A stretch of DNA of 64,000 nt, taken from assembly GCA_002772535.1 (NCBI GenBank), contig PFDP01000014.1:270126-334125 (forward strand), written 5' to 3'. Under the pieces are notes generated by a model. That model was not told the origin of the DNA. It did not search any database and worked only from the letters and a program-made list of their open reading frames with translations. Position numbers and translations under genes: made by a program. Numbering within the stretch: the stretch's first letter is position 1; each line of letters opens with the position of its first letter. Source of the stretch: Candidatus Peregrinibacteria bacterium CG10_big_fil_rev_8_21_14_0_10_36_19. GTDB taxonomy: Bacteria > Patescibacteriota > Gracilibacteria > UBA1369 > LOWO2-01-FULL-3. Below, one piece after another: positions 1 through 64,000 of the stretch.

Positions 1-37
1 AAACAAAAAGAATCTTTTGTAGCCAGCGAAACTCCGC

Positions 38-43
38 TATAAT
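38..43 (+). promoter_or_regulatory. -10 element of ftsX
   Basis: A TATAAT hexamer ends 7 bases before the GTG start of ftsX. A weak -35 candidate (TTTTGT, 15-20) sits 17 bases upstream. The spacing puts the expected transcript start at the GTG itself, the leaderless arrangement also seen at 44137 and 54127. Confidence 0.5.
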
Positions 44-50
44 TCATGGC

Positions 51-992
51 GTGAAAACAAATTCCTCATTATCAAATTTGGTAAAACAATCTTTACGCTT
101 AAGCATAAGCAATATTTGGCGTAATAAATTTTTATCCCTTGCAACAATTTTCGTTGTAGGAACAATAATTTTCATTTTTAACATAATTTTAGCAGTAGAC
201 TTCATTGCTAAGGATGCCGTAAACAGCTTAAACCAAAAAGTAGATATCATAGTATATCTCAAAGAAAGCACCACTCCACAACAATCACAAAGCTTAATTA
301 ACGAACTACAAACACTACCAAACATAAACAAAATCAAACACCTTTCAAAAGAAGATGCGTTAAAGCAAATGCAAGCTACACACCCAGACTTATCACTGGC
401 TTTTCAAAAATACGAATTAGGTAACCCTCTACCAGCCAGTATAAATATCAGCACAAATTCACCTGAAGACCATAAAGAAATTAACAGTCTTCTAAAACAA
501 GAAAAATACAGCACCCTGATTTCAAATGTTGTAAGCAATGAAGAATCAACAAACAACGCCATCATGGCAAGTGTATTTAAAAATCTTGTAAAAGTAACAA
601 CTTTCACCAATCAACTAACTTTTTGGCTAATATTCACATTTATAATTGGCGGCAGTTTAATAATACTCAATGCCATACACATCACCATTTTTAATAGAAA
701 AAAAGAAATACAAATAATGAAACTAGTTGGCGCTAGTCATTGGTTTATCAGATCACCTTTCATAATAGAAAGCATCATCTATGGAACTTTATCAATTATA
801 CTGAGCATAATCATGCTTATTGGCATAACAAAAAACATAACAATTGAAGAAAATAATCTATTTCATTACTACTCATTAGGACAATTTTCACTAATCATTT
901 TCGCAGAATTCATAGCAACAATTTTAATAAGTATTTTAAGTTCAAGCATAGCCGTACACGAATACCTACACGATGAGAAACGCGACAGTTAA
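51..992 (+). CDS. ftsX: cell division protein FtsX
   Basis: FtsX is the membrane subunit of the FtsEX complex, which in other bacteria activates peptidoglycan hydrolases at the septum. The 313-residue protein has the family layout: a short cytoplasmic N-terminus, TM1 at about 27-49, an extracellular domain at about 50-185, then three TM segments near 190-213, 238-260 and 278-300. The family motif MKLVGAS lies at 223-229 between TM2 and TM3. The start is GTG, supported by a TATAAT 7 bases upstream. The partner ATPase FtsE would normally lie directly upstream, but the window begins 50 bases before this gene and a promoter sits in that space, so ftsE is either just outside or elsewhere. The 3' end overlaps recO by 20 bases. 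Confidence 0.9.
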   Translation: MKTNSSLSNLVKQSLRLSISNIWRNKFLSLATIFVVGTIIFIFNIILAVDFIAKDAVNSLNQKVDIIVYLKESTTPQQSQSLINELQTLPNINKIKHLSKEDALKQMQATHPDLSLAFQKYELGNPLPASINISTNSPEDHKEINSLLKQEKYSTLISNVVSNEESTNNAIMASVFKNLVKVTTFTNQLTFWLIFTFIIGGSLIILNAIHITIFNRKKEIQIMKLVGASHWFIRSPFIIESIIYGTLSIILSIIMLIGITKNITIEENNLFHYYSLGQFSLIIFAEFIATILISILSSSIAVHEYLHDEKRDS

Positions 993-1572
993 TTGCATCA
1001 TACTGGGACATAAAAACTTCGGAGAATCCGATAAGCTTATTTTTCTATATTCAGAAAAAACTGGAAAAATTAAAGCCATTGCAAAAGGCTCACGAAAAAT
1101 AAACAGCAAATTCACAGGACACTTAGAAACACTAAATTTTTGTACTGTAGAATTATATTTTGGACCAAGAAATATAATAATTACAGAAATAATTAGTGCG
1201 ACATCTCATTTTAAACATCATGAAAATTTAGAAAAATTAACAGCAGTTTTAGAAGTAGCCAAAATCACAAATCAACTTTTATTTGAAACTCAAACAGTAG
1301 AAAATCTACTCTCATTGATCAAAAAAACTATTCAATCAATAAACGCTACAGATAAGCCAAATTTAATATCAACATCATACACAATCAAACTATTAGACCT
1401 CAATGGCCTAATGCCAGATCTCAAAGAAACACAAACTTCATTGCCAGAAAAATACAAAAAATTCTTTCATTTCTTACAAACAAGACCATACAAAGAAATT
1501 GCTAGAATTAAAATAGAACCACAAGAAAATCATTACATACAAACAACCGTAGAAAATATTCTACAATTGTAA
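973..1572 (+). CDS. recO: DNA repair protein RecO, short form
   Basis: RecO helps RecR load RecA onto gapped DNA in the RecFOR pathway. The N-terminus has the RecO OB-fold pattern (ILGHKNFGESDKL, then LYSEKTGKIKAIAKGSRK), followed by an alpha-helical region with LLDLNGLMPDL. The protein is 199 residues, against about 230-250 in typical RecO. The four-cysteine zinc site of many RecO proteins is absent; only one or two isolated Cys are present. The gene overlaps ftsX by 20 bases, so the two are probably cotranscribed, and it runs 12 bases into the end of the convergent rel gene. The RecO call is firm for the N-terminal half and weaker for the C-terminal half. Confidence 0.8.
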   Translation: MRNATVNCIILGHKNFGESDKLIFLYSEKTGKIKAIAKGSRKINSKFTGHLETLNFCTVELYFGPRNIIITEIISATSHFKHHENLEKLTAVLEVAKITNQLLFETQTVENLLSLIKKTIQSINATDKPNLISTSYTIKLLDLNGLMPDLKETQTSLPEKYKKFFHFLQTRPYKEIARIKIEPQENHYIQTTVENILQL

Positions 1573-3465
1573 AAACTCTCTCCAAGTTGCATCTATAGTA
1601 CGCTTGTTGTCCAAACTATTTAAAATTAAACATGAAGACTTATGAACAGTAAGACTATTACCTCTTGTAACATAAGCAATAATTTTATCACCATCAGAAG
1701 GTTTACAACAATTGGCAATCTTTAATGGCAAATCACTTTCACCACCAACCAAAACCCTTCTTTCAATAGAAAGTCCACTAAAATCACGTTCTTTTTTAGC
1801 CTTTTTCACAACAGTGGCTGCCGCCAATTCATCAGCAGGGATAACTTTTTTCAAAACTTCCGTTGGCATCTTTGAAGCCTTTCCAACCTCCTCAATAATC
1901 CCCTCTCTCTCACTAACAGTTAATTTTTTACCCAAATAATTTTTAAACAAAGTATAGTGCTGATCCAAAGGTTCATATCCCAGGCTAATTAATTTTTCAT
2001 TTAATAATTTTTTACCTTTCCTAATATTACTTTCTCTATCTTTAGCACTGCACCATGCCTTAATTTTATTCCTAGCACCATTAGTTTTTGCAATTGCCAA
2101 CCATTGCAACTTAGGCTCAGCATCCTTCCTTGTAACTATCTCAACTATTTCACCATTTCTAAGCTCATAATCTAAGGGAACCACTCTACCATCAACCTTT
2201 GCCATTATGCAGTGATTACCAACATCTGTATGAACAGTATAAGCAAAATCAATCGGACACGCCCCTGCAGGTAAAGATTTCACTTCACCACTTGGAGTCA
2301 AAACAAAAATTCTATCTTTAAATATATCCAACTCAACCTCACTCAAAATTTCATTCTTACTCCTTGAGCCCTGCAAACTTTTAATCAACTGAGATTGAGA
2401 ACTAGATAATATAGCATTACTAGCACCAGTCTCCTTATAGTTCCAGTGCGATGCAATACCATACTCTGCATCATCATGCATCTTTAAAGTTCTAATTTGC
2501 ACCTCTACAGGTTGATCCATACTTTTAGGAGCCAACCCAATTAGAACAGTATGCAAACTTCTATAACCATTGGGTTTCGGGCTCGCAACATAATCTTTGA
2601 AACGAGTGGATAGAGGAGTCCATTTACTATGCAAAAGACCCAAAGCCGCATATAGATGATCCAATTGCTCCTTACCTCCAACTATCTTATCTGGTAACAC
2701 AATCCTAATCGCAAAAATATCATAAAGATCATCCAAAGACACACTTCCTTTAGCATGCATTTTTTTATAAACACTATAATACCCTTTTATCCTCCCCTGA
2801 ACATCAGTACATTTCAAACCTCTCTCTTCAAAAAAAGAGGAAAGCTCCTTTTGTATTAAACTAATAGAAACCTGTCGCTTCTCTTGAACTTTTTTCAAAG
2901 CACCTACAACATCTTCATATTCGCGTGGATATGCATATCTAAATGACAAATCCTCTAATTGCTTCTTCATCAAATGTATACCCAACCTATCGGCAACTGG
3001 AACATACAAATTTAAAGTTTCTTTAGCAAAAACAGCAATATTTTTTTTATCACCATCAAACTTTTTATAGTTTGATAGTTTATAAAATCTGTAAACAAGC
3101 CCAACAAAAATAATTCTCATGTCTTTAGCCATAGCCATAAACAACTTCCTCAAAACTTCAACCTGTGAATTTCTATTATTTACAGCATAATTCAAACCTT
3201 CAAGCTTTTTAACATCAGAAACAATATTTAAAACCGCATGACCAAATTTTTCAATAACCTCAGCGTCACTAATCTCATTATATGAATATAGCTTTTGAAT
3301 TAAAACAGCCAATAAAACATCTTCATTGGGATTCAATGGAGCCACAATGTTTAACAAAGCGCCAACATCCACACCAGCATTAGATGCAATATCGAAGGCT
3401 AAAGCAATACGTTTCTTATTAAAAGAAGCCGCATAATCACCAAGTTTTCGTAAAAATTTTTCCAT
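1561..3465 (-). CDS. rel: RelA/SpoT-family (p)ppGpp synthetase with degenerate hydrolase domain
   Basis: A long Rel-type alarmone enzyme of 634 residues from the ATG at 3465; an upstream in-frame start would add nine unconvincing residues. The order is an HD-like helical region (about 40-160), synthetase (about 225-345, with DYVASPKPNGYRSLHT at 291-306 and EVQIRTLKMHDDAEYGIASHW near 321-341), TGS (383-446), then a C-terminal CC...H...C zinc motif (586-612). A C-terminal ACT domain is not evident. In the first domain the metal-binding HDxxED of active hydrolases is replaced by QKLYSYNE, and the LADR-type motif reads LVYR. It is therefore predicted to make but not degrade (p)ppGpp. It follows the membrane-protein gene at 3493 by 27 bases. 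Confidence 0.9.
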   Translation of the reverse strand: MEKFLRKLGDYAASFNKKRIALAFDIASNAGVDVGALLNIVAPLNPNEDVLLAVLIQKLYSYNEISDAEVIEKFGHAVLNIVSDVKKLEGLNYAVNNRNSQVEVLRKLFMAMAKDMRIIFVGLVYRFYKLSNYKKFDGDKKNIAVFAKETLNLYVPVADRLGIHLMKKQLEDLSFRYAYPREYEDVVGALKKVQEKRQVSISLIQKELSSFFEERGLKCTDVQGRIKGYYSVYKKMHAKGSVSLDDLYDIFAIRIVLPDKIVGGKEQLDHLYAALGLLHSKWTPLSTRFKDYVASPKPNGYRSLHTVLIGLAPKSMDQPVEVQIRTLKMHDDAEYGIASHWNYKETGASNAILSSSQSQLIKSLQGSRSKNEILSEVELDIFKDRIFVLTPSGEVKSLPAGACPIDFAYTVHTDVGNHCIMAKVDGRVVPLDYELRNGEIVEIVTRKDAEPKLQWLAIAKTNGARNKIKAWCSAKDRESNIRKGKKLLNEKLISLGYEPLDQHYTLFKNYLGKKLTVSEREGIIEEVGKASKMPTEVLKKVIPADELAAATVVKKAKKERDFSGLSIERRVLVGGESDLPLKIANCCKPSDGDKIIAYVTRGNSLTVHKSSCLILNSLDNKRTIDATWREFLQL

Positions 3466-3492
3466 AGATGTCCCAGTATAACACCAAGACAA

Positions 3493-4764
3493 CTAAGGAT
3501 TCAAACGAATGATTGCATTAATATCAGAATCAGGAACATCAAACACCCTTACTCCTTTTATTACAGCCTCTTGATTCAAAGTGATATCTTCATATCTAGG
3601 CTTTAAAGCATTCAAAGAGTTTAGATACATTTCGGCCAACAATTTATAGGCATTAAAATCAGCTTTAAGCTTACTAGCCTTTTGAGATAAATCAACAAAA
3701 GCCTGTAACTGATCATAAGCAGTATCCCCATATAAATCTTGTGCCAAATTAAAAAATTGAGTTTCTCGTACAACTTTTTCATCTTCTAAAAGATTAAACT
3801 CAGCCTCAATAGAGTCCATAGAGAGGTTAATTTCATTATAAGCAGCATCACCTTGAACAATTATTTTATTCATATTTTGTAAATACTGTTCAAGAGATTT
3901 TCTTCTATTTGTAGACAAATCCAAAAATTCATAAACGTCAGTATCATATATTTGTTGCAACTGCCTCAACAGTGAAACATAAGCCCCAAACTGCGTTTTA
4001 TTACTCAAAGGCCCACCCACCAAAAGCCCAACATCAACACCTTTTAAATTAGCAAAAGCATCTAAAGGTTCTGCAACTATAGGCGACAACGGATTTGTAA
4101 ACTCAAGCCCAAACACATAGGAAGAAACCAATCCATCAGTACCGTATACGTTGTCGCCATTATCATCATAATCAACTCTGTCATCATTTTTCTCAACTTT
4201 TGGAGTATCAACAACAACAGTTTTATCTATAGAACTACCAACATCACCAACCCCAAATAAGAACACTGCTAACCCAACTATCACTAATAAAAAGAATACA
4301 ACAATACCTATAAAATGACCTTTCCCAATACCAGCTTGTCGCAAAATGTCCCAAAAATCTTCTTTAAAATCAGCCATCAAATCCTCAACAGGCTCATCAT
4401 CTTCAGTTTTAACATCAACAACCTCAGACTCTACAATTTCAGACTCCACCACCTCAGGCTCTACAGCCTCAGGCTCTACTTCTGCCGCCTTAGTTTCAAA
4501 ATCTTCATCAACAAAATCATCATCTTCTTCATCATCAACAACCACATCACCTTCATCAAAAGGAGAAGGCGGAACAATATCAGAATCTCTTTTTTTCCTC
4601 TTTCTCTTACGCTTTTTTGCAGGATCCGCAACTTCTGCTTCTGCATTTTGCTGATTGATTTGATTCCACATTTCAGCGGCCGAATCTTCAGCACTTTTTT
4701 GAGAATCATCTCCCAATCCTTGATTTTCATCATCTCCAATTGGAGAATTGTCATCATTTATCAT
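3493..4764 (-). CDS. single-pass membrane protein with acidic cytoplasmic tail
   Basis: Unrecognised 423-residue protein. Residues 1-145 are strongly acidic and low-complexity, with a basic patch (KKRKRKRKKR) near residue 50 and runs of E-V-E/E-S-E-V repeats. One TM helix follows at about 150-172 (GIVVFFLLVIVGLAVFLFGV). The remaining ~240 residues are predicted extracytoplasmic and mostly helical, ending in a small domain after 380 (ITLNQEAVIKGVRVFD). The topology resembles envelope-anchored proteins common in CPR genomes, and no enzymatic motif is visible. A TATAAT about 24 bases upstream on the minus strand (around 4790) is a likely promoter. The rel gene follows closely and may share the transcript. 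Confidence 0.7.
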   Translation of the reverse strand: MINDDNSPIGDDENQGLGDDSQKSAEDSAAEMWNQINQQNAEAEVADPAKKRKRKRKKRDSDIVPPSPFDEGDVVVDDEEDDDFVDEDFETKAAEVEPEAVEPEVVESEIVESEVVDVKTEDDEPVEDLMADFKEDFWDILRQAGIGKGHFIGIVVFFLLVIVGLAVFLFGVGDVGSSIDKTVVVDTPKVEKNDDRVDYDDNGDNVYGTDGLVSSYVFGLEFTNPLSPIVAEPLDAFANLKGVDVGLLVGGPLSNKTQFGAYVSLLRQLQQIYDTDVYEFLDLSTNRRKSLEQYLQNMNKIIVQGDAAYNEINLSMDSIEAEFNLLEDEKVVRETQFFNLAQDLYGDTAYDQLQAFVDLSQKASKLKADFNAYKLLAEMYLNSLNALKPRYEDITLNQEAVIKGVRVFDVPDSDINAIIRLNP

Positions 4765-4821
4765 AAAAAAACTCTAAATCATTAATATATTATAGCACAA
4801 AAAAGGCTAAAAATACAGCAT

Positions 4822-5364
4822 CTAAATAGAAAATTGCAAAGAAGACAAAAGAAAATCCAAAGAAAAATAAACAAAAATCCCCAAAGCTAATAAAAGTAAT
4901 GAATCATGAATATCTAAACGATGATAAAACCTCAGTAATTTATAAGTAATAACCAATAAAAACACAAAAGCCACAAAGTTTAGAAAGCTAACAAACCCTT
5001 CAAAAGGCATAAACATAAGCAGCGACGGAAAAACAAAAAGAGACATTCCATACGCAATTGGCTTAAAAAAACCAAGATCAACACCTTGACCAGAAAAAAA
5101 TTTACGAGCAGTAAAACTAACAAAATGAATAGCAATCAATAAAGATGCAGCCTTAAAAAAAACACTACCCAAAGCATAACCCAAGAAAACAACCCCCCAT
5201 CCAAAATCAAAATAAGCTAAAAAAAAGTGCAAAATATATGGCAAACTAAATAAAAAGGCAGCACCAAAAAGACGCTCTCGATCTGATGAGATCGAGAGCA
5301 GTCTATTACGTTTCAAAGTTAAAACAGAACCTATATCCTGTAATAATTTACTAAAGAATTCCAT
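4822..5364 (-). CDS. small polytopic membrane protein, Yip1-like
   Basis: A 180-residue protein with four to five hydrophobic helices after an amphipathic N-terminus ([15 protein letters not shown]). The pattern (helical entry, then paired TM helices with a short [14 protein letters not shown] turn) recalls the Yip1/YIF1 superfamily, but I see no diagnostic motif, so this is only a fold-level guess. The start overlaps the 3' end of the pyrophosphatase gene by 14 bases, so it is translated from the same message. That link may hint at membrane energetics or may only reflect gene packing. Confidence 0.6.
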
Positions 5365-7396
5365 TTGCAGTAAATAGTGTAGCGAAGATTAAAGAAACAA
5401 CAGTCATCAGTTTAATAAGAATGTTGATACTTGGACCAGATGTATCTTTGAAAGGATCACCAACAGTATCTCCCACCACCGCAGCAGCATGAGTGTCAGA
5501 ACCTTTACCTCCTAAATTTCCAGCTTCAACATATTTCTTAGCATTATCCCAAGCACCACCTGAGTTAGCCATAGAAATAGCCAACATTACACCAGACACA
5601 AGAGCACCAGCAAGCAATCCTCCTAGAGCAGTTGAACCAAGAACGTAGCCAACAAACACTGGAACAATTACAGCCATTAAACCTGGAACGATCATTTCGC
5701 GAATAGCAGCTTTAGTTGAGATATCAACACATCTCTTAGTATCACCTTTTGCCTTACCTTCCATCAAACCTTTAATTTCTTTAAATTGTCTTCTAACCTC
5801 TTCAATCATATCAAATGCAGCACGACCTACAGCGGCCATAGTCATAGCAGAGAATAGGAACGGAAGCATTGCACCAATAAAAAGTCCTATAATTACACGA
5901 GGATCCATAATATCAATACTTGGAAGTTGAGCAGCTTGAGTGTAAGCAGCAAAAAGGGCAAGCGATGTCAAAGCAGCAGAACCAATAGCAAAACCTTTAC
6001 CGATAGCAGCAGTAGTGTTACCAGCAGAATCTAAAGCATCAGTTTTCTTTCTAACATCTGCTCCCAATTCAGCCATTTCAGCAATACCACCAGCATTATC
6101 AGCAACAGGACCATATGCATCAACAGCAAGAGAAATACCAAGTGTAGAAAGCATTCCCACAGCCGACATAGCAATACCGTACAATCCAGCAAATTCAAAT
6201 GCTAAGAAAATTGCCAAACAAATAAATAAAACTGGTAACGCAGTAGAAGCATACCCTAAAGCTAAACCTTGAATAATATTTGTGGCAGCCCCAGTCGTAG
6301 AAGCATCAGCAATTTTTTTCACAGGAGAATAATGATCAGAAGTATAGTATTCAGTTAAAAGACCAATAATAATACCAACAACAAGACCAGAAACAACAGC
6401 CACAAAAACATCAAAGCTACCAATTAAACCTTCTTCTGGAATAAAAACACGAGTTAAATAATATGTAGCAACAACCACCAAAGCAGATGAAACCCAAATA
6501 CCATTTTTCAATGCTCCATGTATATTTCCTTTTTTACCAACTTTTACAAAGAAAGTACCTACTACAGCCGAAACAATACCAGCCCCAGCTAAAGCTAATG
6601 GCAGATAAATACCGTCCATGCCAAATGTAGCCAAACCAAGAATCATCGCTGATACAATTGATCCAACATAAGATTCAAAAAGATCTGCACCCATTCCGGC
6701 AACATCACCAACATTATCACCAACATTGTCAGCAATAACTGCAGGATTTCTAGGATCATCCTCTGGAATTCCAGCCTCAACTTTTCCTACTAAATCAGCA
6801 CCAACATCAGCAGCTTTTGTATAAATACCACCACCAACACGTGCAAAAAGAGCAATAGAAGAAGCACCAAGTCCAAAACCTGTAATCACAGATAGCACAG
6901 TGCTAGGAGAAAGCTCCATTACATCAAAGTAAACATAAAAAAGTACAGAAAGCCCAAGCAGACCAAGACCAACCACAGCAAGCCCCATTACTGCACCAGA
7001 TTTAAAAGCCACTCCAAGAGCAGAACCCAAGCTTGTTCTAGCAGCTTCAGCAGTTCTAACATTGGCACTAGTAGCAATACGCATACCAAAAAATCCAGCC
7101 AACACACTACTAATTGCACCATAAACAAATGAAATAGCAGTATACAAACCCTCATTTACATTTTCTGTAGAGGCATCATCTAAAAACAAAAACAGAATAA
7201 CAGCTAAAACCGCTACAAAAACAGCTAAAACTTTATATTCCCTCACCAAGAAAGCCATTGCACCTTCACGAATAGCCAATGCAATTTCTTTCATTTTTTC
7301 ATTACCTTGTGGCTTTTTACCAATAAGATAAGCAAAAACATAAGCCACCACGAGCGCCAGGACGCTAACTGCAGCTGTATAAAATACTACGTTCAT
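5351..7396 (-). CDS. hppA: membrane-bound ion-pumping pyrophosphatase
   Basis: This integral membrane pump couples PPi hydrolysis to H+ (or Na+) export. It is 681 residues with about 16 TM helices, the normal size. Signature sites include the PPi-binding segment [31 protein letters not shown], and the C-terminal [15 protein letters not shown]. The sequence [14 protein letters not shown] has alanine where K+-independent enzymes carry lysine, which places it in the K+-dependent class. Proton versus sodium specificity cannot be settled by eye. No clear Shine-Dalgarno or consensus promoter is seen in the 70 bases upstream. In a fermentative small-genome cell such a pump would recover energy from biosynthetic PPi. 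Confidence 0.95.
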
Positions 7397-7470
7397 AAGA
7401 AACTAAGTTAAAAACTAATGGTTTACGGCAAGGATTTTAAAGGAAAACCACTAAAAAACCAAGATGAATT

Positions 7471-7944
7471 CTAATAAACATCACCACTAAAACGATCTGC
7501 CACATCAAGAAAAAAATTCTGTAAATCATTTTGTTCAGAAGAATCAGCCCCCCATATATACCCCCATTCTTTTCCAAGCTCATTTTCTACAATAGAATCA
7601 ATTGTAATTTTAAAATTAGCATCATCTGGCAAAGCATTTTGATGATTTTCAGCTAAAATACGAATTACATTTTCAAATTTATCAAAGAACTCCCCTGCCA
7701 AAACACCTTCAGAATCAACATCATCACTCCCCTTAGATAAAAAATGTTTTAAATATTCAACCTCCAAAGAGCGAGATTCATAATCCGGAGTAATATTCAA
7801 ACCAATAGTGTAATTATCAGAATTAGTAACACCCTCAGTAATTAAATAAAAATTTACAGCCCCAACCCTCTCCACATTGGAATTCAAAAAGGTACATGCG
7901 CTCAAAAAAACTGAAAACAAAACCAACAATAATATATTTTTCAT
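7471..7944 (-). CDS. putative lipoprotein
   Basis: A 157-residue protein beginning with a signal peptide and lipobox (LFSVFLSAC, Cys17), so it is predicted to be lipid-anchored on the outer face of the membrane. The mature part is acidic, with no recognised domain; it contains NFYLITEGVTNSDNYTIGLN and a WGYIWGADSS segment near the C-terminus. It lies between hppA and rplY on the same strand with 74- and 68-base gaps and no visible terminators. I cannot assign a function. Confidence 0.7.
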   Translation of the reverse strand: MKNILLLVLFSVFLSACTFLNSNVERVGAVNFYLITEGVTNSDNYTIGLNITPDYESRSLEVEYLKHFLSKGSDDVDSEGVLAGEFFDKFENVIRILAENHQNALPDDANFKITIDSIVENELGKEWGYIWGADSSEQNDLQNFFLDVADRFSGDVY

Positions 7945-8012
7945 AGTTCAAATTATATACTCTAAAGAAAGTATACTAATATATCAGCAAAGGAACAAGT
8001 TCTAAGAAATTA

Positions 8013-8642
8013 TTACTCAGCTGCAGCCTCTCCAGATTCAGCTGATTCAGCAGAATCAGAAGATTCTTCAATTGGAGCTTCAACTTCAACCTTAGGAGCA
8101 GAAACGTTAGCCACTACATCCTCAGGTTCATGTAAAATTACAACAGTAGAAGGAACAACTAGATCTTGAACTCTAACATAAGAGTGAAAATCAACTATAG
8201 AGCTAATATCAACCTCTATAGAATGAATAAGATCTTTTGGAAGACATTCTACCTCAATTTCATGCATATGAGCAGTGAACACACCACCCAACTCTTTTAC
8301 AGCAGGAGCCATACCTACAAATTCCAAAGGAACTTTAGTATGAAGTTTTTCACCCATACGAACATTGATAACATCAACATGAGTAAATCTGTCAGTCGCA
8401 GGATGATAAGAAACATCATGAACTAAAACCAATAAAGGTTTTCCAGCACCAGTATTCAATTCAATAATAGTATTTGAACCAGCTTTTTTGAATAATCTTC
8501 TAAAAGTTTGATAATCAACTTGGAAAGATTGATTTTCAACACCTTTCCCATAATATTCTATTGGTAAAAGATTATTAGCCAACAAATCTTTGGCTTTAAT
8601 ACTTTTATCACGAGTTTGTACATCTAATACTATTGAGTCCAT
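8013..8642 (-). CDS. rplY: 50S ribosomal protein L25/CTC
   Basis: The L25/TL5 family binds 5S rRNA in the large subunit. The 209-residue form has the N-terminal L25 domain (about 1-95: RDKSIKAKDLLANNLLPIEYYGKG, then DVSYHPATDRFTHVDVINV) plus the C-terminal CTC beta domain (PLEFVGMAPAVKELGGV...ECLPKDLIHSIEVDIS). It ends in an acidic Ala/Glu/Ser-rich tail typical of CTC proteins. I place the start at ATG 8642 (MDSIVLDVQ); an upstream in-frame start adds 18 residues unlike the family. The divergent ybaB begins at 8759. Confidence 0.93.
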   Translation of the reverse strand: MDSIVLDVQTRDKSIKAKDLLANNLLPIEYYGKGVENQSFQVDYQTFRRLFKKAGSNTIIELNTGAGKPLLVLVHDVSYHPATDRFTHVDVINVRMGEKLHTKVPLEFVGMAPAVKELGGVFTAHMHEIEVECLPKDLIHSIEVDISSIVDFHSYVRVQDLVVPSTVVILHEPEDVVANVSAPKVEVEAPIEESSDSAESAESGEAAAE

Positions 8643-8758
8643 AAAATTTAAGTAAATTGCGGGGCTTATTCTAATCAATAAGATCATATTGTGCAATAGA
8701 ATTTTGATTAAAGATTTTTTGTGTTAAAATACCGCCCGTATAATTAAAAAAAATAACT

Positions 8759-9049
8759 ATGTTTGACCAAGCAAAAGACCTATATAAACTACAAAAACAA
8801 GCTAAAGAAATTAAAAAGAAGCTAGAAAACACACATATTGAAGCAGAAGAAAATGGAGTTATCATTACAATCAACGGAGAACAAAAAGTTCTAAAAGTAA
8901 CTATTCAAGACGAAATGTTACAAAATAAAACACAACTAGAAGCAAATCTAGAAAAAGCTTTCAACAAAGGAGTGAAAAAAGCACAAGAAATTGGAGCAAG
9001 TATGATGAAAGACATTATGGGAGATTTCAATTTACCAGGAATGAACTAA
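8759..9049 (+). CDS. ybaB: YbaB/EbfC family nucleoid-associated protein
   Basis: A small DNA-binding dimer of 96 residues. The N-terminal helix is coiled-coil-like (MFDQAKDLYKLQKQAKEIKKKL), then a beta segment (VIITINGEQKVLKVTI) and a helix ending in MMKDIMGDFNLPGMN, the family's usual tail. A TATAAT lies about 17 bases upstream of the ATG. The stop overlaps the mltG start as TAATG, indicating translational coupling. In many genomes ybaB sits with recR; here its partner is a cell-wall gene. Confidence 0.9.
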   Translation: MFDQAKDLYKLQKQAKEIKKKLENTHIEAEENGVIITINGEQKVLKVTIQDEMLQNKTQLEANLEKAFNKGVKKAQEIGASMMKDIMGDFNLPGMN

Positions 9050-10080
9050 TGGCTAGAAACAAAAAATTTAAAAGGAAAATAAAAAGATTTATTATTTTCA
9101 CTTTGATAATAAGTCTTTTCCTCTATCACAAATACAGTACATACATTTATGTACCTTTTGACGAAAATAACACAGAAGAAATAGCCATCACGATCAAAAA
9201 AGGCGAATCAATCAAAGAAATTGCTTCAGACCTCAAAGAAAAAAAACTCATAAGGAATGCTTTCACTTTCAGATATTTCATAAAACACAACAATTTAGAT
9301 AAAAACATTTTTGCCGGTAGATTTCACCTACAACAAAGCATGAACGTGCCTAAAATAATAGAAAAATTAAGCAACAAAGCGGATGCCGAATATATCATAA
9401 CAATACAAGAAGGGCTTACAATAAAAGATATAGATGCAAAATTAGTAGAACTAGAATTGATAAAAAGTGGAGATTTCATATCTGCTGTAGAAAATTTCAA
9501 CGGATGGGAGTATTACAATTTTTTAGATAAAGAAGATTTATCCAAATTAAAACTACCACTCGAAGGTTATCTCTACCCAGACACCTACTATCTCGATCCA
9601 GGAACATTTAAACCTCACCATCTCATATATTTAGCACTGGACAATTTTGAAAAAAAATATAGCGAAATAAACAAAAACAGCCCAATACTAAAAAAATATG
9701 GACTAGAAAATGTAATAACCATGGCATCAATCATAGAAAATGAAGTTTTTGGAGAAGTAGACAGAAAAATGGTCTCAGATATTCTATGGAGAAGGCTAGA
9801 AAACGGCTGGACAATAGGAGCAGACGCTACCCTACTATATATCACCGATGACAGAACAATTACAAAATCAGACCTAGCAATAGATTCACCATACAACACT
9901 CGTAAAAACACAGGACTCCCGCCAGGACCAATTTCCAATCCAAGCACAAGCAGTATAAACGCAGCCTTAAATCCAACGCCAAACAACTACTGGTTTTATC
10001 TCACAACTTTAGACACAGGAAAAGTGATCTACGCAAAAACAAACGAAGAACAAAATATAAATAGAGCAAAATACCTTTAA
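9049..10080 (+). CDS. mltG: endolytic murein transglycosylase MltG
   Basis: MltG cleaves nascent glycan strands and so sets their length. The 343-residue protein has an N-terminal basic stretch and one TM (about 11-27), a LysM-like region (ITIKKGESIKEIASDLKEK), then the YceG domain. Diagnostic segments are LKLPLEGYLYPDTYYL, the catalytic-glutamate region NVITMASIIENEVFGE, and the C-terminal SPYNTRKNTGLPPGPISNPS. It is translationally coupled to ybaB (TAATG). The 3' end overlaps the convergent FecR-domain gene by 4 bases. Confidence 0.95.
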   Translation: MARNKKFKRKIKRFIIFTLIISLFLYHKYSTYIYVPFDENNTEEIAITIKKGESIKEIASDLKEKKLIRNAFTFRYFIKHNNLDKNIFAGRFHLQQSMNVPKIIEKLSNKADAEYIITIQEGLTIKDIDAKLVELELIKSGDFISAVENFNGWEYYNFLDKEDLSKLKLPLEGYLYPDTYYLDPGTFKPHHLIYLALDNFEKKYSEINKNSPILKKYGLENVITMASIIENEVFGEVDRKMVSDILWRRLENGWTIGADATLLYITDDRTITKSDLAIDSPYNTRKNTGLPPGPISNPSTSSINAALNPTPNNYWFYLTTLDTGKVIYAKTNEEQNINRAKYL

Positions 10081-11375
10081 TCAGCTAACCCCTCAGAATT
10101 AGTAGCCGGCTCAACAGCTGCAGCAGGATCATGAAACACCTTCACAATCAAAGGTTCACTTTTAGTACCATCTGCAGAAACTGCAACAATCTCATAAGTA
10201 TTTTCACCCTTAACCATCAAAGAAAAATCTGCATTCGCAAAATAACTCCATGTAGTATCACCAGGTTTAAATTTAGTTAAAGTAAATCCATTCACAATAA
10301 CCTTTTCAGCACCAGAAACAGTACCAGTTAAAGTAGCCAATCTACCTGTTACAACATAAAATCCATCAGAGTTGGTTTTTGTAAGCCCTTCAACAGATGC
10401 AATGGTCGGCTTTTTCAAAGGAGCAGATTCAGCTTTTTTAGGATCTTCCTTTTCAGTCGCAGAATCACCATCTTTCGTTTCAGAATCCTTTTCAGCACCA
10501 TCAACAGATTCACCTTCAGAGTCCTCAGAAGATTCCCCATCAAGAGCCTCCTCTTCAATCGGCGGTTCTAGTTTTTTAGGCTCAACTTTAATAAAAGTAC
10601 CAGTATCACTATCAACCTTCACAAACTCTGTAGGATTCTTATCCTCATCAGTATTCCATAAATACCAAGATGAGTCCTTAAATTCATCAGACAAAGCAGA
10701 CAAAACGCTAGGACTTTGATGCTGCCAATATCTAGCCAAAACATCGTCATTAAACACAATCTCCTGACCAACCCCAATAGTTTCAGTATCAACAACTTTA
10801 CCAGAGTCATCATTTGAAATAACATCAACAGACAAAGAATCCCCATGAAGAACCCTAACAGATTCATCAAACTCATTCACAACTTCAAAAATATTAGAAC
10901 CAGAAGAAGCTACAACAATATCAGATCCCCTAACAACAATATTAGTAGATTCACTATTCTTATAAACTTTATTAAACCAAGCCTTTCCGTCTACCAACAG
11001 CAAAGACATAGCAGGTGCCTTTGGATCATCACTCATTTCTTCAAAAACAACGTCAGACCCCCCATCCAAACGCATAACAGTTCCATCAAAAAACTCTACA
11101 ATAACTTGCGCCCCAGCGGAAGTTTTAAGCTCATCACCTTGAACAATAAGAGCATCTGATGCCAACTCAAAAAAATCTTCAGTACCCCAAGTTTTCATTT
11201 CAACAGTTCCGCCAACAATGTGCATATAAGCCCCCTGCGTTGGCTCAGACTTAAAAACAGTCTTCCACAAATTAAAAAGCAAAACAAAAATCACTCCAAC
11301 ACATAATATAATCAAAAATGGCACGATATAATCAACCAACTCAGATCTACCACGAGAACGATGCCTTCTATGCAT
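10077..11375 (-). CDS. membrane-anchored FecR-domain protein
   Basis: A 432-residue envelope protein. One TM helix (about 16-37, IVPFLIILCVGVIFVLLFNL) follows a short RHRSRGRSE basic head. A FecR/iron-transport-regulator-like beta domain comes next (about 55-200: GDELKTSAGAQVIVEFFDGTVMRLDG). Then there is a Glu/Ser/Asp-rich linker (about 275-320) and a C-terminal Ig-like domain near 325-415 (VVTGRLATLTGTVSGAEKVIVNGF). Related FecR-plus-linker proteins are common in CPR genomes and are thought to act at the cell surface. No sigma-factor partner is nearby, so classical FecR signalling is unlikely. Confidence 0.75.
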   Translation of the reverse strand: MHRRHRSRGRSELVDYIVPFLIILCVGVIFVLLFNLWKTVFKSEPTQGAYMHIVGGTVEMKTWGTEDFFELASDALIVQGDELKTSAGAQVIVEFFDGTVMRLDGGSDVVFEEMSDDPKAPAMSLLLVDGKAWFNKVYKNSESTNIVVRGSDIVVASSGSNIFEVVNEFDESVRVLHGDSLSVDVISNDDSGKVVDTETIGVGQEIVFNDDVLARYWQHQSPSVLSALSDEFKDSSWYLWNTDEDKNPTEFVKVDSDTGTFIKVEPKKLEPPIEEEALDGESSEDSEGESVDGAEKDSETKDGDSATEKEDPKKAESAPLKKPTIASVEGLTKTNSDGFYVVTGRLATLTGTVSGAEKVIVNGFTLTKFKPGDTTWSYFANADFSLMVKGENTYEIVAVSADGTKSEPLIVKVFHDPAAAVEPATNSEGLAD

Positions 11376-11434
11376 AACAATAAATTACAAAATATCTAAG
11401 TGTAATATACATAACAAAACATAATCTTGCCAAA

Positions 11435-12877
11435 TTAAAGTCCCATTTCTCTCTTCAAAGCGTTCACATCTCTAACCAATCTCAAATTTTTCTTCAAATC
11501 CTCAGCAGTTTTACTACAAGCATGCATTACAGTAGTGTGATTTCTACCACCAAATGTTGATCCAATTTTTTCATATGACTCATTCAACTCTTGTTTGATT
11601 AAGTACATACAAATTTGTCTTGGCTGCATAACCTCCTTCTTACGAACTTGACCAATTAGATCATCTACACTTAAACCATAGTATTTAGCAACTATTGCCA
11701 TAACATCAGTAGCCTGCTTAACAATCATTTCAGTTCTTTTAGCCTCAATATCGTAACCAATAATCTCCTGAGCCTTGTTAAGTCTTTTAATTATCTCTGC
11801 AACAGATCTAATCGTTGGAACACTGTCTGAAAGTTGACTTTCAGCAACTGCCTGACGCAAAACCCCTTCCAACTCACGAACACTATTATGAACATTACTT
11901 GCAACAAAACTCAAAACCTCTGGATCAATAATTGCTTCAAAATCTTTACATTTATCTTGCAAGATAGCTAAACGTGTTTCAAAGTCAGGGAAAAGCATTT
12001 CAACAACCATCCCCATAGCAAATCTACTCTTCAACCTTTCATCCAAACCTTGAAGCTCTGTTGGAGGTCTATCACTTGTAATTACAATTTGTTTATTAGC
12101 ATCATAAAGCTCATTAAATGTATGAAAAAACTCTTGTTGTGAAGAATCCTTTCTCGCAAAGAATTGAACATCATCCAATAAAAATACATCAACATTTCTA
12201 TACTGCTCTTTAAATTTATGCATATTTCTACGACCAATCGCTTCCACAACTTCAGAAACAAATTTTTCAGCAGTAATATATTTAACAACCTTATCAGGAA
12301 AATTTCTCAGGACCTCATTACCAACAGCTTGTAACAAATGAGTTTTACCCAAACCAACATCACCATAAATATAAAGTGGATTATAAATCCCACCTGGATT
12401 CTCACTAACAGCACTACAAACAGCATGTGGAAGTCTGTTATCTTTTCCAACAACAAAAGTATCTAGTGTATACCTCTCGTTCAACATCTTACTAACAACC
12501 CTTTCTCCACGAGACCCCTTTGAAACAGTAACCTCATTAACATTACGAACTTTTCTAATTTTTTTATCATCAGTCTCTTTAAATAACTCTTTTACATCAG
12601 CACCTTCTACACTTTCCTTATCAGCTAATTTACCCAAAACTTCATATTCAACATTCTTAACAGTAGCATCAACTTCTTTCAAAGCCTGCAAAAGCTTAAC
12701 CTGATACTTACTACTAATCCAATTCATGGCAAAAACAGTAGGAACACCTACGATTGCAGTACCATCCTCCTTAATTTCAACAAGCACTGTTGATTGAAAC
12801 CAAGTTATAAACTGAGCCTTTTGAATTGTTGGCATCAGCCTTTTAAGTACAGACAACCATAGATCTTTAGTAGACAT
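11435..12877 (-). CDS. dnaA: chromosomal replication initiator DnaA
   Basis: DnaA binds DnaA boxes and opens the origin. It is 480 residues. Domain I is at about 1-85, then a charged linker (about 86-125), then the AAA+ core with Walker A GDVGLGKTHLL at 172-182, Walker B VFLLDDVQFF near 231-240 and the sensor segment VITSDRPP. The C-terminal DNA-binding domain carries the DnaA signature (GGRNHTTVMHACSK, about 446-459). It stands alone: dnaN, recF and gyrB are not adjacent, unlike the classical order. The 309-base upstream gap holds a repeated motif described separately. Confidence 0.97.
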   Translation of the reverse strand: MSTKDLWLSVLKRLMPTIQKAQFITWFQSTVLVEIKEDGTAIVGVPTVFAMNWISSKYQVKLLQALKEVDATVKNVEYEVLGKLADKESVEGADVKELFKETDDKKIRKVRNVNEVTVSKGSRGERVVSKMLNERYTLDTFVVGKDNRLPHAVCSAVSENPGGIYNPLYIYGDVGLGKTHLLQAVGNEVLRNFPDKVVKYITAEKFVSEVVEAIGRRNMHKFKEQYRNVDVFLLDDVQFFARKDSSQQEFFHTFNELYDANKQIVITSDRPPTELQGLDERLKSRFAMGMVVEMLFPDFETRLAILQDKCKDFEAIIDPEVLSFVASNVHNSVRELEGVLRQAVAESQLSDSVPTIRSVAEIIKRLNKAQEIIGYDIEAKRTEMIVKQATDVMAIVAKYYGLSVDDLIGQVRKKEVMQPRQICMYLIKQELNESYEKIGSTFGGRNHTTVMHACSKTAEDLKKNLRLVRDVNALKREMGL

Positions 12878-13186
12878 AGAAAACAGATTAAAAATTTTGC
12901 CCTGAAATCTTAGAGGAATATTTTGCCCTTAATTCCTAGAAGACGATGTTTATAATATATACTTTTATAGGCTTAAACAAGCCCTTAACTCTTAAGCACA
13001 AGCAATACAACATTTAGTGTTAAATTAAGAAAACACACCAATATGTGGAATAAAAAAGCAGCTAAAAAACATTTTAAACAACCTCGCAATAACACCACAG
13101 TACATTCTTGACAAAACACGCAAGCCCAAAAAAGGCCCGCCTAAGGCGGGCCCTATTACAAGCTAAATTACTGTAGAAATTTTTTT
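12878..13186. other. intergenic region upstream of dnaA
   Basis: This gap holds the likely dnaA promoter (AT-rich TATATTATAA on the minus strand near 12950-12962) and two direct copies of ATTTTGCCCT (around 12895-12904 and 12925-12934). There is also one imperfect DnaA-box-like site (ATGTGGAATAA near 13043), and the rseP terminator lies at the far end. I do not see a cluster of good TTATCCACA boxes, so calling it oriC would be unsupported. Confidence 0.5.
13128..13152 (-). terminator. rho-independent terminator of rseP
   Basis: On the minus strand an 8-bp GC stem (GGCCCGCC/GGCGGGCC) with a TAA loop is followed by a T6 run. It lies 35 bases after the rseP stop and before the dnaA promoter region. 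Confidence 0.85.
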
Positions 13187-14797
13187 CTACCTCGCAGCAA
13201 ATAAATGCAATATATCGCTATAAGTAACTGCTAATATCAAAGTTAATATTACAACATATCCAAGCGCATGAATCATAGATTCCCATTTTTGATTAACCTT
13301 TTTACCGATCAAGAGTTCAACAATTATAAACAAAAGTCTACCACCATCCAAAGCCGGAAAAGGCAAAATATTAATCACGGCAAGACTCAAAGACAATATC
13401 GCAACAAACCGCAATAAAGGAATTATACCTTCATTAACAAACACATGAGTCATTTGAGCAATACCAACTGGACCAGCAACCCCCTCAGGAACTTCACCTC
13501 TAGTAAAAAAACCTTTAACAAAACCTCCAAACATTTTCACCGTTAAACCAGCCATTCTCACAGACTCAGTAAAAGCATGGTAAACAGCCTTATGAACTGG
13601 ATATTGAATTTTATCAACACCAACAACGGTAGAAAGCAAATCAACATTATAAAGACTCATATCTTTCTCACCAGAATAGTCTATTAACTCAGATAACAAC
13701 ACTCCAATTCTTCCCTCTTCAGGAGCAATTTCAAAATAAACCTCCTCACCATCTCTATCTATAATAAAAGCTAAATTCTTATCCGCATTAAGCTTAATAA
13801 AATTAACCATCTCTTCACTATCAAAAAATTCTTTACCGTTTACAGACACAACAACATCACCATCTTCCACCCCAACCTTTGCAGCCGGCTGCCCCGGAAC
13901 CACATTAGATATAATCACTCTTTTTCCCTTTCCAGTTTCAATTATAAATTTTTCATAAGCACCATCCCTGTAAACATCATATTCAACTTTCGCCTTTCCT
14001 CTAATTAACTTCTCATACTGATCCAAAGCATAAACTTCACGACCATCAACCCTTAAAATAACATCCCCTTCTCTCATACCAGCATCATAAATGGCACTCT
14101 TTTTATTCACGCTAAAAACCTTAATTCTTGGAAATCTAGTTAAATTGCCAAACTCAACCCCCAAAGAACCATTATAATCACTAAGCTTATACTCAACACT
14201 TTCATCCCCTCTTCTAACTTTATAATGCCCATTAGGATCATCAGCAATAAGTGCCAAAACATCACTATCTATAACACTGTCGTTAATAGCTACAACAAAA
14301 TCGCCAGATTTAAAACCAACACTCTCCGCCTTACTTCCAGCCTCTACATTTTTAATTTCCGCCCCTTCCGTTAAATGAACTACGCCATTATCAACAGCAT
14401 CATAAACATCATCCGGAGTGAGTAACGGCTCCATGCCAAAAGTAAAACCTATAGTTAAAAGAAACCAAGCAAGTAAAAAATTCATCACAACACCAGCAAC
14501 AATTACAAGTACTCTACTTCGTACAGACTGTGCTATAAAACTCCTCTTCTCTTTCATCATTTTAGAGTCCCCTGCATCTTCTCCCAACATTCTCACAAAC
14601 CCACCAAAAGGTATCCAATTTATAGAATAAATAGTTTCTCCTTTCTTTTTACCCCACAATCTAGGAGGCAATCCAAAACCAAATTCCTCAACTTTAATAC
14701 CAGCACGCTTTGCCATCAAAAAATGACCAAGCTCATGCACAAGCACTAAAACAGAAAAAATAATTACAAAAACAATTGCAGTAACAAGGTAATCCAT
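13187..14797 (-). CDS. rseP: RIP metalloprotease RseP (site-2 protease)
   Basis: An intramembrane zinc protease. The zinc motif HELGH is at 21-25 in TM1 (VLVHELGHFLMAKRAGIKVEEFGFG). The C-terminal membrane half carries the second catalytic segment NILPFPALDGGR. Between them are tandem PDZ-like domains with GFKSGDFVVAIN, GMREGDVILRVDG and VEDGDVVVSVNG, so I count up to three, more than the one or two usual in bacteria. At 536 residues it is longer than E. coli RseP (450). It follows frr by 17 bases on the same strand and ends at a strong terminator, so it is the last gene of a pyrH-frr-rseP unit. Substrates are unknown. Confidence 0.93.
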   Translation of the reverse strand: MDYLVTAIVFVIIFSVLVLVHELGHFLMAKRAGIKVEEFGFGLPPRLWGKKKGETIYSINWIPFGGFVRMLGEDAGDSKMMKEKRSFIAQSVRSRVLVIVAGVVMNFLLAWFLLTIGFTFGMEPLLTPDDVYDAVDNGVVHLTEGAEIKNVEAGSKAESVGFKSGDFVVAINDSVIDSDVLALIADDPNGHYKVRRGDESVEYKLSDYNGSLGVEFGNLTRFPRIKVFSVNKKSAIYDAGMREGDVILRVDGREVYALDQYEKLIRGKAKVEYDVYRDGAYEKFIIETGKGKRVIISNVVPGQPAAKVGVEDGDVVVSVNGKEFFDSEEMVNFIKLNADKNLAFIIDRDGEEVYFEIAPEEGRIGVLLSELIDYSGEKDMSLYNVDLLSTVVGVDKIQYPVHKAVYHAFTESVRMAGLTVKMFGGFVKGFFTRGEVPEGVAGPVGIAQMTHVFVNEGIIPLLRFVAILSLSLAVINILPFPALDGGRLLFIIVELLIGKKVNQKWESMIHALGYVVILTLILAVTYSDILHLFAAR

Positions 14798-14814
14798 AGG
14801 AATAAGGGGTTATT

Positions 14815-15375
14815 TTAAACTTTCATTACATCTTGCTCTTTAGCCTTTGTAATGTCGTCAATAGTTTGGTTAACTTCATCAACTTTTAGTTGAAGTTTTT
14901 TGTCTGAACTATGTAAATCATCTTCTGTGATCACATTGTCAGCCTTTAATTTTTTAAATGAGTTATGAGCATCTTGTCTAGCAGTTCTAACAGAAATACG
15001 AGCATCTTCAGCCAACTTTCTTACCTGTTTTGTAATTTCAACACGTCTTTCTTCTGTTAAAGGTGGAACATTAATACGAATCAAAATACCATCATTATTT
15101 GGATTAAGACCAGTATTAGCATTAATAATAGCTCTTTCAATTGGAGCTAAAGCACTTTTATCCCAAGGCTGTATTTGAATAGTACGAGAATCCGGTATAG
15201 AAATGTTTGCAACAGCTTTCAATGGCTGCATCACTCCATACATATCAACCATCACAGACTCAACCAAACCAGCACCAGCCCTTCCAACCTGCAATCTAGC
15301 AAACTCTTCGCGTAAATGGCTAACCGCCTTTTGAAAATCAGCATCAGCCCTCATCATTGTATCTTGTACAGACAT
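14815..15375 (-). CDS. frr: ribosome recycling factor
   Basis: RRF, with EF-G, splits post-termination ribosomes. It is 186 residues, the standard length. Conserved parts include HLREEFARLQVGRAGAGLVESV, the DSRTIQIQPWDKSALAPIE block and PPLTEERRVEITKQV. I start it at ATG 15375 (MSVQDTMMR); a longer reading would overlap pyrH and add a non-conserved leader. It lies 13 bases after pyrH, the usual bacterial neighbour. Confidence 0.96.
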   Translation of the reverse strand: MSVQDTMMRADADFQKAVSHLREEFARLQVGRAGAGLVESVMVDMYGVMQPLKAVANISIPDSRTIQIQPWDKSALAPIERAIINANTGLNPNNDGILIRINVPPLTEERRVEITKQVRKLAEDARISVRTARQDAHNSFKKLKADNVITEDDLHSSDKKLQLKVDEVNQTIDDITKAKEQDVMKV

Positions 15376-15388
15376 ATTTTGTTCAAAG

Positions 15389-16102
15389 TTAATTAATAAT
15401 AGTTCCAATTTTATCCCCCATCACAGCTTTTTCAATATTACCCTTTTTATTAAGGTTGAAAACTAACATCGGCATATTGCCACTTTCACAAAGAGAAGCG
15501 CAAGTTAAATCCATAACCTCTAAACCATTTACAATCACATCTTGAAAGCTCATTTTAGTAAACTTCTTGGCATCCTTATGCTTAACAGGATCTTTATCAT
15601 AAACATAATCCACCTTAGTTGCCTTCAAAAGAACATCACAGTCAACTTCTAAAGCCCTTAAGGCAGCAGCAGAATCAGTAGTAAAAAATGGATTACCAGT
15701 ACCTCCAGCAAAAATAACCACACGACCTTTATTCAAATGGTGTTTAGCTTTTTTAATAGAATAATTTTCCACAGCAGATTCGCAAGGAAAAGAACTCATC
15801 GCACGAGCAGCAACACCTTCATCATTAAGTGCACTTTCAAAAGCCAAAGCATTCATCACAGTTGCCAGCATACCCATAGTATCAGAAGTTACTCTAGGCA
15901 AAGTTAAATGCTTAAAATCTCTGTATCTCCATATATTTCCACCACCAATAACAATGGCCACCTGACAACCTAATTTTTGAACTTTTTTAACTTCCTGAGC
16001 CAAGCCTTTCAAAATTTTTCCATCAAAACCAAAATCCAAATCCCCTTTAAAAACTTCACCAGATAATTTCAACAAAATTCTTTTGTATTTCAATTTCGCC
16101 AT
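15389..16102 (-). CDS. pyrH: UMP kinase
   Basis: PyrH phosphorylates UMP to UDP, the entry to pyrimidine nucleotides. The 237-residue protein shows amino-acid-kinase-family motifs: KRILLKLSGEVFKG at the N-terminus, IVIGGGNIWRYRDF, the nucleotide-site FAGGTGNPFFTTDSAAALRA and VDYVYDKDP. It starts only 3 bases after the stop of the 16106 gene and is followed by frr. The classical rpsB-tsf genes are not upstream. Confidence 0.96.
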   Translation of the reverse strand: MAKLKYKRILLKLSGEVFKGDLDFGFDGKILKGLAQEVKKVQKLGCQVAIVIGGGNIWRYRDFKHLTLPRVTSDTMGMLATVMNALAFESALNDEGVAARAMSSFPCESAVENYSIKKAKHHLNKGRVVIFAGGTGNPFFTTDSAAALRALEVDCDVLLKATKVDYVYDKDPVKHKDAKKFTKMSFQDVIVNGLEVMDLTCASLCESGNMPMLVFNLNKKGNIEKAVMGDKIGTIIN

Positions 16103-16105
16103 AAT

Positions 16106-16492
16106 TTAAGATTTAAGAATTAACCAAGTAATAATCACACCAATAACAAGACCAGCAATCATAAAGGTAACAGGAGTCTTCTTATCATGATTTTCCTCAA
16201 AAGCGTTAGCAAGATCTGTTAGCAAATCTGTACTCATAATAATATCCTGATTTTTGTGTTTTTCTACAACATCCTCATAAGCATGAGTGGCAATTAGATT
16301 CACAAATTTATCAAATTTAACTTTAATCTTATCACTAGGCTCAGCACTATTTGAACTTACAGCCTCAGCTTTTAATTTTGTAGATTCAGAAGCAAACGGC
16401 CCCATTTTAACCGGATCTTTTTTAATCTTAAACTCCGGCTCATCAAAGGCCTTTTCTACCTTTCGCAAATTTATCATTCCATCATCATTCAT
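16106..16492 (-). CDS. tail-anchored small membrane protein
   Basis: Unrecognised 128-residue protein. The first ~100 residues are hydrophilic, and one TM helix at the extreme C-terminus (about 108-126, VTFMIAGLVIGVIITWLIL) ends in KS, giving a tail-anchored topology with the N-terminus in the cytoplasm. It begins 2 bases after the giant surface protein stop and 3 bases before pyrH, so it bridges the two in one transcript. No enzymatic motif is visible. Confidence 0.6.
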   Translation of the reverse strand: MNDDGMINLRKVEKAFDEPEFKIKKDPVKMGPFASESTKLKAEAVSSNSAEPSDKIKVKFDKFVNLIATHAYEDVVEKHKNQDIIMSTDLLTDLANAFEENHDKKTPVTFMIAGLVIGVIITWLILKS

Positions 16493-16494
16493 AA

Positions 16495-19400
16495 TTATTT
16501 CCTAAAATATAGAGTTGTTACATTACTTACAGAATTTCTTTTTGGGTTATAAGCAAAAGCCATTACCTCGTGTTGACCATCTGGCAAATTACGTGGCACA
16601 GAAACCTCAAACTTACCTTTGGCATCAGCCACAACAACAGAAGAAAGTATAACACTTTGCCAATTAACAACCATTACAGCACCAGGCTCAGCATATCCAA
16701 CTATATCTTCAGAAGGTTTTTTCAAATTCAGCTCTGATAAAACAAAATCATAAATCAAGCTTGAAACAGAACCTTCATTTTTACTCATTAATGCAGAACC
16801 ATTATTGTACAAATATTGAACTAATTTGAAAGGACCACTAGTAGCAACGCCTTTAACTGCCTCAAGACCAATAGGTAATTGCAACCTTGGAGTTCCTAAA
16901 TCAACCTCATTATTCACAACTATTTTTCCTCCAAAGGCAATTTCATTAGTCACTCTATCAACAATCATCACATTATAAGTACCATTAGGAATTGGAGATT
17001 TAGGCACAACAATAGCCTTACCTTCTTCATCACCTCTAACTCCACTTGCCACAAGAATTTGCTCATCAAAGTTACCATCTTTAACCAAAACAACATTAAC
17101 TTCTCTCACAACTGGCTTATTCTTAGATGAAGCAGCTAAAAGGATTTGGCTTAATTTCATAGGTGGAGTAACACCTCCTGCTGGAGCCATAGGCGGAGTA
17201 ACACCTCCTGCCGGAGCCATAGGCGGAGTAACACCTCCTACCGGAGCCATAGGTGGAGTAACACCTCCTGCTGGAGCCATAGGCGGAGTAACACCTCCAA
17301 CTTTATTACTAGAAGAAACAGGTATATTAACAGCAATTCTAGGAGCAGAACCAACAGTTACAACTTCGTCCAATTTATTTTTGAAAATTTTAGGTGCAAC
17401 GCTAACAGACAATTCCCCTTTTTCGGCACCAAAACTAATTGCATTTTCAATCGAGTGATATTTAGTTGAATCCACTTTTGCAAACAAGCTAGTATCCAAG
17501 CCCAAAGCATCCTTCGCAGATTTTTCTAACAAATCAGGAACATCATTACCGTTTAAATTTAATTTGCTCAAAGTACCACTAGCCTTAGCTTCATCAATAA
17601 TCTTATTCATTAATTCTTCAGCTTTTTTAATATTTGAAACAGCAACAGGTCGACCGCTGTTATCAAAAATAACTGGCACCTTAGTTTCTCCAGTAACCAA
17701 AGACCTTACAACTTCCGCACTAATATCATTTTTAACTAAATCCTTCACAGCTGTAAAAACTTCATTATCAACATCTTCAAATAAAGAATCAGAAATACTT
17801 TCTATAAGTGCTAAGTCTTTATTAATTTGCTCAATTTCTTCTACAGATTTTTCAGCCTCCGCATCATCAATTGCGGCCTTAACTAGCTCAACAGATATTT
17901 TTTCCTGTTTTTTACTCTCAATTTCCTTTTGAACTTCTTGTATTGTTTTTTCAACCTTTGGCTCAACAGGACGAACTAAATTAGTTTTTTTGGTCGTTGT
18001 TTTAGTAGTCACAGTTTTTTCTGGAACTGGCTGATTTAATGAAACTTCAACTTTTTCAGTATTAGTAGGAGTATCAACCGTTGTATTCGTAGTAGTAGTT
18101 GTTGTTGTCGTAGTTGTTGTAGTATCAGATTGATCACTAGTGTTATTAGAAGTTTGAGAAGAAGAACCACCACCTCCACCTCCAGAGAAAACAACACCAC
18201 CACCATTAGCAGAAGTTGTAGCAGAAGCTGATGAAGAAAAAGAAGTTTCAACATCATCACCATTTTTTGCTTTCACCTTAAATGTATAAGTAGTAACTGG
18301 ACTTAATCCAGAAACAGTAACAGTTCCCCAGTTACTAGCAGTTCTCCATGTTTCAGTAACACTTGAACTACCATCCGCAGTTAAATAACTAGAGTCATTC
18401 ATCTGTATCGCAAAAGTTGTAGCAGAATTGTTACCATTTGCATTTACAGAAACTGTTACAGTAGTTGAAGAAGCAGCAGAAACACTAGGAGCACTAGGAG
18501 TAATGGCAGCAGTATATGAAGCAACATCAGAAACTGTTGATTCATTACCATAATCATCAATTGCCCAAACTTTATAATAATAAACAGTATTAGATGATAA
18601 TCCCGTGATTGTTGTGGTTAAAGTAGTTCTTGTTAGCAGATCAGCATCGTCACTATCATCCCACTCAGTCGCAGTACCAGTTCTGTTTTGAACATCACTC
18701 TGACTCGCACCATACCAAACTTCAAAATGATTAAAGTTTGTTTCAGTTAAAGAAGACCAAGTTAAAATTTGAGAAGAAGTTGTAATTCCACCTGCAACTA
18801 AAGCAGTAAGTCCACTCGGATCTAAATTATCAACTTCGAAAGCAGAAGCAACTGTAGCAACGGAACCATCAATAGTTCCATCATTAGCCGTAACACGTAT
18901 TTTAATATCAGTTTGGTCTCCAGCAAGAGCACCATTTTCATTAGTAGCACTTTGTGTATCCCATGTAATAACTAAAGCATTTGCAGACGCAGTGCTTACA
19001 GATCTAATTTGATAAGCCTGAGCATCATCAACGGTAGGAGTACCAGTTGCCGCAGTGACAGAAACTAAATCTGGGTCATACCAGGTAGAACCATCATCAT
19101 CAGAATACTCAACCTTTACATTTACAGTATCAGCATCAGCATCAGAAATTGTAGTTGCAAAAGTAATATAACCACTACCATCCGTAAGCTGAGTAACAGA
19201 AGAAGGAGCAGTTGAAGCAGGAGCATTATTAGATTGAGCTACTGAGAATAAACCAATTGAACCAGCAGTACCAGGAGCACCACCAAAAGTACCAGCAGCA
19301 ACACTCACATCACTAATATCAGCCAAAACCGTAGTTGTTACATATTCAACACGGATACAACCACCTCCACCTCCACCGGCAGCATCAGCACCACCAGCTC

Positions 19401-21489
19401 CACCAACAGCACCTACAGTTCCAGCCCCAGTGATAGCAGCGCCAGAAGCCAATTTAATTCCACCACCAGCTCCACCACCAGCTCCATAACCAGTAGCAGA
19501 AGATCCAACAGCACCATCAGCAGTAATACTACCACCTATTGCAATATCCCCTCCCGCATTCAAAATAATCAATCCACCACCAGAACCACCAGCATTACTA
19601 CTATAACCTCCACCTCCACCAGACCCCATAGTAACAGGGTTTGAAACAGCACAATAAGCAGTACCACCAGTATCTGCGCTAGCAATACCATCAGCATCAG
19701 TACCATCACCACCATCACCGCCGTGAGCACCACCACCACCATCAGAATCAGGATCATTAACAGCAGCAATACCAAACCCACCAGCAGGACCATTACCATT
19801 TACCGTAGCATCACTACCACCTGTATACCCCTTAGCATCAACATCAATAACACCACCAGAAGCAACAGTAACAGCACCAGTCGTTGTAATATTTACTATA
19901 TGAGTTTGAGCAGTAGTATTAGCACCATGAGTAACAGTTCCGGTTGAAGCAACTGTTAAGGTATTTAGTTCCAAATCAGTAGCAGTTGTATAATTTCTCA
20001 TATCCAAAGTACCATTTGTACCAACAGTTAAATCCATAGCCGAAGAACCTGTAAAAGTAGCGCCAGAATCAAGCCTAAGATCAGCTTGAGCAACTGTAAA
20101 GGAACTAGGAGCCGTTAAAGTACCACCCGAATCAACCGCTATAGTACTCGTATTATCACTAGCAGCAAAAGGACTAGCATCAGCTAATGTTAAGGTTTTA
20201 CCAGTTGCTATTTGATAAAAAGAAGCATTCAATAAAGTTAAGGAATCTACACTCACAGAAGCATCAATTTGTGGAGTATAAGCCGAGCTAGCCTGATCAT
20301 TATTTACAACATACACATCATTAATAGTAGTAGCAGAAGTTTTTTTAACATATGCAACACCAGCTCCTCCACTTTTACCAGCGCCACCGCCTGTAGTACC
20401 ACCATAAATTAAGAAACTACCACTAGTGGTAATAAAAGTATCATCAATACTATTTGAAACAGAATACTGAATAAAAACACAACCACCTCCACCAGCTCCA
20501 GCACCGGTAGCACCACCATTACCACCAACAACAGAAATAGAAGTTGGAGTTCCAGAAATTGTAGCAGCAGTTAATTTAATTCCACCACCAGCTCCACCAC
20601 CAGCTCCAGCTCCAGCAAAACCCGCCCCTTGATTACCAGCAGCAGCAATAGTTCCAGAAATATTTAAAGTATCAGTAGCATTTAAAATCACCAAACCACC
20701 ACCAGAACCACCAAGTTGAGCACTATAACCACCACCACCACCAGAACCTATAGTTGCAGGATTTGAATAAGATCCATAAGCAGTACCACCACTATTTAAG
20801 TATGCAGCACCAGTATCAGTAAGTCCATCACCACCAGAACCACAATTAGCTCCACCAGCACCATCAGACAAAGCATTGTTATAAGCCGCCAAACCAGCTC
20901 CAGGACCATTACCATCATCTAAATGAGTTGTACCCCCTTCATAACCAAGACCACTTACATCAATATTACCAGCAACAGTAATGTTATTAGCAGAAAAATT
21001 AACTTCATAGGCCTGTGTTGTAGTATTTTGAGAGTGTACCAATGAACCACCACTTGCCACCACTAAATCTCCAGAAATAGACTGAGCAACAACATTGTTT
21101 TGAACCAAAATAGCATTACTATTGATATTAATATTTCCTCCAGTTCCAATATTTCCAACTAAATTTAGCTGAGTAAAAGAACCAGTTCCAAGAGTCAAAG
21201 TTCCAAAATCTGCAGTTTGCCCAGAAGAAACAGTAACAGTTGCATTATTTATCGTAACGATATCATCACTATCCGGTAATAAAGGATCAGAACTCCAGTT
21301 TGCAGCATCGTTCCAAGTACTACCATCACCAGCACCATTCCAAGAAACAGCTTCACCAGCAGCATCAGCAAAATAAACATTATTAGCAAAAAAAGCCAAA
21401 CCAAAGGCTCCTCCAACAACTAACAGTAAAGACAAAGTTAAACCAAAAGCTGAGAACTTTTTATAAAGCGAATTTAAAATTTTAGGCAT
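16495..21489 (-). CDS. giant glycine-rich secreted surface protein
   Basis: A 1664-residue secreted protein. A signal peptide/TM (about 12-36) leads into VSWNGAGDGSTWNDAANW, the start of repeated parallel-beta segments rich in Gly, Thr and Ser. Two similar halves contain GSGGGGGYSA/GSGGGLVILNA motifs (about 245-275 and 620-650). Next are fibronectin-III-like domains (about 840-1100, with LTWSSLTETNFNHFEVWYG and TVYYYKVWAIDDYGN). Then there is a poly-Thr/Ser linker (about 1110-1145), a helical charged section, a five-fold GGVTPPMAPA repeat (about 1397-1443) and C-terminal Ig/carboxypeptidase-regulatory-like domains. It is likely an adhesin or sheath protein. No LPXTG, SLH or autotransporter barrel is seen, so the anchoring is unknown. 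Composition strongly favours Gly, Thr and Ala. Confidence 0.85.
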   Translation of the reverse strand: MPKILNSLYKKFSAFGLTLSLLLVVGGAFGLAFFANNVYFADAAGEAVSWNGAGDGSTWNDAANWSSDPLLPDSDDIVTINNATVTVSSGQTADFGTLTLGTGSFTQLNLVGNIGTGGNININSNAILVQNNVVAQSISGDLVVASGGSLVHSQNTTTQAYEVNFSANNITVAGNIDVSGLGYEGGTTHLDDGNGPGAGLAAYNNALSDGAGGANCGSGGDGLTDTGAAYLNSGGTAYGSYSNPATIGSGGGGGYSAQLGGSGGGLVILNATDTLNISGTIAAAGNQGAGFAGAGAGGGAGGGIKLTAATISGTPTSISVVGGNGGATGAGAGGGGCVFIQYSVSNSIDDTFITTSGSFLIYGGTTGGGAGKSGGAGVAYVKKTSATTINDVYVVNNDQASSAYTPQIDASVSVDSLTLLNASFYQIATGKTLTLADASPFAASDNTSTIAVDSGGTLTAPSSFTVAQADLRLDSGATFTGSSAMDLTVGTNGTLDMRNYTTATDLELNTLTVASTGTVTHGANTTAQTHIVNITTTGAVTVASGGVIDVDAKGYTGGSDATVNGNGPAGGFGIAAVNDPDSDGGGGAHGGDGGDGTDADGIASADTGGTAYCAVSNPVTMGSGGGGGYSSNAGGSGGGLIILNAGGDIAIGGSITADGAVGSSATGYGAGGGAGGGIKLASGAAITGAGTVGAVGGAGGADAAGGGGGGCIRVEYVTTTVLADISDVSVAAGTFGGAPGTAGSIGLFSVAQSNNAPASTAPSSVTQLTDGSGYITFATTISDADADTVNVKVEYSDDDGSTWYDPDLVSVTAATGTPTVDDAQAYQIRSVSTASANALVITWDTQSATNENGALAGDQTDIKIRVTANDGTIDGSVATVASAFEVDNLDPSGLTALVAGGITTSSQILTWSSLTETNFNHFEVWYGASQSDVQNRTGTATEWDDSDDADLLTRTTLTTTITGLSSNTVYYYKVWAIDDYGNESTVSDVASYTAAITPSAPSVSAASSTTVTVSVNANGNNSATTFAIQMNDSSYLTADGSSSVTETWRTASNWGTVTVSGLSPVTTYTFKVKAKNGDDVETSFSSSASATTSANGGGVVFSGGGGGGSSSQTSNNTSDQSDTTTTTTTTTTTTNTTVDTPTNTEKVEVSLNQPVPEKTVTTKTTTKKTNLVRPVEPKVEKTIQEVQKEIESKKQEKISVELVKAAIDDAEAEKSVEEIEQINKDLALIESISDSLFEDVDNEVFTAVKDLVKNDISAEVVRSLVTGETKVPVIFDNSGRPVAVSNIKKAEELMNKIIDEAKASGTLSKLNLNGNDVPDLLEKSAKDALGLDTSLFAKVDSTKYHSIENAISFGAEKGELSVSVAPKIFKNKLDEVVTVGSAPRIAVNIPVSSSNKVGGVTPPMAPAGGVTPPMAPVGGVTPPMAPAGGVTPPMAPAGGVTPPMKLSQILLAASSKNKPVVREVNVVLVKDGNFDEQILVASGVRGDEEGKAIVVPKSPIPNGTYNVMIVDRVTNEIAFGGKIVVNNEVDLGTPRLQLPIGLEAVKGVATSGPFKLVQYLYNNGSALMSKNEGSVSSLIYDFVLSELNLKKPSEDIVGYAEPGAVMVVNWQSVILSSVVVADAKGKFEVSVPRNLPDGQHEVMAFAYNPKRNSVSNVTTLYFRK
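17161..17298 (-). repeat. 30-bp tandem repeat inside the giant surface protein
   Basis: Four full 30-bp units and one partial unit encode the peptide repeat GGVTPPMAPA. Units differ at only a few positions (T/C within GGTGGA/GGCGGA and CTGCT/CTGCC/CTACC), so the array is recent or kept uniform. Repeat number may vary between strains. Confidence 0.95.
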
Positions 21490-21552
21490 AATAGAATGAG
21501 TAATATTCCCTCTATTATTAACACAATTCTCAGAATAAATTAAACGGAAATC

Positions 21553-21590
21553 AAAAAAGGACTGTCTAAAAAATAGACAGTCCTTTCTTT
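21553..21590 (-). terminator. terminator of the groESL operon
   Basis: A perfect ~14-bp hairpin (AAAAGGACTGTCTA / TAGACAGTCCTTTT) followed by a T-run on the minus strand, 18-55 bases past the groEL stop. It separates groEL from the giant surface protein gene. Confidence 0.88.
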
Positions 21591-21607
21591 TTAATGTGCA
21601 ATCATAC

Positions 21608-23239
<1,632 letters not shown>

Positions 23240-23260
23240 TTAATTTAGTTAGATAATATA

Positions 23261-23551
23261 CTAAGCCAGTTTTCCATAAACATCACCGGCAGAAATAATA
23301 AGAACATCCTTACCATCAAGCTTAAATTCGCTCGGACCATACTTAGAAAAAAGAACCACATCCCCCTCAGAAATTTCCATGTCTATACGAGAACCATCAT
23401 CTTTCATTTTCCCAGGACCAGCAGCAATCACCTTACCTTTCATAGGCCTTTCTTTAGAGGCAGTATCAGGAATAATAATTCCAGAAGAGCTAACTTCCTC
23501 CGTCACTGGCTCCACAACAATATTATCCCCTATTGGTATAATTTTAGGCAT
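23261..23551 (-). CDS. groS: co-chaperonin GroES (Hsp10)
   Basis: The 96-residue lid of the GroEL chamber. Recognisable parts are the N-terminal IPIGDNIVVEPV, the mobile loop (EVSSSGIIIPDTASKERPMKG, residues about 18-38) and the C-terminal VLIISAGDVYGKL. It is first in the groES-groEL operon. Its promoter is embedded in a CIRCE operator about 26 bases upstream, so it is expected to be heat-induced through HrcA. Confidence 0.97.
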   Translation of the reverse strand: MPKIIPIGDNIVVEPVTEEVSSSGIIIPDTASKERPMKGKVIAAGPGKMKDDGSRIDMEISEGDVVLFSKYGPSEFKLDGKDVLIISAGDVYGKLA

Positions 23552-23576
23552 AAAATATTTTTGTTAAATAATAAAA

Positions 23577-23603
23577 TTAGCACCCGTTATTATAGAGTGC
23601 TAA
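23577..23603. promoter_or_regulatory. CIRCE operator (HrcA site) of groESL
   Basis: TTAGCACCC-N9-GAGTGCTAA, matching the CIRCE consensus TTAGCACTC-N9-GAGTGCTAA with one arm mismatch. The -10 element lies in the spacer, so bound HrcA would block the promoter. Confidence 0.93.
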
Positions 23604-23616
23604 TTTTGTCCGTCAA
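23589..23616 (-). promoter_or_regulatory. groESL promoter
   Basis: On the minus strand, TTGACG (23611-23616) is separated by 16 bases from TATAAT (23589-23594). The -10 lies within the CIRCE spacer. Confidence 0.85.
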
Positions 23617-23624
23617 GTTTATTT

Positions 23625-25148
23625 TTATTGTGCAATAGCTTCCTCTCTCACCTCTCTAATAACATGAACTTTCACAGCACCTGGATGATTCAAATCACCT
23701 TCAATTTTCTTAGCAATTCTATGAGACAATTTAATAGCAGTTAAATCGTCAACTTTGTCCGGATCAACAAACACACGCACTTCTGAACCAGCCTGTACCA
23801 CAAAAGATTTTTTAACACCTTCAAATCCATTACATAGATTTTCAAGCTCCATAAGTCTTCTAATATAAGAATCTAGATTATCATTAGTAGCGCCAGGTCT
23901 TGAACATGAAATCATACTTGCAACCTGTACAACCTGCGCCTCCAAACTTTCTGGCTCAGGGTCATTATGAGTAGACTCAATAGCATGAACAACCTCCTCA
24001 GATAAACCAAATTTTCTAGCAATATCAGCGCCAATCTTAGCATGATGACCAGGAATTTCATGATCAACAGCTTTACCAATATCATGAAGTAAAGCAGCCC
24101 TCTTACAAACAGTAACATCAGCTCCCAACTCAGAAGCCAAATTAGCCGCCAAATAACAAACCTCCATAGATTGCTTCAAAGCATTCTGACCACTAGTCAC
24201 CCTAAACTTCAAACGCCCCAAAAGTTTTATTAAGTTAGGAGGAAGACCAGTAACACCAGTGTCCAAAACAGCTTTCTCACCCAGTTCTTTAATCAAAACA
24301 TTCACTTCTTCTTTAACCTTTTCAACAGTCTCTTCAATTCTTGCTGGATGAATACGACCATCTTCTATAAGTCTCTCCAAAGATACTTTTGCAATATATC
24401 GACGCACTAAATCAAAACCAGAAATAACAATTGAACCAGGAGTGTCATCTACTATCACATCTATACCTGTAACTTGCTCAAAAGCATTAATGTTACGCCC
24501 CTCTCTTCCAATGATTCTCCCTTTCATATCATCACTTGGAAGATTTACTATTGTAGCAGTAGATTCTGCCGTAGTTTCAGAAGCACATCTTGCCATAGCA
24601 TCAGCAAGCATCCATTTTGCTTTCTCTTTTGCTTTTTCCTTCAGCTCCTTCTCATATTTTTTAACTTGAGAAACAATATCATCTCTAGCTTCTTCCTCAA
24701 CTTTACTCAAAAGCAATTCTTTCGCCTCATCTTTAGACATAGCAGCAACACGCTCAAGCTCTTCAGCCTGCTTCTTATACATACCTTCAACTTCCTCTTT
24801 TGTTTTTCTTACAGAAGCAACTTTTGAATCAAGCTCCTCTCTTGTTTTTTCCAAGTCTTGATCCTTTTTAGTAATTGACTTCTCTTTTTCAAGAAGCCTT
24901 TCTTCAATTTCATCAAGGTGTTTTTGTTTTTTTTGCTCTTCTTTCTTCAAGTCATCCTGAAGCTTAAAAGCCTCATTCCGAGCCTCATAAAGAATCTCTT
25001 TAGATTTACTCTTGGCATCATCAAGAATTTGTTCAGCCTTTTGAACCAAATCCTTATTTTTGCCTTCAATCTGTTGTTTACGATAATAGTACCCGCCAGC
25101 ACCACCAGCGCCCAAGCCTATCAAGGCCAGAATCAAATTAATTAACAT
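23625..25148 (-). CDS. rny: ribonuclease Y
   Basis: A membrane-anchored endoribonuclease that starts mRNA decay. The 507-residue layout is canonical: an N-terminal TM (about 3-22, with GAGGAGGYYYRK), a long coiled coil (about 25-190), a KH domain (IIGREGRNINAFEQVTGIDV near 212-235), and an HD domain with AALLHDIGKAVDHEIPGHHAKIG and ESTHNDPEPES. Conserved HD residues are intact, so it should be active. It stands downstream of groESL on the same strand, separated by the groESL promoter. Its own upstream region is the 293-base gap before the lamin-tail gene. Confidence 0.97.
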   Translation of the reverse strand: MLINLILALIGLGAGGAGGYYYRKQQIEGKNKDLVQKAEQILDDAKSKSKEILYEARNEAFKLQDDLKKEEQKKQKHLDEIEERLLEKEKSITKKDQDLEKTREELDSKVASVRKTKEEVEGMYKKQAEELERVAAMSKDEAKELLLSKVEEEARDDIVSQVKKYEKELKEKAKEKAKWMLADAMARCASETTAESTATIVNLPSDDMKGRIIGREGRNINAFEQVTGIDVIVDDTPGSIVISGFDLVRRYIAKVSLERLIEDGRIHPARIEETVEKVKEEVNVLIKELGEKAVLDTGVTGLPPNLIKLLGRLKFRVTSGQNALKQSMEVCYLAANLASELGADVTVCKRAALLHDIGKAVDHEIPGHHAKIGADIARKFGLSEEVVHAIESTHNDPEPESLEAQVVQVASMISCSRPGATNDNLDSYIRRLMELENLCNGFEGVKKSFVVQAGSEVRVFVDPDKVDDLTAIKLSHRIAKKIEGDLNHPGAVKVHVIREVREEAIAQ

Positions 25149-25441
25149 ACAAACAAAGGTTAGGTATTTATGTGCCTAGCCCTAAAGATTGCCTATAGAA
25201 ACATTCTCCAACTATGGAGACAAACTAATTTTTTAATAACACCACATTACACACTCTATAAACTCTTATTTTAGGTCTTACTACAGCAATTTTAGTTAGT
25301 TATTAGTTCAGTTATTCTATTCAAAAAAATCTTTAAATCTAAGCTCTAAATGTATTTACAAGTGGAGTTTACCCCATCGAAAGCACATTAAAAAGTAAAA
25401 ATTTTATATTTTTTTAACATTCCTTTGTTTAACTCACATTA

Positions 25442-26509
25442 ATGAAAAAAAACATCTTTACATTTTTGGTAATATATTTTTTAACGACACATCAAGCTTA
25501 TTCCATAGCTCCTATAACTTTTTCAGAATTAAGTTTTAAAGACACTCATGGAGATTGGGTTGAACTAAAAATTAATTCAGAAATAAGTAGCTTATTAGAA
25601 ATAAAAAACGGAAAAAGTACCTACACAATAAATCCAGAAGAGATTTTGAACAAAAATTTTATACTAATAACCCTAAACCAACCTACAACAAAAGAAATAT
25701 CAACAAAGGAAACTATAAAAAAGTATTATAAAAAACCACCGTTAAACAACAATAAGGGAGAAATATGCCTATACTCAAACAACATAAATATAGAATGTAT
25801 ATGCTGGAATCAAACAGGAACAGGGTGCATAAACAGCAAAACAATTAAAAGGAATCAATCCGTTATTAAAGAAAACAATTGGAACCCCGCAGCATCACCA
25901 ACACCAGGAGAAGCAAATGGCACAGAATCAAATAACATAATAATCACAGAAATATTCCCAAACCCAAAGGGAACAGATAGTAATCGAGAATGGGTAAAAA
26001 TTAAAAACGTTGGCTCAAAAAGTGTAGATCTCACAAATTGGAAAACAAACAACACAGCAATAAACCAAACCATCGACGCAAACGCCACACTTATCATTAA
26101 AACAAAACTACCAAACAAAAAAAACAAGGTAACACTAAATAACTTTACAAACAAAATCGTAGATGAAGTTTTATACCCAAAAGCTCCAGAAGGGCTTTCA
26201 TATACAAAAGTAAAAAACAATTGGATTTGGACAAAACCCAACTCAATACAAAATCAACACATAATAGAAAAAACTGGATATATAACAAACACAACACCAC
26301 TTGAAGTAAATCTCAAACCACTAAAATCAAATATACAAAAAGAACTATTAAACACACTCAAAATAGGAACAAAAATCAGCTACCTCACAGACAACAACCA
26401 AATATACGCATTAAACCCCTTAAATAAGACCTTTTTTCTTCATCACATTATACATCATCTGCACAAACTCCCCTCTAGTAACTTGATGGTTAGGATCAAA
26501 AATATCTGA
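25442..26509 (+). CDS. secreted lamin-tail-domain protein
   Basis: The 355-residue protein has a cleavable signal peptide (about 1-22, FLVIYFLTTHQAYS). A first weak lamin-tail-like segment spans about 25-130 (ITFSELSFKDTHGDWVELKI). A clear LTD is at about 165-255 (IIITEIFPNPKGTDSNREWVKIKN, SVDLTNWKT). Two Cys pairs (ICLYSN...IECICWNQTGTGC) may form disulphides. LTD proteins at bacterial surfaces often accompany nucleases or attachment proteins, but no nuclease motif is seen. The last ~30 codons overlap the convergent SLH gene by 90 bases. A stop appears in another frame at about 26424, so a frameshift or sequence error could have lengthened the tail. Confidence 0.75.
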   Translation: MKKNIFTFLVIYFLTTHQAYSIAPITFSELSFKDTHGDWVELKINSEISSLLEIKNGKSTYTINPEEILNKNFILITLNQPTTKEISTKETIKKYYKKPPLNNNKGEICLYSNNINIECICWNQTGTGCINSKTIKRNQSVIKENNWNPAASPTPGEANGTESNNIIITEIFPNPKGTDSNREWVKIKNVGSKSVDLTNWKTNNTAINQTIDANATLIIKTKLPNKKNKVTLNNFTNKIVDEVLYPKAPEGLSYTKVKNNWIWTKPNSIQNQHIIEKTGYITNTTPLEVNLKPLKSNIQKELLNTLKIGTKISYLTDNNQIYALNPLNKTFFLHHIIHHLHKLPSSNLMVRIKNI

Positions 26510-27235
26510 ACTTTTAATTATTCCATCTTGTTTTGCCTTACAAGCATAAGGCGCAAACCAATCAGCGGACTTAACATCAGAAAAATCAGAATCATTTACA
26601 GTATCACAAACTCCATAGTCAAAAGCTCCAAAAATAATTTTAATTGCCGCAGCTTTATTTACAGCATCGCCAGGATGATAACTACCATCAGGGTTACCGT
26701 TTACCCAACCTTTTTCTTTTGCATGACAAACAAATACAGCAAACCACTCTTCTCCCACATCAGTAAAACAGTTAGATAGAACTTTACCACCAAAATCAGC
26801 ATCCAAAGCATCAGACAAAACAGACAACAATTCCGCCCGATTTATAGTATTATCAGGCTTAAAACTTGCATCAGCATACCCCTTTACAACCCCTTGATTT
26901 GCCAAAACCTCAATAGCTTCAGCATGTGGATGAGAAGAATCAACATCATTAAACAACTCCTTTACCTCATCGAGTTTTGCAGGACAAACACCAGATTTCC
27001 ACAAGTCACCACAGGCAGGAAAATCAACCTTTGGCTCAGGACAGCTATAACAAGCAGGAATAGCCTCAGTACTAACAACTGACTGCCCATCGCCTAAAAC
27101 AGAAACATATCTGTTTTCTATAAAATCATTCGTAGACGTAAAATAAGAAGTAACTGCATACATTGAGAATCCAGCAAACAATATCAATATTCCTAAAAAA
27201 TGAGCATCAGCTTTCTTAATTTTTTTCTTTAACAT
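26420..27235 (-). CDS. S-layer-homology (SLH) domain protein
   Basis: A 271-residue envelope protein. An N-terminal TM (about 12-30) precedes a Cys-containing segment (IPACYSCPEPKVDFPACGDLWKSGVCP). Three SLH domains follow, each with the VTRGEF/INRAELL-like turn: about 96-150 (ANQGVVKGYADASFKPDNTINRAELL), 153-210 (FTDVGEEWFAVFV, GSYHPGDAVNKAA) and 215-271 (DFSDVKSADWFAPYACKAK, VTRGEFVQMMYNVMKKKG). SLH triplets bind cell-wall polysaccharide. The permease gene upstream ends 11 bases before this start, suggesting one transcript. Confidence 0.9.
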   Translation of the reverse strand: MLKKKIKKADAHFLGILILFAGFSMYAVTSYFTSTNDFIENRYVSVLGDGQSVVSTEAIPACYSCPEPKVDFPACGDLWKSGVCPAKLDEVKELFNDVDSSHPHAEAIEVLANQGVVKGYADASFKPDNTINRAELLSVLSDALDADFGGKVLSNCFTDVGEEWFAVFVCHAKEKGWVNGNPDGSYHPGDAVNKAAAIKIIFGAFDYGVCDTVNDSDFSDVKSADWFAPYACKAKQDGIIKSSDIFDPNHQVTRGEFVQMMYNVMKKKGLI

Positions 27236-27246
27236 ATCAAAATAGG

Positions 27247-28359
27247 TTATTTTTTAAGTACACGTTTATATTCTGCTTCATAAATATGTAGAAGCGAAAC
27301 AAGAATAATTAAAACCAAAGGACCAATCACAACCCCCTTAAGACCAAGAGTAACTACACCACCAAGAACAACCAAAAATGTCATCAAAGAATAAGTATGA
27401 GCCTTCCCACCAATAAACATAGGTCTTAAAAGATTATCAACAGAACCAACCGCAAACACTCCCCACAAGAAAATAAATAATGCCGCTCCATAACTACCCA
27501 AAATAGCCAAAATAATTGAAGCGGGAATAAACACGGCAGCCGTACCAACAACCGGCACTAAAGAAAAAATTGCAGTTGTAGTACCCCAAAAAACTGGACT
27601 ACTAACGCCAACTATTGCGAAACCAATCCCACCAACTAACCCCTGCACAACAGCAGTCAAAAACACACCAAACACTACAGCCTCTACCATAGATTTTATT
27701 TTTCCAAACAGTTCACTTTCATAAATAGAAGGCAATGGACTTAAAACACCAACCCTTGAAACCAAACTTTCACCATCTTTAAAGAAATAAAACAAACAGA
27801 AAAACATCACAACAAGACTCAACATAATTTCAGAAAGACCTTTAGCTAAAGATGTAGCCTGAGAAACAAGAACTGTACTAGTAGTTTGAGCAAAATTAAT
27901 AATTGAATCCTTAATATCCAAAGAACCAATATCAACTATAGGATCAATTTGTCTTTTGAGTTCGTAAAAGAAAGCACCTTCTTGCCACTGAAGATATTTA
28001 TCAAAAACGCCAGAATTAACTTTTTCAACAATTACATCATAAGTGCTTAACGCCTCCTGAGTTAGCATTATTGTAAAAATAATTAATGGCACAACTATCA
28101 CAGCCACAACAACCAAACATGTAAAAAAAGATGCCAACCTATTATACCCCTTCATAAGTTTAGAAAAACCTTTGTAAATAGGGTAAAAAGCCACTGCCAA
28201 AACTGCAGCAATAAAAATAACCATCACAAATGGCTCTAAGATTCTAAACAACCAAAAGAAAACCGCAGCCATACAAAGCAACAAAAAGTAGCCAGGAAGT
28301 TTTTCAATTATCATACTAGCTTCAATCTCTTTATTTAAAGCTTTCTTTTTTGGAGGCAT
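27247..28359 (-). CDS. AI-2E family transporter/permease
   Basis: A 370-residue polytopic membrane protein of the UPF0118/AI-2E family. The family pattern is visible: paired N-terminal helices, a soluble helical stretch, then FFKDGESLVSRVGVLSPLP, GGIGFAIVGVSSPVFWG and the P-rich SLVPVVGTAAVFIPASIILAI segment. C-terminal VDNLLRPMFIGGKAHTYSLMTFLVVLGGV is typical. Substrates for most members are unproven, and an AI-2 role should not be assumed. The SLH gene follows 11 bases downstream. Confidence 0.9.
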   Translation of the reverse strand: MPPKKKALNKEIEASMIIEKLPGYFLLLCMAAVFFWLFRILEPFVMVIFIAAVLAVAFYPIYKGFSKLMKGYNRLASFFTCLVVVAVIVVPLIIFTIMLTQEALSTYDVIVEKVNSGVFDKYLQWQEGAFFYELKRQIDPIVDIGSLDIKDSIINFAQTTSTVLVSQATSLAKGLSEIMLSLVVMFFCLFYFFKDGESLVSRVGVLSPLPSIYESELFGKIKSMVEAVVFGVFLTAVVQGLVGGIGFAIVGVSSPVFWGTTTAIFSLVPVVGTAAVFIPASIILAILGSYGAALFIFLWGVFAVGSVDNLLRPMFIGGKAHTYSLMTFLVVLGGVVTLGLKGVVIGPLVLIILVSLLHIYEAEYKRVLKK

Positions 28360-28397
28360 AGTTAATGAGGGTTAATTAACTAGCCACATTCTACCGA

Positions 28398-29306
28398 CTA
28401 AGGTCTCTCTAAGCAATAAAACCTTCTAACAAAATCTATAAAAAAAGTATACATGGAATCAACAACCTGCCCCTGTACTGCCGGACAACCGGTATAAACT
28501 TTATCAACACCGCCACCAATACGACCACTCAACCCCTTCCTAACATTTAAAAGTACAGAATCTTGCAAATCCAAATACTCACCTTTACCATCAGAGATTA
28601 TCTTAAAAGCTAATTCATTATAGCGAGGGAGCAAAAACCTACCACTAGCATCTTCCACAAGTTCACCCACCAAGTGTGTTAAAACGCTTATGTCCAAAAC
28701 TGAACACACGTTAATCAAAGCTCTTGTTTTTGGATGTTCTAATATTTTTAACTGTCTCTCTTTTGAATTCACACCCAAATCAGACACAACCTTCAAAGGC
28801 ATAAACAAAAATCTTACAGCAGTGTTCATACCAGCATTAAAATAAGACGAAGTATTATAACAATTACTAGCCACCCCCTCAGAAGACAAATGAGATAAAT
28901 CCTCATCAAGCCTAATCTGAAAATCAAAACTTTGAACAGACAAAAATTGGGACAATAAACCTATAAACCTCCAAACAAAAGCTTCATATAAAGTATTCAA
29001 ATTACTATCACGAACATTAAAACCAAAATCATCATTCTTTCTTAGTTCGTTTTCCGCAAAAATCCAGAAATTTTGAATAAAAATTGAAACATCATACCTC
29101 GCCATAACAAGTTTACGCTCAAGATCATTAAGTCCAACCAAATCCTGCTCAGTAGGCATATGACTTATATCTATCTTCAAAGCACGATTGCGAACTAAAC
29201 TCATAAGCTCACGCAATGTAGAATTGGGACGAGGAATAATTTCAGAGCCACCAACACTCCCATCAGTATGATATGGACACCCACCTATCTTTTTATCTAA
29301 CGACAT
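28398..29306 (-). CDS. CPYH-motif protein of unknown function (paralogue A)
   Basis: Unrecognised 302-residue soluble protein. It begins MSLDKKIGGCPYH and carries a second Cys-Pro motif near the C-terminus (VYTGCPAVQGQVVDSM, about 275). The middle is helical. It is homologous to the neighbouring gene at 29297: matched stretches include LPRYNE versus LPKYHE, FNAGMNTAVRF versus SSGLFTAVNF, LEHPKTRALINV versus LRHPNLPKLIQV, and VYTGCPA versus VYTFCPA. The two starts and ends overlap by 10 bases, so both are translated from one message. Paired conserved CP motifs could bind metal or haem, but this is only a suggestion. No signal peptide or TM is seen. Confidence 0.75.
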   Translation of the reverse strand: MSLDKKIGGCPYHTDGSVGGSEIIPRPNSTLRELMSLVRNRALKIDISHMPTEQDLVGLNDLERKLVMARYDVSIFIQNFWIFAENELRKNDDFGFNVRDSNLNTLYEAFVWRFIGLLSQFLSVQSFDFQIRLDEDLSHLSSEGVASNCYNTSSYFNAGMNTAVRFLFMPLKVVSDLGVNSKERQLKILEHPKTRALINVCSVLDISVLTHLVGELVEDASGRFLLPRYNELAFKIISDGKGEYLDLQDSVLLNVRKGLSGRIGGGVDKVYTGCPAVQGQVVDSMYTFFIDFVRRFYCLERP

Positions 29307-30190
29307 AAAACAAATTTAATATAATTCTCCAAATAAAGCTCAAACATTTTTCCAACAACATCCCCCTTCAATGCAGGACAAAAAGTATAAACCTTAGATT
29401 TTACAGAATTAGATCTGGAATCAAGAGAGCTACGATCCAAATTTTCAAACAACACCTTACTAAAAGTCAAAAACTCCCCATCTCCATCATCCTTTATCTC
29501 AAATGAACCTTCATGATATTTAGGCAAAACTCCAAACTCAGGATCAAAATTCATATCAATAAATTCATCAATTTTAACAATTGTTCTAATTTTCAACCTC
29601 GCTAAAACTTGAATCAATTTAGGCAAATTGGGATGTCTTAAAACCTTTTCACACCTTTGAACATCAACAGAATAGTTATTTTTTGTTAACTCTAAAGCAA
29701 CATTCAAAATTCCAAAAAAATTTACTGCAGTAAAAAGTCCAGACGAAATATACCTATCAACACTAACGCCAAAATTCAAATCATAATCAGCTAAACACAA
29801 AAGTAACAATTGAACCTTAACAAAATCATTATCTTTTTCCGATTCCTTTCTGCTCAACCAATTATGCAAAGATCTTCTAAAAAAAATACTAAAAAATGAA
29901 TGAAAGGTTTCTTTACTCATACCAACTGCCAAACTTTCTTTTTCAGATACAAACTGAGGCTCTACCTCACTAAACCAAGCACTAATCAAATTAGCGGTAC
30001 AATGTCTTAAGTTTAAAAGTAACTCCTCAGGGGTCTGTTCAAAATCAAATGGAAGATCAACAGCATTCACCTTAGCAGGATCAACACGCTTAACATCAGC
30101 ACCATAAGATAAAAGTTTACGAAAATCTCCATTCACAGTCACATTCTCCCCTCCATGATAAGGACACTTACTTTTAGAACCTAAAGACAT
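29297..30190 (-). CDS. CPYH-motif protein of unknown function (paralogue B)
   Basis: A 297-residue paralogue of the downstream gene, with the same opening (MSLGSKSKCPYH) and closing motif (VYTFCPALKGDVVGKM). Identity is low overall, but landmarks occur in the same order and spacing, so an old tandem duplication is likely. It is first in a two-gene unit and faces the divergent gpmA at 30285. It is soluble and mainly helical; no catalytic motif is recognised. Confidence 0.75.
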   Translation of the reverse strand: MSLGSKSKCPYHGGENVTVNGDFRKLLSYGADVKRVDPAKVNAVDLPFDFEQTPEELLLNLRHCTANLISAWFSEVEPQFVSEKESLAVGMSKETFHSFFSIFFRRSLHNWLSRKESEKDNDFVKVQLLLLCLADYDLNFGVSVDRYISSGLFTAVNFFGILNVALELTKNNYSVDVQRCEKVLRHPNLPKLIQVLARLKIRTIVKIDEFIDMNFDPEFGVLPKYHEGSFEIKDDGDGEFLTFSKVLFENLDRSSLDSRSNSVKSKVYTFCPALKGDVVGKMFELYLENYIKFVLCR

Positions 30191-30284
30191 CGTAAATTTT
30201 AAGAGACATAATTAAAACATTTTAACTTAGAAATGTCAACTGAAGTGTAAGGCGTAAATTCTAAAATGACATTAAAATAAAAAC

Positions 30285-30974
30285 ATGATTAAACTAGTAC
30301 TAGTAAGACACGGCGAATCTGTCTGGAACAAAGAAAATCTTTTCACAGGTTGGACAGATGTAGAACTCTCAGAAAAAGGCGTACAAGAAGCCAAAGAAGC
30401 CGGAAAAATATTAAAAGAAAAAGGCTTTCATTTTGATATAGCTTTTACTTCGGAATTAAAAAGAGCTCAAAATACACTAAGCCTAATTTTGGAAGAATTA
30501 GATCAACACCCAACAATAAAAAAATCATGGCGTTTGAACGAGCGTCATTACGGAGCGTTGCAGGGTTTAAACAAAGCAGAAACTGCAGCAAAATATGGAG
30601 AAGATCAAGTTCATATTTGGCGCAGAAGCTTTGACACTCCACCACCGGTCCTAGAAGAAAGTGATGAAAGACACCCAATGCACGACCAAAAATACAACTA
30701 CCTAAAACCAGAAGAAAAACCAGCAACAGAGTCCCTAAAAGACACAATAGAAAGATTAATGCCATACTGGGAAAGCGACATCTTACCAAGCCTAAAAAGT
30801 GGACAAAAAATAATTATTGCCGCACATGGAAACAGTCTAAGAGGGCTAATAAAACACTTGGACAATATTTCAGACGAAAACATCACAGAACTAAATATAC
30901 CAACAGGAAACCCGTTGGTATATGAATTAGACGAAAAATTAAAGCCTATCAAACACTATTACCTAAAAGGTTAA
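30285..30974 (+). CDS. gpmA: 2,3-bisphosphoglycerate-dependent phosphoglycerate mutase
   Basis: This enzyme interconverts 3- and 2-phosphoglycerate in glycolysis. At 229 residues it matches the dPGM family. The catalytic phosphohistidine motif [10 protein letters not shown] is at 6-15 (His9). Next come [29 protein letters not shown] with the second-site residues, RRSFDTPPP, and the C-terminal [15 protein letters not shown] with the second His. The gene is divergent from the CPYH pair and ends 4 bases into the convergent coiled-coil gene. Confidence 0.96.
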
Positions 30975-31375
30975 ACTCTTTTCTTTTCTTCTTTTCCATT
31001 TAAGAATATCTTCATTTCAGGCTGCACTTGAACCTTTACAGGGCCATTTTCCGTATCAATTTGAATTTCAAAATATTTCTTTGGCAATTCATCCAAAACC
31101 TTAAACAAGGCCTCGTTAGCATGAGCCAACTCCTCTTCCGCCTTAAGACGCAACTCCCTCAACTTATTATAATGATCATCAGAAGCGAGTTCAGACATAT
31201 GCTCATCTTGTTTATCTTTAACTTGCGCTTTAAGCTCTTTTAAAGCCTTTTTAAGCTGCAAATATTGCTCATCCTCTATAGTCTCTTCTATCTTAATGTC
31301 TTTTTTAATACCGCTAAGCTCTTCTTTAACCTTAGCAATATCTTTTAGCAAAAGTGCTATTTTATCATGAACCAT
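30971..31375 (-). CDS. small coiled-coil protein
   Basis: Unrecognised 134-residue cytoplasmic protein. Residues about 1-95 are charged heptad-like helix rich in Lys and Glu ([37 protein letters not shown]). They are followed by a small beta tail ([29 protein letters not shown]). It has no TM and no Cys. The 3' end overlaps gpmA by 4 bases. Confidence 0.65.
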
Positions 31376-31424
31376 AGAAAATGAGTTTTAAAAAATTTGC
31401 AGCAATCTTAACACACTTTAAATC

Positions 31425-33080
31425 CTATCCAAAAGTAAAGGCATATACTTCACTATTATTATCTAAAAACTTCAACTCCAATATGTGCCTACCAGCTTTT
31501 TGAAGTTCAACAAGCTGATAAAGCTTATCGCTATCAATTATAATATTTTTCAAAACTTCACCATCCAAAGAAACTTCCACTTCCCCATCACCACCCAAAG
31601 GATTCATCACTAAAAAAACATTTTTAGCTTCAAAATCAAATTTCAAAGAAGCGCCTTTTTTTGGCATAGCCTTTTCATCCTGAACTATCCACTGCCCTGC
31701 AAAAGCAAAACTACTTGCCTCTAAAGAATCAGGATAAGAATAAGTAAAAAGTTCATCAGCATGCAAACCTTCCGGCGAAGAAAATCCCGCCATTCTCGCA
31801 GAACCCAAATAAGTTTCCGGAGTAGAAGCATCAACAGAATAATCGTCATTTTGCACAATTTCATCAACAAAACTACTCCCCGCCTCTTTTAAAAGTTTAC
31901 GTATCATTTTCTCAGATTCATCATAGTCACCTTCTCCAAAATGATTAGCAACAACACGACCTTCAGCATCAATGAAATATTTAGCCGGCCAATATCTATT
32001 ATTATAGGCTCTCCAAGTTGCATAGTTATTATCCTGCATAATTGGATACTTTAATCCAAAATCATCAATAGCCTTTTGAAGATTATCTGGATCTTTTTCA
32101 AATTCAAATTCAGGAGTATGCACACCAATAATCACCAACCCATCTTTAGCATATTTTTCATGCCATTTTTCCAGATAAGGAAAAGTACGAATACAATTTA
32201 TACAGCTGTATGTCCAAAAATCCACCAACACCACCTTTCCCTTTAAATCAGCTAATTTTAATGGCTCAGAATTAAACCACTTACCACCTTCAATAAGCTC
32301 CGGCGCAAATTCAAAAGCCTCTTTTTTGTCCCCCATACTATCAAGCTGTTTACGTATTAAATCCGTATTTTCAAAGTTCGTTAAACCAGCACCATAATTA
32401 GGAAATTTCTCTAAAATATAAGTTTGAAATTTACGATCGTAGTTAAAGTTTATAGCAAGTGCTGTAAGTATCATCAACACCCCAAAAACCTTTTGAATTT
32501 TTGATAAATTATTTAAAAGAGAAGGAACTTTTTGTATAAGCCCCCTACCACCATAAAGTATAGCTAACATAGGTATTGCCGTACCAAAAGCATAAGCAAA
32601 AGTAATCAAAACAGCAGAACCATTAACAGAGCCTGTTAAAGCCAAAGTAATAACTGAAGCCAGAATTGGCCCTACACATGGAGTCCAAACCAAGCCCAAA
32701 GAAACACCAATCACAATACCACTCAAAAAACCTCTTTCCTCAGAAACTCCACCACCAATTTGAATATTCGCTACCTTTGAAGCAACCACTTCAAACATTT
32801 TTAAAAGCTGTGGGAACAAAAGAACTAAACCAAAGCCAAAAACCACAATTACCGAAAAAGTACGCAAAGCGTCAGCAGAAATACCTGTTAGCCTTACAAT
32901 AGTTGTTAAAAAAAGTGTAAAAAATGTAAAACTTAACAAAAATCCCAAAACAACACCCCAAGGATGCCTTTTAGATCCAGTAGCAGAACTAGAAAGTATA
33001 ATTGGTAAAACTGGCAAAATACATGGAGACAGAATTGTTACAAGACCCGCCAAAAAAGCAAAAGCAATAAGTACAAACAT
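31425..33080 (-). CDS. DipZ-like CcdA-thioredoxin fusion
   Basis: A 551-residue membrane redox protein. Six CcdA/DsbD-type TM helices fill residues 1-225 (SPCILPVLPIIL with Cys20, and WTPCVGPILASV with the second membrane Cys). An extracytoplasmic TlpA-like thioredoxin domain follows (about 265-410) with the active site YSCINCIRTFPYLEKW. The C-terminal ~130 residues (about 425-551) form the beta domain of DipZ proteins. The family carries electrons from cytoplasmic thioredoxin to extracytoplasmic disulphides. All four expected cysteines are visible, so it should be active. Confidence 0.92.
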   Translation of the reverse strand: MFVLIAFAFLAGLVTILSPCILPVLPIILSSSATGSKRHPWGVVLGFLLSFTFFTLFLTTIVRLTGISADALRTFSVIVVFGFGLVLLFPQLLKMFEVVASKVANIQIGGGVSEERGFLSGIVIGVSLGLVWTPCVGPILASVITLALTGSVNGSAVLITFAYAFGTAIPMLAILYGGRGLIQKVPSLLNNLSKIQKVFGVLMILTALAINFNYDRKFQTYILEKFPNYGAGLTNFENTDLIRKQLDSMGDKKEAFEFAPELIEGGKWFNSEPLKLADLKGKVVLVDFWTYSCINCIRTFPYLEKWHEKYAKDGLVIIGVHTPEFEFEKDPDNLQKAIDDFGLKYPIMQDNNYATWRAYNNRYWPAKYFIDAEGRVVANHFGEGDYDESEKMIRKLLKEAGSSFVDEIVQNDDYSVDASTPETYLGSARMAGFSSPEGLHADELFTYSYPDSLEASSFAFAGQWIVQDEKAMPKKGASLKFDFEAKNVFLVMNPLGGDGEVEVSLDGEVLKNIIIDSDKLYQLVELQKAGRHILELKFLDNNSEVYAFTFG

Positions 33081-33124
33081 AAAAATTGAGGTAAAAAATA
33101 CCCTAAAATTCTACCCCAAATATA

Positions 33125-33406
33125 CTACTTCTCAAAATCAGAAAGATTCTTAGACATCTTTTTAAAAGGGAAAGGACGGTCATTAGAGTTAAAAGTCATA
33201 TACCTCAAAAAAAGATAAGCTTGAGTGTTCCAAATTTCAGAAAATTCAGCAATCTCTTTGTTTCTTTTCCCTACAATTAAAACGATGAAAAAATTAACAA
33301 CAGCCAACGCCATCACAAGCAAACGCCACACATTTAAAACAATTCCAGAAACAATAAAAACAGGAATCCTCATTAAAGCCTCAAGCACTTCACTTTGTTT
33401 TTTCAT
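33125..33406 (-). CDS. DUF4389-like membrane protein
   Basis: A 93-residue protein with two TM segments: VLEALMRIPVFIVSGIVLNVWRL and VMALAVVNFFIVLIVGKRN. It is then cytoplasmic, with FSEIWNTQAYLFLRYMTFNSNDRPFPF, a pattern I associate with DUF4389. I start at ATG 33406 rather than six codons upstream, because a TATA-like stretch abuts it. The function is unknown. Confidence 0.65.
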   Translation of the reverse strand: MKKQSEVLEALMRIPVFIVSGIVLNVWRLLVMALAVVNFFIVLIVGKRNKEIAEFSEIWNTQAYLFLRYMTFNSNDRPFPFKKMSKNLSDFEK

Positions 33407-33545
33407 ATTTTTTATAATTATCAATACAACGCTAGTCTAACAAAAAAAGCCCACCAATCAAACATTTCATAGCTATGCTTTACTATTGCTTTTTCTTTAT
33501 TTTATGCTACTATATTCACTCAAGCTCTAAGTGTTCACTAGGAAA

Positions 33546-33577
33546 TTAAAAATTGTAACACCCAAGTTTGATTTTTA
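33546..33577 (+). promoter_or_regulatory. 5'-leader hairpin of the DEAD-box gene
   Basis: An 8-bp AT inverted repeat (TTAAAAAT...ATTTTTAA) lies 18 bases before the helicase start. A possible promoter (TTGCTT/TACTAT near 33487-33514) would give a ~75-base leader. Regulation is not demonstrated. Confidence 0.35.
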
Positions 33578-33595
33578 ATTATAAAGTATACACTT

Positions 33596-35314
33596 ATGTC
33601 TCAATTTAAAGACCTTGGACTAAATCCAAGAATCCTTCAAGCCCTAGAAGAAATGGGCTTTGAAAAACCAACTCCAATTCAGGAAAAAACAATTCCTTTT
33701 CTTATTGGATCAGAAAAAGATGTTATTGCTCTTGCCCAAACAGGTACAGGAAAAACAGCCGCTTTTTCACTACCTATCATTCAAAAGATAGATGAATCAG
33801 ATACAAACACACAATGTTTAGTACTTTGCCCAACTCGTGAACTTGCAATTCAGATCGAAAAAGATATTAACAATTTCACAAAATATTCACCTGGAATCAA
33901 AAGCCTTGCGGTTTTTGGTGGAGAAATGATCGACAAACAAATCCGTTCCATGAGAGACAAACCACAAATAGTTGTTGGTACTCCGGGAAGAGTTAACGAT
34001 TTAATTAGAAGACGCGTACTAAAAGTAGAATCAATAAAATGGCTAATTTTAGACGAAGCAGATGAAATGCTAAACATGGGTTTCAAAGAAGAAATTGATG
34101 AAACAATCATCAATATGCCGGAACAAAAACAAGTATTGTTATTTTCTGCAACAATGAACAGATCAGTACGCAGAATTGCTGACAATTACATGAAAAAACC
34201 TCATGACATCGCAGTAGAAAACCAAGAACAAGGGTCAAAAAACATAGAACATTTTTACTACATGGTACACGAAAAAGATCGCTACCAAGCATTAAGACGT
34301 ATAGCTGATATGAACCCAGATATTCATGGAATTATATTCTGTCGTACAAAAAGAGAAACCCAACAAGTTGCCGACAAACTAATGCAAGACAACTACTCAG
34401 CAGAAGCAATACACGGAGATATTTCACAAGAACAAAGAACACTAGTAATGAACCGTTTTAGAGACAAAAAAACACAACTACTTGTTGCTACAGATGTTGC
34501 CGCTAGAGGAATTGATGTAAACGGACTCACCCACATTATCAACTACAACCTACCGGAAAGTGTTGAAACTTATGTACACCGTAGTGGACGTACAGGAAGA
34601 GCCCACAACACAGGTATCTCACTCGTAATTGTAAACATGAGAGAACAATACCGCATAAAAGCACTGGAAAGACAAATTGGACAAACCTTTGAAAAAGGCA
34701 TGATACCTACAGGAGAACAAATCTGCGAAAGACAACTTTTCAACCTTATCGACAATGTTTGCCAAATAGAAATCAACGAAAAACAAATCAATAAATATCT
34801 CGAACTAATCAACAAAAAGTTCGAAAACATGGAAAGAGAAGAACTAATTAAAAAGTTTGTTTCAGTAGAATTTAACCGCTTTTTAGAGCACTACCAAAAC
34901 GCCAGCGACTTAAACACATCAAGCCCACAAGAAAGAGAACAACCAAGAAAATCTAGCATGCTGTTTTCAAGATTTAGTATCAATGTAGGACGCAACGCAG
35001 GAATTAATGTAAAAGACCTATTACAATTCCTAAACTCTCAACCAGAACTTCGAAGCGTAGAAATTGGAAATATAACAATAAGTGACAGCAGCACAGTTTT
35101 TGAAATAGACGACCGCTACAAAAACCAAATAATGGAAATCTTCAAAAACATCCAAATGAATGGACTTAATATAGAAATCATTTGTGAAGCTAGTGGAATT
35201 GAATCATCTCGCGACTTCTATCGCAAAGAAAGCCGCCCACCAAGAAGAGGCGGATTCTCCCCAAGAAGAAACGGCGGAGGTGGCGGAGGTGGAAGACCAC
35301 CAAGAAGAAGGTAA
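33596..35314 (+). CDS. DEAD-box ATP-dependent RNA helicase
   Basis: A 572-residue CsdA/DeaD-type helicase. It has a Q motif (GFEKPTPIQEKTIP, about 21-34), motif I AQTGTGKTA, motif II DEADEML, motif III SATMNRS and motif VI HRSGRTGRA. After the core there is a dimerisation-like helical part, a DbpA-type RNA-binding domain (about 455-535, FSRFSINVGRNAGINVKDLLQFL), and a short Arg/Gly-rich tail (PPRRGGFSPRR...GGGGGGGRPPRRR). The tail is typical of cold-adaptation and ribosome-assembly helicases. Its terminator is embedded in the convergent Nudix gene. Confidence 0.94.
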   Translation: MSQFKDLGLNPRILQALEEMGFEKPTPIQEKTIPFLIGSEKDVIALAQTGTGKTAAFSLPIIQKIDESDTNTQCLVLCPTRELAIQIEKDINNFTKYSPGIKSLAVFGGEMIDKQIRSMRDKPQIVVGTPGRVNDLIRRRVLKVESIKWLILDEADEMLNMGFKEEIDETIINMPEQKQVLLFSATMNRSVRRIADNYMKKPHDIAVENQEQGSKNIEHFYYMVHEKDRYQALRRIADMNPDIHGIIFCRTKRETQQVADKLMQDNYSAEAIHGDISQEQRTLVMNRFRDKKTQLLVATDVAARGIDVNGLTHIINYNLPESVETYVHRSGRTGRAHNTGISLVIVNMREQYRIKALERQIGQTFEKGMIPTGEQICERQLFNLIDNVCQIEINEKQINKYLELINKKFENMEREELIKKFVSVEFNRFLEHYQNASDLNTSSPQEREQPRKSSMLFSRFSINVGRNAGINVKDLLQFLNSQPELRSVEIGNITISDSSTVFEIDDRYKNQIMEIFKNIQMNGLNIEIICEASGIESSRDFYRKESRPPRRGGFSPRRNGGGGGGGRPPRRR

Positions 35315-35323
35315 ACTTAAAAC

Positions 35324-35980
35324 CTAAATAGGAGCAAGCTCAAAACTCACAGCTTGCTCTTTTTTGTTGCAAGAATCTACAACCGCCAAGGCAGCTTCTC
35401 TATAAAAAGGCCTAGCAAAATCTACAGCGCTTAAAGAACCCCTATCAACCCATTCAAAGTCATCATGCTCATCACTTAACGAAACTGGAACCCTTGAATC
35501 AATAAGCCAACGAATAATTGTAACTAAAAACAAAACAGGCTCACCACTCTTAGACCTTTCAAATGAATAACGAAAACCAATCGGAAACGGAACCTCCTTA
35601 CCCAAAGCAATAACTTGCGCCATCTCAGCAACCAACTCTTCCCTATTACGCTCAGGATCAACATGAGCAGAACACAAATAAACCCCAGTTTCTTCAACAG
35701 TTTCAACCAAAGAGGTGAAAACAATATCTGCATGATCATCCTCTTTTTTACCACCTGGAAACTCCCACTTACCAACCTGCCCACCACTAGGGCCTCTTTT
35801 CAAAACAAGCACTTCACCATTTACAGTTTCAATCAAAGAATATGCCGCCTCTCTCAACTTTGCCCCCATCTCATTAGCAATAAGAACAACCCTTTCCCTA
35901 CAAGGCACCAAAACCTCATGAAAAAACTTTCCAGCACTTCCACCCCTAACACACAAATTTTCCTCTAAACCTTCTGGCAT
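35324..35980 (-). CDS. Nudix hydrolase-like protein, degenerate box
   Basis: A 218-residue protein. Residues ~55-200 have the Nudix fold landmarks (ETVNGEVLVLKRGPSGGQVGKWEFPGGKKED, then VETVEETGVYL). The Nudix box keeps the EExG core, but the Arg of REUxEE is Val and the spacing from the GG is one residue off the canonical GX5EX7. Metal binding or specificity may therefore differ. The N-terminal ~45 residues (RGGSAGKFFHEVLVPCRERVVLIAN) are not part of the fold. The gene sits immediately left of the tRNA-Gln island and contains the DEAD-box terminator in its 3' end. Confidence 0.75.
   Translation of the reverse strand: MPEGLEENLCVRGGSAGKFFHEVLVPCRERVVLIANEMGAKLREAAYSLIETVNGEVLVLKRGPSGGQVGKWEFPGGKKEDDHADIVFTSLVETVEETGVYLCSAHVDPERNREELVAEMAQVIALGKEVPFPIGFRYSFERSKSGEPVLFLVTIIRWLIDSRVPVSLSDEHDDFEWVDRGSLSAVDFARPFYREAALAVVDSCNKKEQAVSFELAPI
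35332..35365 (+). terminator. terminator of the DEAD-box gene, inside the Nudix CDS
   Basis: A 9-bp stem GAGCAAGCT/AGCTTGCTC with a 10-base loop and T6 lies 18-51 bases past the helicase stop. The DNA doubles as codons near the C-terminus of the convergent gene at 35324-35980. Confidence 0.85.
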
Positions 35981-36071
35981 ACCTAAATAATTTTACAGAA
36001 AAAGAAGGTACACAAAGAGTATCAACAAGTCAATAAAAACTGTATAAAAAAATTACTCAAAGCTTCTAAAT

Positions 36072-36101
36072 AATTTGGCTGGGGATGAGGGATTCGAACC
36101 C
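36072..36101 (-). repeat. left att-like copy of the tRNA-Gln 3' end
   Basis: 30 bases identical to 38937-38966, and it includes a CCA-encoding end. Homology stops at 36102, next to the stop of the 36103 gene. Confidence 0.85.
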
Positions 36102-36102
36102 A

Positions 36103-36396
36103 TTACAAATCTTTCGAAGCCATTTTAGTAATACGTCTATTCCCAGCCGTACCACAACTTAATAGCACCTCATTAACAATAGGCCCCCCATCTTGATAAG
36201 AGGGAAAAACGGTTTTATTACTGTTTGTTACCATACACGCTCTAACCTTATCCGCCATACCATTACACTGACAAACAACAAGCTCCTCACCAGCATCCGT
36301 CGCTAAAACAGCTCTATCAAGAGAACTAGCAGATTCCATAACTCGATAACCAGAAATTCCACCATCAGTTTTTCTATATGAAGCATCCAAAGACAT
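36103..36396 (-). CDS. island protein of unknown function
   Basis: A 97-residue ORF from the ATG at 36396 (MSLDASYRKTDGG). A TTG reading would add 23 residues. It contains EELVVCQCNGMADKVRACMVTN with three Cys and a Gly-rich PSYQDGGPIVNE segment. There is no TM, signal or known motif. Its stop directly abuts the left tRNA fragment, as if the gene had been placed next to the att core. Real-gene status is likely but not certain. Confidence 0.5.
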   Translation of the reverse strand: MSLDASYRKTDGGISGYRVMESASSLDRAVLATDAGEELVVCQCNGMADKVRACMVTNSNKTVFPSYQDGGPIVNEVLLSCGTAGNRRITKMASKDL

Positions 36397-36479
36397 AGTA
36401 TTATTTGTTAATAATATATAGTGGACATTTCTATCAAAATTAAAACACTCAGTCAAGTAATGCAAAATCAGTATTAGTA

Positions 36480-36498
36480 AAAACTTTCTTAAAGTTTT
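36480..36498. repeat. hairpin repeat shared with tRNA-Gln terminator
   Basis: AAAACTTT-CTT-AAAGTTTT, a perfect 8-bp inverted repeat, occurs identically at 38914-38932 just beyond the tRNA-Gln 3' end. Both copies lie near a TGGCT (tRNA CCA-like) end, so it seems a duplicated tRNA-plus-terminator module. Confidence 0.7.
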
Positions 36499-36511
36499 AT
36501 TTATTGACTGG

Positions 36512-36643
36512 CTACTCGAGTCTAGTACCCTTTGGATAGCTTAAACAAATTATAGTCAATCCCATATAGTATTTTCCATAAGGATCATTGCTAGGAGCAC
36601 AAAACAATACTGTTTCACCATCTCTGCATCCTAGTAACTTCAT
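36512..36643 (-). CDS. 43-residue island ORF
   Basis: A short ORF (MKLLGCRDGETVLFCAPSND...) with a plausible ribosome site (AAGGGTGGC immediately before the ATG). It has three Cys and a protein-like composition. Its last codons and stop overlap the 18-bp repeat also found just after the Nudix stop at 38051. It could be the truncated remainder of a longer protein. Confidence 0.4.
   Translation of the reverse strand: MKLLGCRDGETVLFCAPSNDPYGKYYMGLTIICLSYPKGTRLE
36515..36532. repeat. internal island repeat, copy 1
   Basis: CTCGAGTCTAGTACCCTT, repeated at 38051-38068 with one mismatch. A TGGCT lies just left of both copies. On the minus strand it resembles a degenerate tRNA T-arm and acceptor end, but lacks the TTCGA loop. 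Confidence 0.7.
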
Positions 36644-36711
36644 GCCACCCTTAAGCTAAAACTGTCAGGGATTTTAAAGTAAGTAACAAGGAGAGACAAC
36701 ATATTAAGAGG

Positions 36712-36740
36712 TTGACAATGGGACGATTAGGTTGTTTAAT
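36712..36740 (+). promoter_or_regulatory. promoter of the island AAA ATPase
   Basis: TTGACA (36712-36717), a 17-base spacer, then TTTAAT (36735-36740). It places the transcript start near 36747 and makes ATG 36769 the natural start. A second TATAAT lies at 36760-36765. Confidence 0.6.
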
Positions 36741-36768
36741 AACGATAAAGTATGTTAACTATAATACA

Positions 36769-37788
36769 ATGAAACTGCCTGAAGTACAAAAAAGTATAGA
36801 AAGAGTTGAAAAGTTGTTACCTGCTGCTACATGTGAAGAAATAGATAAAGCAATAACAATAGTGCAACAAATAAAAGAAAATGCACTAATGGCCCTAATA
36901 TGTCATGAAGTTTCAAGAAAAATTGCCGATGCCTCAAATAAATCATTAAAAATTCCAGAAAAAGAACCATTGGATGATCATGAAGTATTTCTACCTCACA
37001 TAGTAAAATCACTCCTCCATGAAATACAAGAAAATTTGACCAGTAGCCCTGGTCTGGTTCCACATGGAATTTTACTTGCTGGCCCTGCGGGGACCGGAAA
37101 AAGCGTCATAGCTCACCATATCGCAGCAAAAGTAGGGGTCCCAATTCTACAACTGGCAATACCAACCACAGGAGATCCTAATTCTGCAAGCAAGCTAGAG
37201 AGTATGTTTGCAGCTATAAAAAGTCACAAGCCATGCATAGTAATTATCGAGGACATTGATCAGTACAAACCTTTATCCATAGATTGGAGAAGCGCAGATA
37301 GTAACGAATTAGCATTCAAGAGAACATTCCATTCATCAATAGCCGACGATCACCTCATGCAAGAAGTTCTATTTATAGCTACTACAAGATATCCAGAAAG
37401 AATAGACTCACACCTAATCACTTCTCACAGGTTTAGTGAAGTATACGCCATCCTGCCGCCTAAAACATTAACTGAACAAGTCAACTTATTCAGAGCTATT
37501 TGGTATCAAACTGAGCCAGTTAACCTACCAGAAATTGACGATCAAAAACTAGAAGCTCTTTTCAAAGATTTCCCAGCCCACATCACCGGATCAGATTTCA
37601 AGAAAATAATAATCGATGCAAAAAGACTAGCAAGTAAAAAAACAGAAAAGACTGATATAATGAATATCCTTTATGACATGAAGGAATCTATTATCAACGA
37701 CAAATATTTAAGAAAATTAGATGACTTTGATCATATGATCAGATCTGCAATTGATGCAGACAACACTTCCTGGAAAGTTGAAGAATAA
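36769..37788 (+). CDS. AAA-family ATPase of the tRNA-Gln island
   Basis: A 339-residue protein from ATG 36769; the earlier in-frame ATG lies inside the -35/-10 region. A helical N-terminus (1-95) is followed by one AAA module: Walker A GPAGTGKS (105-112), Walker B CIVIIEDID (156-164), sensor-1 region FIATTRYPE (202-210), and an Arg at 221 (TSHRFSEVY) as possible arginine finger. A helical lid follows (SDFKKIIIDAKRLASKK). It is a FtsH/SpoVK-like AAA without protease, TM or partner domains, so it probably remodels an unknown protein. It is the only plus-strand gene of the island. Confidence 0.8.
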   Translation: MKLPEVQKSIERVEKLLPAATCEEIDKAITIVQQIKENALMALICHEVSRKIADASNKSLKIPEKEPLDDHEVFLPHIVKSLLHEIQENLTSSPGLVPHGILLAGPAGTGKSVIAHHIAAKVGVPILQLAIPTTGDPNSASKLESMFAAIKSHKPCIVIIEDIDQYKPLSIDWRSADSNELAFKRTFHSSIADDHLMQEVLFIATTRYPERIDSHLITSHRFSEVYAILPPKTLTEQVNLFRAIWYQTEPVNLPEIDDQKLEALFKDFPAHITGSDFKKIIIDAKRLASKKTEKTDIMNILYDMKESIINDKYLRKLDDFDHMIRSAIDADNTSWKVEE

Positions 37789-38050
37789 TAACGAAAATAA
37801 ACTATTTAGTTGGCAATTAGTTCTCATCCCCTTTCAAGAACAACAAAACGAATCTAATAAAGAAGGGGACAAGCAGTTAGCGTACTCAATAGGTGTAGAC
37901 CTACGAGCTGTTTTACAGGTCTGGGAGCAAAACAATCCCCTTCTTATGTCGGAAATTGTAGTAAACTTTCCCCCGGGGAAAAATATCAAATTCCTTGCTT
38001 ACACAAGAGCACAAATCACTTTGCGGAGTCACTTTTTCAATGGCTGGCAC

Positions 38051-38068
38051 CTCGGGTCTAGTACCCTT
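38051..38068. repeat. internal island repeat, copy 2
   Basis: CTCGGGTCTAGTACCCTT, one mismatch from 36515-36532, lying 3 bases past the Nudix stop. It is preceded by TGGCTGGCAC. Confidence 0.7.
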
Positions 38069-38071
38069 CAA

Positions 38072-38722
38072 TCAATAGTGCCTCACACCTTTAATAATCC
38101 CACACAAACCATCAAAATAATCAGCAAGAGTTTTCGTATGTGAAGTAAATGGTATTTCAGGGATATCATTTATCCCAAAAATCCTAGCATCTGAAACATC
38201 ATCCCCAGCTTTAATAGTCCCACCAGATGGTCTCACCATCATATGCATAGCAACTTGATTCAGCTTACCAGGTAAAGGGCAACATGGATTTAGCGAAGTC
38301 TCAAAATGCCCAATAACACCGGTCTCCTCAAAAAGTTCCCTAATGCAAGAACTGCTTGGAGTTTCTCCAGGCTCAATATGTCCACCAGGCAAAACCCAAC
38401 TTCCAACGAAAGGTTCAACAGCTCTACGAACAAGAAGCACGCCAGTCCTCACTGGATCCACAAAGCGCTCAAGTTCAAGATTAGCTCCTTCCAAATCAAA
38501 ACCATCCCCCTTTCCAATATACTCAGCTGGAAATGGAACAAGACCAGCAACAACTGGAATAGGACTATTCCATCTAATAAAACCACATCCTCCATTATTA
38601 ACATCACAAACTTGCCTTCTAACTGCTTCACTTAAATAACGAATAGCACTATCACTACCACATTCTGGGCAAAACTTATAATCTTTTCCCCAAACTTGAT
38701 CTACACTCCCAGGTAATTTCAT
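38072..38722 (-). CDS. Zn-ribbon Nudix hydrolase
   Basis: A 216-residue protein. An N-terminal zinc ribbon (about 18-47: CPECGS, then CDVNNGGCGF) is followed by a complete Nudix box GHIEPGETPSSSCIRELFEETGV (GX5EX7REUXEEXGU intact). It should hydrolyse a nucleoside-diphosphate-linked substrate; the arrangement recalls NudC-like or YjhB-like enzymes, but the substrate is unknown. It ends with TGA. It is inside the tRNA-Gln island, on the tRNA strand, downstream of the tRNA 3' end. Confidence 0.85.
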   Translation of the reverse strand: MKLPGSVDQVWGKDYKFCPECGSDSAIRYLSEAVRRQVCDVNNGGCGFIRWNSPIPVVAGLVPFPAEYIGKGDGFDLEGANLELERFVDPVRTGVLLVRRAVEPFVGSWVLPGGHIEPGETPSSSCIRELFEETGVIGHFETSLNPCCPLPGKLNQVAMHMMVRPSGGTIKAGDDVSDARIFGINDIPEIPFTSHTKTLADYFDGLCGIIKGVRHY

Positions 38723-38913
38723 AATTTTATTTGATTAGAGATCCCAACACTCACTTTCCCGTAGAATTTTATAACACAAAATAAGCGTGAGTAAAAACTT
38801 TCCGACTGAGCGTAGTAATTTTTCATTGTAGGTCTCGTGGTTTCCTGCAATTAAAAAATACGAAGCTAGGGAGGAAACACTTTTTAAGAACATCCGATAT
38901 TTTGAAAGGAAGG

Positions 38914-38932
38914 AAAACTTTCTTAAAGTTTT
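38914..38932 (-). terminator. hairpin downstream of tRNA-Gln
   Basis: A perfect 8-bp AT inverted repeat 8 bases past the tRNA CCA, with a modest T-rich tail on the minus strand. It probably ends the gmk-tRNA-Gln transcript. An identical copy is at 36480-36498. Confidence 0.5.
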
Positions 38933-38940
38933 CTTAAATT

Positions 38941-39014
38941 TGGCTGGGGATGAGGGATTCGAACCCCCGATCACGGGACCAGAACCCGTTGCCTTACCGC
39001 TTGGCCAATCCCCA
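38941..39014 (-). tRNA. tRNA-Gln (anticodon CTG)
   Basis: 74 bases including encoded CCA. The acceptor TGGGGAT/ATCCCCA pairs fully. The anticodon stem-loop is ACGGG-TTCTGGT-CCCGT, giving CTG. The T loop is TTCGAAT. It begins only 4 bases after the gmk stop, so it is likely cotranscribed with gmk. Its 3' end is the attachment site of the island to the left. Confidence 0.95.
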
Positions 39015-39018
39015 ATGT

Positions 39019-39600
39019 TTAATAAAGGTCTTTAATCTCTTCAAGCACTATCCTTTCTACGGTTGCCAAACAGTTCGTAACATCTCCCCATTTATTTTCA
39101 ACCTGATAATCACACTCACCAGCTTGAGCAATTTCTTTTTGGGCACTTTCAAGACGCTTTTGAACCTCGTCTTCAGGCAAAGAACCTCTTTTCATAATTC
39201 TAGAACGCAAATCCTCCATATCAGACACCTTCATAAAAATAGAAACCATGTGTTCAGCAGGTATCATATCGCGAATTGAAAAGAATCCTTGAATATCAAC
39301 CTCCCTAATCACAACAGCACCTTGTTCAAGAGGCTCAACAATTTGGGCTTTTGATGTTCCATAGTAGTTGTCGGAATGAACTACTGCGTATTCTAAAAAC
39401 TCGCCAGCGTCCATCATAGCCTTAAATTTCTCTTTTGAAATAAAGTTATAAACCTCACCATCAACCTCACCAGGGCGCGGTTCACGGGTAGTATAAGACA
39501 CAGGATACACAAATCCTGGATATTTTTGCTTGAGGCGACCGATAACGGTACCCTTTCCTGACCCAGAGGGTCCAACGATGAGAAATAATTTTCCTTGCAT
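39019..39600 (-). CDS. gmk: guanylate kinase
   Basis: Gmk phosphorylates GMP/dGMP to the diphosphate. It is 193 residues with P-loop GPSGSGKGT (10-18), the GMP-binding VSYTTREPRPGEVDGEVYNF, YAVVHSDNYYGT, and the R-rich lid (RSRIMKRGS). The gene reads into tRNA-Gln with a 4-base gap and is divergent from the RNA candidate at 39661. Confidence 0.96.
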   Translation of the reverse strand: MQGKLFLIVGPSGSGKGTVIGRLKQKYPGFVYPVSYTTREPRPGEVDGEVYNFISKEKFKAMMDAGEFLEYAVVHSDNYYGTSKAQIVEPLEQGAVVIREVDIQGFFSIRDMIPAEHMVSIFMKVSDMEDLRSRIMKRGSLPEDEVQKRLESAQKEIAQAGECDYQVENKWGDVTNCLATVERIVLEEIKDLY

Positions 39601-39625
39601 AGTGGCGACATTCTACAAAAAGTTC

Positions 39626-39654
39626 TTGAAAAATTCCAGTAAATATGATATAAT
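39626..39654 (+). promoter_or_regulatory. promoter of the RNA candidate
   Basis: TTGAAA (39626-39631), 17-base spacer, TATAAT (39649-39654). The expected start is near 39661. Confidence 0.75.
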
Positions 39655-39660
39655 TTCTTA

Positions 39661-40020
39661 ATTCGATTAGAAAACTTTGTTCTTTTTTACATCAATCGTC
39701 CCACAATGGACAAGTGGGGAATAAATACTTCAGAAAAAATTCTGATGTGCAACTCCCTACTTCTCAAACAAAAACAAAAATAGTTCGAGAAAAACAAAAA
39801 TAAAAATGAACGGACTCTGTGACCCGTTCTAAAAGAAAACAGAAGTTGTGGGGAGAATATGTACGTAATACCACTCTTTGAGAAATCCTTGAGCTTAAGA
39901 GCAATCTTAAACTCAAAGATCTTCAGAAATTAAAGAGCATTACGTTCGGGCGCCAGTGTCCACCTCTGATACGTGCTATTTTAAGCCTATCACGTGCCCA
40001 TGACCTGGCGCCCGTTATTT
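39661..40020 (+). ncRNA. unassigned structured RNA, ~360 nt
   Basis: A 422-base gap without a credible ORF has its own consensus promoter and several strong hairpins. These are CCCAC...GTGGG near 39700; TCAGAA/TTCTGA near 39730; GAACGG/CCGTTC near 39809-39830; TTGAG-C-TTAAGA-GCAA-TCTTAA-A-CTCAA near 39888-39916 with a GCAA tetraloop; and a closing 10-bp CGGGCGCCAG/CTGGCGCCCG stem (39947-40014) followed by TTATTT. Size fits RNase P RNA or tmRNA, but I see neither the GAGGAAAGTCC/ACAGAA signatures nor a tRNA-like end and tag. A 6S RNA or a new class is possible. Confidence 0.55.
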
Positions 40021-40022
40021 AT

Positions 40023-40484
40023 TTAGAACGGCAAATCATCAATACTCACCTCATCACCAGCAGAAACTGGAGCAGCTTCAGCATATTCACCATCATCAGA
40101 GCTATTTGAACTAATACCACCGGCTTCCCTATCCATAGAAACAGGCCCACCTTTACTATCGAGCATGATCATATTTTCAATCAAAATCTCAGTTTTATAT
40201 CTTTTTACACCGTCTTCACCCTCCCAATCACGAGTTTGTAAACGACCTTCAACAAAAACCTTACTACCTCTCTTCAAATATTGACCACAAATTTCAGCTA
40301 ATTTTCTCCATGCCACAACATTATGAAATTCCACTTTGTTTTGTTTTGCACCACTTTGGTCAGTCCATGTTAGATTTGTTGCCATACCAAAAGTAGTAAC
40401 AACTTGCCCACCAGGAATTTGTTTCATTTCAGGATCGCGCGTAAGATTTCCTATTAATTGCACTCTATTTAAAGACATTGCCAT
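40023..40484 (-). CDS. ssb: single-stranded DNA-binding protein
   Basis: A 153-residue SSB from ATG 40484. The OB fold runs about 1-110 (NRVQLIGNLTRDPEMKQIPGG, NKVEFHNVVAWRKLAEICGQYLKRGSKVFVEGRLQTRDWEG). A flexible acidic/Ser-rich linker and the partner-binding tail DDLPF at the very end follow. A second ATG two codons later is also possible. The gene is convergent with the structured RNA. Confidence 0.95.
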   Translation of the reverse strand: MAMSLNRVQLIGNLTRDPEMKQIPGGQVVTTFGMATNLTWTDQSGAKQNKVEFHNVVAWRKLAEICGQYLKRGSKVFVEGRLQTRDWEGEDGVKRYKTEILIENMIMLDSKGGPVSMDREAGGISSNSSDDGEYAEAAPVSAGDEVSIDDLPF

Positions 40485-40595
40485 GTTCAAAAAGGTTAAT
40501 TTTTATGTAAAAGAAAGATACTCCCCAAAGCTAAAACTTCAACCAAAAACCCTTTACAATATTGCTATTTTGCTCATTTAATATAAGATACCAGC

Positions 40596-41741
40596 ATGAA
40601 TTTATACGCATTTCAACTAGGGCGCCAAAAAGAACTCTGTCTCGCAGAGCTAAAGACCCTACTTGGCGCCCAAAATCTTGTAGAAAAAAACAACGACATC
40701 GCAATTTTTCAGCTTGAGAAAGCAGATCAGAAACTGCAGGACGATTTAGGAGGAACCATAAAAATTATGGAGGTTTTCGACAAAACTACAAAAGAAAATG
40801 TGGAAAAGTCACTAGAAAAACACTTACTACAAGAATTTGAAGGATGGAGCGGCAAAATACAATTTGCACTCAATATGTTCGGCCTAAAAAAAGAATTCAG
40901 ATCAAAACCACTACTAAACAACTGCAAAAGAGTCTTAAAATCACTTGGCCTAAATTGCCGTTTTGTAAACAATAGCGACAAAAACCCGCAACCATCAACA
41001 ATTTTCAAAGCCAGAGTGTTACAAAAAGGAATAGACATCAACCTAATAAAATGTGATAGCGGCATTTACCTCGCCCAAACCATCAGCATCCAAAACATAG
41101 ACGACTACTCTCTCCGTGACTACAACAAGCCAAAGCGTGACGCAAAAGTAGGAATGACACCACCAAAACTAGCCCAAATCATGATCAACCTCGCAGGACC
41201 AGCAAAAACAATTTACGACCCTTTCTGCGGAACAGGAACCTACCTAATGGAAATTATGCTAATGGGCAAAACCGCTCTCGGTTCAGACATAGAACGCAAA
41301 ATGGTAGAGTACACAGAGCAAAACTGCGCATGGCTCATACAAAAATTCCCAATGAAATATCAAAAACATTACATCTTTAAAGCTGACGCTCGCCTCATTG
41401 AAAAACAATTTCTACCCCAAATAGAAATCGACGCAATAGTAACAGAAAGCTACCTAGGAGAACCACAAACCAAAGAACCAACACCAGAAAAGCGTGAAAC
41501 AATTTTCAGAGAACTTGCAAACCTACACTTAAATTGGCTTGCAAAATGCCACCCCCTTCTACCAAAAAACGGGAAAATAGTAATGTGTCTCACAGCATTT
41601 AGAGACGGAAAAACAATTCATCACTTCCCAAACTTCAACCAACTCGCAGAAACCGCCGGCTACAAAATAAAACAAAGTTTTAGCTACAGCCGTGAAGATC
41701 AAATCGTAATCCGCGACATAATCGTATTAGAGAAAATTTAA
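40596..41741 (+). CDS. Trm11/UPF0020-like RNA methyltransferase
   Basis: A 381-residue putative SAM-dependent RNA guanine-N2 methylase. An N-terminal THUMP-like region spans about 1-165. A methylase domain follows with DYNKPKRDAKVGMTPPKLAQIMINLA (family lead-in), motif I YDPFCGTGTYLMEIML, and GSDIERKMVEYTEQN. The expected catalytic (D/N)PP(Y/F) of motif IV reads VTESYLGEP, so the normal base-flipping Pro-Pro is missing. It may be a divergent or inactive member. Downstream by 3 bases is the tRNA-Asn promoter. Confidence 0.8.
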   Translation: MNLYAFQLGRQKELCLAELKTLLGAQNLVEKNNDIAIFQLEKADQKLQDDLGGTIKIMEVFDKTTKENVEKSLEKHLLQEFEGWSGKIQFALNMFGLKKEFRSKPLLNNCKRVLKSLGLNCRFVNNSDKNPQPSTIFKARVLQKGIDINLIKCDSGIYLAQTISIQNIDDYSLRDYNKPKRDAKVGMTPPKLAQIMINLAGPAKTIYDPFCGTGTYLMEIMLMGKTALGSDIERKMVEYTEQNCAWLIQKFPMKYQKHYIFKADARLIEKQFLPQIEIDAIVTESYLGEPQTKEPTPEKRETIFRELANLHLNWLAKCHPLLPKNGKIVMCLTAFRDGKTIHHFPNFNQLAETAGYKIKQSFSYSREDQIVIRDIIVLEKI

Positions 41742-41743
41742 TA

Positions 41744-41772
41744 TTGAAAAACCTTCCAACCTTATCTATACT
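41744..41772 (+). promoter_or_regulatory. tRNA-Asn promoter
   Basis: TTGAAA (41744-41749), 17-base spacer, TATACT (41767-41772), 42 bases before the tRNA. Confidence 0.7.
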
Positions 41773-41814
41773 TCGCCTGTTGCCACAAGCAACACTCCTT
41801 AATTAAGGCACCGT

Positions 41815-41889
41815 TCCCCTGTAGCTCAGCGGTAGAGCAACCGGCTGTTAACCGGTAGGTCACTGGTTCGAATCCAGTCGGGGGAGCCA
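41815..41889 (+). tRNA. tRNA-Asn (anticodon GTT)
   Basis: 75 bases with encoded CCA. The acceptor TCCCCTG/CGGGGGA pairs with one G-U. D arm GCTCAGCGGTAGAGC, anticodon loop CTGTTAA giving GTT, T loop TTCGAAT. The 3' end is duplicated twice downstream. Confidence 0.96.
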
Positions 41890-41954
41890 TTGAGTAGCGA
41901 GTTTTGCGGTCTATAGGCGAAGAGGCTCGCGAAATTAACGTGCCCAAAGCCGAA
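41872..41954 (+). repeat. tRNA-Asn 3'-end repeat, copy i
   Basis: 83 bases starting in the tRNA T arm and running 65 bases past CCA. They recur at 42766-42848 with 5 mismatches and no indels, exactly 894 bases away. Confidence 0.9.
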
Positions 41955-42205
41955 GGAGATAGCTCACAAAATTCACCGCGTACAGCGAAAGTAAATTTTG
42001 AGAAAGCGATCAGCAAAACCCTATTGAAAGAAAAACAAATACCTTCAGCAATTTTTTAACATGCCCACGGGCCGGATGAAAACCGAAGGTTAGTACAAGC
42101 GAAGTGAGTGAGAAAAATTGTGATAAAAAAACTCACTTGGCTTTTTTAAGCCAAAATTCAGCAACTTTTCCCCGAGGAAATTTTTACACTTCAGCTGCAA
42201 GTTTT
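41890..42205. other. gene-free stretch after tRNA-Asn
   Basis: Holds the remainder of repeat i and a partial copy (42042-42068) of the terminator-like block found at 42637-42663. Beyond it there is further similarity to the later copy (GCGAAGTGAGTGAG). No credible ORF is present. Confidence 0.7.
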
Positions 42206-42523
42206 TCAACCCAATACTCCTGTAGGAACTTCTCCAGCATCTAGCTGAATATGAATAATTATACTATGCAGAATACTCAAATCTCCTTTTACACTATGCA
42301 AACCAAGCGTAGTAGACGTAACTGGAATAGCGATAACTTGACTCACTTCATCCCTAGTCAGTCTACTAAGAGCAACTATTTTCAGTTTACGGTCTTCAGT
42401 GGCTCCTTCAAAAATTTCACGCGCTCTACCACTCAATTTAGCACAAAACGCCATGACGTCATCATCAGTTACCCCATCTACTAACTCTAAAAGCCTATTT
42501 TGCACATCTTGTAAACTTTCCAC
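42206..42523 (-). CDS. small helical protein between tRNA-Asn repeats
   Basis: A 105-residue ORF with GTG start. It is helical and charged (LQDVQNRLLELVDGVTDDDVMAFCAKLSGRAREIFEG), ending in a more hydrophobic segment (LSILHSIIIHIQLDAGEVP). No family is recognised. It is the only gene between copies of the tRNA-Asn 3' end, so it is probably cargo of a small inserted element. Confidence 0.5.
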   Translation of the reverse strand: MESLQDVQNRLLELVDGVTDDDVMAFCAKLSGRAREIFEGATEDRKLKIVALSRLTRDEVSQVIAIPVTSTTLGLHSVKGDLSILHSIIIHIQLDAGEVPTGVLG

Positions 42524-42865
42524 AAATAAAAGTTAAAAACCAAGAAACAACAATAAATCAGAAAATCACCAAACACAATACCAAGTTCGGACAAAGTCCA
42601 GTCTAGGGAGCCATTGAAAAATTGGTGGAGGCAAAGCCTTCAGCAATTTTTTAACATGCCCACTGGCTGGACTAAAGAACCTTAGGTTCGATTCGAAAAA
42701 CGAAACGAAGTGAGTATTTGAGAACTCGACCTCGCACCCGCCAGAGGCGGGGAGAATGTAAGAGCATCCAGTCGGGGGAGCCATTAAGTAGCAAGTTTTG
42801 CGGTCCGTAGGCGAAGAGGCTCGCGAAATTAGCGTGCCCAAAGCCGAAAAAAGACCCCCCCCCTC
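42524..42865. other. nested tRNA-Asn end copies
   Basis: Contains copy ii (42596-42618, GTCCAGTCTAGGGAGCCATTGA, degenerate) directly followed by a terminator hairpin (GAAAAATTG...CAATTTTTTAA, 42615-42655). Copy iii is at 42766-42848. Nothing protein-coding is convincing. Confidence 0.75.
42766..42848 (+). repeat. tRNA-Asn 3'-end repeat, copy iii
   Basis: 78/83 identical to 41872-41954, including the last 18 bases of the tRNA. It marks the right edge of an ~890-bp repeat-bounded segment. The DEAD-box gene end lies 17 bases further on. Confidence 0.9.
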
Positions 42866-44137
42866 TCACCTCCTTCTCCTAAAAGACCTTTGTCCCCCGC
42901 CATTATTTCCACCATTACTTCGTCCACCACTTTTCCCCTTTCCACCACGACTAGCACCGCTTAAAGATGTTTTTAAACGACCAGACGCAATTTCAATAGG
43001 TTCAAGATCTTTTCCGCATGGCGACTTAATTGGAAGAGTTTTATTTATCAACTGTTGAATTTGAGCAATATCACCTTTTTCATCATGAGTTGCAAAAGAA
43101 ATAGCAGTACCAGAACGCCCAGCACGACCAGTTCTTCCAATTCTATGAGTATAATCTTCAACAAGAGTTGGCAAATCAAAATTAATAACTAGTTCTAAAT
43201 GATCAACATCAATACCACGAGCCGCAATATCTGTTGCAACCAAAATACGATACTTGCCATTCGTAAAACCTTTCAAAGCATGCTGACGCTGATTTTGAGA
43301 TCGATTCGAATGCAACTCATCAGCAGTATGACCAAGCCTTCTCAAATGAGTAGCAATCTTTTTTGCACCATGCTTAGTTCTACTAAAAATCAAAACCGAA
43401 GCATTATGATATTTATCTAAAAGATCCTCAAGTAAATCCATTTTAGCCTCCTTTTTCACAATAAAAATCTCTTGATCAATCGTATCCACAGTAGTTCCTG
43501 GCCTCGCAACCTCAATACGAAGAGGCTTTTTCATGTATTTTTCGGCAATAGTCGCAATTTCATTTGGCATTGTCGCAGAAAACAACATCGTCTGCCTATC
43601 AACAGGAATAAACGAAAGTATTTTTTTAAGCTGAGGAGCAAACCCCATATCAAGCATTCTATCTGCCTCATCCAAAACAAGCATTCCTACATTAGAAAGA
43701 GAAATATGCTTTTGATCTACATGATCAATCAGCCTACCAGGAGTAGCAACAATAATATTAGGCCTCGCTCTAAGTAATTTAGCCTGAGAACCCATACCTG
43801 CACCACCAATCACTAAAGCCGTTTTAAGACCATACACTCCAACCAACTTTCGCAATGTCTCCTCAACCTGCACTGCAAGTTCACGAGTAGGCAAAAGAAT
43901 TAATCCAACTTTCTTAGTAGCAACAATAGATTGAATCATTGGTATTGAAAAAGCCAAAGTTTTTCCAGAACCAGTTTGAGCAATCCCCACCACATCTTCA
44001 CCAGAAGTAGCAACAGGAATAGACATAACTTGAATAGGAGTAGGCTCCACAAACCCTAATCTCTCAATACATTTAAGCAGAGCCGGAACAATACCCAACC
44101 CTTCAAACCCCTTTCTATCTAAATTTTCATTTAACAT
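42866..44137 (-). CDS. DEAD-box RNA helicase (RhlE-like)
   Basis: A 423-residue helicase from ATG 44137. It has Q motif GFVEPTPIQVMSIP, motif I AQTGSGKTLA, DEADRMLDMGF, SATMPNEIA, and HRIGRTGRAGRSG. It ends soon after the core in a Gly/Lys/Arg/Asn tail (GGKGKSGGRSNGGNNGGGQ, then RSFRRRR), typical of RhlE-type enzymes. Start choice is supported by a perfect promoter whose +1 falls on this ATG. It is the second RNA helicase in the window, lacking the DbpA-type domain of the first. Confidence 0.93.
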   Translation of the reverse strand: MLNENLDRKGFEGLGIVPALLKCIERLGFVEPTPIQVMSIPVATSGEDVVGIAQTGSGKTLAFSIPMIQSIVATKKVGLILLPTRELAVQVEETLRKLVGVYGLKTALVIGGAGMGSQAKLLRARPNIIVATPGRLIDHVDQKHISLSNVGMLVLDEADRMLDMGFAPQLKKILSFIPVDRQTMLFSATMPNEIATIAEKYMKKPLRIEVARPGTTVDTIDQEIFIVKKEAKMDLLEDLLDKYHNASVLIFSRTKHGAKKIATHLRRLGHTADELHSNRSQNQRQHALKGFTNGKYRILVATDIAARGIDVDHLELVINFDLPTLVEDYTHRIGRTGRAGRSGTAISFATHDEKGDIAQIQQLINKTLPIKSPCGKDLEPIEIASGRLKTSLSGASRGGKGKSGGRSNGGNNGGGQRSFRRRR

Positions 44138-44144
44138 TAAAGGG

Positions 44145-44173
44145 ATTATACGGGAAAAATAAAGAATTGTCAA
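44145..44173 (-). promoter_or_regulatory. consensus promoter of the RhlE-like gene
   Basis: On the minus strand, TTGACA (44168-44173), 17-base spacer, TATAAT (44145-44150). Only 7 bases separate the -10 from the ATG, so the mRNA is predicted to be leaderless. Confidence 0.88.
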
Positions 44174-44187
44174 TTAAGACAACAAAA

Positions 44188-44538
44188 CTAAAGCTTCTTT
44201 AAAAATTCAGTTCTCAAAACTATTGAAGAACCTTCAATTCTACAATCAACCTCTTCAGGATTATCAGTAAGCTTAATACCAGTTACTTTAGTACCCCTCT
44301 TATAAACCCTAGACGTCCCTCTCAAAGGCAAATCTTTAATTAAAACCACATCATCACCATCATTCAAAGCAGCTCCATTACTATCCTTCACAACCAAATC
44401 ACTCCCCTCTCCATGCTTATTATCAGAACATTCACACGATTCCAAAAGTTCCCATTGGTTAGCACACCCCTCAGCTTCACAAACGCCAGCTTCCTCAGAA
44501 ACTCCACCGCAACCACCCTTACAAACAAAATGAGTCAT
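44188..44538 (-). CDS. PhnA/YjdM-family zinc-ribbon protein
   Basis: A 116-residue protein. Cys-rich N-terminus (VCKGGCGGVSEEAGVCEAEGC, more Cys in LESCECSDNK) suggests one or two zinc sites. The C-terminal PhnA domain (about 50-116) carries VVKDSNGAALNDGDDVVLIKDLPLRG and RIEGSSIVLRTEFLKK. Despite the name, PhnA is not a phosphonate enzyme, and the cellular role is unclear. Confidence 0.85.
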   Translation of the reverse strand: MTHFVCKGGCGGVSEEAGVCEAEGCANQWELLESCECSDNKHGEGSDLVVKDSNGAALNDGDDVVLIKDLPLRGTSRVYKRGTKVTGIKLTDNPEEVDCRIEGSSIVLRTEFLKKL

Positions 44539-44713
44539 ATTTCAAAAATTAATTAATTCGTAAAGATTATAAAACAAAAATAAGATAATAAAAAACAAAT
44601 ACAAAACCACACAACGCAAAAACGCCTAAGAATGGACTAAAAACAACTATAAAATTGATTTTTATTCAAAATGTACGATAATTATATTTAGTATTTAATT
44701 AAAACCCATTCCT

Positions 44714-44875
44714 ATGGCAGTAGCCAAAAAACCAGCAGCAAAAAAACCAGCTGCTAAAAAACCAGCAGCTAAGAAACCTGCTGCTAAAAAACCAGCTGCT
44801 AAGAAACCAGCAGCAAAAAAACCAGCTGCTAAAAAGCCTGCAGCAAAAAAACCTGCTGCTAAGAAAAAGAAATAG
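44714..44875 (+). CDS. AAKKP-repeat basic protein (histone-H1-like)
   Basis: A 53-residue protein made almost wholly of Ala, Lys and Pro: MAVAKKP then (AAKKP) repeats ending KKKK. The composition mirrors lysine-rich C-terminal tails of histone H1-like and bacterial nucleoid proteins (PAAKK). It probably binds DNA or RNA by charge. It is preceded by an AT-rich promoter-like region and followed 11 bases on by a strong terminator, so it is a monocistronic unit. The coding DNA is itself a 15-bp tandem repeat. The opposite-strand ORF is a shadow. Confidence 0.75.
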   Translation: MAVAKKPAAKKPAAKKPAAKKPAAKKPAAKKPAAKKPAAKKPAAKKPAAKKKK

Positions 44876-44886
44876 TTCAAACTCAT

Positions 44887-44919
44887 AAAAAAGGCCCCAA
44901 AAACATGGGGCCTTTTTTT
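44887..44919 (+). terminator. terminator of the AAKKP gene
   Basis: Stem AAAGGCCCC/GGGGCCTTT with an 8-base loop, then T-run. Confidence 0.9.
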
Positions 44920-44992
44920 ACGCCCACATTCTATTGCAAAATCGGCTTACTTTAAGTAAAATCGACGAAATTTGCATTCACTTAAAAATTAT

Positions 44993-46786
44993 ATGGAAAT
45001 ATACAACATAGCCATCGTCGCTCACGTAGACCACGGCAAAACAACGCTTGTAGACGCTCTACTAAAGGCCTCAGAAACTTTCAACACTCATAAAGGTATT
45101 GAAGAAAGAGCCATGGACTCAAACGATCAAGAAAAAGAACGCGGAATCACAATTTACGCAAAAAACGCTGCAATCACTTACAAAGGTAAAAAAATCAACA
45201 TTGTTGATACACCTGGACATGCCGATTTCGGATCAGAAGTAGAACGCGTACTTAGAACTGTAGATGCTGTAGTTTTAGTTGTAGATGCCTACGAAGGGCC
45301 AATGCCACAAACTAAATTTGTACTAAAAAAATCACTGGAACTAGGTCATAAAGTATTGGTTGTTGTAAATAAGATCGACAAACCTATGGCGCGTCCAGAC
45401 GAGGTAATAGACCTAACATTTGATCTTTTCGGAAACCTAGGCGCAAACGATGCTCAACTTGATTTTCCATACATTTATGCAATTGCAAAAAACGGAGTAG
45501 CTGTAAAAAATCTTAATGACCCTCAAGAAAACATAAACCCACTTCTAGACTTCATTCTAGAAAATGTAAAACCAGCAAACGGAAACACAGAAGAAGAATT
45601 CAAAATGCAACCAGCAACACTAGCATACGATAACTTCCTAGGACGCATCGCAGTTGGCCGTGTTTACTCTGGAACATTAAAAGAAAACTCAAGTGTAACA
45701 ATCATCAACTCAGAAGGAACAAAACGCCAAGGAAGAGTTACAAAAATATTCAGCTTTGAGGGAATGGATAAAATCGAAGCAAAAGAAGCTGTTGCAGGCG
45801 ATATAGTTGCAATTGCAGGTTTAACAGACATAGATGTAGGAGAAACCATCAGCACAAATCCAGACACAGAACCATTACCAGCAATCAAAGTAGACCCACC
45901 ATCACTTGCCATAGATTTCATGGTAAACGATTCACCTTTCGCCGGACAAGATGGAAAATATGTAACGAGTCGTCACATCAAAGATCGTCTAGAAAAAGAA
46001 TTACAAACAAATGTGGGACTAAAAATCGAACCACAGCCAAACAGTGACGCAGTAAAAGTATACGGACGTGGAGAAATGCACATCGCAGTACTCATTGAAA
46101 GCATGAGGCGTGAAGGTTTTGAGCTACAAATCTCACAACCGGAAGTAATCATGCAAGAAATTGATGGTCAAAAATGTGAACCTATAGAAACAGCTGTAGT
46201 AAATGTTCCTGAAGATATGGCAGGATCAATCATCGAAGCTCTTGGAAAAAGAAAAGGGATCATGAAAAACATGAAAACAGAAAACGGAAATACAAGTATG
46301 GAGTTTGAAATTCCTACTCGTGGACTTCTAGGATTCCGTTCACTATTCCTACTACTCACAAAAGGTGAAGGAACTTTATTCCACGCCTTTGACCACTTTG
46401 CACCACACGTTGGACCAATCGAAAAACGTGCCGTTGGATCACTAATTTCAGGAGAAACAGGAGCAACAATGGCATATTCATTATGGAAACTACAAGAACG
46501 TGGACCACTGTTCGTTGGACCTGCTGTTGAAATCTACGAAGGTATGATCATCGGAGAACACAACCAAGGAACAGACCTAGTAGTAAATGCAACAAAGAAC
46601 AAAAAGCTTACAAACGTGCGTGCATCTGGATCAGACGAAGCCCTAACTCTAACTCCAATTGCAGATATGACACTGGAAAAAGCGATTGAATACATCAAAG
46701 ATGACGAATATGTAGAAATCACCCCAACAAAAATTCGTCTAAGAAAGAGATACCTCAAAGAACACGAAAGAAAAAGATTTAAATAA
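44993..46786 (+). CDS. typA: ribosome-associated GTPase TypA/BipA
   Basis: A 597-residue translational GTPase that aids ribosome assembly and stress translation. G motifs: AHVDHGKTT (8-16), the switch region with [18 protein letters not shown], and [10 protein letters not shown]. Domains II/III and V follow, with the BipA-typical C-terminal segment ([29 protein letters not shown]). I start at ATG 44993; an upstream in-frame start would add seven residues not seen in the family. Confidence 0.96.
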
Positions 46787-46788
46787 TC

Positions 46789-47337
46789 TTAATTTTTATA
46801 CCAATTTTCATTTATAAAGCCCTCCCTTCCGGAGCCGGCTTTATAAAGTTGGTAATGCAATGCACGCTTTTTGTAATACCCCTGATGATCATCCTCAGCC
46901 GGAAAAAATGTACTAAAAGGCAAAACTTCCGTAACAATTGGCTTATCAAATTTTCCACTCATTATCAAATCATCCTTAGATTTTTGAGCCAAAACACGCT
47001 GACTCTCATTATGGTAATAAATAGCCGTTTTATAACCAGAACCTCTATCAGTAAACTGCCCACCAGCATCAGTAGGATCAATCTGTCTCCAAAACACTTT
47101 TAGCAAATCTTCATACTGAACCTTCTGTGGATCATAAAAAACCTCCACCGCCTCACGATGACCAGTTTTACCACTCACGACAGCATAATAATTAGCATCC
47201 TCCTCTGCTCCACCAGCATAACCAGTAATAGCCTCAACCACACCGTCCAACTCCTCAAAAGCCGGCTCAATACACCAAAAACAACCACCTGCAAAAGTAG
47301 CTTTTTCATATCCATCAAACTGCGACATATCAACCAT
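46789..47337 (-). CDS. msrA: peptide-methionine (S)-S-oxide reductase
   Basis: MsrA reduces methionine-S-sulfoxide in proteins. It is 182 residues with the active-site GGCFWCIEP (catalytic Cys19, second Cys at 22). Further motifs are EAITGYAGGAEEDANY, FWRQIDPTDAGGQFTDRGSGYK and the C-terminal LYKAGSGREGF. No separate MsrB domain is fused. It is convergent with typA, 2 bases away. Confidence 0.96.
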   Translation of the reverse strand: MVDMSQFDGYEKATFAGGCFWCIEPAFEELDGVVEAITGYAGGAEEDANYYAVVSGKTGHREAVEVFYDPQKVQYEDLLKVFWRQIDPTDAGGQFTDRGSGYKTAIYYHNESQRVLAQKSKDDLIMSGKFDKPIVTEVLPFSTFFPAEDDHQGYYKKRALHYQLYKAGSGREGFINENWYKN

Positions 47338-47430
47338 ATATTCAGCCTAATACAAAAGCCTTAAATTTTCTATTGCATTTTAGAAGTAAATGAAGATAAT
47401 TCAATTATCTATAACATAAAATAAACCTAT

Positions 47431-47604
47431 ATGGGACATAGCTGTCAATGCGGAGATGAATGCCCTCTATGCACAGAGTGTGACGCTCCAAAATGTGAAT
47501 GTTACTGTGATTTCTACGAAGGAGACGACGAAGAAGAGGATGAGTATGGAGATGACGACGACGAAGGTTACGGCGACGACGATGATGATGAAGACGAATT
47601 CTAG
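47431..47604 (+). CDS. Cys-rich acidic mini-protein
   Basis: A 57-residue ORF. The first 26 residues hold eight Cys (CQCGDECPLCTECDAPKCEC...C), in CxC, CxxC and CxCxC spacings like metallothioneins or double zinc knuckles. The C-terminal half is almost all Asp/Glu with Gly and Tyr (EGDDEEEDEYGDDDDEGYG). A metal-binding or metal-storage role is plausible. A bidirectional terminator follows. No copy of this layout is familiar to me. Start codon and frame are unambiguous, but the upstream region has only weak promoter signals. Confidence 0.6.
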   Translation: MGHSCQCGDECPLCTECDAPKCECYCDFYEGDDEEEDEYGDDDDEGYGDDDDDEDEF

Positions 47605-47613
47605 TAACAAAAT

Positions 47614-47640
47614 TAGCCCCGCCTAAGGCGGGGCTTTTAT
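47614..47640. terminator. bidirectional terminator
   Basis: A 9-bp stem AGCCCCGCC/GGCGGGGCT with TAA loop lies between the Cys-rich gene and the convergent FkbM-like gene. There is a T-run on the plus side and an A-run opposite. Confidence 0.85.
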
Positions 47641-48303
47641 TTATCTACGCGCTAATAAAAATCCCATCCTATTATCATAGTGGGATTTTTTAGATTCCAC
47701 TATGTAACCATTTTTTCTCAATAAATCAGCCAATTTCAAACTATCCATACCATCAGCAAATTCATGGTATTCAATATAAAAAGACTTAACCTTTAAAAAC
47801 TCTTCACTCGTAAAAGCAGCCAAAATTTCAAATTCCGCTCCTTCACAGTCCAATTTCATCAAATCAACTTTATCAAACCTAGAAAGTAGCTGCTTCACCC
47901 CCAAGCACTGCACCTTAACCTCAGCCCCTTCAACAAAAAAAGAATGATTATGACTATCCTCACTCAAATTAAACCCTCTCACCCCACTTTCCGCCGCAAT
48001 AGCAACATTCTTACACTTAACATTATTACAATGATTAACCTTCAAACTCTCCTTTAAGGCACTAAAATTATCAGGTGCCGGCTCATAAGCGAAAATTAAA
48101 GCCTTTTCATTTAAAGCAGCGCAATACACAGAAAAACAACCAATGTGCGCCCCAACATCCAAAATACAATGAGATTTAGCTATAATTTCATCAACTACTT
48201 TATAATCCCTATCAACAAAAACCTCCTCAAAAACCGACTCATCAGCCTGTGAATTTAATTCAAAATTAATCTTCTTCCCAAATATTTTAATTTCTCTATT
48301 CAT
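47641..48303 (-). CDS. FkbM-family methyltransferase
   Basis: A 220-residue SAM-dependent methylase of the FkbM family. Motif I ILDVGAHIGCFSVYCA, then IFAYEPAPDNFSALKESL, and the family's KLDCEGAEFEIL. Members often O-methylate glycans or lipids, but the substrate is unknown. I start at ATG 48303 (MNREIKIFG). The start overlaps the stop of the thioredoxin-like gene by 8 bases, so they are cotranscribed. Confidence 0.88.
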   Translation of the reverse strand: MNREIKIFGKKINFELNSQADESVFEEVFVDRDYKVVDEIIAKSHCILDVGAHIGCFSVYCAALNEKALIFAYEPAPDNFSALKESLKVNHCNNVKCKNVAIAAESGVRGFNLSEDSHNHSFFVEGAEVKVQCLGVKQLLSRFDKVDLMKLDCEGAEFEILAAFTSEEFLKVKSFYIEYHEFADGMDSLKLADLLRKNGYIVESKKSHYDNRMGFLLARR

Positions 48304-48838
48304 TTCTCCATTTAATTGAGCAGCCCATTGAAGGCTTTTGGATTTCCAACACCTCACCCTTCAAAGCAGCATCTACCGCATCTTTTAATTCCTCTTTTGT
48401 AACCATCTCCGGATTTTGCCAATTATCATCAATTCTACCATGATAAACCAATTTCCTATCTTTATCATAAACAAAAATATCAGGAGTACATTGAGCACCA
48501 TATGCTTTAGCAACCTCCTGACTTTCATCAACCAAATACGGAAAATTCAAACCTTCAACCAATTTCATATTTTTAAAACTATCATCAGGATAGTTCGGAT
48601 GAATATTAGAATTAATACCTAAAAATTGAACATTTTCACCCGCAAAGTGATCCACCAAAGCAAAAAGTCTTTTAAAAACAGCTTTTACATAAGGACAATG
48701 ATTACAAATAAACATCACTACCAACACATATTTATCATCATAATCAGATAAAGCATGCATCTTATCATCAACCCCCATAAGCCTAAAGTTAAAGGCTGGA
48801 GTTCCCATCGCTATTTTTTCAGATTCCAAAAGTACCAT
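48296..48838 (-). CDS. thioredoxin-family (peroxiredoxin-like) protein
   Basis: A 180-residue cytoplasmic protein of the AhpC/TSA-like thioredoxin family. CxxC-type site FICNHCPYVKA (about 46-56), TPDIFVYDKDRKLVYHGRIDDNW, and the subgroup's closing PSMGCSIKWR. It lacks a signal peptide. Redox partner unknown. Start is taken at ATG 48838; a longer reading adds six residues. It is followed with overlap by the FkbM-like gene. Confidence 0.85.
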   Translation of the reverse strand: MVLLESEKIAMGTPAFNFRLMGVDDKMHALSDYDDKYVLVVMFICNHCPYVKAVFKRLFALVDHFAGENVQFLGINSNIHPNYPDDSFKNMKLVEGLNFPYLVDESQEVAKAYGAQCTPDIFVYDKDRKLVYHGRIDDNWQNPEMVTKEELKDAVDAALKGEVLEIQKPSMGCSIKWRNE

Positions 48839-48907
48839 GGCAATTTTATACCACAAAAAAAGAGGCCAACCAATAGTAGTTAAGCCTCTCCATAGGAATG
48901 AGTAATA

Positions 48908-50437
48908 TTAAAAACCACCTTTTATGAACTGATTCGTAACCTCATGATGATCCAAAACTTCACGCTTTTTAACCTTAGTTCCAAGAGCTTTTGGAGATCT
49001 ATCAGCAGCCCATTCTTTAAGTTCCATATATTTTAGATGATTATCTTCACCCAAAATTTCTCTCATAAAATCACTACGACCAAAACACCCTAACGCTTCG
49101 TAAATATTTGAAGGCAAAATATCCACTTCAGAACCATAAACTTCTTTTTCCATTTCCATAATGCGATCATCAGAAGCTTTAATACCAGCAAGACCAGCTT
49201 TAACTAAAGAAAAAATACACATATATGGATTAGCATCAGGAGCCACCGTTCTCACTTCAATACGCGCGCTTTTTTCATTTCCAACCGGAATTCTAATCAT
49301 AGAACCTCTATCAACAGCTGAAAATTTAATTGCGTTGGGAGCTTCATAATTAGGATCCAAACGTCTATAAGAGTTAACAGAAGAGTTCATAATTAAACAC
49401 AAATCATTGGCATAATATAAAATTCCAGTCACAAAACGACGAGCCACAGCAGATAAACTCAAAGAATCATCAGCGTCATAAAAAGAATTCTTCCCATCGT
49501 TAGAGATAGACATATTCATATGCATACCACTACCATTCAAAGTTTGTATTGGTTTTGGCAAAAAGCTAGCCGTATACCCCATTGAATTTGCAACTTGTCG
49601 AGCTAAAAATTTGTACAACTGAATCTGATCAGCTGTTTCTAAAGCCATGCAATACTTAAAGTTTAATTCAAATTGAGCAGGGGCAACCTCAGGATGATCT
49701 TTTTCGTTTTCAAAAGCCAAAGCTCTTTTTACTTCGGCAAACTTATCAATAAAAAGTCTTAGTGTGTCTTGAGGCAAAGAGCTAAAATAACCACTCATAG
49801 TAGCTAATTCAAATCCCTTTTCCTCATCGAAAATTTGCTCAGCCTTAAGCCCATCAAACAAAAATCCTTCTACCTCAGGTGCAACATTTACAAGCAAACC
49901 TTGTGCACTCAACTCAGCAGAAAAACTATGCAATAAAGCTCTAAAATCTGACTCATACAAACTACCATCTCTATTACAAACATTACCAAACACTAAAACC
50001 TTACCAGCACCAAAAAGATCAGCAGGAAGCCATCTAAAAGTACCCCAATCAACCTTCAAACGCAGATCAGACTGAGCTAAATCAGTAAAACCTTTAATAG
50101 AAGACCCGTCAAAAGTTAAATTATCTTCAGCTCCAATAATAAACTTTCTATCATAATCCAAAGTATGTAAACGACCTTCCAGATCAGAAAAACAAACAGT
50201 TACACACTTAATTCCAGCTTCTCTAGATAAATAATCTAAAAACTCAGCTCTCATCTCATCAGCAGGTACGCCAGCCAACCTACGCATTTTAACTTCTAAA
50301 TTTTTTTCCTCAAGCTCCGCATAAGACAAATCAAGCAAATGTGGCTGCTTCCATAACACAGCACCATATTCACGCTCCCTCCCCTTAATTTCTCTACCAG
50401 CCTGAACCCCAATAGAACTTGTAACTAGATCTGACAT
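48908..50437 (-). CDS. glnA: glutamine synthetase type I
   Basis: GlnA makes glutamine from glutamate, ammonia and ATP. It has 509 residues. Motifs: FDGSSIKGF (about 128-136), KPIQTLNGSGMHMNMS, NSYRRLDPNYEAPNAIKFS, and RIEVRTVAPDANPYM. An extra ~60-residue N-terminal extension precedes the beta-grasp domain. The NLYDLP adenylylation loop of enterobacterial GlnA is not present (the corresponding area reads PSNIYEALG), so regulation is not by adenylylation. The upstream region has a run of AAGGCT-type hairpins that may be regulatory or only a terminator. Confidence 0.95.
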   Translation of the reverse strand: MSDLVTSSIGVQAGREIKGREREYGAVLWKQPHLLDLSYAELEEKNLEVKMRRLAGVPADEMRAEFLDYLSREAGIKCVTVCFSDLEGRLHTLDYDRKFIIGAEDNLTFDGSSIKGFTDLAQSDLRLKVDWGTFRWLPADLFGAGKVLVFGNVCNRDGSLYESDFRALLHSFSAELSAQGLLVNVAPEVEGFLFDGLKAEQIFDEEKGFELATMSGYFSSLPQDTLRLFIDKFAEVKRALAFENEKDHPEVAPAQFELNFKYCMALETADQIQLYKFLARQVANSMGYTASFLPKPIQTLNGSGMHMNMSISNDGKNSFYDADDSLSLSAVARRFVTGILYYANDLCLIMNSSVNSYRRLDPNYEAPNAIKFSAVDRGSMIRIPVGNEKSARIEVRTVAPDANPYMCIFSLVKAGLAGIKASDDRIMEMEKEVYGSEVDILPSNIYEALGCFGRSDFMREILGEDNHLKYMELKEWAADRSPKALGTKVKKREVLDHHEVTNQFIKGGF

Positions 50438-50644
50438 AAATCATCAGTTAAATAATAACACCTACTACTTACATCAGAACAAAAACCCAAATCAAGGCTT
50501 AAAAAAGCCATAAAACAGACATGTCGAAACTTCCGTAACAGGCTAAAAAGCCTTAGCAAAAATGGAGAAATCATACAAAAAGGCTTTGTTGTAGAAATTT
50601 TCTACACACTAAATAAGCCTTGCTCAAAAATCATCTTCATACCC
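50438..50644. other. leader/intergenic region upstream of glnA
   Basis: 207 bases holding the terminator of the DUF4010 gene (50577-50621) and, nearer glnA, further AAGGCT/AGCCTT hairpin pairs on the minus strand around 50496-50553. No riboswitch class is recognised. Confidence 0.4.
50577..50621 (-). terminator. terminator of the DUF4010/MgtC-like gene
   Basis: Nested hairpin: outer AAGGCTT/AAGCCTT with T5, and an inner TGTAGAAA/TTTCTACA. Confidence 0.7.
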
Positions 50645-51886
50645 TTATAATAAAACTAATGACCCAACACCAACCACAGAAGCCACAAGAGAAATAATTA
50701 ACACTCTCATGCCAACCTTTTTAGAACCCAAAAACAATAAAATAAAAGATTTAGACAAGTTATTCACTATAATCGCAATGATTATAGCCATAGCTGCAGA
50801 ATCGAAATCCACACTTTTACCAGCCAAATTTGCAACAGAAATAGTAATAGAATCAATATCCACAGTACCACTAACAACACTTGTAATATAAAGACCAGTA
50901 TCACCCAACACAGCGCTAGCAAACTTAACAAAAAACAAAATTATTCCAAACAAAGCACCAAATTTCATTGCAGAAATTAAAGAAAAAGGACTTTCCAACC
51001 TCAACTCAGCGTCTTTAACAGACATATCACCATCCCTCTTGATCCAAAACAAGAAAGCCATAACCAGAGTTACAACACCCATGGCAACCACAGGAACAAA
51101 TAAATATTTAAGTAATTCAGAGTTTACAACCGAAACCTCAATCAAAACCCTCACAAACATACCAGTTACAGCCACCATCATTGCAAAAACATAAGGATTT
51201 ACAATTCTCGGAGTTTTTTTACTATTATCGGCAAAACTCAATGCCAAAGCAGTAGTTGAAATAAAACCACCCAAAAATCCACTCAAACCTATTCCCTTTC
51301 TGGTACCAAAGAATTTAATCGCAAAATAACTCAAAAATGAAAGTCCAGAAACAAAAACTACCATTAGCCACACCAAGTATGGATTAAAAAACTCATAAGG
51401 CCCATAATTTTGATTCGGCAAAAGCGGCAACACCACAAACGCAATCAAAATAAACTTTAACGCAGAGGTAAGCTCAAGATTTTTAACCCTTTTAGACAGC
51501 AAATGAAGTTTAGATTTAAAATGCAAAATACCAAGAGTAGCAAGTGTAACAGTAATTGCCATGTCAATCTCCCCCATCATGCTCAAAATACCAACAATAT
51601 ACACAACAACAGTAGCAACCTCAGAGGTTAACCCTTTATCCTTAGAGCTAACATAAGAAGCAATAACTAATGAAAACACACCAACCGCTAAAACCGCAGC
51701 AATCACAACAGAAAAATCAGCCAAAACATAAGAAAGAGCACCAATTAAACCAATAAGTGTATATGTACGAATACCAACTGCAATAGCCCCACCATTAGAT
51801 TGGCCACTTTTTTCACGCTCTAGCCCCAAAAGAAGTGAAAGTGCCAAAGCTATAACTAAATGCTTAAAAACGATAAAATCCATCAT
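50645..51886 (-). CDS. MgtC/SapB-DUF4010 membrane protein
   Basis: A 413-residue protein with about 10-12 TM helices. N-terminal MgtC-like part has LLLGLEREKSG and VGIRTYTLIGLIGALSYVL. The C-terminal DUF4010 contains GLSGFLGGFISTTALALSFADNSK and the glycine-rich last helices. Family members are implicated in Mg or cation homeostasis, without proof of transport. It ends with a terminator before glnA's promoter. Confidence 0.9.
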   Translation of the reverse strand: MMDFIVFKHLVIALALSLLLGLEREKSGQSNGGAIAVGIRTYTLIGLIGALSYVLADFSVVIAAVLAVGVFSLVIASYVSSKDKGLTSEVATVVVYIVGILSMMGEIDMAITVTLATLGILHFKSKLHLLSKRVKNLELTSALKFILIAFVVLPLLPNQNYGPYEFFNPYLVWLMVVFVSGLSFLSYFAIKFFGTRKGIGLSGFLGGFISTTALALSFADNSKKTPRIVNPYVFAMMVAVTGMFVRVLIEVSVVNSELLKYLFVPVVAMGVVTLVMAFLFWIKRDGDMSVKDAELRLESPFSLISAMKFGALFGIILFFVKFASAVLGDTGLYITSVVSGTVDIDSITISVANLAGKSVDFDSAAMAIIIAIIVNNLSKSFILLFLGSKKVGMRVLIISLVASVVGVGSLVLL

Positions 51887-51926
51887 TGAATTATACCATT
51901 TTTAAGACCTTTTTACAATAACGGAA

Positions 51927-52121
51927 TTAACACATTTTCTTATCTAGTGAACGCAAAGCTCTAGCCGTAATTCTCATCTTCTCTACCTTACCTGTTAATG
52001 GGTTTTTAACCTTTTTAACAACCAAGTTAGGAATATAACGACGTTTTCCAGCATTCATAGCGTGACTTCGTGTATTACCTGTTGAAGGTCTGCTGCCTGT
52101 AATTTGACATATTTTAGACAT
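51927..52121 (-). CDS. rpmB: 50S ribosomal protein L28
   Basis: A 64-residue L28. SKICQITGSRPSTGNTRSHAMN, KRRYIPNL and ITARALRSLDK are typical. The first Cys pair of zinc-containing L28s is not complete (only Cys5 and Cys64), so it is a C-minus type. A separate short unit divergent from the aspartase/fumarase gene. Confidence 0.95.
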   Translation of the reverse strand: MSKICQITGSRPSTGNTRSHAMNAGKRRYIPNLVVKKVKNPLTGKVEKMRITARALRSLDKKMC

Positions 52122-52192
52122 AGTGCGAGAACTTTAACAACTTCCAAAAAAAATATCAACCTCTTTTTTTTTACAAAGAAATAACATATCAT

Positions 52193-53524
52193 ATGCACAT
52201 GAAAATTGGAGAATTTACAGAAAAAGCGCTTTCAAACTTCCAAATCAGCGGAATAAAAGCACCAAGAATATTTACAAAAGCACTAGGACGAGTAAAACTA
52301 GCTGCAGCACAAGCAAATAACACACTTGGATTACTTAGCGATGAAGAATATAAGGCAATAGAAACAGCTGCACTGGAGTTTATTGAAGGAAAATATGATG
52401 ATTTCTTCACAATAGATATTTTTCAAGCTGGCGCAGGAACTTCATATAACATGAATTCCAACGAAATAATTGCCGAAAGGGCAAATGAAATCAACAATCT
52501 AAACATTCATCCAAACAATCATATCAACATTGCTCAATCTACAAACGATGTCATACCAACCGCTACAAAAATTGCAATATTAGACCAATTACCAAAACTA
52601 TACGAAGCAATCACATCAATTGAAAAAACTTTAAAAGAATTAGCAGAAAAACATAAAAATTCACTCAAAATAGGGCGCACACATCTACAAGACGCTGTGC
52701 CAATTACCTTTGGACAAGAATTTGACGCCTACCTTAAAGCAATCGAAAAAAGCCATAAATCAATAAAAACAAGCGCCGAAGAAATTTATGAATTAGGCAT
52801 AGGAGGTACAGCAGTAGGAACAGGCATTAATACAGACCCCCAATATAAAGACTTAATAGTTAAAAATCTTTCTAACATCACAGGACTAAATCTAAAATCA
52901 GGAGAAAATCTCACAGAAATGGCAAATAATTTTTCTGGATTTCAGAACCTATCAAGCTCTCTAAAATCACTTTGTACAAATTTATTGAACATCTCTTTTG
53001 ATCTCAAAATAATGAATACAGGGCCAAAAGCCGGACTAAGAGAAGTTACACTACCTGAAGTTCAACCAGGATCTTCTATCATGCCTGGAAAAGTAAATCC
53101 ATCAATCCCAGAATGTTTAGACATGATACTTTTTCAAGTTTGTGGTAATCACACAACAATAGAACTAGCAGCTCAAAGAAGCAATTTTGAATTAAATGTA
53201 TTCTGCCCAATAATTATGTATAACCTTCTTCAATCAATCGAAATCCTTGCAAATGGAATAAATATGTTCAACGAAAAAGCATTACAAAATCTACAAGTAA
53301 ACACTGAAATAGCAGCAGAAGAATTAGAAAAAAGTTTAGCCCATGCCACAGCACTATCTCCATACATTGGCTACAAAGAAACTGCAGAAGTGGTGAAAGA
53401 CGCACTCAAAAACAACACAACAATTAAAGCAGAAGTATTAGCAAAAAAGCTACTCAGCGAAGACGAACTCAAAGAAATACTTTCAGTAGAAAGAACAACA
53501 GGCCCTTCTAAAAAAATACAATAG
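52193..53524 (+). CDS. aspartate ammonia-lyase / class II fumarase family
   Basis: A 443-residue member of the aspartase/fumarase superfamily. Motifs: FQAGAGTSYNMNSNE (aspartase-like GAGTS), HPNNHINIAQSTNDVIPTA, RTHLQDAVPITFGQEF, and the catalytic SS-loop GSSIMPGKVNPSIPE. MPGKVNP is fumarase-like while SIPE is aspartase-like, so aspartate versus malate/fumarate cannot be settled. An aspartase would release fumarate and ammonia, of interest next to the nearby glnA. The 3' end overlaps the convergent lipoprotein gene by 17 bases. Confidence 0.85.
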   Translation: MHMKIGEFTEKALSNFQISGIKAPRIFTKALGRVKLAAAQANNTLGLLSDEEYKAIETAALEFIEGKYDDFFTIDIFQAGAGTSYNMNSNEIIAERANEINNLNIHPNNHINIAQSTNDVIPTATKIAILDQLPKLYEAITSIEKTLKELAEKHKNSLKIGRTHLQDAVPITFGQEFDAYLKAIEKSHKSIKTSAEEIYELGIGGTAVGTGINTDPQYKDLIVKNLSNITGLNLKSGENLTEMANNFSGFQNLSSSLKSLCTNLLNISFDLKIMNTGPKAGLREVTLPEVQPGSSIMPGKVNPSIPECLDMILFQVCGNHTTIELAAQRSNFELNVFCPIIMYNLLQSIEILANGINMFNEKALQNLQVNTEIAAEELEKSLAHATALSPYIGYKETAEVVKDALKNNTTIKAEVLAKKLLSEDELKEILSVERTTGPSKKIQ

Positions 53525-54071
53525 TTTTTACAAAATCATCAAAGCCTTGTTTGTGATAAACAAAATAATAACTTGGCAATTTTAATGATGCCTCATATAT
53601 AACATCATCTTTCATAGTGAAAAAATGCCTCACAGCATCATCAGCCCTTCCCTCATCAACAAAAAAACCAGAAATATTTTCACCATCATACCCTTCAATA
53701 GTATACCCCGGGTATCTAGCCTGAATAAAATCTGCCAAGTCATCAAATTCTAAAACATTATCAAACGCCATAACTTTTACTTCCACATTATAGGGATATC
53801 TATTCCCCTCTTTATCCTCTTTTAAATAGTCCACACCAGCTATACGCTTAGACATAGTAGCCCCTTCCCCACTAGGCATACCAACAATTTCATAATCGCT
53901 TAAAGGCAAAAATCTAAATCCAAACCTTTGATTTACATAGTACCCCTGATACTCTCCTTCTTCAATTTTTGTTAATTCAGGAGCCACATAATTATCAACA
54001 TCAAAACTCTCTTGTTTAGAAGTGCAAGAAATTAAAAGCAAAGATATTAATAAAAAAACAATTTTCTTCAT
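53508..54071 (-). CDS. putative lipoprotein
   Basis: A 187-residue protein with a lipobox (KKIVFLLISLLLISC, Cys16). The mature part is acidic with SDYEIVGMPSGEGATMSKRIAG and a predicted beta fold near the C-terminus. No known domain. Starts at ATG 54071. Divergent from the queE promoter, 22 bases away. Confidence 0.7.
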   Translation of the reverse strand: MKKIVFLLISLLLISCTSKQESFDVDNYVAPELTKIEEGEYQGYYVNQRFGFRFLPLSDYEIVGMPSGEGATMSKRIAGVDYLKEDKEGNRYPYNVEVKVMAFDNVLEFDDLADFIQARYPGYTIEGYDGENISGFFVDEGRADDAVRHFFTMKDDVIYEASLKLPSYYFVYHKQGFDDFVKTIVFF

Positions 54072-54092
54072 ATTCAAATTATGGCCTCTTAT

Positions 54093-54120
54093 TTGACTTT
54101 TGCCAAGTCGGCTTCATAAT
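54093..54120 (+). promoter_or_regulatory. queE promoter (leaderless)
   Basis: TTGACT (54093-54098), 16-base spacer, CATAAT (54115-54120). ATG begins 7 bases after the -10, so the mRNA should start at the start codon. Confidence 0.8.
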
Positions 54121-54126
54121 TGGCAC

Positions 54127-54759
54127 ATGCAAGTTTCAGAAATATTTTACTCAGTACAGGGAGAAGGTCCTAATATTGGAATGCCAGCAATTTTTTTAAG
54201 AACAGCTGGATGCCATTTAAGATGCGTATGGTGTGACTCAAAATTCACATGGGAACGCACTTCTGGAAAAAAAATGACAACAAATGAAATCATAAAAGAG
54301 TTAAAAAAATTCCCATGCAAACATCTAATAATAACAGGCGGAGAGCCATTAATACAACAATCTGCAATCAAAGAACTTTTAGAAAAATTGAAAGATTACT
54401 ATATAGAAATAGAAACATCTGGATCACTTAAATCATATTTAGACGATTATGTTAATCACTACAACTGCTCACCAAAATTAAGTAATTCAAAAAACAAAAC
54501 CATTCGTCTAGAAAAACTTCCAGATGAAAAAACAGTTTATAAATTCGTTGTAGATTCACCAAAAGATCTAAAAGAAATAAAAGAATTTATTAAAACTAAT
54601 AAAATAGCTCAGAAAAATGTTGTACTCATGCCACAAGGAATTAAAAAACGTGAAATTGCCGAACGCTCAAAATGGCTAGTTGAAATATGCAAAAAAGAAA
54701 ATTTTCGTTTTTCACCTAGACTACATATCAATATTTGGGGTAATAAAAGAAAAGTATGA
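54127..54759 (+). CDS. queE: 7-carboxy-7-deazaguanine synthase
   Basis: QueE is a radical-SAM enzyme making CDG, an intermediate of queuosine. 210 residues. The cluster motif is CHLRCVWC (CX3CX2C), preceded by SVQGEGPNIGMPAIFLRTAG and followed by TWERTSGKK. Later LIITGGEPLIQQ and SPRLHINIWGNKR. I start at ATG 54127 because it sits 7 bases after the -10; an upstream in-frame start lies inside the promoter. The last codons overlap queC by four bases (ATGA). Confidence 0.94.
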   Translation: MQVSEIFYSVQGEGPNIGMPAIFLRTAGCHLRCVWCDSKFTWERTSGKKMTTNEIIKELKKFPCKHLIITGGEPLIQQSAIKELLEKLKDYYIEIETSGSLKSYLDDYVNHYNCSPKLSNSKNKTIRLEKLPDEKTVYKFVVDSPKDLKEIKEFIKTNKIAQKNVVLMPQGIKKREIAERSKWLVEICKKENFRFSPRLHINIWGNKRKV

Positions 54760-55409
54760 AACAAGCATTAATAGTTTTTTCAGGAGGGCAAGATTCAACA
54801 ACATGTTTAGCATGGGCGCTTAAAAAATTTGATAAAATATATGCCATCACTTTCAATTACGGACAAAGACATAAAGCAGAACTCAAAGCCGCAAAAAAAA
54901 TTGCAAAACTAAAACAAATACCACTAAAAATATACAAAACAGATATTTTCAAACACCTAACAAAAAACTCTCTTTTAAACCACACCGCAGAAATAACATC
55001 AGGAAAAAACGGAGAATTGCCTTCAACATTTGTAGATGGACGCAATCATATCTTTCTTTCAATCGCTGCAATATACGCCAAACAACTAGGTATAAATGAA
55101 ATAATAACAGGAGTATGCCAAACAGATTACTCAGGCTATCCAGATTGTCGTGATAATTTTATTAAGTCATTAGAAAAAACATTATCCCTCTCAATGGATT
55201 ACAAATTCAAAATTCATACACCACTTATGTGGCTAACAAAAAAAGAAACTGTAGAATTGATAAACAAACTTGGAGAAATAGAACTTTTAAAATATAGTCA
55301 CACCTGCTATGAAGGAAAAAGACCAGCCTGTGGCAAATGTCCAGCATGCATATTGAGACTAAAAGGATTTAAAGAAGCCAATTCACAAGACCCATTAGAA
55401 TATGAGTAG
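54756..55409 (+). CDS. queC: 7-cyano-7-deazaguanine synthase
   Basis: QueC converts CDG to preQ0 with ATP and ammonia. 217 residues. PP-loop SGGQDSTTC (9-17), then FNYGQRHKAEL, and VDGRNHIFLSIAAIYAKQLG. A C-terminal zinc site CYEGKRPACGKCPAC shows four Cys. Translationally coupled to queE (ATGA) and followed with overlap by a small unknown gene. Confidence 0.96.
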   Translation: MKQALIVFSGGQDSTTCLAWALKKFDKIYAITFNYGQRHKAELKAAKKIAKLKQIPLKIYKTDIFKHLTKNSLLNHTAEITSGKNGELPSTFVDGRNHIFLSIAAIYAKQLGINEIITGVCQTDYSGYPDCRDNFIKSLEKTLSLSMDYKFKIHTPLMWLTKKETVELINKLGEIELLKYSHTCYEGKRPACGKCPACILRLKGFKEANSQDPLEYE

Positions 55410-55635
55410 AAAAATTCACAACATCAACACAAGAATAAAACTGGAAGAAAACGGATCACATTACAGATTAGCACAAGGTGGAAAGCATATGCTTATTTGC
55501 GTAAGGCAGGACACGGGAGCATATAACATAGTTGGAGAAGCGGGCCCTCAATCGGAAATTGATCGTCTAGAAGTTACAGCAAAACAAAATTTACTACGGG
55601 AAAGAACATTAGCAATTTTAAATCAAGCTACTTAA
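55402..55635 (+). CDS. small protein in the que operon
   Basis: A 77-residue ORF overlapping queC by 8 bases. GGKHMLICVRQDTGAYNIVGEAG is beta-like, and the C-terminal third is helical (LEVTAKQNLLRERTLAILNQ). No family is recognised. The overlap favours real expression. Overlaps the convergent cupredoxin gene by 8 bases. Confidence 0.5.
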   Translation: MSRKIHNINTRIKLEENGSHYRLAQGGKHMLICVRQDTGAYNIVGEAGPQSEIDRLEVTAKQNLLRERTLAILNQAT

Positions 55636-56023
55636 AAGAAATAGTAGAAAAATACATTCCCATAGAACAAACTAATTGCAAATCTCCAACCGCATCATCA
55701 CCACTTATTTCAAGATCTACCACATCTGTTGGAGATAAAAACTTTTGATATCCCAATCTTGGAATATTCAAAGCAGCAGAACAATCGTAAGTTCCTTTTG
55801 TTTCTATCTCAAGCACAGTTGGCATACCCGCCTTAGCTAAAATAAAATTAGGACTATAACCACCTTGTGCCAAAACATGAATATATTGCACACCATTTTC
55901 AACACGCACTACTTCATCATCAACAGGATTTGTTTTTACCTCTTGATCATCAACTGAAAAAGCAAAAAATAACAACACGGCACTAATAAACAAACTAGAA
56001 ATAACAATTATTTTTTGAGACAT
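55628..56023 (-). CDS. membrane-anchored cupredoxin-like protein
   Basis: A 131-residue protein. An N-terminal TM anchor (about 4-22) is followed by a cupredoxin-like domain (GGYSPNFILAKAGMPTVLEIETKG, YDCSAALNIPRLGYQK, and the C-terminal LVCSMGMYFSTI). The Cys and Met residues (YDC, CSMGMY) are probable copper ligands. Last gene of the copper operon; starts at the stop of the HMA-TauE gene (TAATG-type overlap by 1 base). Confidence 0.8.
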   Translation of the reverse strand: MSQKIIVISSLFISAVLLFFAFSVDDQEVKTNPVDDEVVRVENGVQYIHVLAQGGYSPNFILAKAGMPTVLEIETKGTYDCSAALNIPRLGYQKFLSPTDVVDLEISGDDAVGDLQLVCSMGMYFSTISFK

Positions 56024-57033
56024 TAGATATTAAATAAAGGGTTAATAATTCCTAAAGCAGCCAAACCGGCCATAAAAGCAAAAAAACCAAGCCCAATTAC
56101 AATAAACCCTGCAACTTTAAAAAACAATGATGCATATTTTGTATGAGCAAATTTAAAAGATGTAAAAGATATTAAAAGAAGCATTGGCAACGTACCAAGC
56201 ACAAACATTAACATGATAGACATTCCACCAAAAAAACTACCAGAAGATAAAGCCGCAAACTGCATAGATTGTGTAAAACCACATGGTAAAAAGAACGTTA
56301 AAGCACCTGTCAAAAATGGAGCAAAAAAGCCATTCTCTAATCTATGTAGTGAATTAAAAATTCTAGATGAAAATGTTACTTGCAAAGATTTTGTAGACTC
56401 AAAAACACCTAAAAGATTTACACCAAGAATTATCATAATAACTGAAACTAGTAGTCCCAAAACAGCAGAAACCCCGGTGTTGATTGAAATTACACCACCT
56501 AAAAGCCCTAATAAACCACCTAAAAAGGCAAAACCTAAAATCCTACCAACATGAAAAAACATAAATGGTTTGAATGTTGAAGCATCCTGAGAAACCTTTG
56601 CAGACAAGGATAAAATCAAACCACCAACTACAGCCAAACAAGTTGAAAAAGAAGCAATTACACCAACAAACAATGCTACGTTTGGGGTTAATTTTTCACC
56701 AAGTCCAAAACTTAAAATTCCAGATTTTTGCAAAACAAAAAATGAAATCAAAACCAAAATAGATACGGAAAATGCAACAAACAAATCACCACTTTTTTTC
56801 GGAACAACTACTTTTTCAAAAGAAGCAGAATAATTATGTGGGAAAAGTTTAAAATTAATTCTCTCTAAAATCTCATCATCAGAAAGTTCCAAATCGGTTT
56901 CAAAAGAAAGCTCACCCGATTTTAAATTCACAGATTTAGACAAAATATTTTTATCATCATTAAGTAAATCTTCAATCAAAAATTTACAAGCTTTACAGTG
57001 TATCCCATTTACATAAACAGTGTACTTTTTCAT
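56023..57033 (-). CDS. HMA-domain/TauE-SafE-like membrane protein
   Basis: A 336-residue fusion. An N-terminal heavy-metal domain (GIHCKAC, Cys13/16) leads into six or seven TM helices of the sulfite-exporter/DsbD-like class ([23 protein letters not shown] and [18 protein letters not shown]). It may deliver or export copper, or transfer electrons to the neighbouring cupredoxin. It overlaps copA by four bases, so it is in the same transcript. Confidence 0.85.
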
Positions 57034-59279
57034 AGTTTTATAAATTTAAGCCTTAAAGAATTACTTACAACAAACACGCTTGAAAATGCCATAGCCGCTC
57101 CAGCAAAAACAGGACTCAAGCTTAAACCAAGCGGATAAAAGAAACCAGCTGCCAAAGGTATACCAATGACATTAAAAGCAAATGCCCAAAATAAATTTTG
57201 TTTAATTGTTCTCAAAGTAAATTTTGAAAGCTTTATAGATTGCTCAATTTTTGAGATATCACCATGAAGCAAAGTAATATCAGCAGTTTCAATTGCAACA
57301 TCAGTACCGGTAGACATAGCAATTCCAACATCAGCCAAAGCCAAAGCAGGCGCATCATTAACACCATCACCAGCTACAGCAATAAGATCACTTTTATTTT
57401 TTAAAGACCTCACCAAATCCTGTTTATCGGCAGGAAGCATTCTAGAGTGAACATTTTCAATTCCAACTTGCTTTGCAATTTCCAATGCAGCATCTTCCCT
57501 ATCACCAGTAGCTAAATGTAAATTAACACCTAATTTTTTTAAACCATCTATAGAAGATCGAGCTTCCTTTTTCAAAGCATCGCCAACCAAAAAGTACGCC
57601 AAAACTTTTTCACCATCACTCAAAAATATATGAGTCAAATTTTTTCCCAATTTCACATCAACATCTTTTACACCATTGCTTTTAACATAATCATCACTTC
57701 CTAAAAAGTACTTCCCTTCATTTATCACACCTTCAACTCCCCCACCTTTAGTATTTTTAAAACCATCAACTTTTAAAAGTTGAGCACCAAAATCATTACC
57801 ATATCTTGTAACAGCAACTGCTAAAGGATGTTCAGACATAGTCTCAAGTGATAAAGCAAAAGAAAGCACATCTTTATCATTTAACTTAGAAAGGTTTTTA
57901 AACTCAATCACTTTTGGCTTACCTTCAGTAATAGTTCCAGTTTTATCAAAAACTATATCTTTCACTTTTGAAAGTTTTTCTAAGGATTCAGCATTTTTAA
58001 CTAAAATGCCATTTTTAGCACCTTTACCAACACCAACTATAATTGCAGTCGGAGTTGCTAAGCCCAACGCACACGGACATGCAATAACAAGCACACTAAC
58101 AAAACTAGTAATACCCAAAGCTAAAGCCTTATCAAAAGGCAAATATTGACTACCTAAAAACAACCAACCAAAAAGAGAAACAAAAGCTAAAACTAAAACG
58201 ATCGGAACAAAAACAGCAGAAACACTATCAGCCATTTTTTGAATTGGAGCTTTACTCCCTTGAGCACTTTTTACCAGTTTAATAATATGAGAAAGCAAAC
58301 TATTATCACCAACAGCAGTGGCTTTAATAATTAAAAAACCATCTTCATTAACCGTACCAGCCGAAACCTTATCACCCACCACTTTTTCAACCGCCATTGG
58401 CTCTCCAGTAAGCATTGATTCATCGACAAAAGATTCACCTTCAGAAACAACACCATCAACTGGAAACTTTCCACCAGGCTTCACCACAATCAAGTCTCCA
58501 ATTAAAATTTGGTCAATTTTCAACTCCACATCTTTACCATTTCTTCTTACTATCGCAGATTTAGCTTGTAAGGAAATTAAAGATTTTAAAGCATCACCAG
58601 TTTTAACTTTTGCATTAGCTTCTAAATATTTACCAAGATTCACAAACCCTATTACCACAATTGTTACATCAAAATAACTAACACTTGTGTCCAAATAAGC
58701 AGATAAATAAACATCAAATGCACCTACAAAAAAGCTATAAAAAAATGCTGTTAATGTCCCAATACCAATTAAAGTATCCATGTTAGCCTGACCATGCTTA
58801 AAAAATCTCCAAACTCCAAGTATATAAACTTTGCCAATAACAAACATCATATAAGTAGCCAAAACCGGTAATAAATGATGCAAAAAATCTTTCACTATCA
58901 TTGGCATTTTTGGAACAAAGCTCAAAAACTCAAAAGATATATCCCAAGCCATCATTAAAAGACTAACAAAAATCATAGGTATAGAAATAATTACATTATT
59001 TCTTAATTGATCCCTTTCCGAAGCATGATTATGATTCATATTAGAATCTTCAACATTAGCAACCATATCTTCGTCTACAAACTTATACCCCAGTGGCTCA
59101 ACCAAAGCATTAAAATCCGCAACTCCCAAATTTTCATCCTTATCCACCTCAGCACTAGCATTTGCATAAGAAACAGAAACACCACTCACACCACTTAATT
59201 TAGCAAGTTTTCTTTCAATTATATTTGCACAAGAAGCACAATGCATACCCTCAATTTTGTAATTTTTTTTAGTATTCAT
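57030..59279 (-). CDS. copA: Cu+-exporting P1B-type ATPase
   Basis: A 749-residue copper efflux ATPase. N-terminal HMA (GMHCASC, Cys14/17), a Met/His-containing linker ([10 protein letters not shown]), an eight-TM core, actuator MLTGEP, the copper-site [15 protein letters not shown], phosphorylation [11 protein letters not shown], and hinge [18 protein letters not shown]. All catalytic motifs are intact. It follows csoR by a base and overlaps the next gene, forming csoR-copA-HMA/TauE-cupredoxin. Confidence 0.96.
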
Positions 59280-59543
59280 TTAATTAGAAAGGTTATAAAT
59301 TTTTAAAAGCTCATCAATAGTTTTAGATTTATTTTCAACCATCTTTTTCGCAACACAAGAATCAAGATGCCCAGCCAAAAGTTCCCTTTTAACACTTTTT
59401 AAAAAACCACAAACGCTATTAACTTGCTGAATAATATCAGGACAATACTCATCGTTTTCTATCATTTCGACAACCTTAGAAAGGGTACCATTTGCCTGTT
59501 TGGAAAGCTTTAAAGACTTCATTTTTTTTGCAGAAATTGTCAT
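59280..59543 (-). CDS. csoR: CsoR-family copper-sensing repressor
   Basis: An 87-residue DUF156/CsoR repressor. The expected Cu ligands Cys-His-Cys appear as EYCPDI, then HLDSC within RELLAGHLDSCVAKK. It is helical and tetramer-forming in the family. ATG 59543 is chosen because the operator/promoter lies just upstream; a further in-frame ATG at 59522 is possible. It is first in the copper operon and probably represses it until copper binds. Confidence 0.85.
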   Translation of the reverse strand: MTISAKKMKSLKLSKQANGTLSKVVEMIENDEYCPDIIQQVNSVCGFLKSVKRELLAGHLDSCVAKKMVENKSKTIDELLKIYNLSN

Positions 59544-59554
59544 ATTAAAATAAT

Positions 59555-59579
59555 TAGTATACCTCATACCTATATACTA
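59555..59579 (-). promoter_or_regulatory. operator/promoter of the copper operon
   Basis: A perfect 7-bp inverted repeat TAGTATA-N11-TATACTA. The right arm on the minus strand contains a TATACT -10 element, 12 bases before ATG 59543, so a bound repressor would block the promoter. Confidence 0.65.
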
Positions 59580-59634
59580 GGTTAAAAATATTTTCAAACT
59601 TTTCAACTTTACAAATTAAAGATAGATTAAATAC

Positions 59635-60138
59635 ATGCACAAAAAAATAAACATCAATGATAAAATGCAAAAAGGCCACTACTTCCTAAGCGAAGAAGTA
59701 GGAAAAAACTTTGACCCATCTTTCAAACCAGAACTAACACCAAAAGAAATGCTAAAGCTAGGAGTTTTTGGAGGAAAATATATGACAGACTGCAAAAAAG
59801 AATTCCCAGAAGATTGGTTTAAAGAAGCAAAACTATCACCAAAAAGAAGAAACATCGAACTAAATTTCTTTAAAGTCGACGCCTCACTCCCACTCAAAGA
59901 ATGGCAAAAAAAAGGATGGATACACCCACAAGACCCTCGAGGATGGTTTCAATGGTACTGTAGATATTACATGGGAAGAAGAACGCCAGAAGAAGATCAA
60001 AGACAAATTAAAAGGTGGAAAGCCATAAACCGCCACATCGCAGCAATTAAAAAAAATTGCACACCGAAAGACCTAAACTGTAGAAAAAAACAAAGACAGG
60101 CAGTTCTACACTGGGCATATGATGCACGAAAAATTTAA
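59635..60138 (+). CDS. conserved protein of unknown function
   Basis: A 167-residue protein in a family I recognise as widespread but unnamed. Landmarks are the basic KPELTPKEMLKLGVFGGKYM, WIHPQDPRGWFQWYCRYYMGRRT, and a Cys-containing end (KKNCTPKDLNCRKKQRQAVLHWAYDARK). It is rich in Trp, Lys and Arg, has no TM, and may bind nucleic acid. It shares no obvious tie with the copper operon on the other strand. Confidence 0.75.
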   Translation: MHKKININDKMQKGHYFLSEEVGKNFDPSFKPELTPKEMLKLGVFGGKYMTDCKKEFPEDWFKEAKLSPKRRNIELNFFKVDASLPLKEWQKKGWIHPQDPRGWFQWYCRYYMGRRTPEEDQRQIKRWKAINRHIAAIKKNCTPKDLNCRKKQRQAVLHWAYDARKI

Positions 60139-60176
60139 TTGCTTAATAAGGAAAAAAGCCCTAAAATCAGCTCACT

Positions 60177-60620
60177 ATGTCCGATACAACATTTAAACAA
60201 TACGAAGAAAACGAAGACTACAAAGAAAGGTCGGCTTCTGAAATAAGATCAGAAATCAAAAAAGAAGCACCACTTTTATCATTCGAGTTCCAAGAACAAG
60301 GTGAAGGAGAACACTGGGTAACAATTGCAAGTCCAGAATTTACGGCAATTTGTCCATTTTCAAACTGGCCAGACTTCGGAAGTGTAGAAATTCAATATGT
60401 TCCGAACAAAAAATGCTTAGAACTAAAATCATTCAAAATCTACATAAATAGCTACAGAAACGTAAAAGTATTCCATGAAACAGTAACAGAAATTATCTTT
60501 GCAGACTTTCTAGAAGCCGTAGAACCTAAAAAAGCTAAAATAGTCGTAGATATGAATGTAAGAGGTAACATAAAGACTATTTGCAAAAAATACTATAACT
60601 GCCTTGACACAAGCAATTAA
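60177..60620 (+). CDS. queF: NADPH-dependent 7-cyano-7-deazaguanine reductase family (QueF-like)
   Basis: QueF reduces preQ0 to preQ1 in the queuosine pathway and shares the T-fold with FolE. The 147-residue unit has FTAICPFSNWPDFGSVEIQY with the catalytic Cys and Asp, KCLELKSFKIYINSYRN, and FHE. The usual CPVTGQPDF reads CPFSNWPDF, so a QueF-like amidinotransferase variant cannot be excluded. It completes a queE-queC-queF set in this window (QueD not seen). A promoter for the next small gene lies inside its last codons. Confidence 0.85.
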   Translation: MSDTTFKQYEENEDYKERSASEIRSEIKKEAPLLSFEFQEQGEGEHWVTIASPEFTAICPFSNWPDFGSVEIQYVPNKKCLELKSFKIYINSYRNVKVFHETVTEIIFADFLEAVEPKKAKIVVDMNVRGNIKTICKKYYNCLDTSN

Positions 60621-60632
60621 AACGCCTAAATT
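60604..60632 (+). promoter_or_regulatory. promoter of the 52-residue basic protein
   Basis: TTGACA (60604-60609), 17-base spacer, TAAATT (60627-60632). It lies over the end of queF and 24 bases before the ATG at 60657. Confidence 0.55.
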
Positions 60633-60656
60633 AACCCTCGCAATTTAATAATTATC

Positions 60657-60815
60657 ATGACAAATAAACACGCAAGTAAACAACACGGCCTTGTAGGCAA
60701 CATTCGCCCAAAGAGCAAAAACAGAAATCGCCGCAATAAAGAGGCTGCACGCGAAAGAAAAGCCGAATTCGTTACAGCTCAAACTGAAAGATTAAAAGCA
60801 GCAGGTTACTTATAA
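60657..60815 (+). CDS. small basic protein
   Basis: A 52-residue highly basic ORF (MTNKHASKQHGLVGNIRPKS..., then RERKAEFVTAQTERLKAAGYL). No membrane or metal motif is seen. It resembles small ribosome- or nucleic-acid-binding proteins. It has its own promoter candidate and overlaps the convergent folC by 10 bases. Confidence 0.5.
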   Translation: MTNKHASKQHGLVGNIRPKSKNRNRRNKEAARERKAEFVTAQTERLKAAGYL

Positions 60816-61939
60816 TAAGCTCTCAAGATCTTACCTACCAAATAAAAAGACCCAGTCACTACAAGTACTTGGTCTTTTTTCAAACTACCAAACAATCTTT
60901 CATACCCAGAAAAGCAATCTTCATCAGCAAAAACAGCCCTTTCTTCCCCACAATCCACAAAATTAACCTCCCCAACACTAGATAATTTTTCCAAAATACC
61001 ATCCACATTTTTATCTTTCATCAAAGAAACCAAAAAGACTGGATCAAAATCACTAAAATAAAACCTTAATTGCTTAATAAGTGCACTAATACTATTCATA
61101 GTATGCGCAACATCAAAAACAACCCATTTACCATCAATTTCACGAATATCAAACCTTCCCAAAAGCTGAAAATTCTCAATTACATCACTAAATACAACAA
61201 CATCCACACTACCCAGCAAAGCCTCCAACGCCAAGATTGCCACATTGTAATTCCCTTCTCTAAAATCACCACATTTACCACATTTCTTTTCAGCAAAAAT
61301 CAAACCATCCCTCCCCTCCAAAAATCTATAAACCTCCTGATCCTGATAACCAATAACCATAGGCACTCCATCTTTTTTAATGCCCATTTTTTCATTCAAA
61401 ATCTTTTCCAAAGTGTCTCCCAATATATCTGTATGCTCCAATTCAACCGTAGATAAAACCGAAACCACCGGAGTTACAACATTAGTAGTATCTAGCCTAC
61501 CTCCAAGACCAACTTCCAAAACAGCAAATTCAACTCCCTCCAGCAAAAACAGCTTAATAGCTAAAACAAATAATGCTTCAAAATAAGTCAGTTCTTTACC
61601 TCCTCTTTCTTTAAGCAAATCCACTAATTCGCAAAATCGTGCTTCTGTAACATCAGCCCCATTCACCCTCAACCTTTCACAAATACTCACAACATGAGGA
61701 GATGTAAACAAACCCGTTTTACGACCAGACCTAACCAAATAGTCACTAATTAAATGCGAAACGCTCCCCTTCCCTTTGGAACCTGCAACATGAACATACT
61801 TAATCCCCTTCCAGCCATCACAAAAATCATCCAAAACTTTCTTTACATTTTCTAAATTCAAATCTTCAATCTTAAAATCGCGCCTTTTCTCATAAGAAAC
61901 TAAACCACTCAAATATTCATTAGCTGCTTTAAAGTCCAT
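60806..61939 (-). CDS. folC: folylpolyglutamate synthase / dihydrofolate synthase family
   Basis: A Mur-ligase-family enzyme of 377 residues, slightly shorter than usual. P-loop GSKGKGS (53-59), then LFTSPHVVSICERLRVNG, VLEVGLGGRLDTTNVV and LSTVELEHTDILGDTLEKI. C-terminal part has VVFDVAHTMNS. In folate metabolism it adds glutamates; a role in another Mur-like ligation cannot be excluded, since no other folate genes are in the window. Confidence 0.92.
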   Translation of the reverse strand: MDFKAANEYLSGLVSYEKRRDFKIEDLNLENVKKVLDDFCDGWKGIKYVHVAGSKGKGSVSHLISDYLVRSGRKTGLFTSPHVVSICERLRVNGADVTEARFCELVDLLKERGGKELTYFEALFVLAIKLFLLEGVEFAVLEVGLGGRLDTTNVVTPVVSVLSTVELEHTDILGDTLEKILNEKMGIKKDGVPMVIGYQDQEVYRFLEGRDGLIFAEKKCGKCGDFREGNYNVAILALEALLGSVDVVVFSDVIENFQLLGRFDIREIDGKWVVFDVAHTMNSISALIKQLRFYFSDFDPVFLVSLMKDKNVDGILEKLSSVGEVNFVDCGEERAVFADEDCFSGYERLFGSLKKDQVLVVTGSFYLVGKILRAYYK

Positions 61940-61982
61940 AAAAATTCTGTTATTCTTTAATCAATCCAATCCTAACTGAAAA

Positions 61983-62846
61983 ATGTTCTCAAGAAAAAGG
62001 AAAATCAGAATGCAAGGTCGTCTCAAAAGACCAACCTACAACACTCAAACTTCAAGCAGAATAAGCAACAGAAGAGCTTCTTCAAAATTTAGAGGAATTA
62101 AAAAATTCAAAAAACTTTTTTTAACCGCAATCATATTAGGGATAATAATCACACTAATATATTTTTTTGCATCCTCAGGTAACTTCACAGTAAGCGAAAT
62201 AGAAACTGAAGAAAACAGCATAGAAAATCAATTAATCAACGAACAAGTAAAAAGCCTACTTAAAGACCAAATAGGAGCAAATTTAGTATTTGTGAATCCA
62301 TCAGAATTAGAGAACAAAATTTTAGAACACTTCCCTGCAATTGAGAGCATAGGAATAAGCAAAAACTACCCTAACAAAATCAAAGTTTCTTTCACAAAAT
62401 ATCCTCTAGTTGCCAACGTCATTACAGAAAGCAATTCACTTAAAAAAAGCTACATAATTAATTCTATTGGACTAATTGCTCAAGAAGATCTAGAAAATAC
62501 CAGACTTCCATACATAAAAATTCATTCTGACGAACCAATAAATTCCCAATTGCCACTTATAGAATCAAGTAAATTAGACTATATTCTAAAAGCAACTCAA
62601 ATGTTCGAAGAGCGCTTTGGAATGAGAATAATAGAGGTTGAGTATAAAAAAATTGCTCGAGAATTACACCTGCGTACAGAAAAAGAATTTACCATTTGGC
62701 TAGATATGCAACAAGAGATGGACATTCAGTTTAAAAAACTAAAAAAAGCACTCGTAAAACTAGATATATATAAAGAGTCGTTAGATTATATAGATCTAAG
62801 AATTGCGGGAAATAGCGGAGATAAGATAATATACAAAAGAAAATAA
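61983..62846 (+). CDS. ftsQ: division protein FtsQ/DivIB-like
   Basis: A 287-residue bitopic protein. A long basic N-tail (1-45) and one TM (about 47-65) lead into a POTRA domain (about 68-145: FTVSEIETEENSIEN...LEHFPAIESIGISKNYPNKIKVSFTKYPLVA) and a FtsQ beta domain. The division-cluster setting is supported by the downstream Sbp. It links the septum to peptidoglycan synthesis in other bacteria. Confidence 0.85.
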   Translation: MFSRKRKIRMQGRLKRPTYNTQTSSRISNRRASSKFRGIKKFKKLFLTAIILGIIITLIYFFASSGNFTVSEIETEENSIENQLINEQVKSLLKDQIGANLVFVNPSELENKILEHFPAIESIGISKNYPNKIKVSFTKYPLVANVITESNSLKKSYIINSIGLIAQEDLENTRLPYIKIHSDEPINSQLPLIESSKLDYILKATQMFEERFGMRIIEVEYKKIARELHLRTEKEFTIWLDMQQEMDIQFKKLKKALVKLDIYKESLDYIDLRIAGNSGDKIIYKRK

Positions 62847-62856
62847 TCAAAAAACC

Positions 62857-63210
62857 ATGGCTTGGGCTGCATTAGGAATACTTATAGGAATAATTATTGG
62901 AATAAACACAAATTATGTAATTCCAGTAGAATACATTAAATATACGGCTGTAATTATCGTTGGAATTATAGACTCTCTTTTTGGAGCAATTAGAGCAGAA
63001 GTAAGTAATGAAGTATACAATTCAGTAATTTTTATTACCGGAGTAATTTTCAACGTTATTTTAGCAATTGCCATAACATATCTAGGAGAAAAACTAGGAT
63101 TAGATCTTTATTTAGCCGCAACAGTTGTATTTACATTCAGAATTTTCTCTAACTTTGGAGTAATTCGAAGAGCCTTATTACACAAATACGAACAAAAAAA
63201 GCACAATTGA
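62857..63210 (+). CDS. sbp: small basic protein Sbp (DUF1290)
   Basis: A 117-residue protein with three TM helices (LGILIGIIIGINTNYVIPVEY, AVIIVGIIDSLFGAIRA, FITGVIFNVILAIAITYLG), then VVFTFRIFSNFGVIRRALL. This is the Sbp family that lies between ftsQ and ftsA/ftsZ in Firmicutes and others. It starts 10 bases after ftsQ. Confidence 0.9.
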   Translation: MAWAALGILIGIIIGINTNYVIPVEYIKYTAVIIVGIIDSLFGAIRAEVSNEVYNSVIFITGVIFNVILAIAITYLGEKLGLDLYLAATVVFTFRIFSNFGVIRRALLHKYEQKKHN

Positions 63211-63235
63211 TATTTGTCTCATTTTCTGCTATAAT
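63207..63235 (+). promoter_or_regulatory. promoter of the 63263 gene
   Basis: TTGATA (63207-63212), 17-base spacer ending TGC, then TATAAT (63230-63235), an extended -10. It lies over the end of sbp, 27 bases before the ATG. Confidence 0.85.
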
Positions 63236-63262
63236 GTGTGTAATAAAAATAAACAAAAATAA

Positions 63263-63838
63263 ATGCAAAATAGTTCTAAACTTGTCGCAATAAAAGAACT
63301 GCTCGAGGCCGCCGAGACTAGTTTGAAGTCGGCAAAAAAAATGCTAAACGACCTAAATGGCGGATCTCTGCCACAAACAGACAAAGGCGGAGACTTTTCC
63401 AGCATCTCAGATGGACTCAGTGAACACACAAAAGAAGGAGACGACACAATAGTCGAAGGTGTTTTCAACGGTCAATTCATGACAGACAAACACGGCAAAG
63501 AATATCCAGTACCAGCAAATTACGCTAGTAAATCTAAATTAGTCCCTGGAGATGTACTAAAATTAACTATTAAACCTGATGGAACCTTTTTATATAAACA
63601 AATAGGTCCAACAGATAGACTTCGAATCATAGGAACTCTTACATTCGAAGATGGTCAATATAAAGTCATTGCCAGTGGCAAAGCTTATAAAGTACTTTTA
63701 GCTTCAGTAACCTATTTTAAGGGCGAAGTTGGCGACAAAGTAACAATCATAATCCCTGCAGCTCAAAACAGCGAATGGTCAGCAATTGAAAACATTCTGC
63801 CAAAAGACTCAGAAGAATATGAAATTTCAGAATATTAA
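63263..63838 (+). CDS. conserved unknown soluble protein near division genes
   Basis: A 191-residue protein. An N-terminal helix (LLEAAETSLKSAKKML) and a flexible acidic part precede a beta domain (about 65-190: VEGVFNGQFMTDKHGKEYPVPANYASKSKLVPGDVLKLTI, then LRIIGTLTFEDGQYKVIASGKAYKVLLASVTYFKGEVGDKVTI). No function is recognised. It has its own strong promoter and precedes the PMAPQE-repeat gene by 11 bases, so they may be cotranscribed. Confidence 0.65.
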   Translation: MQNSSKLVAIKELLEAAETSLKSAKKMLNDLNGGSLPQTDKGGDFSSISDGLSEHTKEGDDTIVEGVFNGQFMTDKHGKEYPVPANYASKSKLVPGDVLKLTIKPDGTFLYKQIGPTDRLRIIGTLTFEDGQYKVIASGKAYKVLLASVTYFKGEVGDKVTIIIPAAQNSEWSAIENILPKDSEEYEISEY

Positions 63839-63849
63839 CAAAAATAAAC

Positions 63850-64000
63850 ATGGATGATCAAAATTTAAACCCTGAGCAAAATCCGTTAAACGCTCAAACA
63901 CCAGTAGAACCTATGGCTCCTCAAGAACCTATGGCTCCTCAAGAACCTATGGCTCCTCAAGAACCTATGGCTCCTCAAGAACCTATGGCTCCTCAAGAAC
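63850..64000 (+). CDS. PMAPQE-repeat protein (truncated by window end)
   Basis: An open frame from ATG 63850 runs off the window. MDDQNLNPEQNPLNAQTPVE is followed by at least five exact 18-bp (6-residue) PMAPQE units. The rest lies outside, so the function is unknown. Such Pro/Ala-rich acidic linkers often sit between a TM or domain and a surface or scaffold domain. Confidence 0.6.
   Translation, partial: MDDQNLNPEQNPLNAQTPVEPMAPQEPMAPQEPMAPQEPMAPQEPMAPQE
63910..63999 (+). repeat. 18-bp tandem repeat (PMAPQE codons)
   Basis: Five identical consecutive units of CCTATGGCTCCTCAAGAA, continuing to the window end. Perfect identity suggests recent expansion or an assembly-sensitive tract. Confidence 0.95.

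Follow-up and report, generated by a model that had tools for sequence, protein, structure and literature searches.

On balance, we read the segment that lies behind the tRNA-Gln gene in the window (the whole stretch of 64,000 nucleotides analysed, probably from an uncultured Peregrinibacterium) as an array of three cassettes. Each would have been captured by site-specific recombination, for which either a 28-bp site or an exact copy of the tRNA-Gln 3' end would serve. Each cassette would terminate in one of these two sequences, the 28-bp site would act as the recombination site, and a recombinase encoded elsewhere would move the cassettes as circles, with the tRNA-Gln 3' end as their entry point. 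The motif CCAGCCA, which is common to the examined tRNA-Gln 3' ends and the site consensus, might tentatively be taken as the overlap, in which case the tRNA would remain intact after each insertion. Against this reading, the tRNA would not survive intact if it exchanged with a consensus site at any point to the left of CCAGCCA, and the AAA ATPase gene of the segment points opposite to the sites. No excised cassette circle was found.

The tRNA-Gln(CTG) gene is intact and lies at 38941..39014 on the minus strand (ARAGORN, Rfam RF00005). The 30-bp duplication of its 3' end claimed by the earlier note is exact: the copy at the tRNA, at 38937..38966, is repeated at 36072..36101, both on the minus strand and with a spacing of 2865 bp. 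The repeat comprises the tRNA 3' end and a few trailer bases, and a search of the 1,074,598-base genome with a 26-mer, allowing up to 2 mismatches, gave these two places and no third. The distal copy presumably ends the third segment. Beyond it, a hairpin picked out by eye (36045..36075, minus) may be the original terminator of the tRNA-Gln gene. A candidate tRNA-like fold at 36072-36160 (minus) was dropped, with a z of -0.15.

Two copies of the 28-bp site, whose consensus is AAGGGTACTAGACCCGAGTAGCCAGCCA, lie within the segment, which is probably a series of segments, two of them ending at a site common to other genomes of the order. Site 1 (38041..38068) and site 2 (36505..36532) are both on the minus strand, and each has 2 differences from the consensus. 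The first segment carries a Nudix ORF of 216 aa (38072..38722, minus) whose stop codon is 4 bp before site 1, the second an orphan AAA ATPase ORF (36712..37788, plus), and the third an orphan 97-aa ORF (36103..36396, minus) whose reading frame closes 2 bp short of the distal 30-bp copy. We also asked if sites 1 and 2 can be recognised as decayed tRNA copies by their sequence alone, and rejected this: they are identical to the tRNA end at 16/26 and 15/26 positions, and two unrelated places on the same strand also reach 16. Dyad symmetry of the site was likewise set aside, being equalled by 348 of 5000 shuffles.

The AAA and Nudix calls of the earlier note are well founded (E 3.5e-19 and 2e-15), although its Zn-ribbon is a weak match (E 0.026; 14.9 bits against a cut-off of 25.6). 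Of the two small ORFs that it listed as unknown, the 97-aa ORF is indeed an orphan, but the other (37751-38143, plus) is doubtful and has no Pfam match. When compared with 5.8 billion proteins, the 97-aa ORF matched only itself, and the AAA protein matched itself and one protein with 26% identity over 37% of the AAA length; its database entry, P0001, has 339 aa and starts later than the ORF at 36712..37788. The Nudix protein has one match (25% identity) among the 88 other genomes of the order at E<=1e-10. An AAA family common to the family genomes was considered, as 28 of 30 have a match, and rejected, since identities outside the island are 23-31% and mostly involve ORFs of 480-660 aa, which may be of FtsH type. 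The defence cargo suggested by the earlier note is conceivable here, where a PADLOC scan gave a weak IetA-type match (E 5.6e-10); the array of one relative contains a strong match to the PADLOC defence candidate PDC-S22 (E 7.5e-132).

The comparison with relatives did not bring out the refuting condition named in the earlier note, a segment fixed at this place in all of them, and the integration footprint proposed there is supported. The island Nudix, AAA and 97-aa proteins had no BLASTP match in 40 stretches of the gmk region, 31 of which contain a tRNA-Gln. Two relatives that share a genus with each other, and not with the source genome, are collinear until 5-7 bp past the tRNA-Gln CCA, after which they differ, with 9.1 kb in one and 2.5 kb in the other. 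Two further pairs served less well: G014 and G023, of the same genus, have nothing in common behind the tRNA-Gln in the stretches compared and hence show no empty site, and the alignment of G025 with G002 is uninformative, since it ends at a run of N.

We searched whole genomes with the site pattern and found 18 matches in 14 of 89 genomes of the order (13 besides the source), with 4 matches in 3 genomes for the backwards control; in the family there were 12 matches in 8 of 30 genomes, and none for the control. Eleven of the 18 order matches follow a tRNA-Gln on the same strand at a distance of up to 5 kb, and one follows at 17 kb; five are cut off by contig ends, and one has no tRNA-Gln. A stricter 25-mer, run against a collection of 84,980 species, hit 6 contigs, titled Peregrinibacteria (3), the Patescibacteria group (2) and "bacterium" (1), and there were no matches in the viral contigs searched. 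A matrix scan of the collected loci gave 35 sites, against 1 for the reversed control, with a matrix built from 17 sites that the scan then found again, and many of the loci had been chosen for their tRNA-Gln or for the site itself. Because of this reuse and preselection, our claims about placement rest on the whole-genome pattern searches. Conservation is confined to 28-29 positions and fades outside them. In G014, a hybrid site reads GTACTAGA and then continues into the exact local tRNA-Gln 3' end.

For statistics on the arrays we assembled a set of 37 sites. Arrays contain 1-7 sites each, arranged head to tail at distances of 0.4-2.3 kb, with uniform orientation within each array. A tRNA-Gln is present on the same contig for 23 of the sites, and all 23 are downstream of it, on the tRNA strand; the 7-site array of G058 has no tRNA-Gln in the preceding 15.7 kb. 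An ORF of at least 60 aa stops 0-20 bp before the site in 13 of 37 cases, where 1.2 would be expected. In the wider window from -27 to +20, ORFs end at 24 of 37 sites, as against 11.7 expected when the letters of the site, stops included, are laid on random places; this is a fairer figure than the random expectation of 2.7 obtained when the stop codons inside the site are left out, and these codons account for about half of the wide-window effect. The tally of 24 includes the G041 site and leaves out the exact 30-bp copy; the opposite choice gives 25 of 37. Some segments hold two ORFs, none, or one in reverse. The cargo is mutually unrelated (Nudix, GNAT, KilA-N, SOUL, Fic, subtilase), and no closely related cassette was found in two places, the best case being one protein match of 27-30% between the G004 and G023 arrays. 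Polar decay along the arrays was weak: among 19 adjacent pairs, the site nearer the tRNA was closer to the consensus in 10, farther in 5 and equal in 4.

These figures bear on the main rival explanation, which we consider unlikely: that genes which happen to be read from the tRNA-Gln promoter carry the 28-bp motif as a regulatory element at their 3' ends, with no recombination involved at it. Its short, T-arm-like hairpin (GGGT-ACTAG-ACCC) would halt translation in two frames and would also terminate the transcript or direct its processing. Such a role would agree with the single orientation of the motif, with its frequent position closely behind a stop codon, with the presence of TAG in two frames (enough by itself for 11.7 of the 37 ORF ends) and with the small hairpin, drawable by eye. 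It does not sit well with the unrelated genes that precede the motif, with its location mostly behind tRNA-Gln and its rarity elsewhere in whole genomes, or with the 13 of 37 sites at which no ORF of at least 60 aa ends, and the G014 copy runs directly into an exact tRNA-Gln end.

A second alternative, which we judge distinctly unlikely, is that the segment is a conventional genomic island targeted to the tRNA, which has since lost its integrase gene, and that the 28-bp copies inside it are left over from earlier attachments of this sort. The hallmark of such islands, an intact tRNA with an exact displaced fragment, is present here and is the Islander signature (PMC4383910). In addition, among 64 RNA genes in the examined stretches, 9 are followed by a duplicate of at least 15 nt of their own 3' end (controls, 0), and a serine recombinase adjoins the tRNA-Gln in G002. 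On the other hand, different families of the order share the internal site, which is unlike the tRNA-Gln end, and 23 array-related loci lack a tyrosine recombinase, as judged by phmmer with the two tyrosine recombinases of the source genome against the ORFs (E 1e-4), a search that covered tyrosine recombinases only. Within the island, too, the scanned ORFs (Pfam, and for some also NCBIfam, PADLOC and PHROGs) gave no match to a recombinase, transposase or relaxase, in line with the earlier note. That note suggested that the element may be a satellite mobilised in trans or a remnant. The failure to find a tyrosine recombinase in the 23 loci makes mobilisation in trans look likelier than integrase loss. 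A lone island or remnant is probably not the right description.

A matching integrase elsewhere, which the earlier note had proposed to look for, did not emerge, as no recombinase was found that could be tied to the site. By inspection, and with co-occurrence judged by frame length alone, we saw no link across genomes between a helper recombinase and the site. The second tyrosine recombinase of the source genome (274 aa; 218 bits against an XerA cut-off of 220) was rejected as the enzyme: going by frame length, a recombinase of this size occurs in many family genomes that lack the site, and G014, G023 and G018 show the reverse.

Separately from the 28-bp site, a structured repeat with covariation lies behind a number of stable-RNA genes. 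One copy, with a hairpin, lies directly behind this tRNA-Gln (38773..38940, minus) and overlaps the first segment. It had no Rfam match at the gathering score in the stretches scanned; its alignment left out two opposite-strand and two partial matches, and covariation between the hairpin and the adjacent box was seen by eye only. In Escherichia coli, tyrT is followed by 178-bp repeats with RtT RNA. The structured repeat resembles these in forming a unit of about 170 bp behind a tRNA, with a 20-bp copy of the tRNA end (tRNA-Thr), and differs in sitting behind several kinds of stable RNA and in lacking an Rfam match. It is very improbable, in our view, that local duplication through this repeat, by template slippage at hairpins, carried the tRNA ends along, with the 28-bp site a bystander. 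Little but the structured repeat separates a tRNA-Thr from its end copy (20 bp at 172 bp), or the G014 tRNA-Asp from the copy of its 3' half about 190 bp on, as slippage would have it; however, the arrays in G058, G060, G033 and G077 have no match to the repeat at all, and it does not follow the distal Gln copy at 36072.

Returning to the cassette array, we tentatively raise the possibility that Peregrinibacteria have a gene-capture system of their own, with tRNA-Gln as the platform, a 28-bp cassette end that is not an attC, and a recombinase supplied either from another locus of the cell or by a passing element. These ultra-small cells would then collect single genes, defence genes included, in the fashion of an integron without having one. 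If true, Patescibacteria with reduced genomes would take up single genes modularly at a fixed, harmless spot, the 28-bp site could be used to locate their accessory and defence genes, and a cassette system distinct from both integrons and dif modules would be added to those known. Among the titles and abstract openings surveyed, none described such cassettes in these bacteria.

How does this array compare with known systems? In integrons, attC is a long imperfect palindrome with R boxes; here there is no long palindrome of that type, conservation being limited to 28-29 bp. Integron arrays and those described here are alike in their mostly small units of one orientation with unrelated cargo, many of the units here having one ORF that ends at the site and a spacing of 0.4-2.3 kb. 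They differ in that the site here is a 28-bp sequence rather than a folding attC, that a tRNA gene, rather than attI with a Pc promoter, stands at the start of the array, and that no integrase adjoining the arrays was found (phmmer, 23 loci). Islander-type islands share with the segment the intact tRNA and displaced exact 3' fragment that mark the ends, but each island of a tandem array there requires its own integrase gene and tRNA fragment (PMC4383910), whereas here no integrase turned up, and two segments terminate in a site other than the tRNA end. The dif modules of Acinetobacter resemble the array in that their sites are 28 bp long and their small cargo units carry no recombinase; the dif/Xer system of the host is believed to act on them (PMC6449649). 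Their sites are inversely oriented, whereas those within each array here are direct.

The earlier note had described a 30-bp duplication of the tRNA-Gln end, and this was borne out: window positions 36072-36101 are identical to 38937-38966, where an intact minus-strand tRNA-Gln(CTG) gene has its 3' end. A 26-mer of this repeat, allowing ≤2 mismatches, has no other place than these two in the source genome (1,074,598 bases). In a search of 5.8 billion proteins, the AAA ORF found itself and one match (26%, covering 37%), while the protein search with the 97-aa ORF returned only the query; the island Nudix had one match (25%) at E≤1e-10 among 88 other genomes of the order. Among relatives gmk frequently has a tRNA-Gln nearby (31 of the 40 stretches inspected), and BLASTP matches to the Nudix, AAA and 97-aa genes were found in 0 of the 40 gmk stretches (E 1e-4). 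The congeneric relatives G025 and G020 match at 81% across 2.9 kb, ending 5-7 bp past the tRNA-Gln CCA. Beyond it they have nothing in common (E 1e-4) for 9.1 kb in G025 and 2.5 kb in G020, after which similarity resumes at 82%. The variable stretch therefore starts at the tRNA-Gln 3' end.

The direct repeat within the island is a 28-bp site (sites 1 and 2, 38041-38068 and 36505-36532), with both copies in the tRNA orientation. One additional place in the source genome matches a related 18-mer (≤3 mismatches); it follows the second tRNA-Gln gene, that with anticodon TTG. At the family level, 8 of 30 genomes carry the pattern GTACTAGA-N6-10-CCAGYCA, with 12 matches in all (control, 0); at the order level, 14 of 89 genomes carry it, with 18 matches (control, 4 matches in 3 genomes). 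Eleven of the 18 order matches lie <5 kb behind a tRNA-Gln and on its strand: three in the source genome, two in G001, and one each in G014, G018, G023, G033, G060 and G077. One more (G041) lies 17 kb behind a tRNA-Gln; for five (two in G003, and G004, G008 and G066) the contig starts 0.4-2.4 kb before the site, and the last (G058) has no tRNA-Gln in the 15.7 kb preceding it. A stricter 25-mer was found on 6 contigs in a collection of 84,980 species, with titles naming Peregrinibacteria (3), Patescibacteria group (2) and bacterium (1).

A matrix scan of the loci, decayed copies included, identified 35 sites against 1 in a reversed control; adding the pattern matches of the source-genome TTG locus and G004 gave a working set of 37. 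Arrays hold 1 to 7 sites, in a single orientation within each array. For 23 of the 37 sites a tRNA-Gln is on the same contig, and in 23/23 the site is downstream on the tRNA strand. Conservation of the site extends over 28-29 positions and declines to either side. Same-strand ORFs (≥60 aa) stop 0-20 bp before the site in 13/37 cases, where 1.2 would be expected at random places in the same loci. In a wider window (-27 to +20) the count is 24/37, against 2.5 at random places (2.7 in a separate estimate) and against 11.7 when the sequence of the site itself is placed at random positions, an expectation that takes in the stop codons contained in that sequence.

The array cargo is unrelated. It includes Nudix, KilA-N (E 7.5e-132 against PDC-S22, a defence candidate in PADLOC), a DUF2391 protein, a subtilase, and Bro-N, FAD-binding, GNAT, PIF1, SOUL, Fic, glyoxalase and methylpurine glycosylase genes. 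We read the island as three such segments: a structured repeat and the Nudix, up to site 1; the reverse-oriented AAA gene, up to site 2; and the 97-aa ORF, up to the exact tRNA-Gln copy, 2 bp before which its frame stops.

The structured repeat, a hairpin plus ~135 bases, lies on the minus strand at 38773-38940, directly behind tRNA-Gln and overlapping the island. Other copies in the source genome are at L106 8005-8165 and 13140-13306, L107 8577-8740 and L110 7424-7589. A model from these five copies matched 8/30 family genomes (E≤0.1), and a second model matched 18/89 order genomes. Covariation supports the pairing: double-change cells number 113, compared with 38.8 for shuffled data (0/500 shuffles reach 113), in an alignment fitted to the structure. 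Among 22 family matches examined, nine are directly behind a tRNA, three behind tmRNA, one behind a tmRNA 3'-end copy, two behind 5S rRNA, two behind a conserved stretch that lies between ssb and gmk and carries no annotation, and five elsewhere. In 15 loci from other families, the repeat follows 5S rRNA in two and tRNA-Lys in one, and for most others no RNA gene was found ahead. Among members of a single genus, the ssb-gmk place has the repeat in G027, a remnant of it in G013 and, save for a short stub, none in G029. No Rfam family reached its gathering score for the repeat in the stretches scanned; it may be a novel RNA species or a mobile repeat. Because G058, G060, G033 and G077 have a site and no repeat match, the repeat is unneeded for arrays. 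The ssb-gmk stretch itself (L119, L132; window 39927-40015) is RNA-like, had no Rfam match in L119 and L132 (E 0.5), and could be a 6S-like RNA.

Copies of 3' ends also occur beyond tRNA-Gln: in a non-random sample of loci, 9/64 RNA genes have a copy (≥15 nt) behind them, against 0/64 in two controls. At tRNA-Asn(GTT) (window 41815-42848), own-end copies are at 42597 and 42767, and an 83-nt repeat (41872-41954 and 42766-42848, 94%) flanks a 105-aa ORF; this is a second case of accretion at a tRNA end, and its type is different. At tRNA-Thr(TGT) (L106 7992-8934), a 20-bp end copy at 172 bp is followed by a pair of genes resembling RelE/RelB, with weak matches in NCBIfam, and then by a 65-bp repeat copy.

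How is the site related to the tRNA? In G014 the KilA-N ORF ends in GTACTAGA, which continues directly into a perfect repeat of the 3' end of the tRNA-Gln at that locus, and this hybrid shows a link between the two. CCAGCCA is common to the site consensus and the tRNA-Gln ends printed. Several observations weigh against a cassette reading: 13 of the 37 sites lack an ORF end, G058 has a site with no tRNA-Gln in the 15.7 kb before it, polarity is weak (10, 5 and 4 of 19 pairs), as is the site's dyad symmetry (348/5000), and sites 1 and 2 resemble the tRNA no more than noise does. The source genome has two tyrosine recombinases; with both as phmmer queries, a search for enzymes of this type alone found none in 23 array-related loci. 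One of the two queries, of 274 aa and near a contig end (L111 500-1324), comes near the XerA model (218 bits, cut-off 220) and the integron-integrase model (211 bits, cut-off 265). In G002, from the same genus as G025, a 503-aa large serine recombinase with Resolvase, Recombinase and Zn-ribbon domains directly adjoins tRNA-Gln (L038 9398-10909). These three are candidate enzymes, none of them tied to the site. We consider the arrays likely to be a tRNA-Gln-anchored system of the gene-cassette kind, for which we infer a mechanism: a recombinase would act on the site, the cassette may have a circular form, and exchange at CCAGCCA would keep the tRNA whole.
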